This document shows positions 1 through 41,479 of a stretch of 41,479 nt of DNA, piece by piece. A program made the translations under genes and the position numbers. The stretch spans positions 1 through 41,479 of the forward strand of contig JALOTL010000027.1 of NCBI GenBank assembly GCA_025457915.1, written 5' to 3'. Each line of letters begins with the position of its first letter. Position 1 is the stretch's first letter. The notes under the pieces are model-generated. The model saw only the letters and a program-made list of their open reading frames with translations. It made no database searches and had not been told where the DNA came from. Source of the DNA: Spirochaetota bacterium (lineage in GTDB: Bacteria; Spirochaetota; UBA4802; UBA5550).

Positions 1-372
1 CAATATATTCATTTGTGCGCACATAGTCAATACATTTACGCGGGCGGGCCTTTCCGCGGGTCCGTCATTAATTTAACGAATATGGTCTGATAAATGTAAA
101 ACTTGATGCGGGTTGAGGGTTGATGAAGGGCGGATATGCAGGGAATTACCTGTCGGGAAGTTTTTTTGATTTTTTCCCGTCGATGCCGGAATAAGATTCG
201 ACCAAGTCTTTTTCTTCTTTATCGATGTATTTGGTTCTTTCCATTTTTCTGGTTCAGGAATAATTACTGAATTCACACCCGTTTTGTGATTGATTTTTGT
301 TGATAATACTCATAATCATTATCGTTGTCAATTAATTCATGAATTACTTTAATTTAAAGAGGTCCACACAAG
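1..372. other. Non-coding upstream region of the first cassette
   Basis: This AT-rich stretch has no convincing gene. It holds a G/C-rich imperfect inverted repeat near 40-62, a Fur-box-like element at 310-324, a possible promoter (TTGATT, 17-nt spacer, TAATCA) overlapping it, and the AAAGAGGT ribosome-binding site just before 373. A 67-codon minus-strand frame at 73-276 has no ribosome-binding site or recognisable domain and was not accepted. Confidence 0.5.
310..324 (+). promoter_or_regulatory. Fur-box-like operator
   Basis: The 15-mer TCATAATCATTATCG matches the 7-1-7 Fur consensus TGATAATNATTATCA at 12 of 14 defined positions. A further half-site, TGATAAT, sits immediately upstream at 301-307. 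It lies about 50 bases before the first lipoprotein start and overlaps the best -10 candidate, which is where a repressor would be expected. Binding by a Fur-family metalloregulator is inferred from the motif only. AT-rich upstream DNA can produce such matches by chance. Confidence 0.45.
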
Positions 373-1029
373 ATGAAAATCCAGGCACGGTTCGCGGGTT
401 TGATCTTCATATCCGTATTCATTATATCCCTCGCCGGTTGCGGCGGGCAGGGGACCAGGTCATCCGGGTCGAATGAGGGCGACCGGTACCTCAACGCGGG
501 CATACAGAAGCTTTCCGAGAAGAAGTACGACGATGCGGTCCGCTACTTCTACAAGGTCGCGGAGATCGACAAGGGCGACAGCCGGGCGTCCTACGGGGTG
601 GCGCGCTGCACCCTCGAGAAATACAAGTTCCTGCTTTCCGGTGCACAATCCGCTGATGGCGGGGAAAAGAACACGATCGTGAAGGTGTACGGCGATTTTG
701 TCGCGATGCTTGAGAAAAAGGACTGGAAAGGGATCACTGGTTCCGTATCTGCTCTATCCGTTTTGCATGGTTCAGGTACTCTTGTGACTGATGATGCCTC
801 GTTACGGACTAGCCTGGATGCGTACCTCGGCCTTATCACATCAGCAACAATGAATATATACCTTAAATCACTCGCCGTGGACGGAGTACGGGTGAAAGGA
901 AATGTGGCGGAAGTAAAGCTCAAAATGGCGGGTGGATCGGCAACCGATGAGGTATACCTGATACGAGACAAGGGCAGGTGGAAGATCGCCCTGTTTACGG
1001 GTTCCATCGTCACTGGAGGCGCAAAATGA
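373..1029 (+). CDS. TPR-like lipoprotein, cassette 1 gene A
   Basis: This is a 218-residue predicted lipoprotein. It has a signal peptide ending in lipobox LAGC with Cys23, then about 50 residues resembling a TPR helix pair (Gly/Ala/Tyr spacing, 'KKYDDAVRYF'). A C-terminal domain of about 120 residues follows, containing 'LHGSGTL', 'LDAYLGLITSATM' and a terminal Trp-Lys strand. The same architecture and motifs occur in the gene at 1924-2658, so the two are paralogues. The start is set by AAAGAGGT seven bases upstream. The stop overlaps the next start (ATGA), so it is probably translationally coupled to the secreted protein downstream. No known family or function was recognised. It is presumably anchored in a membrane facing the periplasm or the cell surface. 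Confidence 0.85.
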   Translation: MKIQARFAGLIFISVFIISLAGCGGQGTRSSGSNEGDRYLNAGIQKLSEKKYDDAVRYFYKVAEIDKGDSRASYGVARCTLEKYKFLLSGAQSADGGEKNTIVKVYGDFVAMLEKKDWKGITGSVSALSVLHGSGTLVTDDASLRTSLDAYLGLITSATMNIYLKSLAVDGVRVKGNVAEVKLKMAGGSATDEVYLIRDKGRWKIALFTGSIVTGGAK

Positions 1030-1835
1030 AGAAGGTGATGACGTCGATAATCGCGATATGCGTAGTCATGCTTGCGGCATCCGTGTATTCGGAGGATTAC
1101 AATCCCTTCGATGACAAGGGGATGAAGGAGGTCGGGAGGATAACCCACGAATCCAATATTGTGAGCCGTGCTCTGCTGAAGGTATCCGACTGGACGAGCA
1201 CAAAAAAGGATGTCCCCGAGGAACAACGCAAACTCATCGATACGGAGAAGAAGGTATTCAAGGACTCCGGCCCATTTACGTACCCGAACGTGAAGGTGGA
1301 CACCACAACCCTCTCTGAACGCGCGTGGAAGAATTCTCCCCAGGGGAAGGAACTGGACGCGATGGTCGACAGGTTCATGGGCGCGACTAAGGAGGAGAAG
1401 AAATTCGACGACGCGAAGTATAACCGCGAGATGCAGGGCAAGCTCGCGAGCAAAGACCCGAAGGTGCTCGAAGAAGTGAAGAACAATCCCTTCGCGCCAA
1501 AGGACCTCAGGGATAAGGCGGGGGAGAAGCTGGCTGCGGCGGAGAAGGAAACGGAGGTCAAGCAAAATCAATGTCCTGAATGTCCTCAGGATACAGTTTG
1601 TATTGATCTTCCAAGAGTGCATGTTGATCGAGAAACGGTAAGAAGCATGGCTAAAGAACCTGTAACACGTGATTATATAATAACCCGCCCAAAATATAAA
1701 AATCTACCTCTGTATGTTGTTGATGCTGTTTTATCGAGAGGTCCAGATAAAGTAATTGAAGGTGATACTATGTCTGAAATAGGAGTACCGGGTATGCTAA
1801 GAATACGAAGGATTTGGTGTATAAAAAGAAAGTAA
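1026..1835 (+). CDS. Secreted charged protein with AT-rich C-terminal tip, cassette 1 gene B
   Basis: This is a 269-residue protein that begins at the ATG overlapping the preceding stop codon. Residues 1-22 form a signal peptide ('VVMLAASVYSE'). The body is lysine- and glutamate-rich and probably helical. From about base 1560 the base composition turns AT-rich, and the final ~90 residues are different in character: they contain a CPECPQ cysteine pair, basic stretches and a final CIKRK. The paired position after lipoprotein A suggests that the two proteins work together in the envelope. No family was recognised. The composition break suggests that the tip was acquired or exchanged by recombination, which is an inference. 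An upstream extension of this frame to 978 lies inside gene A and lacks a ribosome-binding site. Confidence 0.8.
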   Translation: MKKVMTSIIAICVVMLAASVYSEDYNPFDDKGMKEVGRITHESNIVSRALLKVSDWTSTKKDVPEEQRKLIDTEKKVFKDSGPFTYPNVKVDTTTLSERAWKNSPQGKELDAMVDRFMGATKEEKKFDDAKYNREMQGKLASKDPKVLEEVKNNPFAPKDLRDKAGEKLAAAEKETEVKQNQCPECPQDTVCIDLPRVHVDRETVRSMAKEPVTRDYIITRPKYKNLPLYVVDAVLSRGPDKVIEGDTMSEIGVPGMLRIRRIWCIKRK

Positions 1836-1923
1836 AAAAATATCGAAACTGTATTATAGATGAAAATTTACATTATTGTCCTATAGTTATACCGCATGAT
1901 TTTTTTAAACAGGAGAACCACAT

Positions 1924-2658
1924 ATGAAAAGAGCTCTTATATCAATACTCATCCTTCTCACGCTCATCGCGTGCGGCTCCGGGCAAAAGACCGCGAGTGA
2001 GTCATCTTCGTCTGTGCTGGACGAGGGACTCGCCGCTGTGAAGAAGGGCGACTACAAGTCGGCATATCTTAAGTTCGGGGATTTTGCCCGACAGAATCCC
2101 GCGGACATACGAGGGCCGATCAACATCGCGAATGCCCTGGCCCTGGAAGGAAAATACGATTCCGCCATGGCCCGTTTCCATGAAGCGGGCAAGCTGAACG
2201 CGAACGACCCGCGCATTGCGCGCGGTGTGTCGCTCTGCGCCCTTTTACGCCATGACCGTCCGCTGGCGGTCGGCAGGGAAGCGGGAGCGGGTGACCTTGC
2301 AAAGATCCTTGACGCGTATGCGAAGTTCACGGCCGCGCTCGCGAAGCGGGACGCGAAGGGGATTGCCGCGAACGCGAGACTGCGCTCGCTTTTGCATGGA
2401 GCCGGGCTCCTGCCCGTAACAGACGAGGAGCTTACGCGGGCCCTGGACGCGTATCTTGGGATCGTCACATCGACCACGATGCGGGCGTACACGGCCGCAC
2501 TCAAGCCCGGGCGGGTGGTGAGCGACGGAACGGTCGCGCGGATCGAGCTTGCGAGCACGGACGGGTCCGTGAAGGACGCCGCGTACTGCAGGAAGTTCGG
2601 GGGGAAGTGGCAGGTCTCGATATTCACAAGGTCGCTCATTGAAGCAGGGGGAAACTGA
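1924..2658 (+). CDS. TPR-like lipoprotein, cassette 2 gene A
   Basis: This is a 244-residue lipoprotein with lipobox LIAC (Cys17), followed by two TPR-like helix pairs at about residues 35-100 ('KKGDYKSAYLKF', 'LEGKYDSAMARF'). A C-terminal domain shares 'LHGAGLL', 'LDAYLGIVTSTTM' and the 'GGKWQVSIFTRSL' ending with the gene at 373-1029. It is therefore a diverged tandem paralogue with one more TPR unit. The start follows AGGAG after an 88-base AT-rich gap. Its coding sequence is much more GC-rich than the flanking gaps. Part of this gene, around 2170-2220, is duplicated as a relic near 6660-6726. The function is unknown; a scaffold or adaptor role would fit TPRs. Confidence 0.85.
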   Translation: MKRALISILILLTLIACGSGQKTASESSSSVLDEGLAAVKKGDYKSAYLKFGDFARQNPADIRGPINIANALALEGKYDSAMARFHEAGKLNANDPRIARGVSLCALLRHDRPLAVGREAGAGDLAKILDAYAKFTAALAKRDAKGIAANARLRSLLHGAGLLPVTDEELTRALDAYLGIVTSTTMRAYTAALKPGRVVSDGTVARIELASTDGSVKDAAYCRKFGGKWQVSIFTRSLIEAGGN

Positions 2659-2659
2659 C

Positions 2660-3457
2660 ATGAAGAAATACACGGTACCGACGCTGATTATCGCGATGCT
2701 GTTCGTCTTCACCCTCCTCGCCGGTGTTTCCGTCGCGGAATGGACCGACAAATGGTGGGATGATATCGAGAGCTATACCAAGAAAAAAGTATCAGAGATG
2801 CCATATCCCGCCATCTCCTATTCGATTAAGAAACGATATGATCGGGTGCGTGAAGTGGTGAAGGACCTCAAGGAGAAGGGACTGGCTTCTTTCGCGAAAA
2901 GCGACGAGGAGTCGTTCAAGAAGGAGGGGGACGTCGACGATACCCGGATCACGAAACGCGCGGCCGGCGAGTACAGGCCTCCGCAGGAGAAGGAGGACAG
3001 TCTCACGAAGCTCCTCCGCGAAGCCCGTGAGGAGGTCGAGAAGCAGGAACCGCGCCGGAAGGTGGAGATCGATTTCGCAGCAGAGATCGCGAAGTTCAAG
3101 AAGGAACAGGAGATGCTGGCTGTGGCGGAGAAGAAAGATGCTGAACTACTCAAGGATCTTATTGGGGATTGGTGTTATTCTGTCTATGTTACTCGCGAAA
3201 TTGCACACACTCCCTGCGCTGTTGATGATACATTTAAGCTTACAGCATCAATATATGATAATAAAAAAGGAAAGGTGAGGTCCGGATGCCAAATACAACC
3301 GGGAGAAGCTGTTCTTGAATTTTTATTAATTATTATTAATGGTGAAATATATTTCCAATATCCAAATGGAGAGAGGGATAAAATTGAATATAATAAAGCG
3401 AAAGGTGAAATGGTGGGCGGCTTTAATAGGAATTGGATATTACATAAATGCAAATGA
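2660..3457 (+). CDS. Secreted protein with AT-rich, lipocalin-like tip, cassette 2 gene B
   Basis: This is a 265-residue protein starting one base after the stop of gene A, with GGGGGA upstream of the ATG. Residues 1-24 form a signal peptide ending near 'GVSVA'. The central ~120 residues are highly charged and probably helical. From about base 3130 the composition falls sharply to AT-rich. The last ~105 residues ('LIGDWCYSVYV' ... 'GGFNRNWILHKC') have alternating beta-strand character, with the G-D/T-W opening seen in small lipocalin-like barrels; this resemblance is weak. It occupies the same position as the protein at 1026-1835, but clear sequence similarity between the two B proteins is not visible by eye. 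No function is assigned. Confidence 0.8.
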   Translation: MKKYTVPTLIIAMLFVFTLLAGVSVAEWTDKWWDDIESYTKKKVSEMPYPAISYSIKKRYDRVREVVKDLKEKGLASFAKSDEESFKKEGDVDDTRITKRAAGEYRPPQEKEDSLTKLLREAREEVEKQEPRRKVEIDFAAEIAKFKKEQEMLAVAEKKDAELLKDLIGDWCYSVYVTREIAHTPCAVDDTFKLTASIYDNKKGKVRSGCQIQPGEAVLEFLLIIINGEIYFQYPNGERDKIEYNKAKGEMVGGFNRNWILHKCK

Positions 3458-3537
3458 TTTAGCAATTGTAACGCCAAGCTATTAAGTATTAAGGTTGCCG
3501 TTTAGGACTTTCCGCTAAAACAGCAGAAAGTCTCATC
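3458..3537. other. Short gap before the direct repeat
   Basis: Eighty non-coding bases lie between the second cassette and the first direct-repeat copy. No gene, hairpin with a T-run or promoter is evident. This is one edge of a longer gene-free stretch (3458-4144) that is otherwise filled by a direct repeat, a long hairpin and a MITE-like element listed separately. Confidence 0.5.
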
Positions 3538-3757
3538 GCACTGCAGAAGATCAAAAATGCATTGCATACGTGAACAATAGGGGGTCAGAGCATACCTGCA
3601 TCCGGCCCAACAGGATGTTGCGCATTCCGGTCTTGACAACGATGTTAAAAGACCGGCACCGTGGTCAGCACTGGCACAGCGTTTGCCGGATTTAAAAGGC
3701 CTCCGCGCAGGACAGTGCAATTTGTTCTCAGAGAAAAGTTCTGGATATCAATGGTAA
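3538..3757 (+). repeat. Direct repeat copy 1 with short relic reading frame
   Basis: This segment recurs in the same orientation at 4766-5013, with most positions identical. From 3581 to 3757 both copies keep the same open frame, 58 codons here and 56 in the other, sharing 'YLHPAQQDVAHSGLD', 'APWSALAQRLPD' and 'KGLR.GQ'. Most differences preserve the frame, so the segment probably derives from the 3' end of a real gene. An adjoining upstream frame, 'LQKIKNALHT', is interrupted by a stop. No family was recognised. Copy 1 lies outside the MITE-bounded island and copy 2 lies inside it. Confidence 0.75.
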
Positions 3758-3858
3758 AGATCAGGCGCATTCGGAATATAATCTGGTTTCAAGCCGCTTT
3801 TGCGGAAAATTCCCTGAAAGAAAAAATAGACTTTTGCCGATGAAACTCATTTCGACAC

Positions 3859-3894
3859 GGCTGCCGCCTGCTCAATGAGCGAACTGCGGCAGCC
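3859..3894 (+). terminator. Long GC-rich hairpin
   Basis: GGCTGCCGC at 3859-3867 pairs perfectly with GCGGCAGCC at 3886-3894. The loop itself holds a GCTC/GAGC mini-stem. No T-run follows directly (TGATGATTTG), so it may be a weak terminator or a structural relic of the surrounding insertions rather than an intrinsic terminator of the second cassette, which ends 400 bases upstream. Confidence 0.4.
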
Positions 3895-3979
3895 TGATGA
3901 TTTGTTTGAAATCTAATTTGTCTTGCAATTTGATATGCAAGAATATATATTGTTTTATATATTTTTAGATTTATTTTAA

Positions 3980-4090
3980 GGGTACCTCGAAAAATCATGA
4001 TTTTCATTATTCAAACAAATGATAAGTCCTGATTTTACCAGTATTTATATCCACAAGGGAACCTCCAAAATGTAATTATTAGAGGTTCCC
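3980..4090 (-). mobile_element. MITE-like element, copy 1
   Basis: This 111-base element starts GGGTACCTCGAAAAATC and ends GAGGTTCCC, so its ends form a 9-bp inverted repeat with one mismatch. Its reverse complement aligns along its full length with 5806-5913; by eye about four fifths of positions match, with one 3-base indel. It contains two stem-loops: a perfect AAGGGAACCTC/GAGGTTCCCTT stem at 4058-4092, and an imperfect AAATCATGATTTT/AAATCAGGACTT-type stem. It has no coding capacity. The GGGAACCTC-type terminus recalls some IS5-like insertion sequence ends, but no transposase is present. The two copies point in opposite directions and enclose both toxin-antitoxin modules. Confidence 0.75.
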
Positions 4091-4144
4091 TTATTCAAAT
4101 CCATAAAATGTTATTATTTTAAACATACTGTGCAGGTGAAATTC

Positions 4145-4384
4145 ATGGAAGCAGCCCGCTACATAAAGAAAATCGAATCATCAAGCATCCTCATCGAGGG
4201 TCTTGATCGTTTCGCAGGACAGGAAGTTGAGATTATAATACTGTCTTCGGAAAACAGGCCATCGAATTTACACCACAAGGAAAATTTATACGGCGTGCTT
4301 AACGGCTATGCTGACAATGCAAAAATATCTGCAGAAAAACAGGCATGGGAATCGGCTGCGCAGGAAAAACATGAAAAACGTTGA
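4145..4384 (+). CDS. Antitoxin of PIN-type toxin-antitoxin pair 1
   Basis: This is a 79-residue acidic/basic small protein immediately upstream of a PIN-domain toxin and overlapping it by 14 bases, which is the usual order of type II modules. The N-terminus ('ARYIKKIESSSILIEGLDRFAGQEVEIIIL') has the short beta-rich look of AbrB-like or DUF2281-like antitoxins. The C-terminus ('AKISAEKQAWESAAQEKHEKR') is a charged helix suited to toxin wrapping. ATG 4145 is preferred over GTG 4130 because AGGTG lies six bases before it. It presumably neutralises the toxin and represses its own promoter. The family assignment is tentative; the toxin-antitoxin role rests on context. Confidence 0.7.
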   Translation: MEAARYIKKIESSSILIEGLDRFAGQEVEIIILSSENRPSNLHHKENLYGVLNGYADNAKISAEKQAWESAAQEKHEKR

Positions 4385-4736
4385 TGCCAATGTTATTCTG
4401 AGGTATCTTCTTGGAGATCTTCCGGATCAGGCGGCTATTGCGCGGGATATCATCAGCAATAATGAGATTTTTCTTGCGGGCGAGGTTCTCGCAGAAGTTG
4501 TCTATGTCCTTGAAAAAGTATACAGGGTGACCAGAAAAGAGATCAGCCATGTACTCGTTCTTTTTATCAGAAGTGACACTGTAATAATGAACAACAAACC
4601 GGTTATGGAAGCAGCGCTCGATGTTTATAGCCGGGAAACCATTGATTACGTTGATGCGCTGCTTTGCGGATACAGCCTGGTTCAGAAGAGTGAAATTATA
4701 ACCTTTGATAAAAAGCTGAAATCATTAACGAGCTGA
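4371..4736 (+). CDS. PIN-domain ribonuclease toxin 1 (VapC-like)
   Basis: This is a 121-residue PIN-domain protein with the expected acidic residues: Asp5 in 'VDANVILRYLLGD', a Glu in 'AGEVLAEVVYVLEK', Asp in 'TIDYVDALL' and Asp in 'ITFDKKL'. PIN toxins cleave RNA with a Mg-dependent acidic site, and all four positions are present, so it should be active. The start at 4371 has AGGAA six bases upstream and overlaps the antitoxin by 14 bases. A 5'-extended frame to 4308 lies wholly in the antitoxin and is unlikely. It is bounded upstream by a MITE-like element and downstream by a direct repeat, which suggests horizontal acquisition. Confidence 0.85.
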   Translation: MKNVDANVILRYLLGDLPDQAAIARDIISNNEIFLAGEVLAEVVYVLEKVYRVTRKEISHVLVLFIRSDTVIMNNKPVMEAALDVYSRETIDYVDALLCGYSLVQKSEIITFDKKLKSLTS

Positions 4737-4765
4737 ACACAAAATCTAATTAATATTTTCTGCTG

Positions 4766-5013
4766 GCACTGCAGAAGATTCAGAATGCATTGCATACGGC
4801 CCCCTGTATCCCCCGGAGGGGGACCTGGGGATCGAACAATAGGGGGTCAGAGCCTACCTGCATCCGGCTCAACAGGATGTTGCGCATTCCGGTCTTGACA
4901 AGGATGTGAAAAGACTGGCCCCGTGGTCAGCACTGGCACAGCGGTTGCCGGATTTTAAGGGCCTCCGCACAGGACAGCGCACCCTGTTCTCAAAGGAAAT
5001 TCCGGGATATTAA
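4766..5013 (+). repeat. Direct repeat copy 2 with short relic reading frame
   Basis: This is the second copy of the segment at 3538-3757. It differs by a 35-base insertion at about 4798-4832 that contains the palindrome-rich CCCCCGGAGGGGG. The insertion falls between 'GCATACG' and 'GAACAATAGGGGG', which are adjacent in copy 1 apart from one shared base. The 56-codon frame at 4843-5013 matches the copy 1 frame residue for residue over most of its length and ends SKEIPGY. It sits in the 395-base gap between the two toxin-antitoxin modules. The rest of that gap (5014-5113) shows nothing recognisable. Confidence 0.75.
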
Positions 5014-5113
5014 AAATACATGAAGGATGATCGGTGCGTGGTTTTTTTAAAAACGGCTGAAATAGTTCTGTGTCCCTTATGGTTTACCTGAAGGGCTATC
5101 CGCAATCGTATTG

Positions 5114-5160
5114 ATATACTTGTAAATATACTTGACTTTTCCCCGCCTTTTGGTATTTTT
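5114..5160 (+). promoter_or_regulatory. Promoter and candidate operator of toxin-antitoxin pair 2
   Basis: ATATACTTG occurs twice in direct orientation, at 5114-5122 and 5126-5134, a 12-base spacing of about one helical turn. The second copy runs into TTGACT (5132-5137), and TATTTT (5154-5159) follows after 16 bases. This makes a plausible -35/-10 pair 17 bases before the antitoxin ATG. Direct repeats at this position would suit autorepression by the ribbon-helix-helix antitoxin encoded next. This is inferred from position and repeat structure. Confidence 0.45.
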
Positions 5161-5176
5161 CATTCAAGAGGTTTTT

Positions 5177-5404
5177 ATGCCGCAAATATCATTATATATA
5201 GACAAGGATACATTGAGCAAGATAGAGAAAGCCGCCAGCAAGGAAAAGATTTCTATTTCCAAATGGGTCGGCAAACACATAAAAAAAATAATCAAAGATG
5301 ATTATCCGCAAGGATATTTTGAATTATTCGGATCAATAGCAGATGAATCATTTAAGATTAAAGCTTTATCTTTTAAACATGATTCCGAAAGAGAAAGTCT
5401 ATGA
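5177..5404 (+). CDS. Ribbon-helix-helix (CopG-like) antitoxin of pair 2
   Basis: This is a 75-residue protein whose first 40 residues match the ribbon-helix-helix pattern: a short strand 'QISLYIDKDTL', helix 'SKIEKAASKEK', turn 'ISISKW' and a basic second helix 'VGKHIKKII'. Such antitoxins bind operator DNA as dimers through the strand and block the cognate toxin with the C-terminal tail. ATG 5177 has AAGAGGT nearby; an upstream TTG at 5132 falls in the putative -35 box and is not a start. It overlaps the toxin by four bases (ATGA). The paired 9-mers at 5114-5134 are its likely operator. Confidence 0.8.
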   Translation: MPQISLYIDKDTLSKIEKAASKEKISISKWVGKHIKKIIKDDYPQGYFELFGSIADESFKIKALSFKHDSERESL

Positions 5405-5805
5405 TTTACTTTCTGGACACAAATATCTGCGTATATTTTCTTAAAGGTCTATACCCATCGATATTAGAGAATATTCAGACTAAAAATCCGAATAACATTA
5501 AAATTCCTTCGATCGTAAAGGCAGAACTTCTTTATGGTGCGGAGAAAAGTCAGAATAAAACAAAAAATTTAAGCAATATTTTCAAATTCCTTGAACCTTT
5601 CGAAATTGTTTCTTTTGACGATGAAAGCTCAATTACTTATTCTAAAATACGGGCGGCGATGGAGTTGAAGGGGGCTGTTATTGGACCAAATGATTACCTG
5701 ATTGCCGCAACAGTATTGGCTAAGAATGGAACTCTTGCGACAAATAATATAAAAGAATTCGAAAAAGTAAAAAACTTAAAAATAGAAAATTGGACAGTAT
5801 CATAA
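5401..5805 (+). CDS. PIN-domain ribonuclease toxin 2 (VapC family)
   Basis: This is a 134-residue VapC-type PIN protein: Asp6 in 'YFLDTNICVYFLKG', Glu in 'KAELLYGAEKS', Asp in 'GPNDYLIAAT' and the late 'TNNIKEFEKV' Asn/Glu segment. The classical 'DTNICIY...' opening and 'I.P.DLLIA' core make it a closer match to canonical VapC than the toxin at 4371. It is translationally coupled to the antitoxin by ATGA. Its stop codon TAA directly abuts the MITE-like element at 5806, so that element may have inserted at the 3' end of the module or supply its terminator hairpin. It is probably a stable, complete module. Confidence 0.88.
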   Translation: MIYFLDTNICVYFLKGLYPSILENIQTKNPNNIKIPSIVKAELLYGAEKSQNKTKNLSNIFKFLEPFEIVSFDDESSITYSKIRAAMELKGAVIGPNDYLIAATVLAKNGTLATNNIKEFEKVKNLKIENWTVS

Positions 5806-5913
5806 GGGAACCTCTGATAATATTTTGGAGGTTTCCTTGTGAATACAAGCACTGTCAAAATCAGGATTTCCCATTTGTGTGATTAATGAAAATCCTGATT
5901 TTTCGAGGTACCC
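5806..5913 (+). mobile_element. MITE-like element, copy 2 (inverted relative to copy 1)
   Basis: This 108-base element begins GGGAACCTC and ends GAGGTACCC. It is flanked on both sides by ATAA, a candidate 4-bp target duplication. It folds into two hairpins: AAGGGAACCTC with GGAGGTTTCCTT, and a near-perfect AAAATCAGGATTT with AAAATCCTGATTTT. The second could double as a transcription terminator for the toxin gene that ends at its border. It is the reverse complement of 3980-4090 with limited divergence. Confidence 0.75.
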
Positions 5914-5922
5914 ATAAGTTCA

Positions 5923-5963
5923 ACAGCCGACAGCTGAGCTCACTGTACCCCAGAATCGGCTGT
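5923..5963. terminator. Hairpin downstream of MITE copy 2
   Basis: ACAGCCGA at 5923-5930 pairs with TCGGCTGT at 5956-5963 around a 25-base loop. No T-run follows, so its terminator role is doubtful. A partial, degenerate resemblance to the direct repeat ('GGGCCTTCGCGCAGG') appears at about 6030-6060, just before the next gene. Confidence 0.3.
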
Positions 5964-6073
5964 GTATGGCTCCTCCTGTATTTCCCTGTTAAAAATCCTG
6001 CGAAGATATAATCGGCGTGTGATCGAAGATTCAAGGGCCTTCGCGCAGGGGCATTTTCTGGAGAGGAGAAACA

Positions 6074-6634
6074 ATGAAAGCATACAGAAAGATTTTCACA
6101 GCGGTTCTGCTGGTTGCGGCAGCGGTGTTCATGGTATCCGGCATCGATGCGAAGAATAAAACGTACAGGATCGGCGACAAAGGCCCTGCTGGCGGCTGGA
6201 TATTTTATGATAAAGGAAAAACTTCCGACGGATGGCGGTACCTGGAAGCCGCTCCTGCCGATCAGGGCACTGTAAAATGGGGATGTTACGAGCAATCCAT
6301 TTCAGGGGCCAGCGGTACGGGCATAGGGACCGGAAGGAGCAATACCAGGGCCATTGTGAATGGCTGCGGTGAAGCAGGTTTAGCCGCGAAGCTGTGCGCT
6401 GATTTTCGCGGCGGCGGGAAGAGCGACTGGTTTCTGCCGTCAAAAGATGAACTGAATTTGATGTATACAAATTTGCAAAAGAACGGTGTTGGCGGGTTCG
6501 CAGCTGGCTACTATTGGAGTTCTTCGGAGAACGATGCAGGCAATGCGTGGCTCCAGGGCTTCGACATTGGCTTCCAGAGCGACGTCAGTAAGGCCAGCAG
6601 CTACGTACGGGTCCGGGCTGTCCGGGCTTTTTAG
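6074..6634 (+). CDS. Secreted DUF1566 (Lcl C-terminal-like) domain protein
   Basis: This is a 186-residue protein with a signal peptide at about residues 1-26 ('VFMVSGIDA'). The rest is one DUF1566/Lcl-type domain: 'IGDKGPAGGWIFYDKG' opening, 'WRYLEAAPAD', 'DWFLPSKDELNLMY' core, 'GYYWSSSE' and the closing 'YVRVRAVRAF'. The family is related to C-type-lectin-like folds and is common in multicopy secreted proteins of spirochaetes and Fibrobacteres. Ligands are mostly unknown. The start follows GGAGAGGAGAAACA. It appears to be monocistronic; the preceding 60 bases weakly resemble the direct repeats upstream. A surface or periplasmic binding role is likely, but the substrate cannot be named. Confidence 0.88.
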   Translation: MKAYRKIFTAVLLVAAAVFMVSGIDAKNKTYRIGDKGPAGGWIFYDKGKTSDGWRYLEAAPADQGTVKWGCYEQSISGASGTGIGTGRSNTRAIVNGCGEAGLAAKLCADFRGGGKSDWFLPSKDELNLMYTNLQKNGVGGFAAGYYWSSSENDAGNAWLQGFDIGFQSDVSKASSYVRVRAVRAF

Positions 6635-6659
6635 GGCTATGTAACAATTGATCTATTCA

Positions 6660-6726
6660 GCCATTTCGTTCCCGCGAAGAGGGCAAGCTGAACGCGAACG
6701 ACCCGCGTATCGCGAAGCGGGACGAT
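6660..6726 (+). pseudogene. Relic of the cassette lipoprotein A gene
   Basis: Bases 6682-6714 match 2188-2220 of the cassette 2 lipoprotein gene almost exactly (the 'GKLNANDPRIA' segment). Similarity continues weakly upstream. Immediately after it, GCGAAGCGGGACG matches 2341-2353 of the same gene, so about 120 bases between them are missing here. The fragment has no start, no signal peptide and no continuous frame. It is a decayed, internally deleted copy and indicates that the A-B cassettes once extended further or recombined. Confidence 0.65.
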
Positions 6727-7013
6727 GCAGGGAATGAATTTTTTTATCCCCGGGACAGAAAAAAAATAAAATTAAATAAACCGGAGGAAATAACCGGACC
6801 GCCGGAAAGATAGAGGTTGAAACGAGGTTGATTCGAGGTTGATCCGGACCATGGCTGGAGAAAGAAGCGCCTGGCTGTAAATACCGGTAATAATTATTCA
6901 ATCATCAGGGGCCGTTCGTTAATTAAACGGGCAGACGCGTTTACGCGGATGGTGATGTCCGAAGAGTCGCGGATGTCATCAGTGAGTATTGTATAACGGA
7001 GTTGAAGGAAAGT
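6727..7013. other. Gene-free spacer between convergent genes
   Basis: This AT-rich 287-base spacer lies between the DUF1566 gene and the large minus-strand lipoprotein. A small stem (CCGTT ... AACGG) lies near 6912-6929 and a GAGGTTGA-type short repeat occurs three times around 6815-6843. No gene, strong terminator or promoter was seen. Confidence 0.4.
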
Positions 7014-8903
7014 TTACCTGTAATACCCGACCCTCACGTATTCCGGCCTGTAGTTGAACCGCTTGCCGTATACGGGATGGAGACCGTCTTCGTATTGATT
7101 TTCATATTCCCATTTCGCTGCGTTCGGGCCATCGGAAACGACGTCCTGCCAGATCTTGAGGTTGTCGATTAATGCGCAACCATCAAGATCAAATCCTTTT
7201 AAACTTATTTTTATCTTGGCGTTATCATTATTAATTTTTTTGTTTGTTCTTAACCTTTCTATACCATCAATATATATTTTTACAGTATTTTTCTTAAAGT
7301 CACCATTATTATTTATAAGTAAATAAAGGTGATGTAATTTATATATTTGATTTGTATTGCACCATACAGATTCAGGTGGTTGAGTTGGATTAAATTCTGA
7401 ATTTTCTGGTAAATCTATATATAAACTATGAGTATCATAATTATGATGATATTGGATGTTGCCAATATATATTGTTAAATATGTGAAAGATCTTCCTGTA
7501 AGTCTTATAAAAGCAGATAGTGTTACTTTATTCAAATTATAATTTTTATTGCCCAAAGGTGTAATATTGATGAAAAATGGGTATTGAAAAAAAAGATTAT
7601 AATAACCCCTGGCACCAAAACCATAATTATATTTCATTAATTCGGATGTTGCTGATCCTGTTCCGCTCATTTCAATAGTAGGTATGATTCCATAAGGGGC
7701 GATGGTTGGATTAATAATGTCATCGATGCTTTCCATCCTGCACCAGTAAAAAGGTCTCTGGAAAATAAAAGAACCATTGGATAAATCGACATTAAACTCT
7801 TTCGGGGGAGGTGAAACGATGTTGTTGTAATCAATCAGTTTTGTCAATGGAGTCATCCCCAAATCTGTAACGGGGTTTTTTCCATTAATTGTTATAGTAA
7901 AAGATTTTCCATCAGAGAGATTGCCATATTCTCCTTCAACGCCGGAATCGAAAATCCGACTCAAGTCCATCCGTTCGGCAGGGTACCCTGCCAGGAGCAC
8001 GTTCTCCCTCGCGTCTTTTAAAACATGGCCCCTTATCATCGGGCCCGATCCGTCGCAGTCTCCGAACGTTCCGAAGCCGTGATCCAGGTTCGACGCGTCC
8101 TCCAGCCTGTCAGTCCTCTTGCTCAGCTCTCCTGTCGAAAAATTGAAGGCGTATGCCCGCGTCATGGGGTTGCGGGCGATGTCCGTCACCTTTACCTGTC
8201 CGCTTGAGACTTCAAGCGCGTAAAGCCTGTTGTCCCTTAATCCGAGCGGCTTTATTATCACGGCCCTGTCTTCGCCGGAATAATCGCAGTTGAGCCCTGT
8301 CTTTTCGCCTGAGGTTTTATCTTTTATGACTATCCCGCCGAGCGAGGACGGATCGATATCTTCGCTGAAATACAGGAACATTCCTTCGTCAGGGTCCTGG
8401 ATTTTTTTGTTGTCGTGCGTAAATCCGACGACCTCGGGCGGCACCGTGTCGGTCAGCGCCGAAGTTGAGAAACACCAGGAGCGTCCCTTTCCTGTTTTAT
8501 TTCCGCTGAAGTCCTTTATGTCGCCGTTTATTCTGACCCTGTAGTCAGCCGAGGGCTGGAGGTTTTCTTCCGGGGTGAAAATCAGGAGGCTCCCCTCGTA
8601 AAGCTCCGCCGATCCCTTTACCGCCGCCTGTTCACGGACGCCGTCTTTTTTCGCGACAGTGACAAGGCCGTCGTATACGCATGATTCATCTATGGTTTTA
8701 TTGAACGAAACGAGCACTGACCTGTTTGTCCCGACCCCCTTTTCATTGTTCGAAGGATAGGTATAGATTATATTGAGCGCCTGGTTAAAAGACGCGGACA
8801 TGGGAGCGAACAGCGGGATCTGGGTCAGGCCGTGGTAGAGGTTGTTGCAGGCGGTATTTAAAAACAGAGTCGATAAGATAAGAATCTTATGGATATTTCT
8901 CAT
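7014..8903 (-). CDS. Large surface lipoprotein with Ig-like and LamG-like domains
   Basis: This is a 629-residue lipoprotein with lipobox NTAC (Cys19). Residues about 47-150 and 154-257 are two Big_5/SbsA-type Ig-like domains ('YPSNNEKGVGTNRSVLVSFNK', 'PPEVVGFTHDNKKI', each ending 'WCFST' or 'FNFST'). The C-terminal ~350 residues are beta-rich and resemble a concanavalin/LamG-like domain ('LDGCALIDNLKIWQD' ending). Bases about 7190-7900 are markedly AT-rich compared with the Ig-encoding part, giving a mosaic gene. A TTGACA-containing promoter lies about 90 bases upstream. It is probably an adhesin or glycan-binding surface protein; the ligand is unknown. Its 3' neighbour is a gene-poor spacer. 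Confidence 0.82.
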   Translation of the reverse strand: MRNIHKILILSTLFLNTACNNLYHGLTQIPLFAPMSASFNQALNIIYTYPSNNEKGVGTNRSVLVSFNKTIDESCVYDGLVTVAKKDGVREQAAVKGSAELYEGSLLIFTPEENLQPSADYRVRINGDIKDFSGNKTGKGRSWCFSTSALTDTVPPEVVGFTHDNKKIQDPDEGMFLYFSEDIDPSSLGGIVIKDKTSGEKTGLNCDYSGEDRAVIIKPLGLRDNRLYALEVSSGQVKVTDIARNPMTRAYAFNFSTGELSKRTDRLEDASNLDHGFGTFGDCDGSGPMIRGHVLKDARENVLLAGYPAERMDLSRIFDSGVEGEYGNLSDGKSFTITINGKNPVTDLGMTPLTKLIDYNNIVSPPPKEFNVDLSNGSFIFQRPFYWCRMESIDDIINPTIAPYGIIPTIEMSGTGSATSELMKYNYGFGARGYYNLFFQYPFFINITPLGNKNYNLNKVTLSAFIRLTGRSFTYLTIYIGNIQYHHNYDTHSLYIDLPENSEFNPTQPPESVWCNTNQIYKLHHLYLLINNNGDFKKNTVKIYIDGIERLRTNKKINNDNAKIKISLKGFDLDGCALIDNLKIWQDVVSDGPNAAKWEYENQYEDGLHPVYGKRFNYRPEYVRVGYYR

Positions 8904-8977
8904 GATAAAGTCCGTTTTAATTATTGAACGATTTAACGTAATGGTATTTTAAGATATAATTTAACTCTATATTAACG

Positions 8978-8995
8978 TATATGGATTAATGTCAA
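8978..8995 (-). promoter_or_regulatory. Promoter -35 region of the large surface lipoprotein
   Basis: On the minus strand TTGACA (8990-8995) is followed by ATTAATCC and then AT-rich -10 candidates (TAATAT or ATATAG, 15-17 bases on). The TTGA-A/C/T-ATTAATCC string resembles the -35 region found upstream of several genes of the neighbouring lipoprotein array, suggesting co-regulation. Confidence 0.45.
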
Positions 8996-9123
8996 ATTAA
9001 TTTACAGGAAATTGTAGAGTTTTTATCAGGAGATGAAGGAAAAATTTTGAAACGCATGAATGTCCGGGTTTAAAACGTATAGTATGTCTTGTTGGTTCAG
9101 GAACAATCCTAAAAAATTATAAT

Positions 9124-9156
9124 CAAATCCCCCTCTGATAACAGGAGGGGGATTTG
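9124..9156 (-). terminator. Intrinsic terminator of the lipoprotein array
   Basis: A perfect 12-bp stem (CAAATCCCCCTC with GAGGGGGATTTG) and a 9-base loop are followed on the minus strand by ATTATAATTTTTT. It lies about 80 bases beyond the last array gene (9236) and should end that transcript before the neighbouring lipoprotein. The remainder of the 332-base gap 8904-9235 holds the promoter of that next gene and nothing else recognisable. Confidence 0.7.
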
Positions 9157-9235
9157 GAAAATAATTGAAAAACAAGTGATGTAATGTGTTTAATTGCTGA
9201 AGACAAGTATTCTTGATAATTAAATCACCGGGTCC

Positions 9236-9874
9236 CTATCTCCAGCTGTCATTTCCAAAATCCGTGCAGACATCGCCGAAGGCGCTTGAACAGGCTTTCA
9301 CGCGCCATGGATCTGTCGGAGCGGTTCCGGTATGCAGAAAATTCATGGTGGTCGAAGTCATGTATTCCCATGGCTGTACCGGCGTGTATTGAATGTAATA
9401 ATAGGTCGCGCCCGGCACTCCCGTCCATACCGCATTGCCCGTCTGTCCGTTATAATTCAAATTGAAATACGCGTCCGCAGTAGCAGATGTAATATCCGAA
9501 ATTTTCTGGATCTGCATCGCGACCGCGGAAAGACCTTCACCGTTTATGAGTACCGGGAGCGATATTCCCGCATGCGTTATTAAAGATCTCGGCGGCTGGG
9601 CACCTACCGAGCCGTACTCCTCCACCCAGATCACGAAGGTCAGGATCCTTGCGTTGGGTATTACAAGTGTTATAATGCTTACTGGGTCATAGACCTGCGA
9701 CATTATAAGGGTCGCATCTGAAACGAAACCCGCGTAGGCCGCAACATGAAGCTTTGTGGTATTGGCAGGAGGATTTCCGATCAACAGCATGACCCTGGCG
9801 AAATTGGCCGTGCTGTCGTAGCAGGAAAATAGTGACATGCCGATTAATAAAGCGCCAACCAGTGCCTTTTTCAT
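9236..9874 (-). CDS. Array lipoprotein 1 (FN3-like)
   Basis: This is a 212-residue lipoprotein, lipobox LFSC with Cys18 followed by YDS. It is the last member of a six-gene tandem paralogue array. Residues about 22-115 form a conserved N-terminal beta-rich domain ('LHVAAYAGFVSDATLI', 'ILTFVIWVEEYG', 'SLPVLINGEGLSAVAM'). The C-terminal ~85 residues have the fibronectin-III-like pattern 'VWTGVPGATYYYIQ' ... 'WRVKACSSAFGDVCTDFG'. Its first ~55 residues are almost identical to array member 2, and the leader GGAGATAAACC before ATG is shared too, so duplication or gene conversion was recent. A surface-exposed binding or structural role is likely; there is no catalytic motif. Confidence 0.85.
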   Translation of the reverse strand: MKKALVGALLIGMSLFSCYDSTANFARVMLLIGNPPANTTKLHVAAYAGFVSDATLIMSQVYDPVSIITLVIPNARILTFVIWVEEYGSVGAQPPRSLITHAGISLPVLINGEGLSAVAMQIQKISDITSATADAYFNLNYNGQTGNAVWTGVPGATYYYIQYTPVQPWEYMTSTTMNFLHTGTAPTDPWRVKACSSAFGDVCTDFGNDSWR

Positions 9875-9967
9875 GGTTTATCTCCGGGAATGCTTTTTAT
9901 TTATAAACAGATTATCGCATTAAAACCTGTTTTGCATCTCGATTAGAATCGATAAATCAGTCAGCTG

Positions 9968-10606
9968 TTACCAGCTCGATTCGCCCCATTCCGTGCAGAC
10001 GTTGTTGAAGGTGCTGGAGCAGGCCCGAACATGCCATGGCTGAGTCGGCAGAGAGCCGTTATGGTAAATATTCAATACAGGATTGCTGATGTCAATCCAC
10101 ATGTTTCCGCCCCAGTATTCCAGTTCATATTTGTTTGCCCCAGGCACACCAGTCCATACGACATCGCCTGTCTGCGCGGTATAGTTTATGTTGAAAAATG
10201 CATTGGCATTATTGTTTGGAGGTGGCATCGTCGTGCTGGAGATTTTCTGCATCTCCATGGCGACGGTAGCGAAACCTTCGCCGCTGATAATTACCGGGAA
10301 AGATACCCCGACGTGCCCGGCGACTGTATTTTGGGTTCCTAATACGGTTTCTTCAACCCATACAACGAAGGTCAGTATCCTGGCGTTGGGTATTATCAGG
10401 GCTATTATGCTTGTAGGTTCATATGACTGGGTCATTATAAGGGTCGCGTCCGAAACGAACCCGGCATAGGCCGCTACATGGAGTTTAGTGGTGTTTGAGG
10501 GCGCTCCGCCGATCAGAAGCAGCACCCTGGCGAAATTGGCCGTGCTGTCGTAGCAGGAAAACAGGGACATGCCGATTAATAACGCGCCGACCAGTGCCTT
10601 TTTCAT
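9968..10606 (-). CDS. Array lipoprotein 2 (FN3-like)
   Basis: This is a 212-residue lipoprotein with a signal peptide nearly identical to member 1 (Cys18, LFSC). The N-terminal domain shares 'TTKLHVAAYAGFVSDATLIM', while the C-terminal half diverges: it has an Asn-rich linker ('PPPNNNANAF') and a different FN3-like face ('VWTGVPGANKYELEYWGG'). The protein ends GESSW at the typical final Trp. Conserved N-terminus and variable C-terminus suggest a common anchor with differing ligand-facing domains. It has its own strong promoter (10639-10666). The gene is preceded by GGAGATAAACC. Confidence 0.85.
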   Translation of the reverse strand: MKKALVGALLIGMSLFSCYDSTANFARVLLLIGGAPSNTTKLHVAAYAGFVSDATLIMTQSYEPTSIIALIIPNARILTFVVWVEETVLGTQNTVAGHVGVSFPVIISGEGFATVAMEMQKISSTTMPPPNNNANAFFNINYTAQTGDVVWTGVPGANKYELEYWGGNMWIDISNPVLNIYHNGSLPTQPWHVRACSSTFNNVCTEWGESSW

Positions 10607-10638
10607 GGTTTATCTCCGGAAATATCAGTATGTACACT

Positions 10639-10666
10639 ATTATAAGGAAAGCCGGATTAATTTCAA
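10639..10666 (-). promoter_or_regulatory. Promoter of array lipoprotein 2
   Basis: On the minus strand TTGAAA (10661-10666) and TATAAT (10639-10644) are separated by 16 bases, ending about 30 bases before the start codon. TTGAAA-N16-TANTAT recurs upstream of array members 4 and 5. Confidence 0.7.
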
Positions 10667-10707
10667 CCAGTTTTTGGAGATTTTAGGGTCGTTGAAGCCG
10701 TGGTAAA

Positions 10708-11322
10708 TCAGGAGCTTGAGACGGCAGACCATATGCTGTAAACATCGAATGCCGGTGAATAAATCCTTACCCTGTGGTCTCCCTGCACATAACCGCCGAA
10801 AAGGTGTTTCGTGACAGGTCCGAAAACCACCCTGGAAAAGTCCAGCGCGCCGAAGGGCATGGTCTGTAATTCATAATAGTCCGCAGTCGGTATGCCGACC
10901 GCGCTCCAGTTCATGGAGTTGTCGGCGCCTGACCAGGCAAGGTTGAAGATCGTGTCCGGTATCGAGTTCATGGACAGCGGCACCGCGGTGAATTCCTGGC
11001 CGGTAAGGACGATCGGCAGGGAAACGCCGTAGTGGGAGGCCACGTTTGTGTCGTCGGTCCCCCACACCATGAAGGTCGCGATCCTTGTGTTCGGTATGAT
11101 CAGGGTTATCACGGTATTTGGGGTGAACTCCGCCTTTGATATGAGAGTGGCGGAGGAGACAACGCCCGCGAAAAGGCCCACGTGGAGCCTGGTGATCGTG
11201 ACAGGTCCCCCCGTGGGAGGAGCTTGTATCAGCAATATGACGCGGGAAAAATCCGACGTGCTGTCGTAGCAGGAGAACAGGGACATACCGATTATTAAAA
11301 TGCCGACAAGAGCCTTTTTCAT
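10708..11322 (-). CDS. Array lipoprotein 3 (FN3-like)
   Basis: This is a 204-residue paralogue, lipobox LFSC at Cys18. The start is the ATG at 11322 with GGAGAT upstream; a TTG five codons earlier would place the ribosome-binding site inside the gene. The N-terminal domain has a slightly longer loop ('PPTGGPVTITRLHVGLFAG'). The FN3-like part opens 'MNWSAVGIPTADYYELQ' and ends near 'VYSIWSAVSSS', lacking the cysteine pair seen in members 1 and 2. A TTGAAA element at 11378-11383 with an AT-rich -10 area (18-base spacing to TATCAA) is its likely promoter. Function unknown. Confidence 0.83.
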   Translation of the reverse strand: MKKALVGILIIGMSLFSCYDSTSDFSRVILLIQAPPTGGPVTITRLHVGLFAGVVSSATLISKAEFTPNTVITLIIPNTRIATFMVWGTDDTNVASHYGVSLPIVLTGQEFTAVPLSMNSIPDTIFNLAWSGADNSMNWSAVGIPTADYYELQTMPFGALDFSRVVFGPVTKHLFGGYVQGDHRVRIYSPAFDVYSIWSAVSSS

Positions 11323-11459
11323 AGCATATCTCCACAAATAATAAATATGTACATTGATATTGCGAATATTAAATAAATTTCAACCATCTTTGAAATCTCA
11401 GAGTCAAATTCATTAGAGCATTCATATGAAATTTTTAATACTGCCGAAAAAAACATGTT

Positions 11460-12089
11460 TTAAAATATCGATAGCCAATCCGTGCATGCGTTTATTGACG
11501 CGGAACATCCACGGAGTCTTACAGAGCTGACGATATGACCGATGTTGTAACTTGTGGAAGTTGTAAAATATTTTATTCCCCAGTCATAATCGCCGGACAT
11601 GTCCTCCTGGAGTTCGTAATAATCCGACAGCGGCAACGGGCTCCAGGTACAGAGGAATGTGTCTGTATTATAAGTCACAAACGGCGGATTCACTGTGATC
11701 GGGTTCATATCAAGCGAAACGGCTCCGAAAGGCTGGCCTTGCATGATTACAGGTATCGAGTAGCCGTAATAAGTTATCGCGGGATAAGGGGGGAATGTGG
11801 GAGACGGCCATGTCGTACCGTTTAGCAGCTCTTCAGCGAACACTCCGAAAACGATTATCTGGTTGTTCGGTATTATCATGGTGATAATCGAGCTTGTCGG
11901 GAAGGAGCTTTTTGATATCAGGGTGGAGGGGGATACAGCGCCGAGATAAGCTCCCACGTGAAGTGTAGATATATTAGCCGTAGGCGGCGTCTGGATTAAA
12001 AGCATCACTCTCGTGAAATCACCGTTGCTATCATAGCAGGAGAATAGGGACATGCCGATTAATAAAACGCTGGTCAGCGCCTTTTTCAT
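11460..12089 (-). CDS. Array lipoprotein 4 (FN3-like)
   Basis: This is a 209-residue paralogue with lipobox LFSC (Cys18, then YDS). The N-terminal domain is 'STLHVGAYLGAVSPSTLIS' with an extended proline-rich loop ('GTTWPSPTFPPYPAITYYG'). The FN3-like C-terminus is 'LCTWSPLPLSDYYELQEDM' and ends 'ACTDWLSIF'. The cysteines 'GCSASINACTD' probably form a disulphide. A TTGAAA-N16-TATTAT promoter lies upstream and the leader is GGGGAGATAAATC. It is more diverged from members 1 and 2 than they are from each other. Confidence 0.83.
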   Translation of the reverse strand: MKKALTSVLLIGMSLFSCYDSNGDFTRVMLLIQTPPTANISTLHVGAYLGAVSPSTLISKSSFPTSSIITMIIPNNQIIVFGVFAEELLNGTTWPSPTFPPYPAITYYGYSIPVIMQGQPFGAVSLDMNPITVNPPFVTYNTDTFLCTWSPLPLSDYYELQEDMSGDYDWGIKYFTTSTSYNIGHIVSSVRLRGCSASINACTDWLSIF

Positions 12090-12117
12090 GATTTATCTCC
12101 CCGGGTATATATATTCA

Positions 12118-12145
12118 ATAATAAGATGAATTCCCGGAATTTCAA
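12118..12145 (-). promoter_or_regulatory. Promoter of array lipoprotein 4
   Basis: On the minus strand TTGAAA (12140-12145) is followed after 16 bases by TATTAT (12118-12123), about 30 bases before the start. It begins 12 bases after the terminator hairpin of array member 5. Confidence 0.65.
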
Positions 12146-12157
12146 ATTTTTTTATAG

Positions 12158-12189
12158 GCGCTTCAGGAATTGATTAATCCCTGAAGCGC
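12158..12189. terminator. Terminator hairpin after array lipoprotein 5
   Basis: A perfect 10-bp stem, GCGCTTCAGG (12158-12167) with CCTGAAGCGC (12180-12189), lies just downstream of member 5. The T6 run follows on the plus strand; on the minus strand the tail is CTATAAAAAAATTT, so it looks better as a plus-strand terminator, but its position suits the end of the member 5 transcript. Confidence 0.55.
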
Positions 12190-12213
12190 TTTTTTATATG
12201 GATAAATTTTGCA

Positions 12214-12822
12214 TCAAGTAGTGAATTGCACAAAGTCGCTGCATATGCCGAACACAGAGGAACAGAACCTGGCGCGCGCGGAACTGACGGGGGACGGAAA
12301 ATGACAGGACGTACCCGGTCCCTGGTATATCAGCGCGCCGAAGCCGTCATAAACCTCGTAGTAATCGGCCGAGGGCACGGGGCTCCAGATCGCGTCATTT
12401 TGACCGTTGATTACCTGGAAATTCATCGTGTTTGGCGGGGGCCCGGAATAATCGGTATAAACTTGATTCATCGTTAGAGGGACCAGCGCGAAATCCTGCC
12501 CCTGCATGAGAAGCGGGGGTGAATAGCCTAAATAGGTGACCGCTTCGTTAGGTGGTATCGTTTCTCCAGCCCATACCACGAAAATAAGGATCTGGTTGCC
12601 GGGGATCACCAGCGGATATATGTTGCTCGGGGTGAAGCTGATCTTTGTGATCAGGGTCTGCGGGGTGACGGCCCCCAGGAAAACCCCGACGTACAATTTA
12701 TTGATGTTCACCGTTGGAGGAGTATCGATCAGAAGCAAAACCCTCGAGAACTCGGAACCGCTGTCATAACAGGAAAACAGCGAAGCACCGATGATCAGAA
12801 ATCCAGCCAGCGCCTTTTTCAT
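12214..12822 (-). CDS. Array lipoprotein 5 (FN3-like)
   Basis: This is a 202-residue paralogue, lipobox LFSC at Cys18. The N-terminal domain 'INKLYVGVFLGAVTPQTLIT' and 'ILIFVVWAGE' match the array consensus. The FN3-like part is 'DAIWSPVPSADYYEVYDGFG' and ends 'SSVFGICSDFVQFTT', so the usual final Trp is absent. The promoter TTGAAA-N16-TACTAT (12866-12893) overlaps the terminator of the gene upstream. The leader is CCGGAGATAAATC. Role unknown; surface lipoprotein. Confidence 0.84.
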   Translation of the reverse strand: MKKALAGFLIIGASLFSCYDSGSEFSRVLLLIDTPPTVNINKLYVGVFLGAVTPQTLITKISFTPSNIYPLVIPGNQILIFVVWAGETIPPNEAVTYLGYSPPLLMQGQDFALVPLTMNQVYTDYSGPPPNTMNFQVINGQNDAIWSPVPSADYYEVYDGFGALIYQGPGTSCHFPSPVSSARARFCSSVFGICSDFVQFTT

Positions 12823-12865
12823 GATTTATCTCCGGAAAGGTCTATTTATTTGAAAGTATATTAAT

Positions 12866-12893
12866 ATAGTATAAAAAAATCGCCGCTTTTCAA
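12866..12893 (-). promoter_or_regulatory. Promoter of array lipoprotein 5
   Basis: On the minus strand TTGAAA (12888-12893) and TACTAT (12866-12871) are spaced by 16 bases. The -35 box is part of the 3' arm of the terminator stem belonging to array member 6, so the two signals share the same bases. Confidence 0.6.
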
Positions 12894-12919
12894 AGTTTTT
12901 TTATCTTTAAAAAAAGCGG
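12883..12919 (-). terminator. Intrinsic terminator of array lipoprotein 6
   Basis: On the minus strand CCGCTTTT (reading from 12919) pairs with AAAAGCGG (to 12883), followed by CGATTTTTTT. It lies about 30 bases beyond the stop of member 6 and would separate it from member 5. Confidence 0.6.
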
Positions 12920-12948
12920 CCGCGGATTTCGTATTATACCTGTTCCGG

Positions 12949-13551
12949 TCACCAGTTGAGATATTCCCAGGCCGTGGACAGGCTGAAGACCGTCGAATAG
13001 GCCCTGGCCCTGAGCGATCCCGGCTGGTGTCCCGGGTTGAAACTGTTAAACGGCCCGCTGTACGCGGTCTCCCAGAGCCCGGCGTTAGCGTTGTATTCCT
13101 GGAGCTCGTAGCCCGTGGCGCCCGGTATCGCGTTCCAGCTCACGATGAAGGTCCTTGAATCCGCGAACGGACCCAGCGGCGAGCCTGTAATATTGGCCAG
13201 TTCAAGCGCGACCGGGGTCAGGGCCTGCCCGTTGAGGATTACCGGAAGCGATACGCCCGCGTGGGTAAGAATCTCCGTCCTTCCGCCGTTCAGCCCCTCG
13301 GCCCATATGCTGAAGGTCACCAGCGTACCTGAAGGTATTATCATCGGGATGGCCGTGCTGGGGGTAAAATCCGCCTCCGTGATGAGCGTTTCCGGCGAAA
13401 CGAAAAGCAGGAAAACGCCCACGTGCAGTCTTGTCGTGTCAGCCGGCATGTTGCCGGTAAGGAGCAGGACCCTTGAAAAGTCCGATGCGCCGTCATAGCA
13501 GGAGAGGCTCAAGAAAACCGCCATAACCGGCGCCCATATTATTTTCCTCAT
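12949..13551 (-). CDS. Array lipoprotein 6 (FN3-like), most divergent member
   Basis: This is a 200-residue paralogue at the promoter-proximal end of the array. Its signal peptide differs from the others (lipobox SLSC, still Cys18) but the mature N-terminus 'YDGASDFSRVLLLTG' and the domain 'TRLHVGVFLLFVSPETLIT' are clearly homologous. The FN3-like C-terminus has the textbook pattern 'VSWNAIPGATGYELQEYN' and ends 'TAWEYLNW'. The gene is more GC-rich than the others. A TTGATA-N17-TACATT promoter is possible upstream, and the leader GAGAGGATGCC replaces GGAGATAAATC. It may be the ancestral type of the array. Confidence 0.84.
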   Translation of the reverse strand: MRKIIWAPVMAVFLSLSCYDGASDFSRVLLLTGNMPADTTRLHVGVFLLFVSPETLITEADFTPSTAIPMIIPSGTLVTFSIWAEGLNGGRTEILTHAGVSLPVILNGQALTPVALELANITGSPLGPFADSRTFIVSWNAIPGATGYELQEYNANAGLWETAYSGPFNSFNPGHQPGSLRARAYSTVFSLSTAWEYLNW

Positions 13552-13942
13552 GGCATCCTCTCAATATTAAAGTATTTTAAAAATTATTAAAATGTATTGA
13601 TTCGATGGGGGAATATCAAATTAATCCGCGTGTATTTTTATTTAATTTACATATTTTAAATATTGGCCAATTTTGCAGAAACTGATGTGCTGCTTTATTT
13701 AGATGCCTCCTTTTAAAAATATGTCAAATGTTGCGGGTTCCGATAAAATTTCAGCGGTTTCCGTATCGCTTTATAATCCACGGCAAAGATGAAGTTTTTC
13801 CGGTTTTATTCAGAAAAAATTTGAAACCGCCGGGTTAATTTTTATATTACTTTAATACCCGCTCTTTTAAAAAGTATTGCAATCGGCAGGACTCCATTTT
13901 ATACTTGCTGATATAAAAAAAACAGCCTCAGTGGAGGTAAGT
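13552..13942. other. Divergent promoter region
   Basis: This AT-rich 391-base gap lies between divergently read array member 6 and the FecR operon. It contains a possible minus-strand promoter (TTGATA ... TACATT at about 13600-13630) and the plus-strand promoter at 13877-13905. No gene or strong hairpin was seen in between. Confidence 0.5.
13877..13905 (+). promoter_or_regulatory. Promoter of the FecR/cyclase operon
   Basis: TTGCAA (13877-13882) and TATACT (13900-13905) are separated by 17 bases, placing transcription start roughly 30 bases before the ATG at 13943. The same TTG could formally open the reading frame upstream, but it is the -35 element. Confidence 0.65.
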
Positions 13943-14731
13943 ATGAAGGCGATAATCAACTGCTCGGCCGTTCTGGCCCTGCTTCTTTTTTCCACCGGCA
14001 TAAACGCCGAAATCGTGGTCCAGTCCGTAAAGGGCCAGGCATCATATAAAGCGGGAAACCAGTGGGTTCCCCTCCAGAACATGATGAGACTGCAGGAGGG
14101 GGCCAAGATCAGCACCGGCCCGTCATCCACGGTCGTTCTAAAAATCAACAAGCACACGCTCACCGTCAGGCCCCTCACCATGATAAAGGTTGCCGAAAGC
14201 AGGGACACGGCCGACTCCTCTAACACCAGGATAGGATTGAGGCGCGGCATGGTAAGGGCGTCGGTCGACAGGGACAAGAGGGTTAAGACCGTGTTCAAGG
14301 TCTCCACGCCGGTCGCTACGTCCAGCGTCCGCGGGACCGAGGAGATCATTTCCTACGGGCCCGGGCTCGGCATGGTGATAAGGGTCATACAGGGCGACGT
14401 TGAGGGCAACAATACCAACGGCGCGAACAAGTATCTTACCGGCAGGCTGATATACAGGCAGAAGTCCGGCACTCCCTATCCCGAGCCCCTTCTCGCCGAC
14501 GTCATAGACCAGGCGATAGTGGACATCATGGGCAGGGGGTTCAATTTCACGCCCGCGGAACAGCAGGCCTACGGGATGTTCGGCAACGAGACCGGCAACC
14601 TGACGGTCGGCATAGGGAACGGTGTGAGCGGGCATAGCGCTCCGGGTACCGGACCGGGACAGGACGGCCGAGACAACGGCGCTGGCGCGTCCATGTCCAA
14701 CATCTTCGTGTTCATCAGATGGAATCCGTGA
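13943..14731 (+). CDS. Secreted FecR-domain protein
   Basis: This is a 262-residue protein with a signal peptide at about residues 1-20 ('FSTGINA'). The FecR domain spans about residues 25-155: 'VVQSVKGQASYKAGNQWVPL', 'EGAKISTGPSSTVVLKI', 'TVRPLTMIKV' and the characteristic 'VSTPVATSSVRGTEEII'. There is no N-terminal sigma-factor-binding region or TM anchor, so it is not a classical FecR anti-sigma regulator but the stand-alone periplasmic type. The C-terminal ~50 residues are Gly-rich ('GNGVSGHSAPGTGPG'). GGAGGT precedes the ATG. It is the first gene of a four-gene operon leading to an outer-membrane barrel and a CHASE2 cyclase, so it may present envelope or peptidoglycan status to that pathway (inference). 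Confidence 0.88.
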   Translation: MKAIINCSAVLALLLFSTGINAEIVVQSVKGQASYKAGNQWVPLQNMMRLQEGAKISTGPSSTVVLKINKHTLTVRPLTMIKVAESRDTADSSNTRIGLRRGMVRASVDRDKRVKTVFKVSTPVATSSVRGTEEIISYGPGLGMVIRVIQGDVEGNNTNGANKYLTGRLIYRQKSGTPYPEPLLADVIDQAIVDIMGRGFNFTPAEQQAYGMFGNETGNLTVGIGNGVSGHSAPGTGPGQDGRDNGAGASMSNIFVFIRWNP

Positions 14732-14742
14732 AGGTGGCCAAC

Positions 14743-15198
14743 ATGAAAAAATTATTCATCATATTGACATTGATTATGACCGCCGGCACGGCCTGGTCGC
14801 AGGCGGTCGCGCCGGTAAATTTCGTCAACCAGCTGGGCGACAAGAAGCAGGCGACCTTCGGCGACGCGGTCACCATTTATCTTTTAACGCTGGGCAAGGA
14901 CCCGAAGGGGTTCAACATCGACGTCCAGGCCCTGACGGGAATGGGCATCCTCAAGGACAACGATTATAAGGCCGACACGCCCCTCCGCAGGGGGATGATA
15001 GCGAACATGGTGGCCAGGCACCTCAAGCTCGGCGACTCCCTGTTCTACAATATCTTCGGCACTGAAAGGTACGCCTTCCGCGCGTGCATAGCCGCCAGGC
15101 TCATGGAGGCCGAGGGAAGCGAATGGGACGACATCAGCGGGGAGGAGCTCCTTGAGATCATGTCCTCGGTCGAGTACAGGCTGGAGGTGCAGAAATGA
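14743..15198 (+). CDS. Small secreted protein of the FecR/cyclase operon
   Basis: This is a 151-residue protein with a signal peptide ending near 'AGTAWSQ'. The mature part resembles an S-layer-homology-like helix arrangement ('VQALTGMGILKDNDYKADTPLRRGMIANMVARHL'), although it is too diverged to call a true SLH domain. The rest is helical ('YAFRACIAARLMEAE'). ATG 14743 follows AAGGTGG and lies 11 bases after the FecR stop; an earlier ATG at 14719 is inside FecR. It overlaps the barrel gene by four bases, indicating coupling. It may link the cell wall to the barrel protein; no function is established. Confidence 0.8.
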   Translation: MKKLFIILTLIMTAGTAWSQAVAPVNFVNQLGDKKQATFGDAVTIYLLTLGKDPKGFNIDVQALTGMGILKDNDYKADTPLRRGMIANMVARHLKLGDSLFYNIFGTERYAFRACIAARLMEAEGSEWDDISGEELLEIMSSVEYRLEVQK

Positions 15199-16742
15199 AA
15201 AAGCTGATATGCCTCCTCGCGGCGCTCGGACTTATGCTGCCCGCCGCCTCGTACTCCCAGAACAAACCGCCCGTCCAGAAAAAGGCCGAGGAAAAACCGG
15301 CTGACGACGACGGCTTCTACCCGAAGTTCCAGACCGACGAGGACATAAGGGACGCCTCGCCGGGAGAGAGCCTGTCCAACAAGGGGCTCCAGTACGGCGT
15401 GTGGCTCACCCCGGTCTTCATAAACAGCCAGAACTCGAAAAGGTCCGACACCTCCACCGTGGACACGGCCAGGGTGTGGATGAAGTCTTACCTCTGGGAC
15501 GGCGCGTACGTTTACGCCAGGGGGAAATACAACCTCACGGCCGCGCTCGACCGCAGGGGAAGCAACGACAATTACATGGACCTTTACAACTATTACCTCA
15601 TGGCCTCGAGCGGACTTTTAAGCCAGCTCGACATACTGTACAAGCTCAACAACCAGCACAAGCTGAGGACTAAAACGGCCAACCATTCCGTCGACCTTGA
15701 CGTGGGGTTCCTGTCGATGAACCTCGGCGGCAAGACCGCGCAGGTCACCGTGGGAAGGAAGTATTTCATACTCGGCAGCGGGCTCGTGCTCAACGGGAGG
15801 GGCGACGGCGGCGAGGTGGATATTTATTCGCCGATAATCAACGTCAAGGCGCTGGCCTCGTACACCGGGTGGCTGGTCAAGGACGACAACCCGTACGGCA
15901 TGAGCGACAGGGACCTGACGGACGGCTCCAGGAGGCTTTTCGCCGGCGGCGAGGTCTTCCATGATTTTTACAACCAGACCCTGTACTTCCTCGCGCTCGG
16001 GCAGATCGACTACGGGATGCAGGACCGCGTATACAGGACGCATTACAATTCGCAGTATTACGGCGTCGGATTGAAGGGCGTGCTCTTCGGCGGCCTCGTC
16101 TACAACGGCGAATTCGTCGCGGAAAGGGGCAAGAGCTACATCAACAGGAGCGTTTACCTTTCCAACCCGGCCGCGCCGACCCAGAACGGCTACGTCTACA
16201 TAAGCAAGGGCGAGAAGATCAAGGGATACGGCGGCGCGCTCAACCTGAGCTATTATTTCGACGCCGCGCTCAACCCGGTCCTCCTTTTCCAGTACTCGGC
16301 CGGTACCGGCGACAGGCACAGGAACAACTACAAACAGCCGGGCGGAAACGGGCAGGGCTCGGACTTCGGGTTCATACCGTTCGGAACATTCGTGGGCGGC
16401 TACGCATTGCGGCCGCTCATAGGGAACCTGCATACGTTGAGGGGCGGATTTGCCATATCGCCGTTTTCCTGGTCGGACGCGAACTGGCTGAGGAGCATGA
16501 GCTTCATGACCAAGTACTCGTTCTACCTGAAAAACAAGGCGGCCGCGGCGATAAACGGCGGCAACGACGCCCTGAAGAAGAACAGGTTCGTGGGGCAGGG
16601 AGTGGACGTTTCGCTCAGGTGGCTGATTTTTTCCGACCTGTCCGCGTTCCTGAACTACGCCATATTCGTGCCGGGGCCCGCGTATCCCGCGTCCGAATCG
16701 AACAGGCATTTCACGATGGTCGGATTCAACATAAGTTTCTGA
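15195..16742 (+). CDS. Outer-membrane beta-barrel protein
   Basis: This is a 515-residue protein with a signal peptide at 1-21 ('LMLPAASYSQ'), a short Lys/Glu/Asp-rich linker, and then a continuous series of alternating aromatic/hydrophobic strands from about residue 60. It ends 'FTMVGFNISF', the C-terminal Phe typical of BAM-assembled barrels. There is little helix and no enzymatic motif. It is about 450 residues of barrel, enough for roughly 16-18 strands. The start overlaps the preceding stop (ATGA), and the cyclase gene starts six bases downstream. It could be a transporter, a receptor or the outer-membrane partner of the FecR protein. No specific family was recognised. Confidence 0.82.
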   Translation: MKKLICLLAALGLMLPAASYSQNKPPVQKKAEEKPADDDGFYPKFQTDEDIRDASPGESLSNKGLQYGVWLTPVFINSQNSKRSDTSTVDTARVWMKSYLWDGAYVYARGKYNLTAALDRRGSNDNYMDLYNYYLMASSGLLSQLDILYKLNNQHKLRTKTANHSVDLDVGFLSMNLGGKTAQVTVGRKYFILGSGLVLNGRGDGGEVDIYSPIINVKALASYTGWLVKDDNPYGMSDRDLTDGSRRLFAGGEVFHDFYNQTLYFLALGQIDYGMQDRVYRTHYNSQYYGVGLKGVLFGGLVYNGEFVAERGKSYINRSVYLSNPAAPTQNGYVYISKGEKIKGYGGALNLSYYFDAALNPVLLFQYSAGTGDRHRNNYKQPGGNGQGSDFGFIPFGTFVGGYALRPLIGNLHTLRGGFAISPFSWSDANWLRSMSFMTKYSFYLKNKAAAAINGGNDALKKNRFVGQGVDVSLRWLIFSDLSAFLNYAIFVPGPAYPASESNRHFTMVGFNISF

Positions 16743-16748
16743 AAAGGC

Positions 16749-19379
16749 ATGAAGATACCGGGCATAGACAGGCTTAAGGGGATACTGGACGCGGCGAGCG
16801 GCTTCGTGGAGAGGAGCCGCTTTTCCGGCGTGGCGATCGCGGCCGTGTCCTTCGCGGTCGTAATGCTCTTCAGCTTCACCGACGCTTACGAAAGGTTCGA
16901 GGTCAAGTTTTACGACATACGCTTCCTCATCAAAAAGCCCGTCGGCGAATGGGACAGGCTCACCTTCGTGGACATAGACGACAACAGCGTCACCACCCTC
17001 GGGCAGTATCCCTGGCCCAGGAACCTCTACGCCAGGGGGCTCGAGTCCCTCGACAGGGTCGGGGCCTCGCAGACCACAATGGACATCATGTTCCTGGACG
17101 AGACGCCGCTCCAGCTCAACAGGGAGGACTTCAGGAAAATAACCGCGAAGGCCGAAGCCGGCAGAAGGCTGAACAGGAAGGACCTGGACTCGGCCGCCAT
17201 AGACATGGACAGGATGTTCTCCGGGTCGGTGAAGCAGTCCGGCAGGGTGCTGCTGGCATATTCATTCAGCGAGGACCCGCTCGTCGCCGACGTCGTCGAA
17301 AGGCAGAAGAAGCAGGAATTCCTTGAGGCGGAAAAGCGGTTCAACCGGCTGGCCACGATAAAGGTCCCTGAGAAAATGCTCGCGGACTACAGGAGCCTCG
17401 GCGAGGAAAAGATCAAGGCGCTGGCCTATCCGATCCCGGGCCTGATGGCCTCGGGAAAGAACTTCGGCTTCGTGAACAGGGACACCGACATTGACGGCGC
17501 GATAAGAAGGGTCAGGCTGGTAAGGCTGTTCAACGGGAGGCTTTATTTCAACCTGGCGCTGATGATGGTGGCGGACGCGTGCGGCGTGCCCCTCGAAAGG
17601 ATAGAGGTCGTGCCGGGGAAAAGCATCACGCTCAAAAACGCGGTCAACCCCAGGACCCATGCCTCCGGCGACATATCCATTCCCATCGACTCCAGGGGGA
17701 TGATGTACGTCAACTGGGCGAAGCACAATAAAAGGGAGGAGTCGTTCAAGGTGATCCCGTTTTTCGCCCTCCTGGATTACTCGGCGTACGCGGACGCGGT
17801 CCACGATTATTTCAAAAGCGCCCAGCAGAGGCGCGGAAACAGCGAGCTCGACAACCTGGCCGCCGAGCTGGAATCCGCCCGCGCCGAATACGGGTCCGCA
17901 AGAGAGGGCCTGCAGAGGTCGAAGATCTGGGCCGGGATATCGGCGCTCAAGAAGAAGATAAGGTCCGTGAAGAACGAATACAAGAAGGACCTCGAGGGAG
18001 AGGTCGGGAGGCTGAAGGCGGCGGCCAAAAACGCCGGCCCCGAAGGCAGGAAGGAGCTGGAGCTCGCGCAGGACGACCTGAAGGCGGTCGACCTGGTCAG
18101 CCGGGTCGAGGACCTTTCCGACAACCTGGTGGTGACCGGGCTGACGACCACCGGCGGTACCGACATCGGGATAATACCCCTCACCAAGGACTATGCCCTG
18201 GTGGGGACGTACCATAACACGGTCAATACCATACTCCACGGCGCCTACATCAAGAAGGCCGGGCCCCTGTTGAATTACATGATCATGCTCGGGATAGCGC
18301 TGCTTATGGGTTTTTTCGTCCAGCTCCTCGACGCGAGGAAGTCCATGCTCGTGATGGTATCATCCTTCGCGGGGATCAATATCATCGTGATGGGCGTCTT
18401 CGCCCTGTTCGACATCTGGATCGACCAGCTGGGGACGATGCTTTCGCTCCTGCTCCCGTCCCTGACGATAGCCGGGGTCAAATTCATCGGCGAGGAAAGG
18501 CAGAAGAGGTTCATCAAGAACGCGTTTTCGCACTACCTGTCCCCGGGCGTCATAGAGCAGATAATAGTCAACCCGGAGTCCCTGCAGCTGGGCGGCGAGA
18601 TGAGGAACATCACCATCTTCTTCTCCGACGTGGCCAAGTTTTCAACCATATCCGAGAAGCTCAATCCGAAGGAGCTCGTGGCCCTGCTGAACGAGTACCT
18701 CTCCGAGATGACGGACATCATACTGTCGTACGGAGGGACCGTGGACAAGTACGAGGGCGACGCCATCATGGCCTTTTACGGCGCGCCGTACGCGGACAGC
18801 CGGCACCCGCTCAACGCGTGCATGGCCGCGATCGACATGAAGAAGCGGCTCAGGGAAATGCAGGAGCAGTGGAAGAAGATCGGGAGGGACGCGCTGTTCG
18901 CCAGGATGGGCATGAATACCGGCGAGGCGGTCGTCGGCAACATGGGATCGAGGACCAGGATGAACTACACGGCGATGGGCGATTCGGTAAACCTCGCGTC
19001 CAGGCTCGAGGGGGCCAACAAGTTTTTCGACACGCACGCCATGATCAGCGAAACGACCTATGAAGGCGCGAAGGACGATATAGAAGGAAGAAAGCTCGGC
19101 GTGATAAGGGTGGTAGGCAAGAGCGAGGCGGTTTCCATTTACGAGCTTCTCGGCAAGAAGGGCTCCCTTCCCGACAGGATGTACGGGATGCTGGAGAAAT
19201 ACAACCAGGCGCTGGGGCTGTTCTACAAGAGGGAATGGAAGAGGGCCAGGGCGCTGTTCAAGGAGGGGCTGAAGATAGTATCCGACGACGGTCCAAGCAT
19301 CAAGTATCTCGGGCTCTGCGAGGAATATTCCAGGAATCCCAGGAGCTGGGACGGCATTTTCACGCTCAAATCCAAATAA
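16749..19379 (+). CDS. CHASE2-domain class III adenylate/guanylate cyclase
   Basis: This is an 876-residue inner-membrane protein. One TM segment (about 27-44) leads into a periplasmic CHASE2 domain, in which a charged coiled-coil stretch (about 350-453, Lys/Glu/Ala-rich) is inserted before 'NLVVTGLTTTGGTDIGIIPL'. Three TM segments follow at about 510-580. The class III cyclase domain (about 620-770) has both metal aspartates ('FFSDVAKFS', 'KYEGDAIMAFYG'), the Lys that selects adenine, 'NYTAMGDSVNLASRLEGA' for the transition-state Asn/Arg, and 'GMNTGEAVVGNMG'. A TPR-like tail ends the protein. It should make cAMP from ATP in response to a periplasmic cue. It closes the FecR/OMP operon. Confidence 0.93.
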   Translation: MKIPGIDRLKGILDAASGFVERSRFSGVAIAAVSFAVVMLFSFTDAYERFEVKFYDIRFLIKKPVGEWDRLTFVDIDDNSVTTLGQYPWPRNLYARGLESLDRVGASQTTMDIMFLDETPLQLNREDFRKITAKAEAGRRLNRKDLDSAAIDMDRMFSGSVKQSGRVLLAYSFSEDPLVADVVERQKKQEFLEAEKRFNRLATIKVPEKMLADYRSLGEEKIKALAYPIPGLMASGKNFGFVNRDTDIDGAIRRVRLVRLFNGRLYFNLALMMVADACGVPLERIEVVPGKSITLKNAVNPRTHASGDISIPIDSRGMMYVNWAKHNKREESFKVIPFFALLDYSAYADAVHDYFKSAQQRRGNSELDNLAAELESARAEYGSAREGLQRSKIWAGISALKKKIRSVKNEYKKDLEGEVGRLKAAAKNAGPEGRKELELAQDDLKAVDLVSRVEDLSDNLVVTGLTTTGGTDIGIIPLTKDYALVGTYHNTVNTILHGAYIKKAGPLLNYMIMLGIALLMGFFVQLLDARKSMLVMVSSFAGINIIVMGVFALFDIWIDQLGTMLSLLLPSLTIAGVKFIGEERQKRFIKNAFSHYLSPGVIEQIIVNPESLQLGGEMRNITIFFSDVAKFSTISEKLNPKELVALLNEYLSEMTDIILSYGGTVDKYEGDAIMAFYGAPYADSRHPLNACMAAIDMKKRLREMQEQWKKIGRDALFARMGMNTGEAVVGNMGSRTRMNYTAMGDSVNLASRLEGANKFFDTHAMISETTYEGAKDDIEGRKLGVIRVVGKSEAVSIYELLGKKGSLPDRMYGMLEKYNQALGLFYKREWKRARALFKEGLKIVSDDGPSIKYLGLCEEYSRNPRSWDGIFTLKSK

Positions 19380-19419
19380 CCGCGCAACTGATTACAATCC
19401 CGGAGCCGCTGGCGCAGGG

Positions 19420-19437
19420 CCCGCGGAATGCCGCGGG
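19420..19437 (+). terminator. Hairpin after the cyclase gene
   Basis: CCCGCGG (19420-19426) and CCGCGGG (19431-19437) form a perfect 7-bp stem with a 4-base loop about 40 bases after the cyclase stop. The tail AATTCTTATTG is only modestly T-rich, so termination would be inefficient. Confidence 0.4.
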
Positions 19438-19504
19438 AATTCTTATTGACATTTTTTAACTTCGGGAAAATTCATATAACGAAAATACAGACAAGGAGAA
19501 CCAG

Positions 19505-20872
19505 ATGTTTCGAAAAATAAAGGAGCGAAGCCTGCACCTGCTGATACTGGCATTTCTGACGGGCCTATTCCTGGGAATAAATATTTCTTTCGTGGCGTCG
19601 GCCAACGAGCCGGCGCACAAGTACCTCGATTACTTCCACCAGGTCTACCAGCTGATCAGGACCGAGTACGTCGACGAGCCCCCAACGAGGGAAATCTTTT
19701 TCGGGGCTATAAAGGGAATGATCAAGGCGCTTGACGACCCGTTTTCCAGGTTCCTCGACGAGAGCGCTTACAACGAGCTGAAGGAGATCACAACCGGAAA
19801 GTTCGTGGGCGTGGGGGTCGAGATAACCGAGAAGGACGACGAGATAGTGGTAATAACCCCGATAGCCGAATCGCCCGCGATGAACGCGGGGATCAACGCC
19901 GGCGACGTGATAGCCAGGGTCAACGATACGCCCATCAAGGGCAAGAAGATGACTGACGTGATCAAGCTCATCAAGGGGATCCCCGGGAGCAGGGTAAAGC
20001 TTTCAATAAAGAGGGAGGGTTTCGCCAGGCTCATAGACTTCGATATAGAAAGGGCGCCGATCAAGATAAAGAGCGTCGAGTACACGATAATCAAGGAGCC
20101 GGGCATCGGGTATCTCAGGATAATCAGCTTCGGGTCCGACACGACGAGGGACGTGATAAAGGGCCTCGAGCTTTTCAATGAAAACAAGATCGGTAAGATC
20201 ATAATAGACCTCCGCTTCAATCCGGGAGGGCTCCTCGAGTCCTCGGTCGAGATATCCGAGCTGTTTTTGAAGAAGGGCTCCCTCGTGGTTTCCACAAGGG
20301 GAAGGGAGGGGAAGGTCAACGTCAAGGAATTCAAGTCGGCGATAGACCCGATATACAACGGCGAGGTCGTGGTGCTGGTCAACGGCGGGAGCGCTTCCGC
20401 CGCCGAGATACTTTCAGGTGCCATAAGGGACAACAAGAGGGGCAAGCTGGTCGGAGAGAAGACCTTCGGCAAGGGCTCCGTCCAGAAGACGTACAACCTC
20501 GACGAGAACATAGCCGTCGCCATAACGATTGCCAAGTATTACACGCCGTCCGGCGAGCTGATCCACAAGAAGGGCATCACCCCCGACCACGTGGTGGCCG
20601 TGGAAAAGATGACCGAGGCCGACATGAGGAATCTCAGGAACATGGACAGGGGCAAGCTGCTCGACAAGTTCGTCAAAGAGGGGACCGAATACAACGAACA
20701 GACCAGGAAGGCCTTCCGGGATTTCCTCGCGGCCGGCAAGATAAAGCTCTCGGAAAAGACCGCGGATTTCGTATTGAAAAACAGGATAATGAAGTTCAGG
20801 AAAAAGCCGCCTTACGATCTCGAGTTCGACAACCAGCTTGTTTACGCCGTAAAGCTCCTGGGCGGGAAATGA
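19505..20872 (+). CDS. ctpA: S41-family C-terminal processing protease
   Basis: This is a 455-residue serine protease anchored by an N-terminal TM or uncleaved signal segment (about 10-32) facing the periplasm. It has the usual S41 N-terminal helical region, a PDZ domain (about 95-180, 'VGVGVEITEKDDEIVVI', 'GINAGDVIARVND') and the protease core with 'IIDLRFNPGG', nucleophile Ser298 in 'NGGSASAAEIL' and general base Lys323 in 'GEKTFGKGSVQ'. Both catalytic residues are intact. CtpA enzymes trim or degrade envelope proteins, including peptidoglycan hydrolases, at their C-termini. AAGGAGA precedes the ATG. It is likely a single-gene unit or shares a transcript with tsaD 45 bases downstream. Confidence 0.95.
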   Translation: MFRKIKERSLHLLILAFLTGLFLGINISFVASANEPAHKYLDYFHQVYQLIRTEYVDEPPTREIFFGAIKGMIKALDDPFSRFLDESAYNELKEITTGKFVGVGVEITEKDDEIVVITPIAESPAMNAGINAGDVIARVNDTPIKGKKMTDVIKLIKGIPGSRVKLSIKREGFARLIDFDIERAPIKIKSVEYTIIKEPGIGYLRIISFGSDTTRDVIKGLELFNENKIGKIIIDLRFNPGGLLESSVEISELFLKKGSLVVSTRGREGKVNVKEFKSAIDPIYNGEVVVLVNGGSASAAEILSGAIRDNKRGKLVGEKTFGKGSVQKTYNLDENIAVAITIAKYYTPSGELIHKKGITPDHVVAVEKMTEADMRNLRNMDRGKLLDKFVKEGTEYNEQTRKAFRDFLAAGKIKLSEKTADFVLKNRIMKFRKKPPYDLEFDNQLVYAVKLLGGK

Positions 20873-20917
20873 TGCGTCAGCTGCGGCCGGCGGAACCGTC
20901 CGCCATTCCGGCCTGAA

Positions 20918-21922
20918 ATGGGACGGGACGGCGTAATTCTCGGGCTCGGTCTCGAGAGCTCATGCGACGAGACCGCCGCGGCGGTCGCCGCGGACGGGAG
21001 GACCATCCTCTCGAGCGCGGTATCCAGCCAGATAGACCTTCACAGGGAATACTGCGGGGTGGTGCCGGAAATCGCGTCCAGGGCCCACCTCGAAGCGGTA
21101 AATTACCTCATTGACGCGGCGCTGAAACAGGCGGAGGCCGGTTTCGGCGACCTCGATTACGTATCCGTAACAAACAGGCCGGGGCTTGTGGGTTCTCTCC
21201 TGATCACGGTCCAGTCCGCAAAGGCGATATCATACGCGCTCGGCATACCCCTTATCGGGGTCAGCCACCTCGAGGCGCACCTGTACGCCCCGTTTCTCGA
21301 GGGGGCGGAGCGGGAATTTCCATTCATAGGACTGCTCGTTTCCGGCGGCAACACCGCCCTGTACGAGGTAAGGGGGACCGGCGACATGAAGGTCATAGGA
21401 AGGACGACCGACGACGCGGTCGGAGAGGCCTTCGACAAGGCCGCGAAGTTCCTCGACCTCGGGTATCCCGGAGGACCGGCCATAGAAAGGCTCGCGGAGA
21501 GGGCGGAAAAACGGGAGGCGCTTTTCCCGAAAATACTTCCCGGGCCGGGCGACTTCAGGTTTTCCTACAGCGGTATCAAGACCGCGCTCATCAATTACGT
21601 CAGGAAAAATCCCGGTACGCCCCTGCCGGACATAGCCTGGAGCTTCCAGGAAAGGGCGCTCGAGCTTCTCGTGCGGAGAACGCTGGCCGCGTCGAGGGAG
21701 CGCGGCATAAAACGGATAGTCGTGGCCGGGGGCGTGGCGGCCAACGGCAGGCTGAGGGAAATGTTCGGCCAGTCAAGGCGCGAGGACGAAACGGTACTGC
21801 TCCCTTCGGCCGGCCTCTGCACGGACAACGCGGCAATGGTTGCCGGGCTCGGATACCGCTACTACGTTTCCGGGAAAAGCGACGGCCTCGGCCTGGACGT
21901 AATGGCGAAGGAATTTGCTTGA
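20918..21922 (+). CDS. tsaD: tRNA N6-adenosine threonylcarbamoyltransferase
   Basis: This is a 334-residue TsaD/Kae1-family protein catalysing transfer of threonylcarbamoyl to A37 of ANN-decoding tRNAs (t6A). It has the ASKHA signature 'GLESSCDETAAAV', 'GVVPEIASRAHLE', the metal-binding 'SHLEAHLYAP', 'LLVSGGNTALY', 'DDAVGEAFDKAAKFL' and the closing 'GGVAANGRLRE' and 'CTDNAAMVAGLG' nucleotide-binding motifs. The length is typical. The partners TsaB, TsaE and TsaC are not in this window. The ribosome-binding site before 20918 is weak; no better start was seen. This is a core housekeeping gene. Confidence 0.97.
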   Translation: MGRDGVILGLGLESSCDETAAAVAADGRTILSSAVSSQIDLHREYCGVVPEIASRAHLEAVNYLIDAALKQAEAGFGDLDYVSVTNRPGLVGSLLITVQSAKAISYALGIPLIGVSHLEAHLYAPFLEGAEREFPFIGLLVSGGNTALYEVRGTGDMKVIGRTTDDAVGEAFDKAAKFLDLGYPGGPAIERLAERAEKREALFPKILPGPGDFRFSYSGIKTALINYVRKNPGTPLPDIAWSFQERALELLVRRTLAASRERGIKRIVVAGGVAANGRLREMFGQSRREDETVLLPSAGLCTDNAAMVAGLGYRYYVSGKSDGLGLDVMAKEFA

Positions 21923-22001
21923 TTTATTTTTCACTTCGTGGTATTCGAAACGTATATATATATGACGGCATGAATCAAACGCAAGAGGTGCGGATTTTTC
22001 C

Positions 22002-22763
22002 ATGATGCCCCCGATCAAGAAAACTGAGAAGTACAACAACCTGATCGATCTCTGCCTCCAGCTGGAGCAGGACCCTGACTGCGCCGGCGACGCAGGCATG
22101 ATGTTCGTCAAGCTCCTTTCGGTTTACTTCTACAAAAAGGAGTCCCTCGCGAGCAGGAACCTGGAGCTTTTCCTGCGGGATTTTCCAGCGCCCCCGTTTC
22201 TCAAGGGAAAGATGACCCTGTACGACATCGACATCGAAGGGCTTAAGAGCTACATCGAATCCGACAGCCTGAACGAATCCCTTTCCGGCAGGATTATGCT
22301 GTCCCAGCAGTTTCTCAAGGCATTTCATTCGAACCACCCCCCCTCCTTCACGAAGCTGCCGGAGGACGTGAGGTTCGAGATAATGGGTGAGATGAAGGAC
22401 AAGAACGCCAGCATAATCGAGGCGTTTGAAAAGATGAAGAAGGACGTTTCCGCCGACAGGAACAGAAAGGTCATCAACCTGATAGCCCTGATAATCAAGA
22501 ACATTTACAGGAAAACCGGGAGGCCGCTCAACAAACTTTCAAAGCCGGCCGACGAGCTCATCGGGCACCTGTTCAAGGGCTCGGGCGATGTATTCACCGG
22601 CGCCGAGAAACAGGTGGCCGACCTCAAGGACGACAAGAAGATCAACGACCTCATGAAGCTGTTTTTTTCAATAAAGCAATACAAGGACATCGCCGAGATA
22701 TCCGGGTTTTTCAAGGAAGACCTGGACAGGTTCAGGAAAAGGGCGATAAGGGCCAGGAGCTGA
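22002..22763 (+). CDS. Uncharacterised cytosolic helical protein
   Basis: This is a 253-residue protein without a signal peptide or TM segment. It is mostly alpha-helical, rich in Lys, Asp and Leu, with the segment 'YKDIAEISGFFKEDLDRFRKRA' at the end. A GAGGTG sits upstream of tandem ATGs (22002 and 22005), although spaced rather far. It is followed after seven bases by another unknown gene and then by a phospholipase-D-like gene with a 4-base overlap, so the three form an operon. No family was recognised. A regulatory or structural role shared with the next protein is possible. Confidence 0.75.
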   Translation: MMPPIKKTEKYNNLIDLCLQLEQDPDCAGDAGMMFVKLLSVYFYKKESLASRNLELFLRDFPAPPFLKGKMTLYDIDIEGLKSYIESDSLNESLSGRIMLSQQFLKAFHSNHPPSFTKLPEDVRFEIMGEMKDKNASIIEAFEKMKKDVSADRNRKVINLIALIIKNIYRKTGRPLNKLSKPADELIGHLFKGSGDVFTGAEKQVADLKDDKKINDLMKLFFSIKQYKDIAEISGFFKEDLDRFRKRAIRARS

Positions 22764-22770
22764 AGTCCTC

Positions 22771-23721
22771 ATGGATTTTGTAGAGGAAAAAACCCCCGGC
22801 GGACTGGTAATAAAGATATTCCTGAAAAAATGGCAGTTCCTCGCGTTTGACAAAAAGGGAAGGTCCATATACGTCGACGGCGAGGGAAGGAGCATGGTCC
22901 ATGACGTTCCCCTGATTATTTTTGTCGGGGTCAATATCGCGCCAAGGCTCGATTACAACCGGGACTATGTACTGCTGAAGATCAGGAACTCTTCGATCAT
23001 AATACCCTACTACGATAACCGCGACAGGAGGATAAAGTATTTCTTCATCCAGACTGACAAGAACATGGACATGATTCCGGCCAGGATAATGCACGTGAAT
23101 AACGTCGCCCAGATGGTAAGGGAAATCGACATGAACCTGAGCCCGGACTATGTCGCCGTGGATGAGGGCGTGACAGCAAACGACATCATTATAATCAAGA
23201 GCAGGTACAAGCTCGATTACGTTTACAACATCGACATCGTCAACAACTACTCTCTCAACAGGGAATACATCTATCCCGAGGACGACAGGATCATCAACAT
23301 CAACACCATGTCGGGGAACCCGGTTTTTCTCGCCAGGATACATCTCAGGAACATGGACCTGTCGAAGATCAACCAGCTCCTGCTCGATTTCGACATATCG
23401 GCCCTCGACACGGAGTACATCATGCAGTTCATCCGGGAAATTATAGAGGGCGAAAATAAAAGCACCGCGGTTGAAAAAAACATGCAGATGCTCACTGAGA
23501 TCAGCGATTCTTTCGAGTTTTACCATCACCTGCTGAGGAAGGACACTGAAGACGTGAAATCCATGATAGATTCCAGGACCGATGCCAGGAGGCTTGAGCC
23601 TTTCAGGACCCTGGTATCCAAGGTCAAGTCGATGTACCCAGGCAAGGACGACCAGCTGCTCTACACCGAATACGACAATTTCATAATGGTAAAAAGGGAG
23701 GCCCTTTCAGTCGGCAGATGA
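22771..23721 (+). CDS. Uncharacterised cytosolic protein
   Basis: This is a 316-residue soluble protein with no signal peptide. The first ~200 residues are beta-rich and unusually high in Asp, Asn, Ile and Tyr ('IIIPYYDNRDRRIKYFFIQ', 'YVYNIDIVNNYSLNREYIYP'). The final ~100 are helical ('EKNMQMLTEISDSFEFYHHLL'). It starts seven bases after the preceding stop and ends overlapping the phospholipase-D-like gene (ATGA). No catalytic signature or known family was recognised. It could be a lineage-specific protein functioning with the gene at 22002. Confidence 0.75.
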   Translation: MDFVEEKTPGGLVIKIFLKKWQFLAFDKKGRSIYVDGEGRSMVHDVPLIIFVGVNIAPRLDYNRDYVLLKIRNSSIIIPYYDNRDRRIKYFFIQTDKNMDMIPARIMHVNNVAQMVREIDMNLSPDYVAVDEGVTANDIIIIKSRYKLDYVYNIDIVNNYSLNREYIYPEDDRIININTMSGNPVFLARIHLRNMDLSKINQLLLDFDISALDTEYIMQFIREIIEGENKSTAVEKNMQMLTEISDSFEFYHHLLRKDTEDVKSMIDSRTDARRLEPFRTLVSKVKSMYPGKDDQLLYTEYDNFIMVKREALSVGR

Positions 23722-24746
23722 AGATTTTTCCTTTCCGGCTGGCCGCGGCGGCGGCGGCTTTTCTTTTCGCATGCACCTCCATTCCCGCCGGTAAAACCGG
23801 GTGGTGGAGCGTTTACTTCACCAGGCCGGACGACCCCCGCCTGTGCGCTGTACAGGGCCCGAGGACGGCGCTCGTCAGGGCCATAGACTCGGCCGCATCG
23901 TCCTTGTCCGGCGCATTTTTCCAGATTAATTCCAGGGAAATAACCGAAGCCCTCGTTAGGGCGAAGAAGAGGGGGGTTGACGTCAGGATCGTCACCGACG
24001 GCGATTATTACGACTCGCCCATGATCAGCAGGCTGATAAGCGAGCAGATAGAAGTCGTCCCGGATAAAAGGCGGGCCTTCATGCACAACAAGTTCGCCGT
24101 GATAGACGGCGAGGCCGTCTGGACCGGTTCGTTCAACGCCACGGATAACTGCTCCATGAAAAACGACAACAACGCGATCATGGTCCGCTCGGCTGAACTG
24201 GCGGCGATTTATCTCGACGAGTTCGACGAAATGTTCAGGGCAAGGATTTTCGGCAACAGGAAAAACCCGGGCCCCTTCCCCTGGCTGGGCTCCAGGTACC
24301 ACGTCAACATCGAGGGGACGGACATCAACTGCTATTTCGCCCCTGAGGACGACGTCGAGAGGATAATACTGAAGAGGCTTGCGAAGGCAAGGACCTCGAT
24401 TCACTTCATGGCTTTTTCCTTCACGAGCAATGCCATAGGGGAGATGATGATAAGAAAGTACAGGGAAGGGGTGAGGGTGGCCGGCGTATTCGAAAAGAGG
24501 GGCTCGGGGAGCAGGATGTGCCAGTACAGGAAAATGGTGCTTGAGGGGCTTCCCGTGAGGCTCGACCGGAACATCCACGCGATGCACCACAAGGTCATCG
24601 TGATAGACGGGGAGAGGGTGATTACCGGCTCATACAATTTCACGAGGAACGCCGACAGGAAAAACGACGAGAACATCCTGATCATCGACAACAGGGAGAT
24701 CGCCGCGGAGTACCTGAAGGAATTCGGCAGGCTCTACGGGCGGTAG
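23718..24746 (+). CDS. Phospholipase D-like (HKD) lipoprotein
   Basis: This is a 342-residue lipoprotein, lipobox LFAC with Cys19, followed by two PLD-family halves. Each has an intact HxKxxxxD motif: 'HNKFAVIDGEAVWTGSFN' in the first and 'HHKVIVIDGERVITGSYN' in the second. It is nearest to the mitoPLD/Nuc/cardiolipin-hydrolase-like phosphodiesterases, which cleave phosphodiester bonds in phospholipid or nucleic acid. Being lipid-anchored, it should act on the periplasmic or surface side. The start overlaps the preceding stop (ATGA). It ends directly against the stop of the convergent transglutaminase gene, with no spacer. The substrate is uncertain. Confidence 0.92.
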   Translation: MKIFPFRLAAAAAAFLFACTSIPAGKTGWWSVYFTRPDDPRLCAVQGPRTALVRAIDSAASSLSGAFFQINSREITEALVRAKKRGVDVRIVTDGDYYDSPMISRLISEQIEVVPDKRRAFMHNKFAVIDGEAVWTGSFNATDNCSMKNDNNAIMVRSAELAAIYLDEFDEMFRARIFGNRKNPGPFPWLGSRYHVNIEGTDINCYFAPEDDVERIILKRLAKARTSIHFMAFSFTSNAIGEMMIRKYREGVRVAGVFEKRGSGSRMCQYRKMVLEGLPVRLDRNIHAMHHKVIVIDGERVITGSYNFTRNADRKNDENILIIDNREIAAEYLKEFGRLYGR

Positions 24747-27700
24747 TCATTTTTTCTTTTCCAGGACTATCCTTTCCTGTTCCTTCCTGTCGACGAACCT
24801 GGCAAAGACCCTGAAGTCTTCGTAATCCCTTCTGTCGATCCTGTAGCAGTTCATGCTGATCTTCGACTTCACAGAAACGATGCCGTCCCTGGCCTCGTAA
24901 AAGAAAGAAGCGCCGTAGTTTTTACCGCCGTACCTTTCGTTTTTCGGAAGGCCGCGGACCAGGTATCCGTCCGGGATCGCGTATTTGACGGAGGCCTCGG
25001 TGACGGATGGCGGCCCCATTTCTATGTCGTGTTCCCTCCTTAAAGTCACCGCGTAGTTCTGGAAAAAGTTCGACCGGTTGATAAAGGAATGGAAGACGAT
25101 GTCGCCCCCGCTTTTCTGGGCGAAGGAGGGTATTCTGATCCCGTACCTGTAGGAAACCGGTTTGTCGATGTCCGATCCGAGGACCTGGAATCCGTCCACC
25201 GAGGATCCCGGATAGCTCTGGTTCCAGTATTCGACTATGCTTCTCGTTCTCCTTTCAGGGGATGAAAGATCGCTCCGCATGGACGGCGCGATGGCGCCTT
25301 TTTTCAGGAGGGTCCTGGTGACCGCGGCGTTTCCCTCTCCGTCCAGGCTTACGGAATCATCGACCTTCACCACGTCCTCGTGGTAAAAACCGGTGTCCGT
25401 GTTCATAAAAAAGTATCCGCCGGTTTTCCCCGGGCGCTCGATTTCGTCAATGACGAGCGCGGCTATGTTCCTGTCGTCCTGGGGCAGTTCCCTTATACCG
25501 GACTGCCTGGATGTGCCGTCGATGAAGAACGCCCTTCCGCCGGGAACGGCGGGTGCCACGTAGCAGATGGCGTGGTTGAACTCGCCCATGAAGGGGACTG
25601 AAAGGTCAGCGGCGCCCCTGTCCCTGGTCCTTACCAGCGCGATCCTGGAATCCAGACCGGCCTCCCTGAGGAGCGCGGCCAGTACGAGCGCGGTGTCCTT
25701 GCAGTCGCCCATCCTGGACAGGTAGGTCATGTCGCTGCTCCTGGGCGAAATGCTTCCGGATCCGAATTCGAACCCCACGTATCGGACCGTTTCCGTCACG
25801 TGCGAGTAGATCCTGGCGGCCTTCTCTTCCGGGCCGGCGCCCGGCGGCAGTATTTTTTTCAGTGCGCCGCGCATTTCGCCGCTTACCCTTATCTTGTCTT
25901 TCAAAAAAGCGCGGTACCAGGCGCAGAGTTCGTCCCAGGATTTCATCGACGTGAAATAAACCGCGGGCAGGATCCTGGAATAATGCGGCATCGCCTCCTC
26001 TTTCTTGTACGGCGGGGTGTCACTTGCGTCGACCCGCGTCGCGGTCCAGGAAGATCCCCTCACGGTCCGGACCGTTTTTTTCAGCAGCCCCCTCGCGTGG
26101 CAGTATACCTTCTTGCCGGAAGGGTGGAGCAGTATTATCCTCGTGGCCATCGTCCTGTATTTTCCGCCGACCTGTATCCTTTCCCCGAAGTAGTTTCTGT
26201 AATCCCTGCCGCCCCTGTTCTTTATCCTGTAGCTGAAGTCGAGAACGCTTCCCTTCATGATCGAGTTTACCGGGACGATCTCCGCCTTGAGGTTGTAGTA
26301 CAGCCTGCTTTCCGGGTCGGAGAGCGACCTCGTATACCTCTCCGATATGTTGATCCTGGCGCCGCCGTTTACAAGAACGCACCTCAGGTTTTCTATCGAC
26401 TCGTTTTCCGGGTCGAAGACGACGACCTGGCTCTTGAAATCCTTCACCGCGGCGTTGTCGTTTATCTTCACAACCTTTCTCACGTGCTTTTCGCTGGACC
26501 CGTCGATGTTGACTTTTATCGCGGTTTCGTTCAGCAGTATGACCGCCTGCTCGTCCGAATACCTGGCCGCCTTTTCGGAGAGCCTGCCTGTGCCGCCCGC
26601 GTAAAGGTGCGCGTCGAGCTCGTTTTTATTGCCTTCTATGATGTCGATGTACCTTTTAAGGGCGAAGTTGTTCGGATCGCATTGAAGCGACGACCTGAGG
26701 TAATAAAGGGAGAGCCTTTTGTTCCCGGCCTTGTGGTAAGCGAGGCCCAGCTGGGAAAGGACGTCCCTGTTGTACGGAGCCTGAACGTGGGCCGCCGCGA
26801 GAACGGGAACGGCCTTTTCGGGCCCGTATTTCAGCTCCATGATCCTGGCGAGCCTGAGTTTGAAATCGATCGCGTTCGGGAACAGCGCTACGGCGCCGTT
26901 TAGCCCGGATACGGCTTCCGCGGTCTTTCCGGCCTTTTCAAGGCACTCGGCCAGGTTCGCCAGGCCGTCCCTGCTGTGCCTGTCCATCTCGCAGTAGAGA
27001 GCGAGGGATTCCGAGGCCCCGAGGTATTCCTTCCTGTTCATGAGGACCGATGATGCGGCGGTCAGATACGCGGACCTGTACACCGATTTTTTCATTTCAG
27101 AAAGTATCCTGTCGGCATCGTAGTCCCATCCCTTCGATCCGTACAGGCGCAGAAGGCCGAAGTGGTATTCCGGCGCCTTCCTGTTTTTTTCGGCGATCCT
27201 CCGGATCAGCGGGTACGCCTCGAGGTGGAAGCCGCCCTCGGTCTTGAGCGCCGCGAGCCTTTCCAGTGACTCGATGTTTCCCGGGTTCCCGTCCAGCGAC
27301 CGCCTGAACATCAGGTCCTTTTTTTCCACGGGCCTTTCTATCCTGCCTGAATAGCAGCACGCCGATGAATAGAGAGGACTGGCCCGTCCTATCTTCGAGA
27401 AAAGCTTCTCCGCCATGCTGTCGTCGTCGCCGTCCATGCCGGACATCATCATGAGATACGCTGTGCGGAAGGTCTCGAATTCCGCCGGTCCCGCGAGTCC
27501 GGCCATCTCCCTCAGCGCGGGGAACGGACCGGTTTCGATCAGCCTGGAGCCGGGCGCGTCCCTGCGTTCAGGTCCCGCTGCCGCGGGGATTATTCTTTTA
27601 CCGTCTGACCCGGCGATCCTCATGGAGATTTTTATTCCGGACCTTGAATCGCCGGCCTTGAGGAGGACCTGGTGGACGCCCTTTTCAAGGAACACCTTTA

Positions 27701-28427
27701 TGAAATACTGGTCCTGGAGAAAGCCGTGCTGTACCCGCGATTTAAATATCCTCTCGCCGTTGAGCCAGAGGTCCGCGTATCCCGTTTTTCCCATTATAAT
27801 GAAGTATTCGCCGCTTTTCCCGGCGCTTATTTCACCGTGGAGGTAAAAGAGCGAGTTCCTGGTTTCCGGGCTCAGGTCGTCGACGTCTATCATCCCGGTC
27901 AGGTCAGGCCTGCACCTGAACCAGGAAACCCTGTGCGTTTTTCCGCCGTAGTATTTTGAAAGATTCATGTCCCTTTCTGGTTCGAGGGCCGCGTTGAAAT
28001 CCGCAGAGCTGTTGTTTTTAAAGGGGCCGATAATGTCGAACGACATGTAGCCGAAGGAGTCGAGCGCCCTTTTCGCCTCCGCGCCGTCGCCGGTCCTGAG
28101 CAGGAGCTGGAGCCTGAACAGGTCGATCCTGTCGGCGAGGAAGGGGTTCGCCGCGCCGCGGGTCTTCCTGATTTCATCCAGGGCCTCCATCCCCCTGGCG
28201 TACAGCTCCGGGTGGATCATCAGCTCCCATATCCGGAACGAGTTGGTTTCCGCCAGCCTGGCATCGCCGGACGAAAGGGTCCATTTCCTCAGAAGTTCGA
28301 TCGCCTCTTCATAGCTGCCGGATTCCTTCATGCGCAGGTATTCGGTTTCCTCAAGGGGAGGAGGCGCCGCCGCGACGGCGGCCGATGCCAGGAGAAAAAC
28401 GGACGCGGCCAGTAAAATTTTATTCAT
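24747..28427 (-). CDS. Large secreted TPR, DUF3857 and transglutaminase-like protein
   Basis: This is a 1226-residue protein with a signal peptide ('VFLLASAAVAAAP'). Domains in order: N-terminal TPR-like helices; a beta-sandwich/PA14-like part (about 140-280, 'GKSGEYFIIMGKTGYADLWLNG'); further TPRs (about 370-610); a DUF3857 domain (about 620-760); and a transglutaminase-like core with Cys in 'MGDCKDTALVLAALL', His in 'GEFNHAICY' and Asp in 'AFFIDGTSR'. A DUF3858-like beta domain ends it. The full catalytic triad suggests a functional thiol enzyme. AGGAG nine bases before ATG 28427 supports this start over TTG 28451. It is probably periplasmic; the substrate is unknown. Confidence 0.9.
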   Translation of the reverse strand: MNKILLAASVFLLASAAVAAAPPPLEETEYLRMKESGSYEEAIELLRKWTLSSGDARLAETNSFRIWELMIHPELYARGMEALDEIRKTRGAANPFLADRIDLFRLQLLLRTGDGAEAKRALDSFGYMSFDIIGPFKNNSSADFNAALEPERDMNLSKYYGGKTHRVSWFRCRPDLTGMIDVDDLSPETRNSLFYLHGEISAGKSGEYFIIMGKTGYADLWLNGERIFKSRVQHGFLQDQYFIKVFLEKGVHQVLLKAGDSRSGIKISMRIAGSDGKRIIPAAAGPERRDAPGSRLIETGPFPALREMAGLAGPAEFETFRTAYLMMMSGMDGDDDSMAEKLFSKIGRASPLYSSACCYSGRIERPVEKKDLMFRRSLDGNPGNIESLERLAALKTEGGFHLEAYPLIRRIAEKNRKAPEYHFGLLRLYGSKGWDYDADRILSEMKKSVYRSAYLTAASSVLMNRKEYLGASESLALYCEMDRHSRDGLANLAECLEKAGKTAEAVSGLNGAVALFPNAIDFKLRLARIMELKYGPEKAVPVLAAAHVQAPYNRDVLSQLGLAYHKAGNKRLSLYYLRSSLQCDPNNFALKRYIDIIEGNKNELDAHLYAGGTGRLSEKAARYSDEQAVILLNETAIKVNIDGSSEKHVRKVVKINDNAAVKDFKSQVVVFDPENESIENLRCVLVNGGARINISERYTRSLSDPESRLYYNLKAEIVPVNSIMKGSVLDFSYRIKNRGGRDYRNYFGERIQVGGKYRTMATRIILLHPSGKKVYCHARGLLKKTVRTVRGSSWTATRVDASDTPPYKKEEAMPHYSRILPAVYFTSMKSWDELCAWYRAFLKDKIRVSGEMRGALKKILPPGAGPEEKAARIYSHVTETVRYVGFEFGSGSISPRSSDMTYLSRMGDCKDTALVLAALLREAGLDSRIALVRTRDRGAADLSVPFMGEFNHAICYVAPAVPGGRAFFIDGTSRQSGIRELPQDDRNIAALVIDEIERPGKTGGYFFMNTDTGFYHEDVVKVDDSVSLDGEGNAAVTRTLLKKGAIAPSMRSDLSSPERRTRSIVEYWNQSYPGSSVDGFQVLGSDIDKPVSYRYGIRIPSFAQKSGGDIVFHSFINRSNFFQNYAVTLRREHDIEMGPPSVTEASVKYAIPDGYLVRGLPKNERYGGKNYGASFFYEARDGIVSVKSKISMNCYRIDRRDYEDFRVFARFVDRKEQERIVLEKKK

Positions 28428-28542
28428 TGGATAAGCTCCTCGAAGCAGCATAAAATATTCACCCGATATTTCAAATATAATTTTATTTGTCCCGGCAAAG
28501 ATCGTTAATATTATGACCCGCCGCGACAGGAACGGCGGCCGG

Positions 28543-28564
28543 CGGACCGTTTTTCAGCGGTCCG
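28543..28564. terminator. Hairpin in the divergent gap before radC
   Basis: CGGACCG (28543-28549) pairs perfectly with CGGTCCG (28558-28564) around TTTTTCAG. It lies 22 bases before the radC start and 117 bases beyond the divergent gene's start, so it would be in the radC leader rather than a terminator. A regulatory function is speculative. Confidence 0.35.
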
Positions 28565-28585
28565 TAATTTAATCCCGGGGACGAT

Positions 28586-29260
28586 ATGCAGGTGGATGCC
28601 GCCGGATACATAATGCCGCTTCAAAAATGCATAGCCGGGGAGGACGTGGCGAACCTTTCGGACACGGAGCTTCTGGCGCTGCTTCTCGGGTCCGGAACCA
28701 GGGGCGAGGACGTTATAGTTCTTTCGACCGGCGCGCTCAGGGAGTTCGGGGGCCTCGGCGGCCTCAGGTCCTCCGGCGTCAGGGAGATTTCCCGGAAGAG
28801 GGGGATAGGGTTCATCAAGGCGATAAGGATCCATGCCGCCTTCGAGATGGGCAGGCGCGCGATAACGGTATTCAATGAATCGGAAAGCATCGATTCCCCC
28901 GCCGCGGTATACAGCCTGCTTCTTCCGGAAATGGCCGGGCTTCACAAGGAGGAATTCAGGGTGCTCGTTCTGAACAACAAGAACAGGCTTCTAAAAAAAA
29001 CGGTTGTTTCGGTCGGGACCGTGTCCGAATCGATAGTGCATCCGAGGGAGGTGTTCAGGGAGGCGATAAGGGAGGGCGGGTCCGGCATTATAGTGGCGCA
29101 CAACCACCCCTCCGGGTCCCTGTCGCCTTCCGCGGAGGATATAAGGACCACGAAGAGGCTGGCAGAGAGCGGTAGGATAATCGGCATCCCGGTGCTTGAC
29201 CATGTGATCATAACGGACCTGTCCTACCTGAGCCTCAATGAGGAGGGCATTCTTGCGTAG
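28586..29260 (+). CDS. radC: RadC family JAMM/MPN-domain protein
   Basis: This is a 224-residue UPF0758/RadC protein of normal length. The N-terminal helix-hairpin-helix-like part (about 12-95) carries 'LSDTELLALLLGSGTRG'. The MPN domain (about 100-222) has the JAMM metal motif 'AHNHPSGSLSPSAED' with 'SIVHPREVFREAI' and the closing 'VLDHVIITD'. The histidine and aspartate ligands are present. Despite its name the family's role in repair is doubtful; some members act with mobile elements. GGGGACGAT precedes the start. It is alone between a divergent transglutaminase gene and an esterase on the same strand. Confidence 0.94.
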   Translation: MQVDAAGYIMPLQKCIAGEDVANLSDTELLALLLGSGTRGEDVIVLSTGALREFGGLGGLRSSGVREISRKRGIGFIKAIRIHAAFEMGRRAITVFNESESIDSPAAVYSLLLPEMAGLHKEEFRVLVLNNKNRLLKKTVVSVGTVSESIVHPREVFREAIREGGSGIIVAHNHPSGSLSPSAEDIRTTKRLAESGRIIGIPVLDHVIITDLSYLSLNEEGILA

Positions 29261-29340
29261 GACCGGCTCCAAATAGTCCTTGAAAATAATCGGCATGGTG
29301 ATATTTTTATCCGGATATTTCGTCAACAAGAGGGATCCCG

Positions 29341-30231
29341 ATGAAAAGAGCGCTCGTATTCACTTCGTGTTTTTCAATTATTTTCATCGCGGGCATGCTC
29401 CATGCCGGCATGAAGTACAAGGGTGAAATACAGCCCGGGAGCTGGCTGAGGGGCCTCGAAATAGAATACGAACACGACGGCCGAAAGGCCGTCGGGAAGC
29501 TCCAGATATATTTCCCGGCGGGATACAAGCGCGGGGAAAGCGTCAGGACGCTGATCGCTCTCCACGGATACAACGGCGGCATGAGGGACTGGGAGAAAAA
29601 CACCGGCATCGAAAAATACGCGAACCAGTACGGGTTCGCCGTGGTCTGCCCGGACATGGGGAAGACCCTGTATGAATCCAGGTACTACCCGGAAACCACC
29701 GTGAAGTGGGGCCCCATGCCGGGCGGCGAGTATGTAACGGACGTGCTCGTGAAATACGTCAGGAAGCATTTCAACCTCGCGGACGGCGGCGGCAGGACCG
29801 GTATATTCGGGCTTTCGACCGGCGGCAGGGGGGCGATCCTGATCACGGCCCTGAACACGGGAATGTTCGGCGCGTGCGCTGGCCTTTCGGGAGATTATGA
29901 TCCCCTCTCCATGACGAAGGACAAGCTCCTTGCCTCGGTATACGGCGATTACAGCAATTTCCAGGACAGGTGGAAGAGCGACGACAACTGCATGAAACTG
30001 GCCGACAAGCTGTCCGACACCCCGGTCTTTCTATCGCACGGGGACCAGGACGGCGTCGTACCCAAGGAGCAGACGCTCGTCCTCGCCGTTCGCCTGATGC
30101 AGATAAAGAAAAAGGACGCCACCAGGGACATCATCTACAAACCCAAGAAGTACAATTCTCATGACTGGAGATACTGGGGCAGGATGCTGCCGGATATAAT
30201 GGAGTTCTTCGACAAAAGGCTGTCCAAATAG
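29341..30231 (+). CDS. Secreted alpha/beta-hydrolase, esterase D-like
   Basis: This is a 296-residue secreted protein (signal peptide ending 'IAGMLHAG') of the esterase D/feruloyl-esterase type alpha/beta-hydrolase fold. It has the oxyanion loop 'IALHGYNGG', nucleophile Ser159 in the elbow 'FGLSTGGRG', acid Asp in 'SHGDQDGVVP' and His in 'NSHDWRYW'. The triad is complete, so it should hydrolyse ester bonds, possibly acyl or hydroxycinnamoyl esters. The start follows AAGAGGG. It converges on the NYN nuclease gene with an 8-base gap. Substrate unknown. Confidence 0.9.
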   Translation: MKRALVFTSCFSIIFIAGMLHAGMKYKGEIQPGSWLRGLEIEYEHDGRKAVGKLQIYFPAGYKRGESVRTLIALHGYNGGMRDWEKNTGIEKYANQYGFAVVCPDMGKTLYESRYYPETTVKWGPMPGGEYVTDVLVKYVRKHFNLADGGGRTGIFGLSTGGRGAILITALNTGMFGACAGLSGDYDPLSMTKDKLLASVYGDYSNFQDRWKSDDNCMKLADKLSDTPVFLSHGDQDGVVPKEQTLVLAVRLMQIKKKDATRDIIYKPKKYNSHDWRYWGRMLPDIMEFFDKRLSK

Positions 30232-30239
30232 GGGAGCCG

Positions 30240-30734
30240 TCATTTCTTTTTTCTGAAAAGCCTTTCCCAGAAGGATACCTCGTCTTCCGTAACGAGGGGA
30301 TCGTCCTCCTTTTCGGGCTCACGGGGCTTTTTATCCTCCTCGATCGTCCTGTTCACCAGGTCGGCGAACCTTTCGCTGGTCATGACGCCCGTCCTGAACC
30401 TTTTCACGAAAAAAATTATGTCCTTGTCCGATGTGACGACCGTAGTCATCCTGGGGTTGAGGTCTTTTTTAATGAATTCCTTTATCAGGTAGTCGGCCGA
30501 GTAGTCGTGCGAATAATAGATGTCGATGCTCCCGGATTTCTCGCTTTTCGTGTCCTTCGAGGGTTCCTTTTTTCCGTCGAACACAACGCGTATCTGGGGC
30601 TTTTTTATCCTCTGGTATTCCTTGAGCTTTTCCAGGAGCCCGTTCCTGGCCTCGGCGAGAAGCCCGAAGTACATTTTTTCTTCAAGGTCAGGGAATTTGT
30701 AGATTAGATTGAAGCCGTCTATCAGGAGTGGCAT
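30240..30734 (-). CDS. YacP-like NYN/PIN-fold ribonuclease
   Basis: This is a 164-residue YacP-family NYN protein (PIN fold) with 'LLIDGFNLIYKF' (metal Asp), 'RVVFDGKK', 'YSHDYSADYLI' and 'TVVTSDKDIIFF'. It lacks a signal peptide and is cytosolic. A charged Glu/Lys-rich tail follows. YacP/Rae1 proteins are ribosome-associated endonucleases in Firmicutes; here activity is inferred from the family. AAGGGGAC before ATG 30734 fixes the start, which overlaps the end of the aminotransferase gene by 13 bases. It is the last gene of the nadB-led operon. Confidence 0.85.
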   Translation of the reverse strand: MPLLIDGFNLIYKFPDLEEKMYFGLLAEARNGLLEKLKEYQRIKKPQIRVVFDGKKEPSKDTKSEKSGSIDIYYSHDYSADYLIKEFIKKDLNPRMTTVVTSDKDIIFFVKRFRTGVMTSERFADLVNRTIEEDKKPREPEKEDDPLVTEDEVSFWERLFRKKK

Positions 30735-31918
30735 GTCCCCTTCACGTATTTCTCGATCCTGCTCATGGCCTCCCTGATATTGTCCATGGAGGTGGCGTAT
30801 GAGCACCTGATATGCCCCTCGCCTGATTTTCCGAAGGCGGTGCCCGGAACCACGGCCACCTTTTCTTTCTGGAGAAGTCCGATCGCGAAGTCCCTGGAAC
30901 TCAGCCCGCTCGGCGAAATGTCCGGGAAGACGTAAAAAGCCCCCTGGGGAAGATTGCAGGGAAGTCCGATTTCATTGAACCTGCTGGTTATGAAGTTTCT
31001 TCTCTTGTGGTACTCATATCTCATTGCCTCGACGTCCCTGTCGCCCTTTTTCAGGGCCTCTATCGCGGCATACTGGGCGATGGACGACGCGCACAGGGCT
31101 ATGTACTGGTGAATCTTGAGCATGATGTCGGTAAGGTATTTCGGCGCCGCAACGTACCCCAGCCTCCAGCCGGTCATGGCGTGGGATTTTGAAAAGCCGT
31201 TAAGGTAAATGACCCTGTCCCTTGCCTCGGGTATCGATGCTATGGAAAAGTGGCCGCCTTCATAGCAGAGGGACGAATATATCTCGTCGGAAATAATTAT
31301 AAGGTTCTTTTCAACGGCGAGTGCCGCTATTTTTCTGAGGGTCTTTTCATCGATGGACGCCCCGGTCGGGTTGGACGGGTAGCTCAGTAATATAGCTTTG
31401 GTTTTTCCGGTCACGGATTTTTTCAGTAATTCAAAGTCTATTTTGAAGCCGTTTTCCGCGGAGGTGGGCACGACCACGGGCTTCCCGTGGAGCAGCATCA
31501 CGTTCGCGGTGTATGAAACGTAGCAAGGCTCGAAAATTATTATCTCGTCCCCGGGATTGATGATGCTCCTGAGGGCCAGGTCGAGACCCTGGCTCACTCC
31601 CATGGTGATGATTATATCCCTGGACGGGTCGAAATCCAGGCCCTGCTTGTTCTTGAGATAGACAGCTATGTATTCGCAGAGCTCCGGCAATCCCCTGTTG
31701 GGGGTATAATGAGTCTGTCCGTCCCTGATGGCGTAAATACCGGTATCGGATATTCTCCACGGCGTGGTAAAATCCGGCTCCCCGACGCCGAGAGAAATGC
31801 AGTCCGGCGTCGAATAGACGAGATCGAAAAATTCCCTTATGCCGGAGGGCGGGACCGCCTTCCCCGTTTCGGATACCAGGTCCTCAGGGGAGTTCTTGTT
31901 CACAAGCTTGAGTTTCAT
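30722..31918 (-). CDS. PLP-dependent class I/II aminotransferase
   Basis: This is a 398-residue fold-type I aminotransferase. It has 'LGVGEPDFTTP' near the N-terminus, 'YPSNPTGA', 'ISDEIYSSLCYEG', the PLP Schiff-base Lys244 in 'GFSKSHAMTGWRLGY', and the C-terminal 'HIRCSYATSMDNI' substrate-carboxylate Arg. It is closest in motif to the aspartate/alanine/PatA group, but substrate specificity cannot be read from the sequence. It starts by a 4-base ATGA overlap with the GNAT gene. Because it follows nadB, a link to aspartate supply for NAD synthesis is possible but unproven. Confidence 0.94.
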   Translation of the reverse strand: MKLKLVNKNSPEDLVSETGKAVPPSGIREFFDLVYSTPDCISLGVGEPDFTTPWRISDTGIYAIRDGQTHYTPNRGLPELCEYIAVYLKNKQGLDFDPSRDIIITMGVSQGLDLALRSIINPGDEIIIFEPCYVSYTANVMLLHGKPVVVPTSAENGFKIDFELLKKSVTGKTKAILLSYPSNPTGASIDEKTLRKIAALAVEKNLIIISDEIYSSLCYEGGHFSIASIPEARDRVIYLNGFSKSHAMTGWRLGYVAAPKYLTDIMLKIHQYIALCASSIAQYAAIEALKKGDRDVEAMRYEYHKRRNFITSRFNEIGLPCNLPQGAFYVFPDISPSGLSSRDFAIGLLQKEKVAVVPGTAFGKSGEGHIRCSYATSMDNIREAMSRIEKYVKGTCHS

Positions 31919-32343
31919 GGTTTTTTACCTAAATTGATCGCCAATGATACGGATTTCTTTCTTTCAGTAAAGCCAAATTTTAAAAATAATTCATTAAGCC
32001 TGCCGCCGCATGCGACATCAACGGAGACCCCGGTGCAGCCGGCGGCCTCAGCCCCGGCCAGGAATGCCCTGATGAGCATCTCCTCTATGACCGCCCCGCC
32101 GTAATCGTCTGAAGCCGCGATCCACTTTATCGCGCAGCGGCCGTTTCGGTCCCCGTCTGGCGATGCGATAAGGAAGCCGGTTATTTCCTTTTTAACCATG
32201 GCCGTAAAGGAGAGGTCCATGCCGCCCGCAAGAACGTCTGAAATGGCATCAGGCGTCCAATCCGGTCCCGCGCATAATTTGATCCCGAGCCTGTAAATCC
32301 CGGCCAGTTCGTCGCAATCCGTTTTTTTTATTACAGGGGTCAT
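31915..32343 (-). CDS. GNAT-fold acetyltransferase
   Basis: This is a 142-residue protein with the GNAT layout. A central strand 'TGFLIASPDG' is followed by 'AIKWIAASDDYGGAVIEEML' in the place of the acetyl-CoA-binding motif A (without the classical Q/RxxGxG/A), then 'GVSVDVACGGRLNELFLKFGF' matching motif B with the 'FYekxGF'-like end. Both ends overlap neighbours by four bases. The substrate is unknown and the degenerate motif A lowers certainty. Confidence 0.75.
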   Translation of the reverse strand: MTPVIKKTDCDELAGIYRLGIKLCAGPDWTPDAISDVLAGGMDLSFTAMVKKEITGFLIASPDGDRNGRCAIKWIAASDDYGGAVIEEMLIRAFLAGAEAAGCTGVSVDVACGGRLNELFLKFGFTERKKSVSLAINLGKKP

Positions 32344-33995
32344 TCGTGTTTTTTTATCAGCCCCGACTTGTTGGCAGTGCTCAGAATTATATGGTATTTT
32401 TTTCTTTCAGTTTTCGGGTGGTCGATGTTGAAATGGAGCCCGATGCTGTCTTTCCTTGCCATGGCCGATCTTATTATCAGCTTCGCGACGGTTGCGAGGT
32501 TCCTGAGCTCCGCCATCTTCGAGGTCAAGGTGCTTTTCCTGTAATAATCATGGACCTCCTCGGCGAGCATCATGATTCTTTTATAGGCCATCTTGAGCCT
32601 CATGTCGGTGCGTACTATCCCGACGTAGTCCCACATCAGGCGCTTAACGTCCTCGATATTGTGCTGGACCAGTATCCATTCCCTGAGGTCGAAGGTGCCC
32701 TTCTTGTTCCAGTACGGGAAGTCAGGCGTCTCTATTTTTTCCGCTGCCAGCCTTGACCTGGCGTTCTCGAATGCCGTGTGCGAAAACACGACGCCCTCGA
32801 GAAGCGAGTTGCTGGCCAGCCTGTTCGCTCCGTGCACCCCGGTGCAGGACGCCTCGCCGGACACGTAAAGGTTCCTGATGGGCGTCTTTCCGTCGGTGTC
32901 GCAGACGATGCCCCCGCAGAGGTAATGCGCGGCCGGGACGACCGGTATCGGATCCGTGGATATGTCGATGCCCTCCTCCTTGCATTTTTTGTAGATGTTG
33001 GGGAACCTGTGCTTCAGGAATTCTTTGCCCTTGAAGGATATGTCCAGGTAAACGTGCTGGTCGCCGAGGCTTTTTAGCTCGCTGTCTATCGCCCTCGCGA
33101 CTATGTCCCTGGGCGCGAGCTCCGCCCTCGGGTGAACGCCCTCCATGAACCGCCTGCCCCTGGAGTTCAGCAGTATGCCCCCCTCCCCGCGCACAGCCTC
33201 GCTTATCAGGAAAAGCGGACCGCCCTGTTTTTTCCTGGAATAGAAGGATGTCGGATGAAACTGGATGAATTCCATGTCGGCTATCTGCGCTCCCGCGCGG
33301 TAAGCCATCGCGATGCCGTCGCCTGTCGCAATGGTCGGGTTCGTGGTGTGCAGATAAACCTGTCCCGTGCCGCCGGTGGCTATGAGGATGATTTTTGCGT
33401 TGAAGGTGTGAACGTCCCCGGTCATGTTGTTGAGGATGTAGGCGCCGTAGCAGCCTGTCCCGTTCTTTTTTTTCGTACGTGTGTGCAGCTGGTGCTCCGT
33501 GAGCAGGTCCACCGCGGTATGGTCTTCCAGCAGGTTAACGTTGTCCAGGGACGAGATCTTCTTCAGCAGCGCCATTTCGATTTCCCTGCCCGTGAGGTCG
33601 GTTGCGTGCGCAATTCTATTCAGGGAATGCCCCCCCTCCCTGCCGAGGTCGAGGGACTTGCGGCTGGCCGAGCCCTTTTTAACGGAAAACCTCGTGCCCC
33701 AGTCCATGAGCTCCATGATCCTTTCCGGGCCGTTCTTGACGAGTATCTCGACGGCCTTCCTGTTGCAGAGCCCCGCGCCGGCCTCGAGTGTGTCCTCTAT
33801 GTGCTTTTCAAATGAATCGTCCGGCGACAGCACCGACGCAATCCCACCCTGGGCGAAGTTCGTGTTCGATTCGAAATCCTGCTTTTTCGTGACGACCGTT
33901 ACGGTGCCTATCTGCGCCGCCTTGATGGCGAAGCTGAGGCCTGCTATGCCGGTTCCAAGCACGAGAAAATCCGAGAAGAATTTTTTTGGGTTCAT
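32340..33995 (-). CDS. nadB: L-aspartate oxidase
   Basis: This is a 551-residue flavoprotein of the fumarate reductase/NadB family, which oxidises L-aspartate to iminoaspartate for quinolinate (NAD) synthesis. It has the FAD dinucleotide motif 'LVLGTGIAGLSFAI', 'TNFAQGGIASVL', the active-site 'HPTSFYSRKKQGG' and 'RFMEGVHPRAELAPRDIVARA', then 'GGIVCDTDGKT' and 'GEASCTGVHGANRLASNSLL'. A C-terminal helical domain is complete. NadA and NadC are not seen here. It leads the overlapping set GNAT, aminotransferase and NYN; tatD is 58 bases upstream in the same direction. Confidence 0.96.
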   Translation of the reverse strand: MNPKKFFSDFLVLGTGIAGLSFAIKAAQIGTVTVVTKKQDFESNTNFAQGGIASVLSPDDSFEKHIEDTLEAGAGLCNRKAVEILVKNGPERIMELMDWGTRFSVKKGSASRKSLDLGREGGHSLNRIAHATDLTGREIEMALLKKISSLDNVNLLEDHTAVDLLTEHQLHTRTKKKNGTGCYGAYILNNMTGDVHTFNAKIILIATGGTGQVYLHTTNPTIATGDGIAMAYRAGAQIADMEFIQFHPTSFYSRKKQGGPLFLISEAVRGEGGILLNSRGRRFMEGVHPRAELAPRDIVARAIDSELKSLGDQHVYLDISFKGKEFLKHRFPNIYKKCKEEGIDISTDPIPVVPAAHYLCGGIVCDTDGKTPIRNLYVSGEASCTGVHGANRLASNSLLEGVVFSHTAFENARSRLAAEKIETPDFPYWNKKGTFDLREWILVQHNIEDVKRLMWDYVGIVRTDMRLKMAYKRIMMLAEEVHDYYRKSTLTSKMAELRNLATVAKLIIRSAMARKDSIGLHFNIDHPKTERKKYHIILSTANKSGLIKKHE

Positions 33996-34053
33996 TTAAT
34001 GGCCTGTTTTTTTATTGCCGGCCGGCGCGTTTTTACAGCCTGGGCCGCTCCGG

Positions 34054-34836
34054 TTATTTAATTAATCTATCAAAGTTTTCCCTGACCGAGTCAATTATTT
34101 TTGAAAGGTTTTCCCTTTTTAATTCGGAAATGAACCTGTAGGTGTGGGCGACGAATTCCGGCCTGTTTTTTTTCCCCCTCATCGGGACGGGCGCGAGGAA
34201 GGGCGCGTCCGTTTCAACAAGCATCCTGTCAAGGGGCGCGAACCTGGCCGAATCCTGTAGGGCCTCCGCCGTCCTGTAGGTCAGGTTTCCGGCAAATGAC
34301 AGCATGCAGCCCATGTCCAGCAGTAACGAGGCGGCTTTCCTGTCGCCCGGAAAGCAGTGGATGATCACGGGTGAATGGGGCTTTTTCCGGAGGATCGATA
34401 TGGTATCCTCCATCGCCTCCCTCGTATGCACGATCAGCGGCAGTGAATGCCTGGCCGCAAGGTCAATCTGGCGCTCGAAAGAGGACCTCTGCATTTCAAC
34501 GGGCATCCTCATCCTGTAGTAGTCCAGGCCGCATTCGCCTATGCCGAAAAGAAGCTTTGAATCCGGCGACCCTGAAACCTCCAGCACGAACTTTTCCAGC
34601 GCGCCCAGCTGTTCCCCGTCCGCCCGCGACGAAGGATGGATCCCGGCCGTGAACAGGATCCCGGACCCGGAATGTCTTCCCGCAAATTCCCTCGACCATC
34701 CGAGTCCGCCGGCGTCTATCGACACCTGAACGGCCCTGGAGACGCCGTTTTTTTTCAATCCGTCCATCACTTCTTTTTCATCCGCACCTGTTTCCCCGAT
34801 GAGGATGTCGAAGTGGGCGTGTGAGTCTATATACAT
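34054..34836 (-). CDS. tatD: TatD-family metal-dependent deoxyribonuclease
   Basis: This is a 260-residue TatD protein with every metal ligand of the family: 'IDSHAHFD' (HxH), 'GIGECGLDYYRM' (Glu), 'LIVHTREAM', 'VIIHCFPG' and 'VETDAPFLAP' (Asp). TatD enzymes are TIM-barrel 3'-5' exo/endonucleases implicated in DNA repair and RNA quality control. The start has AAGGGG upstream, but this segment can pair with CCCC in an upstream hairpin (34844-34868). It is probably transcribed together with nadB. Confidence 0.95.
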   Translation of the reverse strand: MYIDSHAHFDILIGETGADEKEVMDGLKKNGVSRAVQVSIDAGGLGWSREFAGRHSGSGILFTAGIHPSSRADGEQLGALEKFVLEVSGSPDSKLLFGIGECGLDYYRMRMPVEMQRSSFERQIDLAARHSLPLIVHTREAMEDTISILRKKPHSPVIIHCFPGDRKAASLLLDMGCMLSFAGNLTYRTAEALQDSARFAPLDRMLVETDAPFLAPVPMRGKKNRPEFVAHTYRFISELKRENLSKIIDSVRENFDRLIK

Positions 34837-34843
34837 TATAATG

Positions 34844-34868
34844 GCCCCTTATCCTGCAGTCTCGGGGC
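34844..34868. terminator. Hairpin at the tatD leader
   Basis: GCCCC (34844-34848) pairs with GGGGC (34864-34868), followed on the plus strand by TTTTTT (34869-34874). On the minus strand the same stem includes the AAGGGG preceding the tatD ATG. It could end plus-strand readthrough or mask the tatD ribosome-binding site. The 5-bp stem is short. Confidence 0.35.
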
Positions 34869-34987
34869 TTTTTTATCCGATGCCCCGGCAAATTCAAGTT
34901 AAAATCGTCCATCTTTTTCCAGGCCGGTGATTTAAGTGTTGCCATTCCCGCGGCGGCAGTGAAATATTACTTGCACAGGGGTGCTGC

Positions 34988-35539
34988 ATGAGGATTTTCG
35001 TCATGGCCGACTTTCACGGCGATTTGCTTCACGTTGACAGGGCGGGAGACCTTATCCGGGATGCGGACATGGTCGTCCTGGCCGGGGACCTTTCCGGATC
35101 GGGCGACAGGGGAAGCGCCGAGTCTTCGATTCATTCCAGGGGGGTCATTGCGGGCGGCATCGGTTTTTTCGGCCTGGGCGGTTCCCGCCGGACGCCGATG
35201 CATACCTTCACGGAATACAACGAAGAGCAGATAGCGGAATTCCTCAGGCTGGGATACTCGATGGTGGAGAAGTCCGGTACAAGGGTCCTTGTATCGCACA
35301 CCCCGCCGAAAAAATGCAGGGACCGTACTTTTTTCGGCTTAAGCGCCGGCAGCCCGGCGCTCAGGGAATTCATGGAAAGCAACCCCTTCGATCTGTGCCT
35401 TTGCGGGCATATACACGAGGCCTACGGTGCGGACAGGTCGTGCGGCGTTTTAGTGGTAAACTCGGGATCCTTCAGGAAAGGGAGGTATTCCTCGGTCGAA
35501 ATCGGCGGCGGGATAAAAGTCGAAAGTGGCAGGGTATGA
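34988..35539 (+). CDS. Metallophosphoesterase lacking the GNH/GNC motif
   Basis: This is a 183-residue calcineurin-like phosphoesterase. The expected motifs are 'MADFHGD' (DxH), 'VLAGDLSGSG' (GD), 'LVSHTPP' and 'LCGHIHEAYG' (GHxH). The GN(H/C)D motif, which bridges the metal pair and normally sits between the GD motif and 'GIGFFGLGGS', is absent. Homologues of this type have roughly 40 more residues there. The reading frame continues across the join ('GDRGSAESSIHSRG'), so this looks like an in-frame internal deletion. Activity may be lost or changed. CAGGGGTG precedes the start. It is probably transcribed alone, divergently from tatD. Confidence 0.85.
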   Translation: MRIFVMADFHGDLLHVDRAGDLIRDADMVVLAGDLSGSGDRGSAESSIHSRGVIAGGIGFFGLGGSRRTPMHTFTEYNEEQIAEFLRLGYSMVEKSGTRVLVSHTPPKKCRDRTFFGLSAGSPALREFMESNPFDLCLCGHIHEAYGADRSCGVLVVNSGSFRKGRYSSVEIGGGIKVESGRV

Positions 35540-35551
35540 CCGGATGACGTC

Positions 35552-35580
35552 TTGACAAAAGACGGTCGATGGTTTATAAT
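35552..35580 (+). promoter_or_regulatory. Consensus sigma-70 promoter
   Basis: TTGACA (35552-35557), a 17-base spacer, and TATAAT (35575-35580) match the sigma-70 consensus at all 12 positions. Transcription would begin at about 35587, about 20 bases before the GTG start of the HAMP protein. This indicates strong constitutive expression of the downstream three-gene unit. Confidence 0.85.
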
Positions 35581-35605
35581 ACGCATACATATTTACGAGG
35601 CGGCC

Positions 35606-36373
35606 GTGTTTGGATTTAAAATTGAAATGTCGAGGCTCAGAAAGAAACTGCTCCTCTATTTCATTCTGATAGCCATCGTGTCCATCTCGGTAAGCGCCGA
35701 GATAATCCTGGAGGTAAGCACGTCCAGTTTCAAGGACAAAGTTGAGGCCAACGTCTTCAAGCAGCTGGAGAAGAGGATGCCTGCCGGCGAGATCGAGTCC
35801 CTTAAAAAGGACCTGGACTTCGATTCGGTTCTTGCGCCGCTCTTTGAGCTCAGGAACCGCATGATACTTTTCCTCCTGGTGGTCTCGGTCAGCATCTTCG
35901 TCGCCTTCGTGCTTTTCACAAGGGATATAATTTCGCCGATGGACGGCATGGTGGACGCGACCAAGCGGATCGCGGAGGGCGACCTGACCGTTACCGTTCC
36001 GGTGGTTTCGGAGGACGAGATCGGGCAGGTGGGCAAGCTGATAAACGACATGAACGTCAACCTCCAGGACATGATCATGCAGATAAAGCAGGAGGTGAAG
36101 CGCCACAAGGAGCAGATCGTGGTGGCCACCAACAAGATGAACGAGATAGTCAAGGAGGACGTGGCTGACGGCATCATGGAGAGCAGGAAAATGAAGGTGT
36201 CCGACTTTAAAAAGATGGTCAAGCTGAGCAGGGACGTGATGGGTCTTCTCGAAAGCATGTCCGTTGAGCTTTCCGCCCTTCAGGCCTTCGTGAACATGTA
36301 CAAGATATACACCTCCCAGCCGGAAATGTCGCAGGCCCAGCTTGACACTGCATTCAAGAATTACGAGGAGTGA
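35606..36373 (+). CDS. Membrane HAMP-domain protein without output domain
   Basis: This is a 255-residue protein. TM1 (about 15-33), a ~55-residue periplasmic segment and TM2 (about 92-111) are followed by a HAMP domain ('TRDIISPMDGMVDATKRIAEGDLTVTVPVV', 'DEIGQVGKLINDMNVNLQDM') and a long coiled coil to the end. There is no kinase, cyclase or MCP signalling domain. GTG 35606 with GAGG upstream is preferred because a TTG at 35552 is part of the promoter; ATG 35627 is an alternative. The gene overlaps the following permease gene (GTGA). It may transmit a periplasmic signal to the chemoreceptor or permease beside it, which is inferred from context. Confidence 0.85.
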   Translation: MFGFKIEMSRLRKKLLLYFILIAIVSISVSAEIILEVSTSSFKDKVEANVFKQLEKRMPAGEIESLKKDLDFDSVLAPLFELRNRMILFLLVVSVSIFVAFVLFTRDIISPMDGMVDATKRIAEGDLTVTVPVVSEDEIGQVGKLINDMNVNLQDMIMQIKQEVKRHKEQIVVATNKMNEIVKEDVADGIMESRKMKVSDFKKMVKLSRDVMGLLESMSVELSALQAFVNMYKIYTSQPEMSQAQLDTAFKNYEE

Positions 36374-37167
36374 TCTGGTTCACGGATGAATTTATGAGCT
36401 TCGAATACTGGTACATGTTCCCCATAGCGGTCGTGGTCGCGGTCCTGGCAAATTCATCCGGGTTTTCCGGCGGAGTTCTTTTCCAGCCGATATATTACAT
36501 CTTCCTGAACGTGCCGATCCAGAACTCGGTGGCGACCGGGATAGCCACTGAAACTCTCGGAATGACAAGCGGCACAATCCGGTATCTCTGGTACAGGATG
36601 GTGGACCTTCCCATAGGCTTTACTCTTATTATGCTGACGATTCCCGGGGTCATTCTCGGCAACTACGCGCTCATGATAATCGACGGCGATCTCCTGAAGC
36701 TGGTGCTCGGCATCATCATACTCGGGCTCGCGACGATGCAGCTTTTCAACGCTGCGAGAATGTATTTCGGGACCAGGGAAAGGGTTCCCATTGAGGACAT
36801 CTACGGTTACATGTGGGTGCCGCCCATAGCCGGGTTCTTTTCCGCGTCCACAGGGACCGGGGTGTGCGAGATCTCACAGCCGCTCCTTGAAAGGGGAATG
36901 AACCTCGAAACCAAGAAGGCCAACGCGACCGCCATTCTTATCGAGGCGACCGCGGACTGGATAATAACGATCCTGAACCTCCATGCCGGCCTCATAATCT
37001 GGGAGATATGGATCTTCACCGGCACCGGCGTCATACTGGGCGGACAGATAGGGCCTTATCTTTCCAGGTACCTGCCGGCGAGGCTGCTTAAAATCATATT
37101 TTCAATAGCCGTGATTATAATTGGAATTTTCTATATTTACAAGGGAGCGCTCTGGATCCTGAAATAG
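36370..37167 (+). CDS. TauE/SafE-family permease
   Basis: This is a 265-residue membrane protein with about eight TM segments. It has the N-terminal '[19 protein letters not shown]' repeat and the '[12 protein letters not shown]' half-repeat typical of TauE/SafE (DUF81) transporters, which are thought to move sulfite, sulfoacetate or related organosulfur anions. Substrate cannot be determined. GTG 36370 overlaps the previous stop; ATG 36394 with GGATG upstream is an alternative start. Placement between a HAMP protein and a chemoreceptor is unusual for this family. Confidence 0.9.
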
Positions 37168-37180
37168 CCCGTATATCCGG

Positions 37181-38878
37181 ATGAAGATAATAGAATTCCT
37201 ACAAACGCAGGGAGGGCTCGCCTTCCTTCATTTCACTCAGACCGCCCTGTTTTCGATGATGGTCTACATTCTCGCCGCGGAGTTTTTCAGAACAAAAAGG
37301 GAGGACCTTGTCTACAAGCTTGTGGCCGCAAGCAGCATAACCCTGATCAACATTGCGACCACCGCGATACTGGTCCTTGAATCGTTTTACGGAATAAGCA
37401 TTTCACAGAAGTACTTCCCGCTGATCTTCAACGCGTTTTTCGCGGTAATCGTGCTGGCCCTGGCCAGGGCCTTCGTGTACCAGTTCGTCGCCGCGAAAAA
37501 GGTCTTTGACAGGTACATAAGGTTCGGGATGCTCGGCGTGTGCGCCGTGTATGCCGTCATGCAGGTTTACTGGGCGTCCATTTTTACAGAGGGGATGATG
37601 TTCGGGAAGTCGGTCCTTCAGCTCGTTTTCGGTTTGTTCTTCATCGTGATGCTCGGGTTTTCAATCTATTACCTCGCGAAATTCAGGAAGACGTACAGGT
37701 TCAGGCTGATCCTCGCGTTCAGCTCCATCGCCGTCGCCCAGTTCGTGAACATATATTTCGTCCTGTCCGACGAGGTCCCGAATATTCTTTTCGTGATCAG
37801 GGCCGCGTCGCCGCTGCTGGTCCCTGCGATGTTCTGCAGCGTGGTTTTCAAGGAGCTTATCGAGAGCGTGGTGACCATGGTCGAGAGCCTGAAGAAGGCG
37901 CTGGACAACCAGAGGGACCTGATATTCCAGATGATGAACATGGGCGCCGACCTTTCCGACCTCTCGGACGAGCTGGTGAAAACATCGAGGGACGGCTGGC
38001 AGAAGCTTTCCTCCGTCGTGGAAAACATATATGCGCAGGAGCAGGACAGGATCAACATCCTGGACATGACGAGGAACACTTCTCATTTCATCGATGAGAT
38101 GACGCTGAAAATCGACGAGTCCGACAGCGGGCTCGGGGAAAGCCTTTCACGGCTGTCGGGCATGGCGGAATTTTTTACCGGAACGGGACTGAAGGGCAGG
38201 ATCGACGAAATGTCCGCTGCCGTCGGTGGGGCCTCCTCCCGCATTGAAAAGGCCTGGGAGGGCATGGCCGGGCTGACGGCATCCTTCAACGGCATCAGGG
38301 GCTCACTGGACGAGATCCTGGAGATTTCAGACAAAACGTCCATGCTCGCGCTCAACGCGTCCATCGAGGCGGCGAGGGCCGGGGAGCAGGGAAAGGGCTT
38401 CTCTGTGGTGGCTGACGAGGTTTCCAAGCTCGCCGAAAGGTCTCAGGTGAACACGGACGTGGTAAGCGGGTTTCTCAGGAAGGTCATGCAGGAGGTGGCG
38501 TCAGTGAATTCCATGATGAGGGCGGAGATGTCGGTCATTGCCTCCTGTGCAGGCGATATGGAATTAATCAGCGGTAAAATGGCCGAATTCTCGGACGGCC
38601 TTGCCGGTTTTGAAGCGGCCGTGAAGGACCTGGCGGCCGGCGGCGGCAGGAGTGATTTCGCCTGGATGATAAAGGACGACATGCAGGCCACTGAGATCCT
38701 GATCGAGAGGAACAGGAAGCACGGCGACGAGATGAAGGACGCGATCAGCAACCATATCCGTGAAATTGAGGCCATAGCAGGTATGAGCGACAGGCTGAAC
38801 GACATGATCAACGACCTCAACGATAAGACCAACCAGGCGATAAAAATGGCCGAACAGCTTCAGGGCCTGACGGCCTGA
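37181..38878 (+). CDS. Chemoreceptor with multi-TM sensory N-terminus
   Basis: This is a 565-residue protein. The first ~225 residues contain seven probable TM helices, in place of the usual two-TM periplasmic ligand domain. After a coiled coil comes an MCP signalling hairpin with tip '[36 protein letters not shown]', which binds CheA/CheW. There is no HAMP domain in this protein; the gene two positions upstream encodes one. The start lacks a strong ribosome-binding site. It is terminated by the hairpin at 38887. The protein probably senses a membrane or intracellular cue, or the state of the adjoining permease. Confidence 0.9.
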
Positions 38879-38886
38879 CACGGAAA

Positions 38887-38911
38887 CGGTCTTTTTCGAC
38901 CGGATTTTTTT
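38887..38911 (+). terminator. Intrinsic terminator of the chemoreceptor operon
   Basis: CGGTC (38887-38891) pairs with GACCG (38898-38902), followed by GATTTTTTT. It lies eight bases after the chemoreceptor stop and should end the HAMP/TauE/MCP transcript. Confidence 0.65.
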
Positions 38912-38951
38912 ATTGAAATAAATCCGCGCATCGTGTAGCATTAATAATTCG

Positions 38952-39221
38952 GTGCATGCCTTGAGACCAGACAATCCATTCCGTTTTTTTAAAATAATAC
39001 TGAAGACAACCCTGCTGTTACCTGTCATTCAAATGCCATGCCAGATCATGGCCGGTATACTTAAAATCGACGCAAAAGCGGATGAGTATGATCTTTCCCC
39101 GGGCAAATTCATCGGCAGCCTTCTGACATACATAAGGGTCTGGACCGGCAAGACCGATTCCTTCGACGACGATCTCACGATGGCCGTTATCGGCATCAAG
39201 CAGGGGACGGCGCAAACATAA
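38952..39221 (+). pseudogene. C-terminal relic of a PP2C/SpoIIE-type phosphatase
   Basis: This frame of about 89 codons ends 'FIGSLLTYIRVWTGKTDSF' followed by 'DDDLTMAVIGIK', the closing helix and DD-(I/L)-T motif of SpoIIE/RsbU-type serine phosphatases. The preceding ~40 residues do not resemble the phosphatase core, and no catalytic motifs or ribosome-binding site are present. It is therefore best read as a leftover 3' end, probably from a lost signalling gene. It converges on the beta-lactamase-like gene at 39235. Confidence 0.55.
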
Positions 39222-39234
39222 AGGACGCGGCCGC

Positions 39235-41037
39235 TCAATCCTCCCTTCTGAGAAGCACCCCCGAAAAATACAGCATTTCCTTCCCGTCCCTTACGACGAC
39301 CCTTATCGTCTGGCCCATGTTTCTTCCCAGGCCGGCGATGACTGCCTCGGTGTCTGACAGCGGCACGAGTATCATGCCCGGGATGAATTCCGGGGTTCCA
39401 GTGATGTTGTAGTACGCCAGCATGTATCCGTCATCAAAGCCGAGCCTGAGCTTCCCGAAAAGCTGCACCGTGTCACCCGGATCGAAGATGCTGTAGTTCC
39501 CCGCGCGCTTCAGCCAGGAATCCGGCGCCCTGACCCTTTCGGCTTTCGTCCCGGCCAGGTATCGCCTGCCGAAGATTTCGCTGACCAGCAGGGTTTTACC
39601 GGATACTTTTTCCACGGTAAAATAACTGTCCCTGAATATGCCGGGCCTTATGCCGAAATAGCTCAGCCGGAATTTTTTTCCGCCGTAAAAAGTCATTCCC
39701 ATCGAATAGCCGCCCACTTCCATGGACGCGCCGCTGCCGGATTTTTTTATCCTTACCGCTCCCATGTACTCCGTGGCATAATACCCCTCGATAGAACCGG
39801 GATCGGATTCACCGGGACCCTCCATCGCCGGTTCAGGAGCGGCTGCCGCGGCGGAGATTTCCCCGGTTTTCGCCTCGATCGCGCGGTTGAGGGATTCGAC
39901 CGCGATTTTCGCAACGGCCATGGATCCCGTGTTCGAGTTCGACAGGACCACGACCCCGATCTTCATGTCCGGAATTACGGCCAGCATGCTGTTGAAGAGT
40001 ACCGTGCTGCCGGCGTGCCAGGCGACCAAGCCGCCGTAATTGATTCTGGTCTTCGCGAGAAAATCCAGGCCGGAGAGAAACCATCCCAATCCGAAACCCA
40101 GATCGAAATCATAAGGCGACCCGGTGTTCTGCTTTATGAACATTTTCTTCAGTGTCTTTTCTGCCAGAACCCTTGTTGCACCGCGCATGCCGCCAGCGTT
40201 CAGCGTCTTGATGAATTCCGCCAGGTCGGATACGCTTGAAATTGCCGATCCGGCGGGCAGCGGATTTATTACGTACCGGTCCGATTCCTCGCCCATCAGG
40301 TATCCCATCGACATGAGGGCCTCGTCCGACGGCGTATTCGAAAACGAGGTGTGCGTCATTCCCATGGGACGGAAGAGCTCGCGGTCCGTGAAGGATATGA
40401 AATCCCTGCCGGAAACCTTCTGTATTATATGGCCTTCCAGGTTCACGCAGAGGTTGCAGTAGGAGTATACAAGGTCCGGCGGATAGGCCGCGTATTCGTC
40501 CTTCAGCGCCGCAGCCATGGCGGTGAAGGGGATGGAGGATTTCCGGGTAAACAGCATCGCCAGGTTATCGGATGGGAGGCCTGAATGATGATACATCAGG
40601 TGGCGTACTCTCGGTTCCGGCGCGGTGAACCTTTTCCTGTACGCCAGGCCCTTCAGGTAATGCGATACCGGCCTGTCGATGTCCAGCTTCCCCTTTTCAA
40701 CGAGCTTCATCGCCGCCATCGCCGTGAAGATTTTCGAGATGGAGCCTATCTGGTAAAGGGTGTCCCTGGCGGCCTTTATGCCCCTTGATTTGACCGCGTA
40801 TCCGAATCCTTCGGCCCAGACGACATTCTGGCCGTCAATAATCGCTATCGAAAGGCCCTCGATTTTCGCGCGGGACATCTCCCTGCCGATCAGCCATTTT
40901 ATATGCTCGATGGCGTATGAATAATCGCCCTTTTTTACCGCGTCCGGCCGCTTCGGAGCAGACGAGCAGGAAATCAGCGCTGAAATTACGAGCACGGCCA
41001 GGGCCGTTTTTTTTAAATGAATGATAACATCGTTCAT
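39235..41037 (-). CDS. Beta-lactamase-family serine hydrolase lipoprotein
   Basis: This is a 600-residue lipoprotein, lipobox LISC with Cys24. The N-terminal ~370 residues form a class C-like serine hydrolase (PF00144): SxxK as 'GSISKIFTAMA', YxN as 'YSYCNLCVNLEGHI', and the HxG motif in 'WHAGSTVLF'. The C-terminal ~200 residues are an extra beta-rich region, as in several esterase or D-aminopeptidase relatives. GGTGAAG before ATG 41037 and a TATAAT just upstream support this start over ATG 41094. Its activity may be esterase, transpeptidase or peptidase; beta-lactam resistance should not be assumed. Confidence 0.9.
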   Translation of the reverse strand: MNDVIIHLKKTALAVLVISALISCSSAPKRPDAVKKGDYSYAIEHIKWLIGREMSRAKIEGLSIAIIDGQNVVWAEGFGYAVKSRGIKAARDTLYQIGSISKIFTAMAAMKLVEKGKLDIDRPVSHYLKGLAYRKRFTAPEPRVRHLMYHHSGLPSDNLAMLFTRKSSIPFTAMAAALKDEYAAYPPDLVYSYCNLCVNLEGHIIQKVSGRDFISFTDRELFRPMGMTHTSFSNTPSDEALMSMGYLMGEESDRYVINPLPAGSAISSVSDLAEFIKTLNAGGMRGATRVLAEKTLKKMFIKQNTGSPYDFDLGFGLGWFLSGLDFLAKTRINYGGLVAWHAGSTVLFNSMLAVIPDMKIGVVVLSNSNTGSMAVAKIAVESLNRAIEAKTGEISAAAAAPEPAMEGPGESDPGSIEGYYATEYMGAVRIKKSGSGASMEVGGYSMGMTFYGGKKFRLSYFGIRPGIFRDSYFTVEKVSGKTLLVSEIFGRRYLAGTKAERVRAPDSWLKRAGNYSIFDPGDTVQLFGKLRLGFDDGYMLAYYNITGTPEFIPGMILVPLSDTEAVIAGLGRNMGQTIRVVVRDGKEMLYFSGVLLRRED

Positions 41038-41175
41038 GATCTTCACCATTATACATAACATGATGCCGGCGAAATTTTTCATACGTATCGGCATGGTTCT
41101 ATGATTAAAGACACGGCCATGTGAATATGCAACCGATTTTTTAAAGCGGAATCACTGCACGCGGAAAAAATAGTA

Positions 41176-41412
41176 TTGCAAACGGGATGCGTCCGTGCGA
41201 TTAATCACAGGGCGCGCGCGGAGTGTTTTGAATTCAATATGACGTCAGCCGGTCCGGAACATGAAGTAATGGATGAATTGCTGAAAAAACTTGAGGAAGG
41301 AAGTTGCGGACAGGTTTCCGGCAGTGTTATGCCCGCCTGTCCGGGGACCGGTGAAATTCAGATATTCAATGCTGCGATATCCGGGGCGATAAATCCCGTG
41401 TTCACAAATTAG
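41176..41412 (+). CDS. Small hypothetical protein (doubtful)
   Basis: This is a 78-codon frame starting from TTG, with a weak ribosome-binding site and no recognised domain. The middle is mildly acidic and helical ('HEVMDELLKKLEEGS') and there is a 'PACPGTGEIQIF' tail. It may be a degraded gene fragment. The final 67 bases of the window show nothing further. Kept only as a low-confidence candidate. Confidence 0.25.
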   Translation: MQTGCVRAINHRARAECFEFNMTSAGPEHEVMDELLKKLEEGSCGQVSGSVMPACPGTGEIQIFNAAISGAINPVFTN

Positions 41413-41479
41413 TCTTGATAAATATTTAAAGATATGCGGTCATTTGTCCTGATAAGGGACCGGCTTTTTCCATGGATTC

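What the first reader, a model, noticed from the sequence alone, without database searches (positions are those of the whole stretch)
373..3457. Two tandem lipoprotein/secreted-protein cassettes with AT-rich divergent tips
Two consecutive A-B pairs show homologous lipoproteins (A) each coupled to a secreted charged protein (B). Both B genes switch at about bases 1560 and 3130 from GC-rich to AT-rich, and the tips share no visible similarity with each other. A conserved anchor followed by exchangeable C-terminal tips is reminiscent of cassette-exchange systems (variable adhesins, polymorphic effectors). No toxin motif or immunity gene is visible, so effector status is not claimed. Seen: duplication and composition break. 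Inferred: tip exchange and A-B partnership.
Basis: partly seen in the sequence, partly recalled or inferred. Interest (0 to 1): 0.72.

Follow-up and report, generated by a model that had tools for sequence, protein, structure and literature searches.

The report
Lipoprotein–secreted pairs with foreign tips
In an uncultured spirochaete, two neighbouring gene pairs each make a membrane-anchored protein and a secreted partner whose last ~100 residues are written in foreign-looking DNA that starts right after a short DNA sequence shared by both genes, as if different end pieces had been stitched on at the same seam.

Summary
A1-B1 (373-1835) and A2-B2 (1924-3457) are two tandem lipoprotein/secreted-protein pairs. 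A1 and A2 are 35% identical (TPR + lumazine-binding/NTF2-like). Both B genes drop in GC3 at one point: B1 at 1563 (0.76 to 0.16), B2 at 3134 (0.75 to 0.25). None of 284 ORFs in 400 kb of the same genome shows such a break.

New here: (i) the breaks lie 12 nt and 0 nt from a 28-nt seam (1523-1550, 3109-3136) that is 25/28 identical and in the same frame, although the B stalks do not align as proteins; 0 of 3000 real gene pairs match this well. (ii) An A relative occurs in one other genome of 393 sampled in the phylum, again joined to a secreted charged B by an ATGA overlap, with a third unrelated tip. (iii) All three stalks have 0 Cys and all three tips 4 Cys. (iv) A Fur-box-like site (16/19) precedes A1.

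'Conserved anchor' is not supported; seam and architecture are what is shared. No immunity gene follows any B, so a Maf-like toxin is disfavoured. Best reading: Fur-linked A-B module displaying a disulfide-rich binding tip, with tips acquired by in-frame recombination at the seam. Function is inferred.

The parts
305..323 (+). Fur-box-like site AATACTCATAATCATTATC, about 50 bp upstream of the A1 start
   Evidence: 16/19 to GATAATGATAATCATTATC; only site with <=3 mismatches in the window, 0 in 100 shuffles; 0 in 400 kb of the same genome
373..1029 (+). A1: lipoprotein, TPR plus lumazine-binding/NTF2-like C-terminal domain, 218 aa
   Evidence: lipobox LAGC read from sequence; Pfam Lumazine_bd_2 23.4 bits (cut-off 22.1), TPR_19 below cut-off; 35% identical to A2
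1026..1835 (+). B1: exported protein, charged Cys-free stalk plus 4-Cys tip, 269 aa
   Evidence: signal peptide read from sequence; composition; ATGA overlap with A1; no family match
1523..1550 (+). seam copy 1 (EKLAAAEKE in frame)
   Evidence: 25/28 identical to seam copy 2; unique to these two places in the genome; 2/6000 codon shuffles reach the score; 0/3000 real gene pairs
1563..1835 (+). B1 tip, AT-rich, GC3 0.17, 4 Cys
   Evidence: GC3 change point LR 92; coding periodicity; no relatives
1924..2658 (+). A2: TPR lipoprotein, 244 aa
   Evidence: AlphaFold2 mean pLDDT 82, TPR matches in PDB
2660..3457 (+). B2: exported protein, charged Cys-free stalk plus 4-Cys tip, 265 aa
   Evidence: signal peptide read from sequence; composition; no family match above cut-off
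3109..3136 (+). seam copy 2 (EMLAVAEKK in frame)
   Evidence: as seam copy 1
3134..3457 (+). B2 tip, AT-rich, GC3 0.25, 4 Cys; predicted helix then about 8 strands (low confidence)
   Evidence: GC3 change point LR 66; model pLDDT 48; no relatives

Best explanation
A1-B1-A2-B2 is a duplicated two-gene module, probably one operon under an iron-responsive (Fur-type) switch. A is a lipoprotein with a TPR platform. B is a partner exported by a signal peptide and made by coupled translation; it has a long charged Cys-free stalk ending in a small domain with 4 Cys, presumably disulfide-bonded outside the cytoplasm. A most likely tethers or positions B at the cell envelope and the tip binds something outside, such as a ligand, nutrient carrier or surface. 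The tips are the variable part: AT-rich DNA of foreign composition joined in frame to each stalk at, or 12 nt after, a short DNA seam that both B genes share. Shown: gene layout, A homology, A-B adjacency in a second genome, composition breaks, shared seam, Cys pattern, Fur-like site. Inferred: joining of tips by recombination at the seam, A-B contact, disulfides, iron control, binding function.
For: A-B adjacency in 3 of 3 cases across two genomes, two of them with ATGA overlap and one with a 1-nt gap. GC3 breaks outside the genome's range. Shared in-frame DNA seam at both breaks although the stalk proteins do not align, with identical codons at all six shared residues including rare GCT. Three mutually unrelated tips, each with exactly 4 Cys on Cys-free stalks. 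Tips are genuine coding sequence. Fur-like site absent from 400 kb of background. TPR model of A with pLDDT 82.
Against: No sister strain shows the same stalk with another tip. The third B lacks the seam, and its GC3 decline is mild and not at the tip boundary, so the seam may be particular to this locus. Stalks are unrelated, so the shared-anchor half of a cassette model is missing. The third pair has no Fur-like site upstream. No tip donor or reservoir was found. Binding function and A-B contact are untested.
Confidence: 0.5

Rival explanations
1. Maf-like polymorphic toxin: B is a secreted antibacterial toxin with an exchangeable toxic C-terminus and A is the partner lipoprotein, as in mafA-mafB of Neisseria.
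For: Same layout: lipoprotein gene directly upstream of a gene for a secreted protein with a variable ~80-110 aa C-terminus (published for maf; here). Tips of deviating composition.
Against: No ORF that could encode an immunity protein follows any of the three B genes: 88 bp between B1 and A2, and no convincing same-strand ORF directly after B2 or B3. No toxin family match; no DUF1020 or Hint match; no extra tip cassettes in the genome.
Confidence: 0.17
2. No exchange: B genes are ordinary fast-evolving paralogues whose C-termini drifted to AT-rich codons, and the seam is a conserved linker peptide.
For: Seam is in frame and encodes a similar peptide; the signal-peptide DNA is also partly alike (D13); charged stalks diverge quickly.
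Against: Abrupt change points of LR 92 and 66 against a maximum of 27 in 284 ORFs; tip GC3 outside the genome range; identical codons in the seam including a rare one, against 35% sharing in A1/A2; flanks of the seam differ completely.
Confidence: 0.25
3. Tips are not selected domains but readthrough or fusion of the B frames into neighbouring AT-rich DNA after loss of the original ends.
For: AT-rich composition continues past the stop codons into the spacers; the left 8 kb of the contig is a mosaic with AT-rich islands.
Against: Tips keep coding periodicity GC1 > GC2 > GC3 in the B frame over 90 and 107 codons, the other frames contain stops, and each has exactly 4 Cys as in the third B.
Confidence: 0.07
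4. Assembly chimaera joined at the repeated seam.
For: The genome is in 50 contigs and the module lies at a contig edge.
Against: The longest exact run shared by the seam copies is 10 nt, below usual assembly k-mers; frames stay open across both seams.
Confidence: 0.03

Closest known systems
Neisseria maf genomic islands (mafA lipoprotein, mafB secreted polymorphic toxin, mafI immunity); PMC4524018, PMC4287609
   Same: Lipoprotein gene directly upstream of a gene for a secreted protein with a variable C-terminal domain of ~80-110 aa; lineage-restricted; variable end joined behind shared sequence.
   Different: No mafI-like ORF, no DUF1020, no Hint domain, no mafB-CT cassettes; the stalks are not homologous; the shared sequence is only a 28-nt seam; TPR lipoprotein; tips with 4 Cys.
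Polymorphic toxin systems in general (CdiA, Rhs, TpsA/TpsC)
   Same: N-terminal carrier with exchangeable C-terminal ends; tips with deviating composition.
   Different: No immunity gene, no conserved carrier, no known delivery domain, no toxin fold match.
Spirochaete antigen variation by gene conversion (Borrelia vls, Treponema tprK; from my own knowledge)
   Same: Variable parts of envelope proteins in spirochaetes.
   Different: No silent donor copies found in this genome; whole foreign C-terminal domains rather than mosaic segments.
TPR envelope lipoproteins such as BamD and LpoP
   Same: A is a lipoprotein with a TPR platform.
   Different: BamD model score 29 bits against a cut-off of 81.4; A carries a lumazine-binding/NTF2-like C-terminal domain and is linked to B.

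Membership tests
Maf system (mafA-mafB-mafI) | Lipoprotein gene directly upstream of a gene for a secreted protein with a variable C-terminus | tested here: met
   3 of 3 A-B pairs in two genomes
Maf system (mafA-mafB-mafI) | MafB N-terminal DUF1020 domain | tested here: not met
   No such Pfam match in B1, B2, B3
Maf system (mafA-mafB-mafI) | Immunity gene directly downstream | tested here: not met
   88 bp from B1 to A2; no convincing ORF on the same strand directly after B2 or B3
Maf system (mafA-mafB-mafI) | Alternative C-terminal cassettes in the genome | tested here: not met
   Tips and seam found only once per B gene in the genome
Polymorphic toxin systems | C-terminal toxin domain | tested here: inconclusive
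   No family match; toxicity not testable here
Polymorphic toxin systems | Same carrier with different tips | tested here: not met
   B stalks are not alignable beyond chance
TPR lipoproteins (A) | Lipobox signal peptide | tested here: met
   LAGC in A1 and LIAC in A2, read from the sequence; no predictor was run
TPR lipoproteins (A) | TPR fold in the mature protein | tested here: met
   AlphaFold2 pLDDT about 90 over residues 31-160; TPR matches with rmsd 1.7-1.9 over about 85 residues
Fur-regulated operon | Fur box in the promoter region | tested here: met
   16/19 site at 305-323
Fur-regulated operon | Iron-dependent expression and Fur binding | not testable with these tools
   needs gel shift or expression data

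The most novel reading that the evidence does not exclude
A lineage-specific, iron-controlled display system in a spirochaete in which a TPR lipoprotein pairs with a secreted stalk protein, and unrelated disulfide-rich tips from AT-rich donors are fitted in frame at a short dedicated DNA seam, without immunity genes: tip exchange for binding rather than killing.
Probability: 0.2. Interest if true: 0.75.

Novelty: new variant of a known kind. Interest (0 to 1): 0.45.

Why it matters
Exchangeable protein tips are known mainly from toxins with immunity genes and from pathogen antigens with silent cassettes. This locus suggests tip exchange in a non-toxin, possibly iron-regulated secreted protein of an uncultured spirochaete, with a physical seam that can be looked for in strain metagenomes. 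If strains show other tips at the seam, it becomes a direct test bed for how bacteria acquire new extracellular domains.

Tried and rejected
Toxin, effector or defence families for A and B: none in Pfam, NCBIfam or PHROGs; one PADLOC hit (JetC coiled coil, E 4e-4) in B3, read as coiled-coil composition. Relatives of tips in plasmids, phages and viral contigs: none. Full B proteins in 393 phylum genomes: only self and weak hits to charged or coiled segments. Solved structures by sequence: no usable hit for the tips or the A C-terminal domain. Fold of the B2 tip: single-sequence model pLDDT 48; its Foldseek list repeats fatty-acid-binding proteins but none with E <= 0.001, so this is a lead only. 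The seam elsewhere: not in 45 other genomes of the order (2 or fewer mismatches) and no exact match in viral contigs. The C-terminal domain of A was not fold-searched alone, so NTF2-like rests on Pfam Lumazine_bd_2 for A1 and the predicted topology. No tRNA or Rfam family marks an integration site. A paper search for the related genome's name found nothing.

Full report
What is there. The window is a whole contig (C49, 41,479 bp) of a 3.66 Mb, 50-contig genome that is 96% complete. The nearest genome with a related locus is Spirochaetes bacterium RBG_16_49_21, in the same family, so the host is a spirochaete. Four genes lie head to tail: A1 (373-1029), B1 (1026-1835), A2 (1924-2658), B2 (2660-3457). 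A1 and B1 overlap by ATGA; A2 and B2 are 1 nt apart; each has a purine-rich ribosome-binding sequence. A1 and A2 carry lipoboxes and are 35% identical. B1 and B2 carry signal peptides (my reading of the sequence; no predictor was run) followed by strongly charged stalks.

The composition breaks are exceptional. GC3 falls from 0.76 to 0.16 at 1563 in B1 (likelihood ratio 92) and from 0.75 to 0.25 at 3134 in B2 (66). Among 284 ORFs from 400 kb of the same genome the largest ratio is 26.9 and none falls by 0.4 or more. No sampled ORF has GC3 of 0.26 or below, and none of 2763 90-codon windows reaches 0.17. The tips are coding sequence: the frame keeps GC1 > GC2 > GC3, and the other frames contain stops, many in three of the four. 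So both tips are compositionally foreign.

The seam. The best DNA match between the stalks is a 28-nt stretch, 25/28 identical and in the same reading frame, at 1523-1550 and 3109-3136, ending 12 nt before the B1 break and overlapping the B2 break. It occurs nowhere else in the genome with 3 or fewer mismatches, nor in 45 other genomes of the order with 2 or fewer. The match score was not reached in 2000 codon shuffles. In a larger run 2 of 6000 codon shuffles and 3 of 6000 two-codon block shuffles reached it, and 0 of 3000 pairs of real GC-rich genes of this genome reached even 17 against the observed 19. Identical residues in the seam use identical codons, including rare GCT, whereas A1 and A2 share codons at 35% of identical residues. 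The seam is therefore probably shared DNA, younger or better kept than the A duplication, at the place where both tips begin.

The relative. Of 393 genomes sampled across the phylum, only one other has an A relative. There A is again followed by a secreted charged B with an ATGA overlap. Its tip resembles neither of the others; its stalk has only marginal N-terminal similarity to B2, it lacks the seam, and its GC3 decline is mild and not at the tip boundary. It is called a B on position, export signal, charge and Cys pattern, not on sequence similarity. In all three B proteins the mature stalk has no Cys and the tip exactly 4 Cys. Genes around the pair differ between the two genomes, so the A-B pair is the conserved unit.

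What A looks like. AlphaFold2 with three sequences gives mean pLDDT 82 for A2: TPR hairpins at residues 25-117, then a helical segment and a four-stranded sheet. Foldseek and VIA-align confirm the TPR part. Pfam Lumazine_bd_2, an NTF2-like fold, passes its cut-off for A1. A TPR lipoprotein is a natural tether for an exported partner, but contact with B was not tested.

Control of expression. A Fur-box-like site (16/19) lies at 305-323, about 50 bp upstream of A1. It is the only one in the window, absent from 100 shuffles and from 400 kb of the genome. It suggests, but does not show, that the operon responds to iron. The third pair has no such site upstream.

Interpretation. The best-supported reading is an A-B module that displays a small disulfide-rich tip, with tips acquired from AT-rich DNA by in-frame joining at a short seam. 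The closest known arrangement is mafA-mafB-mafI of Neisseria, but DUF1020, immunity genes and silent cassettes are all missing, so this is not a Maf system and probably not a toxin.

Surroundings. The first 8 kb of the contig is a mosaic of AT-rich and GC-rich pieces, with two PIN-domain toxin-antitoxin modules and a third gene with an equally sharp break (7014-8903, GC3 0.66 to 0.31, ratio 82). That gene's C-terminal half also occurs on other N-terminal parts in the same and in a related genome, so the joining of foreign-composition ends to surface proteins may be general in this lineage.

Noticed in passing
window 7014-8903 (-): Big_5 lipoprotein (629 aa) with a sharp GC3 break (0.66 to 0.31) at codon 321; its C-terminal half (LamG-like by eye) is also found on other N-terminal parts in the same genome (C6) and in G012 (GC3 0.8 to 0.25 there).
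   Followed up: partly
window 9236-13551 (-): Six tandem paralogous lipoproteins (MKKALVG..SCYDS..., 200-212 aa, 35-64% identical to the first) with divergent C-terminal thirds; no Pfam match for the two scanned.
   Followed up: partly
window 4130-4736 and 5132-5805 (+): Two PIN-domain (VapC-type) toxin-antitoxin modules just downstream; the second is AT-rich (GC3 about 0.3).
   Followed up: partly
window 373-1029 (A1), change at 634: A1 itself shows a smaller GC3 break (0.84 to 0.52, LR 24.5) between its TPR part and its C-terminal domain, close to the largest value in the genome background.
   Followed up: no
window 303-331 (-): Promoter-like match (TTGACA-17-TATTAT, 11/12) on the minus strand overlapping the Fur-like site; no convincing gene to its left before the contig ends.
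   Followed up: no

Follow-up and report, generated by a model that had tools for sequence, protein, structure and literature searches.

The sequence comparisons described here indicate that a permease, its HAMP partner and a seven-helix receptor, through which both would be linked to the chemotaxis pathway, are a real, conserved unit of Spirochaetota and that, by the searches made, this unit is undescribed. Its recurrent co-encoding in uncultured spirochaetes suggests that a sensor is tied to a transporter. The unit was found in the window, i.e. the whole stretch of 41,479 nucleotides that was analysed, which belongs to a Spirochaetota draft genome of 3.66 Mb that is 96% complete.

The locus and its three proteins

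All three predicted genes are present in the order reported earlier, on the + strand: a membrane HAMP protein without output domain (35606..36373, 255 aa), a TauE/SafE-family (TSUP) permease (36370..37167, 265 aa) and a chemoreceptor (37181..38878, 565 aa). The perfect consensus promoter of the original prediction is indeed there. A sigma-70-type sequence, TTGACA-17-TATAAT at 35552..35580 on the + strand, matches the consensus at 12 of 12 positions. It is the sole 12/12 site within 34000-40500, a region with 10 sites of at least 9/12 as compared with 4.3 (sd 2.0) in shuffled sequences. The promoters of the relatives do not equal its strength. A metallophosphoesterase gene (34988-35539) ends 12 bases ahead of it. 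The HAMP gene likely starts at GTG 35606, with GAGG at 35597-35600 ahead of it, or else at ATG 35627; a start at TTG 35552 was discarded because this TTG belongs to the -35 box. The end of the HAMP gene shares 4 bases with the TauE gene, 13 bases separate TauE from the receptor gene, and a stem followed by a T run (38887..38902, + strand) resembles a terminator. We grade this stem as weak because 11 such sites were found and 7.4 are expected from shuffles. The claim of a single transcription unit at 35552-38878 stands insofar as one operon is likely; the gene start is the part that had to be corrected, from 35552 to 35606. No Rfam families were found in the window. Elsewhere in the window, six tandem paralogous genes occupy 9236-13551 on the - strand (200-212 aa, 33-62% mutual identity); two of them, whose sequences were read, are lipoprotein-like, and the two tested had no Pfam match. 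A gene for an alginate-export-like outer membrane protein lies beside a CHASE2-adenylate cyclase gene at 15195-19379 on the + strand.

The first protein has transmembrane (TM) helices at residues 16-34 and 86-104, a HAMP domain at 103-149 and a conserved helical tail at 150-255, as judged from Pfam, hydropathy, alignments and AlphaFold2. HAMP is its only Pfam domain above cut-off (E 8.9e-12), which bears out the predicted lack of an output domain. TM helices, a HAMP domain and no other known domain are the features of output-less HAMP receptors of the Af1503 type; to our knowledge the role of Af1503 is unexplained. When the model of the protein was used in a fold search, the top rows were known HAMP-containing chains, and the best solved match of its profile was E. 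coli Tsr. A contig scan with the protein returned two loci. One (L074) is from a genome with the complete triad (G020); the other (L075), on a Clostridiales contig, aligns over the HAMP region only. The TauE/SafE identity of the permease was confirmed by PF01925, the only Pfam domain above cut-off (E 4.7e-33, 115.3 bits versus a cut-off of 32.6). A search for solved relatives gave none up to E 1. The label "organosulfur-type" given to it earlier is putative and was taken solely from the family name.

The receptor has MCPsignal (PF00015) as its only Pfam domain above cut-off (E 1.6e-25, 90.4 bits versus 34.6). Pfam detects no HAMP domain in it, as had been predicted, and 7TMR-DISM (PF07695) gave no match up to E 0.1. 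A match to a MASE3-kinase (E 0.025) was treated as membrane-helix background. The expectation of about seven TM helices holds: a hydropathy scan counts six and AlphaFold2 seven. The AlphaFold2 model of residues 1-235 was computed from 12 aligned sequences; it places the helices from 10-38 to 201-234 with a mean pLDDT of 83.4 and a pTM of 0.75. With the N-terminus outside, the loops preferred by positive charges would be the cytoplasmic ones. The membrane domain (residues 1-234, 37181..37882) is predicted to have a GPCR-like arrangement. In Foldseek the best E was 0.013, with none ≤0.001, and the 50 matches listed were all GPCRs. VIA-align gave as its best match a designed GPCR-like fold (Z 17.5, 207 aligned residues, 3.2 Å); the remaining matches listed were GPCRs or a second such design, with Z 14.6 at row 50. 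Because GPCR chains crowd the PDB and the identities are around 10%, we claim a likeness in arrangement and not homology. The absence of rhodopsin-type families among the fold matches listed excludes nothing.

The membrane domain is followed by an N-terminal neck (about residues 235-290, 37883..38050), the MCP signalling tip (residues 353-486 by Pfam, 38237..38638) and a C-terminal neck (about residues 513-558, 38717..38854). The two necks are common to the tip-less relatives described below, in which the tip is missing. The conserved tip sequence ([20 protein letters not shown]) is present, and the residues [14 protein letters not shown] of the tip have been retained. The methylation motif of MCPs has the consensus [ASTG]2-x2-[EQ]2-x2-[ASTG]2; it occurs in none of 10 receptors from triads as compared with 17 of the 21 other MCPs of the same genome. 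In an MCP class, the arms of relatives differ by whole heptads. The arms of the 10 receptors measure 169-183 (N arm) and 159-170 residues (C arm), and their differences are not multiples of seven.

One gene cluster in the genome of the window codes for CheW, CheA, CheB and a single-receiver protein. In 19 of the 21 other MCPs of this genome the tip is preceded by three to six hydrophobic segments, and Pfam finds HAMP in only three of all 22. Receptors with several TM helices and no HAMP are therefore normal in this organism. This count is the main point against the view that the HAMP element was split off from the receptor, i.e. that the first gene provides the HAMP relay which the third lacks. 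The view has some appeal: the receptor is without HAMP, a HAMP protein is always encoded two genes upstream, and the profile of this protein finds Tsr first among solved structures. We nevertheless consider it improbable, also in the light of the loci described next.

Co-occurrence in Spirochaetota

We analysed 46 genomes of the order of the window and a sample of 392 Spirochaetota genomes, mostly drafts. Orthologues of the permease (57-77% identity) are present in 24 of the 392, i.e. in 23 besides the genome of the window, and the HAMP gene is located directly upstream in all 24. A 25th HAMP copy (G019) terminates at a contig end. A profile of the seven-helix domain detected 14 of the 392 genomes, and in 14 of 14 the domain is encoded directly behind HAMP-TauE; it carries an MCP tip in 12 and no tip in two (G203 and G185). 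Within the order, the membrane domain of the receptor occurs in 10 of 46 genomes, with one copy each, directly behind TauE. Searches for the seven-helix domain gave no hit in 72,556 plasmid records and no confirmed case in viral contigs. Frequent occurrence of the receptor without the other two genes had been named beforehand as the result that would speak against the unit; across the 392 genomes there were no such cases (0 of 14). These counts agree with the original prediction that the three genes belong together, with shared ancestry contributing to the co-occurrence inside one order.

The receptor is found behind TauE in 12 of the 24 HAMP-TauE loci, with the copies in G018 and G217 cut by contig ends. 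Since HAMP-TauE stands without it in 12 of 24, the receptor is dispensable for whatever HAMP-TauE does. On a tree of HAMP+TauE, in which several deep branches are poorly supported (44-60), the receptor has a patchy distribution across four families; this fits a receptor that is old and was lost several times. In addition, there is a second, shorter HAMP gene, which has its own adjacent TauE in 7 of 10 short-HAMP loci; in G140, G030:C50 and G021:C41 a different gene comes next. The TauE of this second pair is about 24% identical to that of the window. Four of the short HAMP proteins (L124:1306-2136, L125:1303-2127, L126:1330-2292 and L129:1309-2118) have about 50 extra C-terminal residues, which we take to be MshEN-like; Pfam gave no match for this stretch in L124 and L126. 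The receptor-less loci and the second, diverged pair make the HAMP protein look like the partner of the permease first and of the receptor second, and they count further against the idea of a divided receptor.

The same loci lend weight to an uncoupled arrangement: HAMP-TauE would be a self-contained, regulated permease and the receptor would sense the same compound on its own, merely co-expressed and with no physical coupling. Half of the HAMP-TauE loci do without a receptor, and so does the second pair, whose two genes adjoin in 7 of 10 short-HAMP loci. On the other hand, the seven-helix domain was in no case found away from HAMP-TauE, and it is paired with two TauE lineages that are only distantly related (see below). 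We regard this explanation as possible, if rather unlikely.

A third explanation is that slow rearrangement has kept the genes together without any functional link. In the family of the window, genes that are pyrB-/pyrC-like, as named from their sequences, lie closely behind the unit in 9 of 14 laid-out loci (L043, L045-L048, L057, L058, L060 and L061; not in the window). Some of the neighbourhood conservation is thus plain inheritance. However, the wider neighbourhood varies between families and HAMP-TauE-receptor stays the same; the domain is, moreover, also associated with a diverged HAMP-TauE pair. Shared synteny alone is already disfavoured and seems very improbable to us.

A further protein may be a fourth part of the unit. 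It is soluble, has about 550-625 residues and contains two MCP-tip-like segments without the usual tip letters. It adjoins the unit in G004, G017, G020, G026 (cut by a contig end) and G030 (loci in numerical order: L048:5267-7144, L053:9704-11386, L055:3760-5418, L056:1-1118 and L057:11411-13276) and is encoded away from it in G003, G006, G024, G028 and G033. Nine of the 10 genomes with this protein, among the 46 of the order, have HAMP-TauE (Fisher p 6e-4, uncorrected for ancestry); G028 has the protein without HAMP-TauE. The genome of the window has no copy. A seven-helix MCP or the soluble protein is present in 16 of the 19 long-HAMP genomes of the order (including G019); G005, G010 and G019 have neither. 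Other MCP genes lie no more than about 6 kb from HAMP-TauE in G112, G158, G217, G030 and G024 (L112:4120-5361, L113:11420-12670, L117:1752-2999, L053:11852-13330 and L051:11069-12628), a proximity that may be due to chance.

Relatives without a tip in che clusters

The gene order HAMP, TauE, seven-helix protein is retained in G203 and G185. Here the third protein is about 340 residues long, with seven helices and two neck helices that are joined directly, and no MCP tip. Its seven-helix domain is 47-51% identical to that of the window; the HAMP and TauE proteins are only about 23% and 21% identical, respectively, with PF01925 above cut-off in both triads. Neck profiles were built from 10 MCP-type receptors and run on a set that included 500 shuffled sequences. 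Both tip-less proteins were matched by the N-neck profile (E 4.4e-9 and 2.2e-5) and by the C-neck profile (E 1.1e-7 and 2.9e-4); the best of the 21 other MCPs in the genome of the window reached E 0.068. The neck is thus conserved with a form that has no MCP arms to which a separate HAMP protein could relay, and this again disagrees with a divided receptor. The association of one receptor domain with two very different HAMP-TauE pairs is, furthermore, poorly explained by inherited order alone.

Both tip-less triads are located in che clusters. At L183 a CheA gene (Hpt, P2, dimerisation, ATPase and CheW domains) is upstream of the triad and a gene for a receiver-only protein directly downstream; at L182 (G203) CheW and CheA are upstream and receivers downstream. 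A globin gene (L182:15883-16287) adjoins CheW in the latter cluster. The predicted connection to chemotaxis is borne out by the tip on the receptor and by these two relatives. The receptor domain and HAMP-TauE are a recurring module that is linked to chemotaxis in two ways, by a tip or by a che cluster.

A proposed membrane unit built on a permease

From the observed gene order, co-occurrence, domains, lack of methylation motifs, association with a diverged pair and che context we infer a physical complex, a direction of signalling, a function and a ligand in the following way. The products of the three genes may make up a single signalling unit in the membrane with a TSUP permease as its base, a proposal for which we hold the balance for and against to be even. 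The HAMP protein, with two TM helices, a short periplasmic part, HAMP and a helical tail, would be the dedicated partner of the permease and would read or set its state. The seven-helix protein would sit with both and convey this state down its neck helices. In the genome of the window the chemoreceptor tip on the neck would contact CheW/CheA, so that swimming would be guided by the state in which the permease is, or by its substrate, in the absence of the usual methylation sites. The tip-less protein of G203 and G185 would act on the che proteins encoded beside it. Only tentatively do we go further and suggest a new class of chemosensory unit: a single complex, made of a GPCR-like seven-helix protein, a HAMP adaptor and a TSUP permease, would read the state of the transporter and feed it to CheA without methylation-based adaptation, via an MCP tip in the neck of the seven-helix protein or, where the tip is missing, via adjacent che proteins.

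The receptor resembles MCPs in the tip that contacts CheA/CheW, in the membrane anchor and in the cytoplasmic helical part. It differs in its seven-helix input domain without Pfam match, in having neither HAMP nor methylation motif, in a neck shared with tip-less proteins and in arms whose variation in length does not follow heptads. The permease resembles TSUP permeases by PF01925, which is above cut-off in its own lineage and in both tip-less triads, and differs in that genes for a HAMP protein and a receptor accompany its own. As in our unit, a permease is required for the tactic response in PcaK-type transporter-dependent chemotaxis; we know of no HAMP partner or dedicated seven-helix receptor in such systems. 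CetA-CetB, the energy taxis receptor of Campylobacter, has no permease, and CetB is a PAS protein. In sensory rhodopsin II-HtrII the signalling tip is on the HAMP protein, whereas in the unit of the window it is on the seven-helix protein and a permease is added.

The likeness to sensory rhodopsin II-HtrII is one of working only, in that a chemosensory unit there, too, places a HAMP protein next to a seven-helix protein (available parts of PMC5292967). CetA-CetB likewise divides sensing and output between two proteins (available parts of PMC2628428). Af1503 of Archaeoglobus fulgidus, compared as a protein only, is also a membrane HAMP protein without output domain, with similarity in HAMP; the protein of the window differs by its longer conserved tail and fixed permease neighbour, and the available parts of PMC3585426 make no mention of genes neighbouring Af1503. 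No description of the HAMP-TauE-seven-helix receptor combination was found in our searches of the open-licence PMC literature, in agreement with the earlier suggestion of a system not described so far; the available parts of PMC10653840 and PMC1592074 contain nothing relevant to it.

If the proposal is true, the unit would be a natural test of a permease acting as a chemosensor, and it would be a case of a seven-helix input domain connected directly to a chemoreceptor tip, with neither HAMP nor methylation sites. The tip-less and tip-bearing forms would show the gain or loss of an MCP tip on a receptor neck. Finally, the unit would provide a job for output-less HAMP proteins, as known from Af1503.
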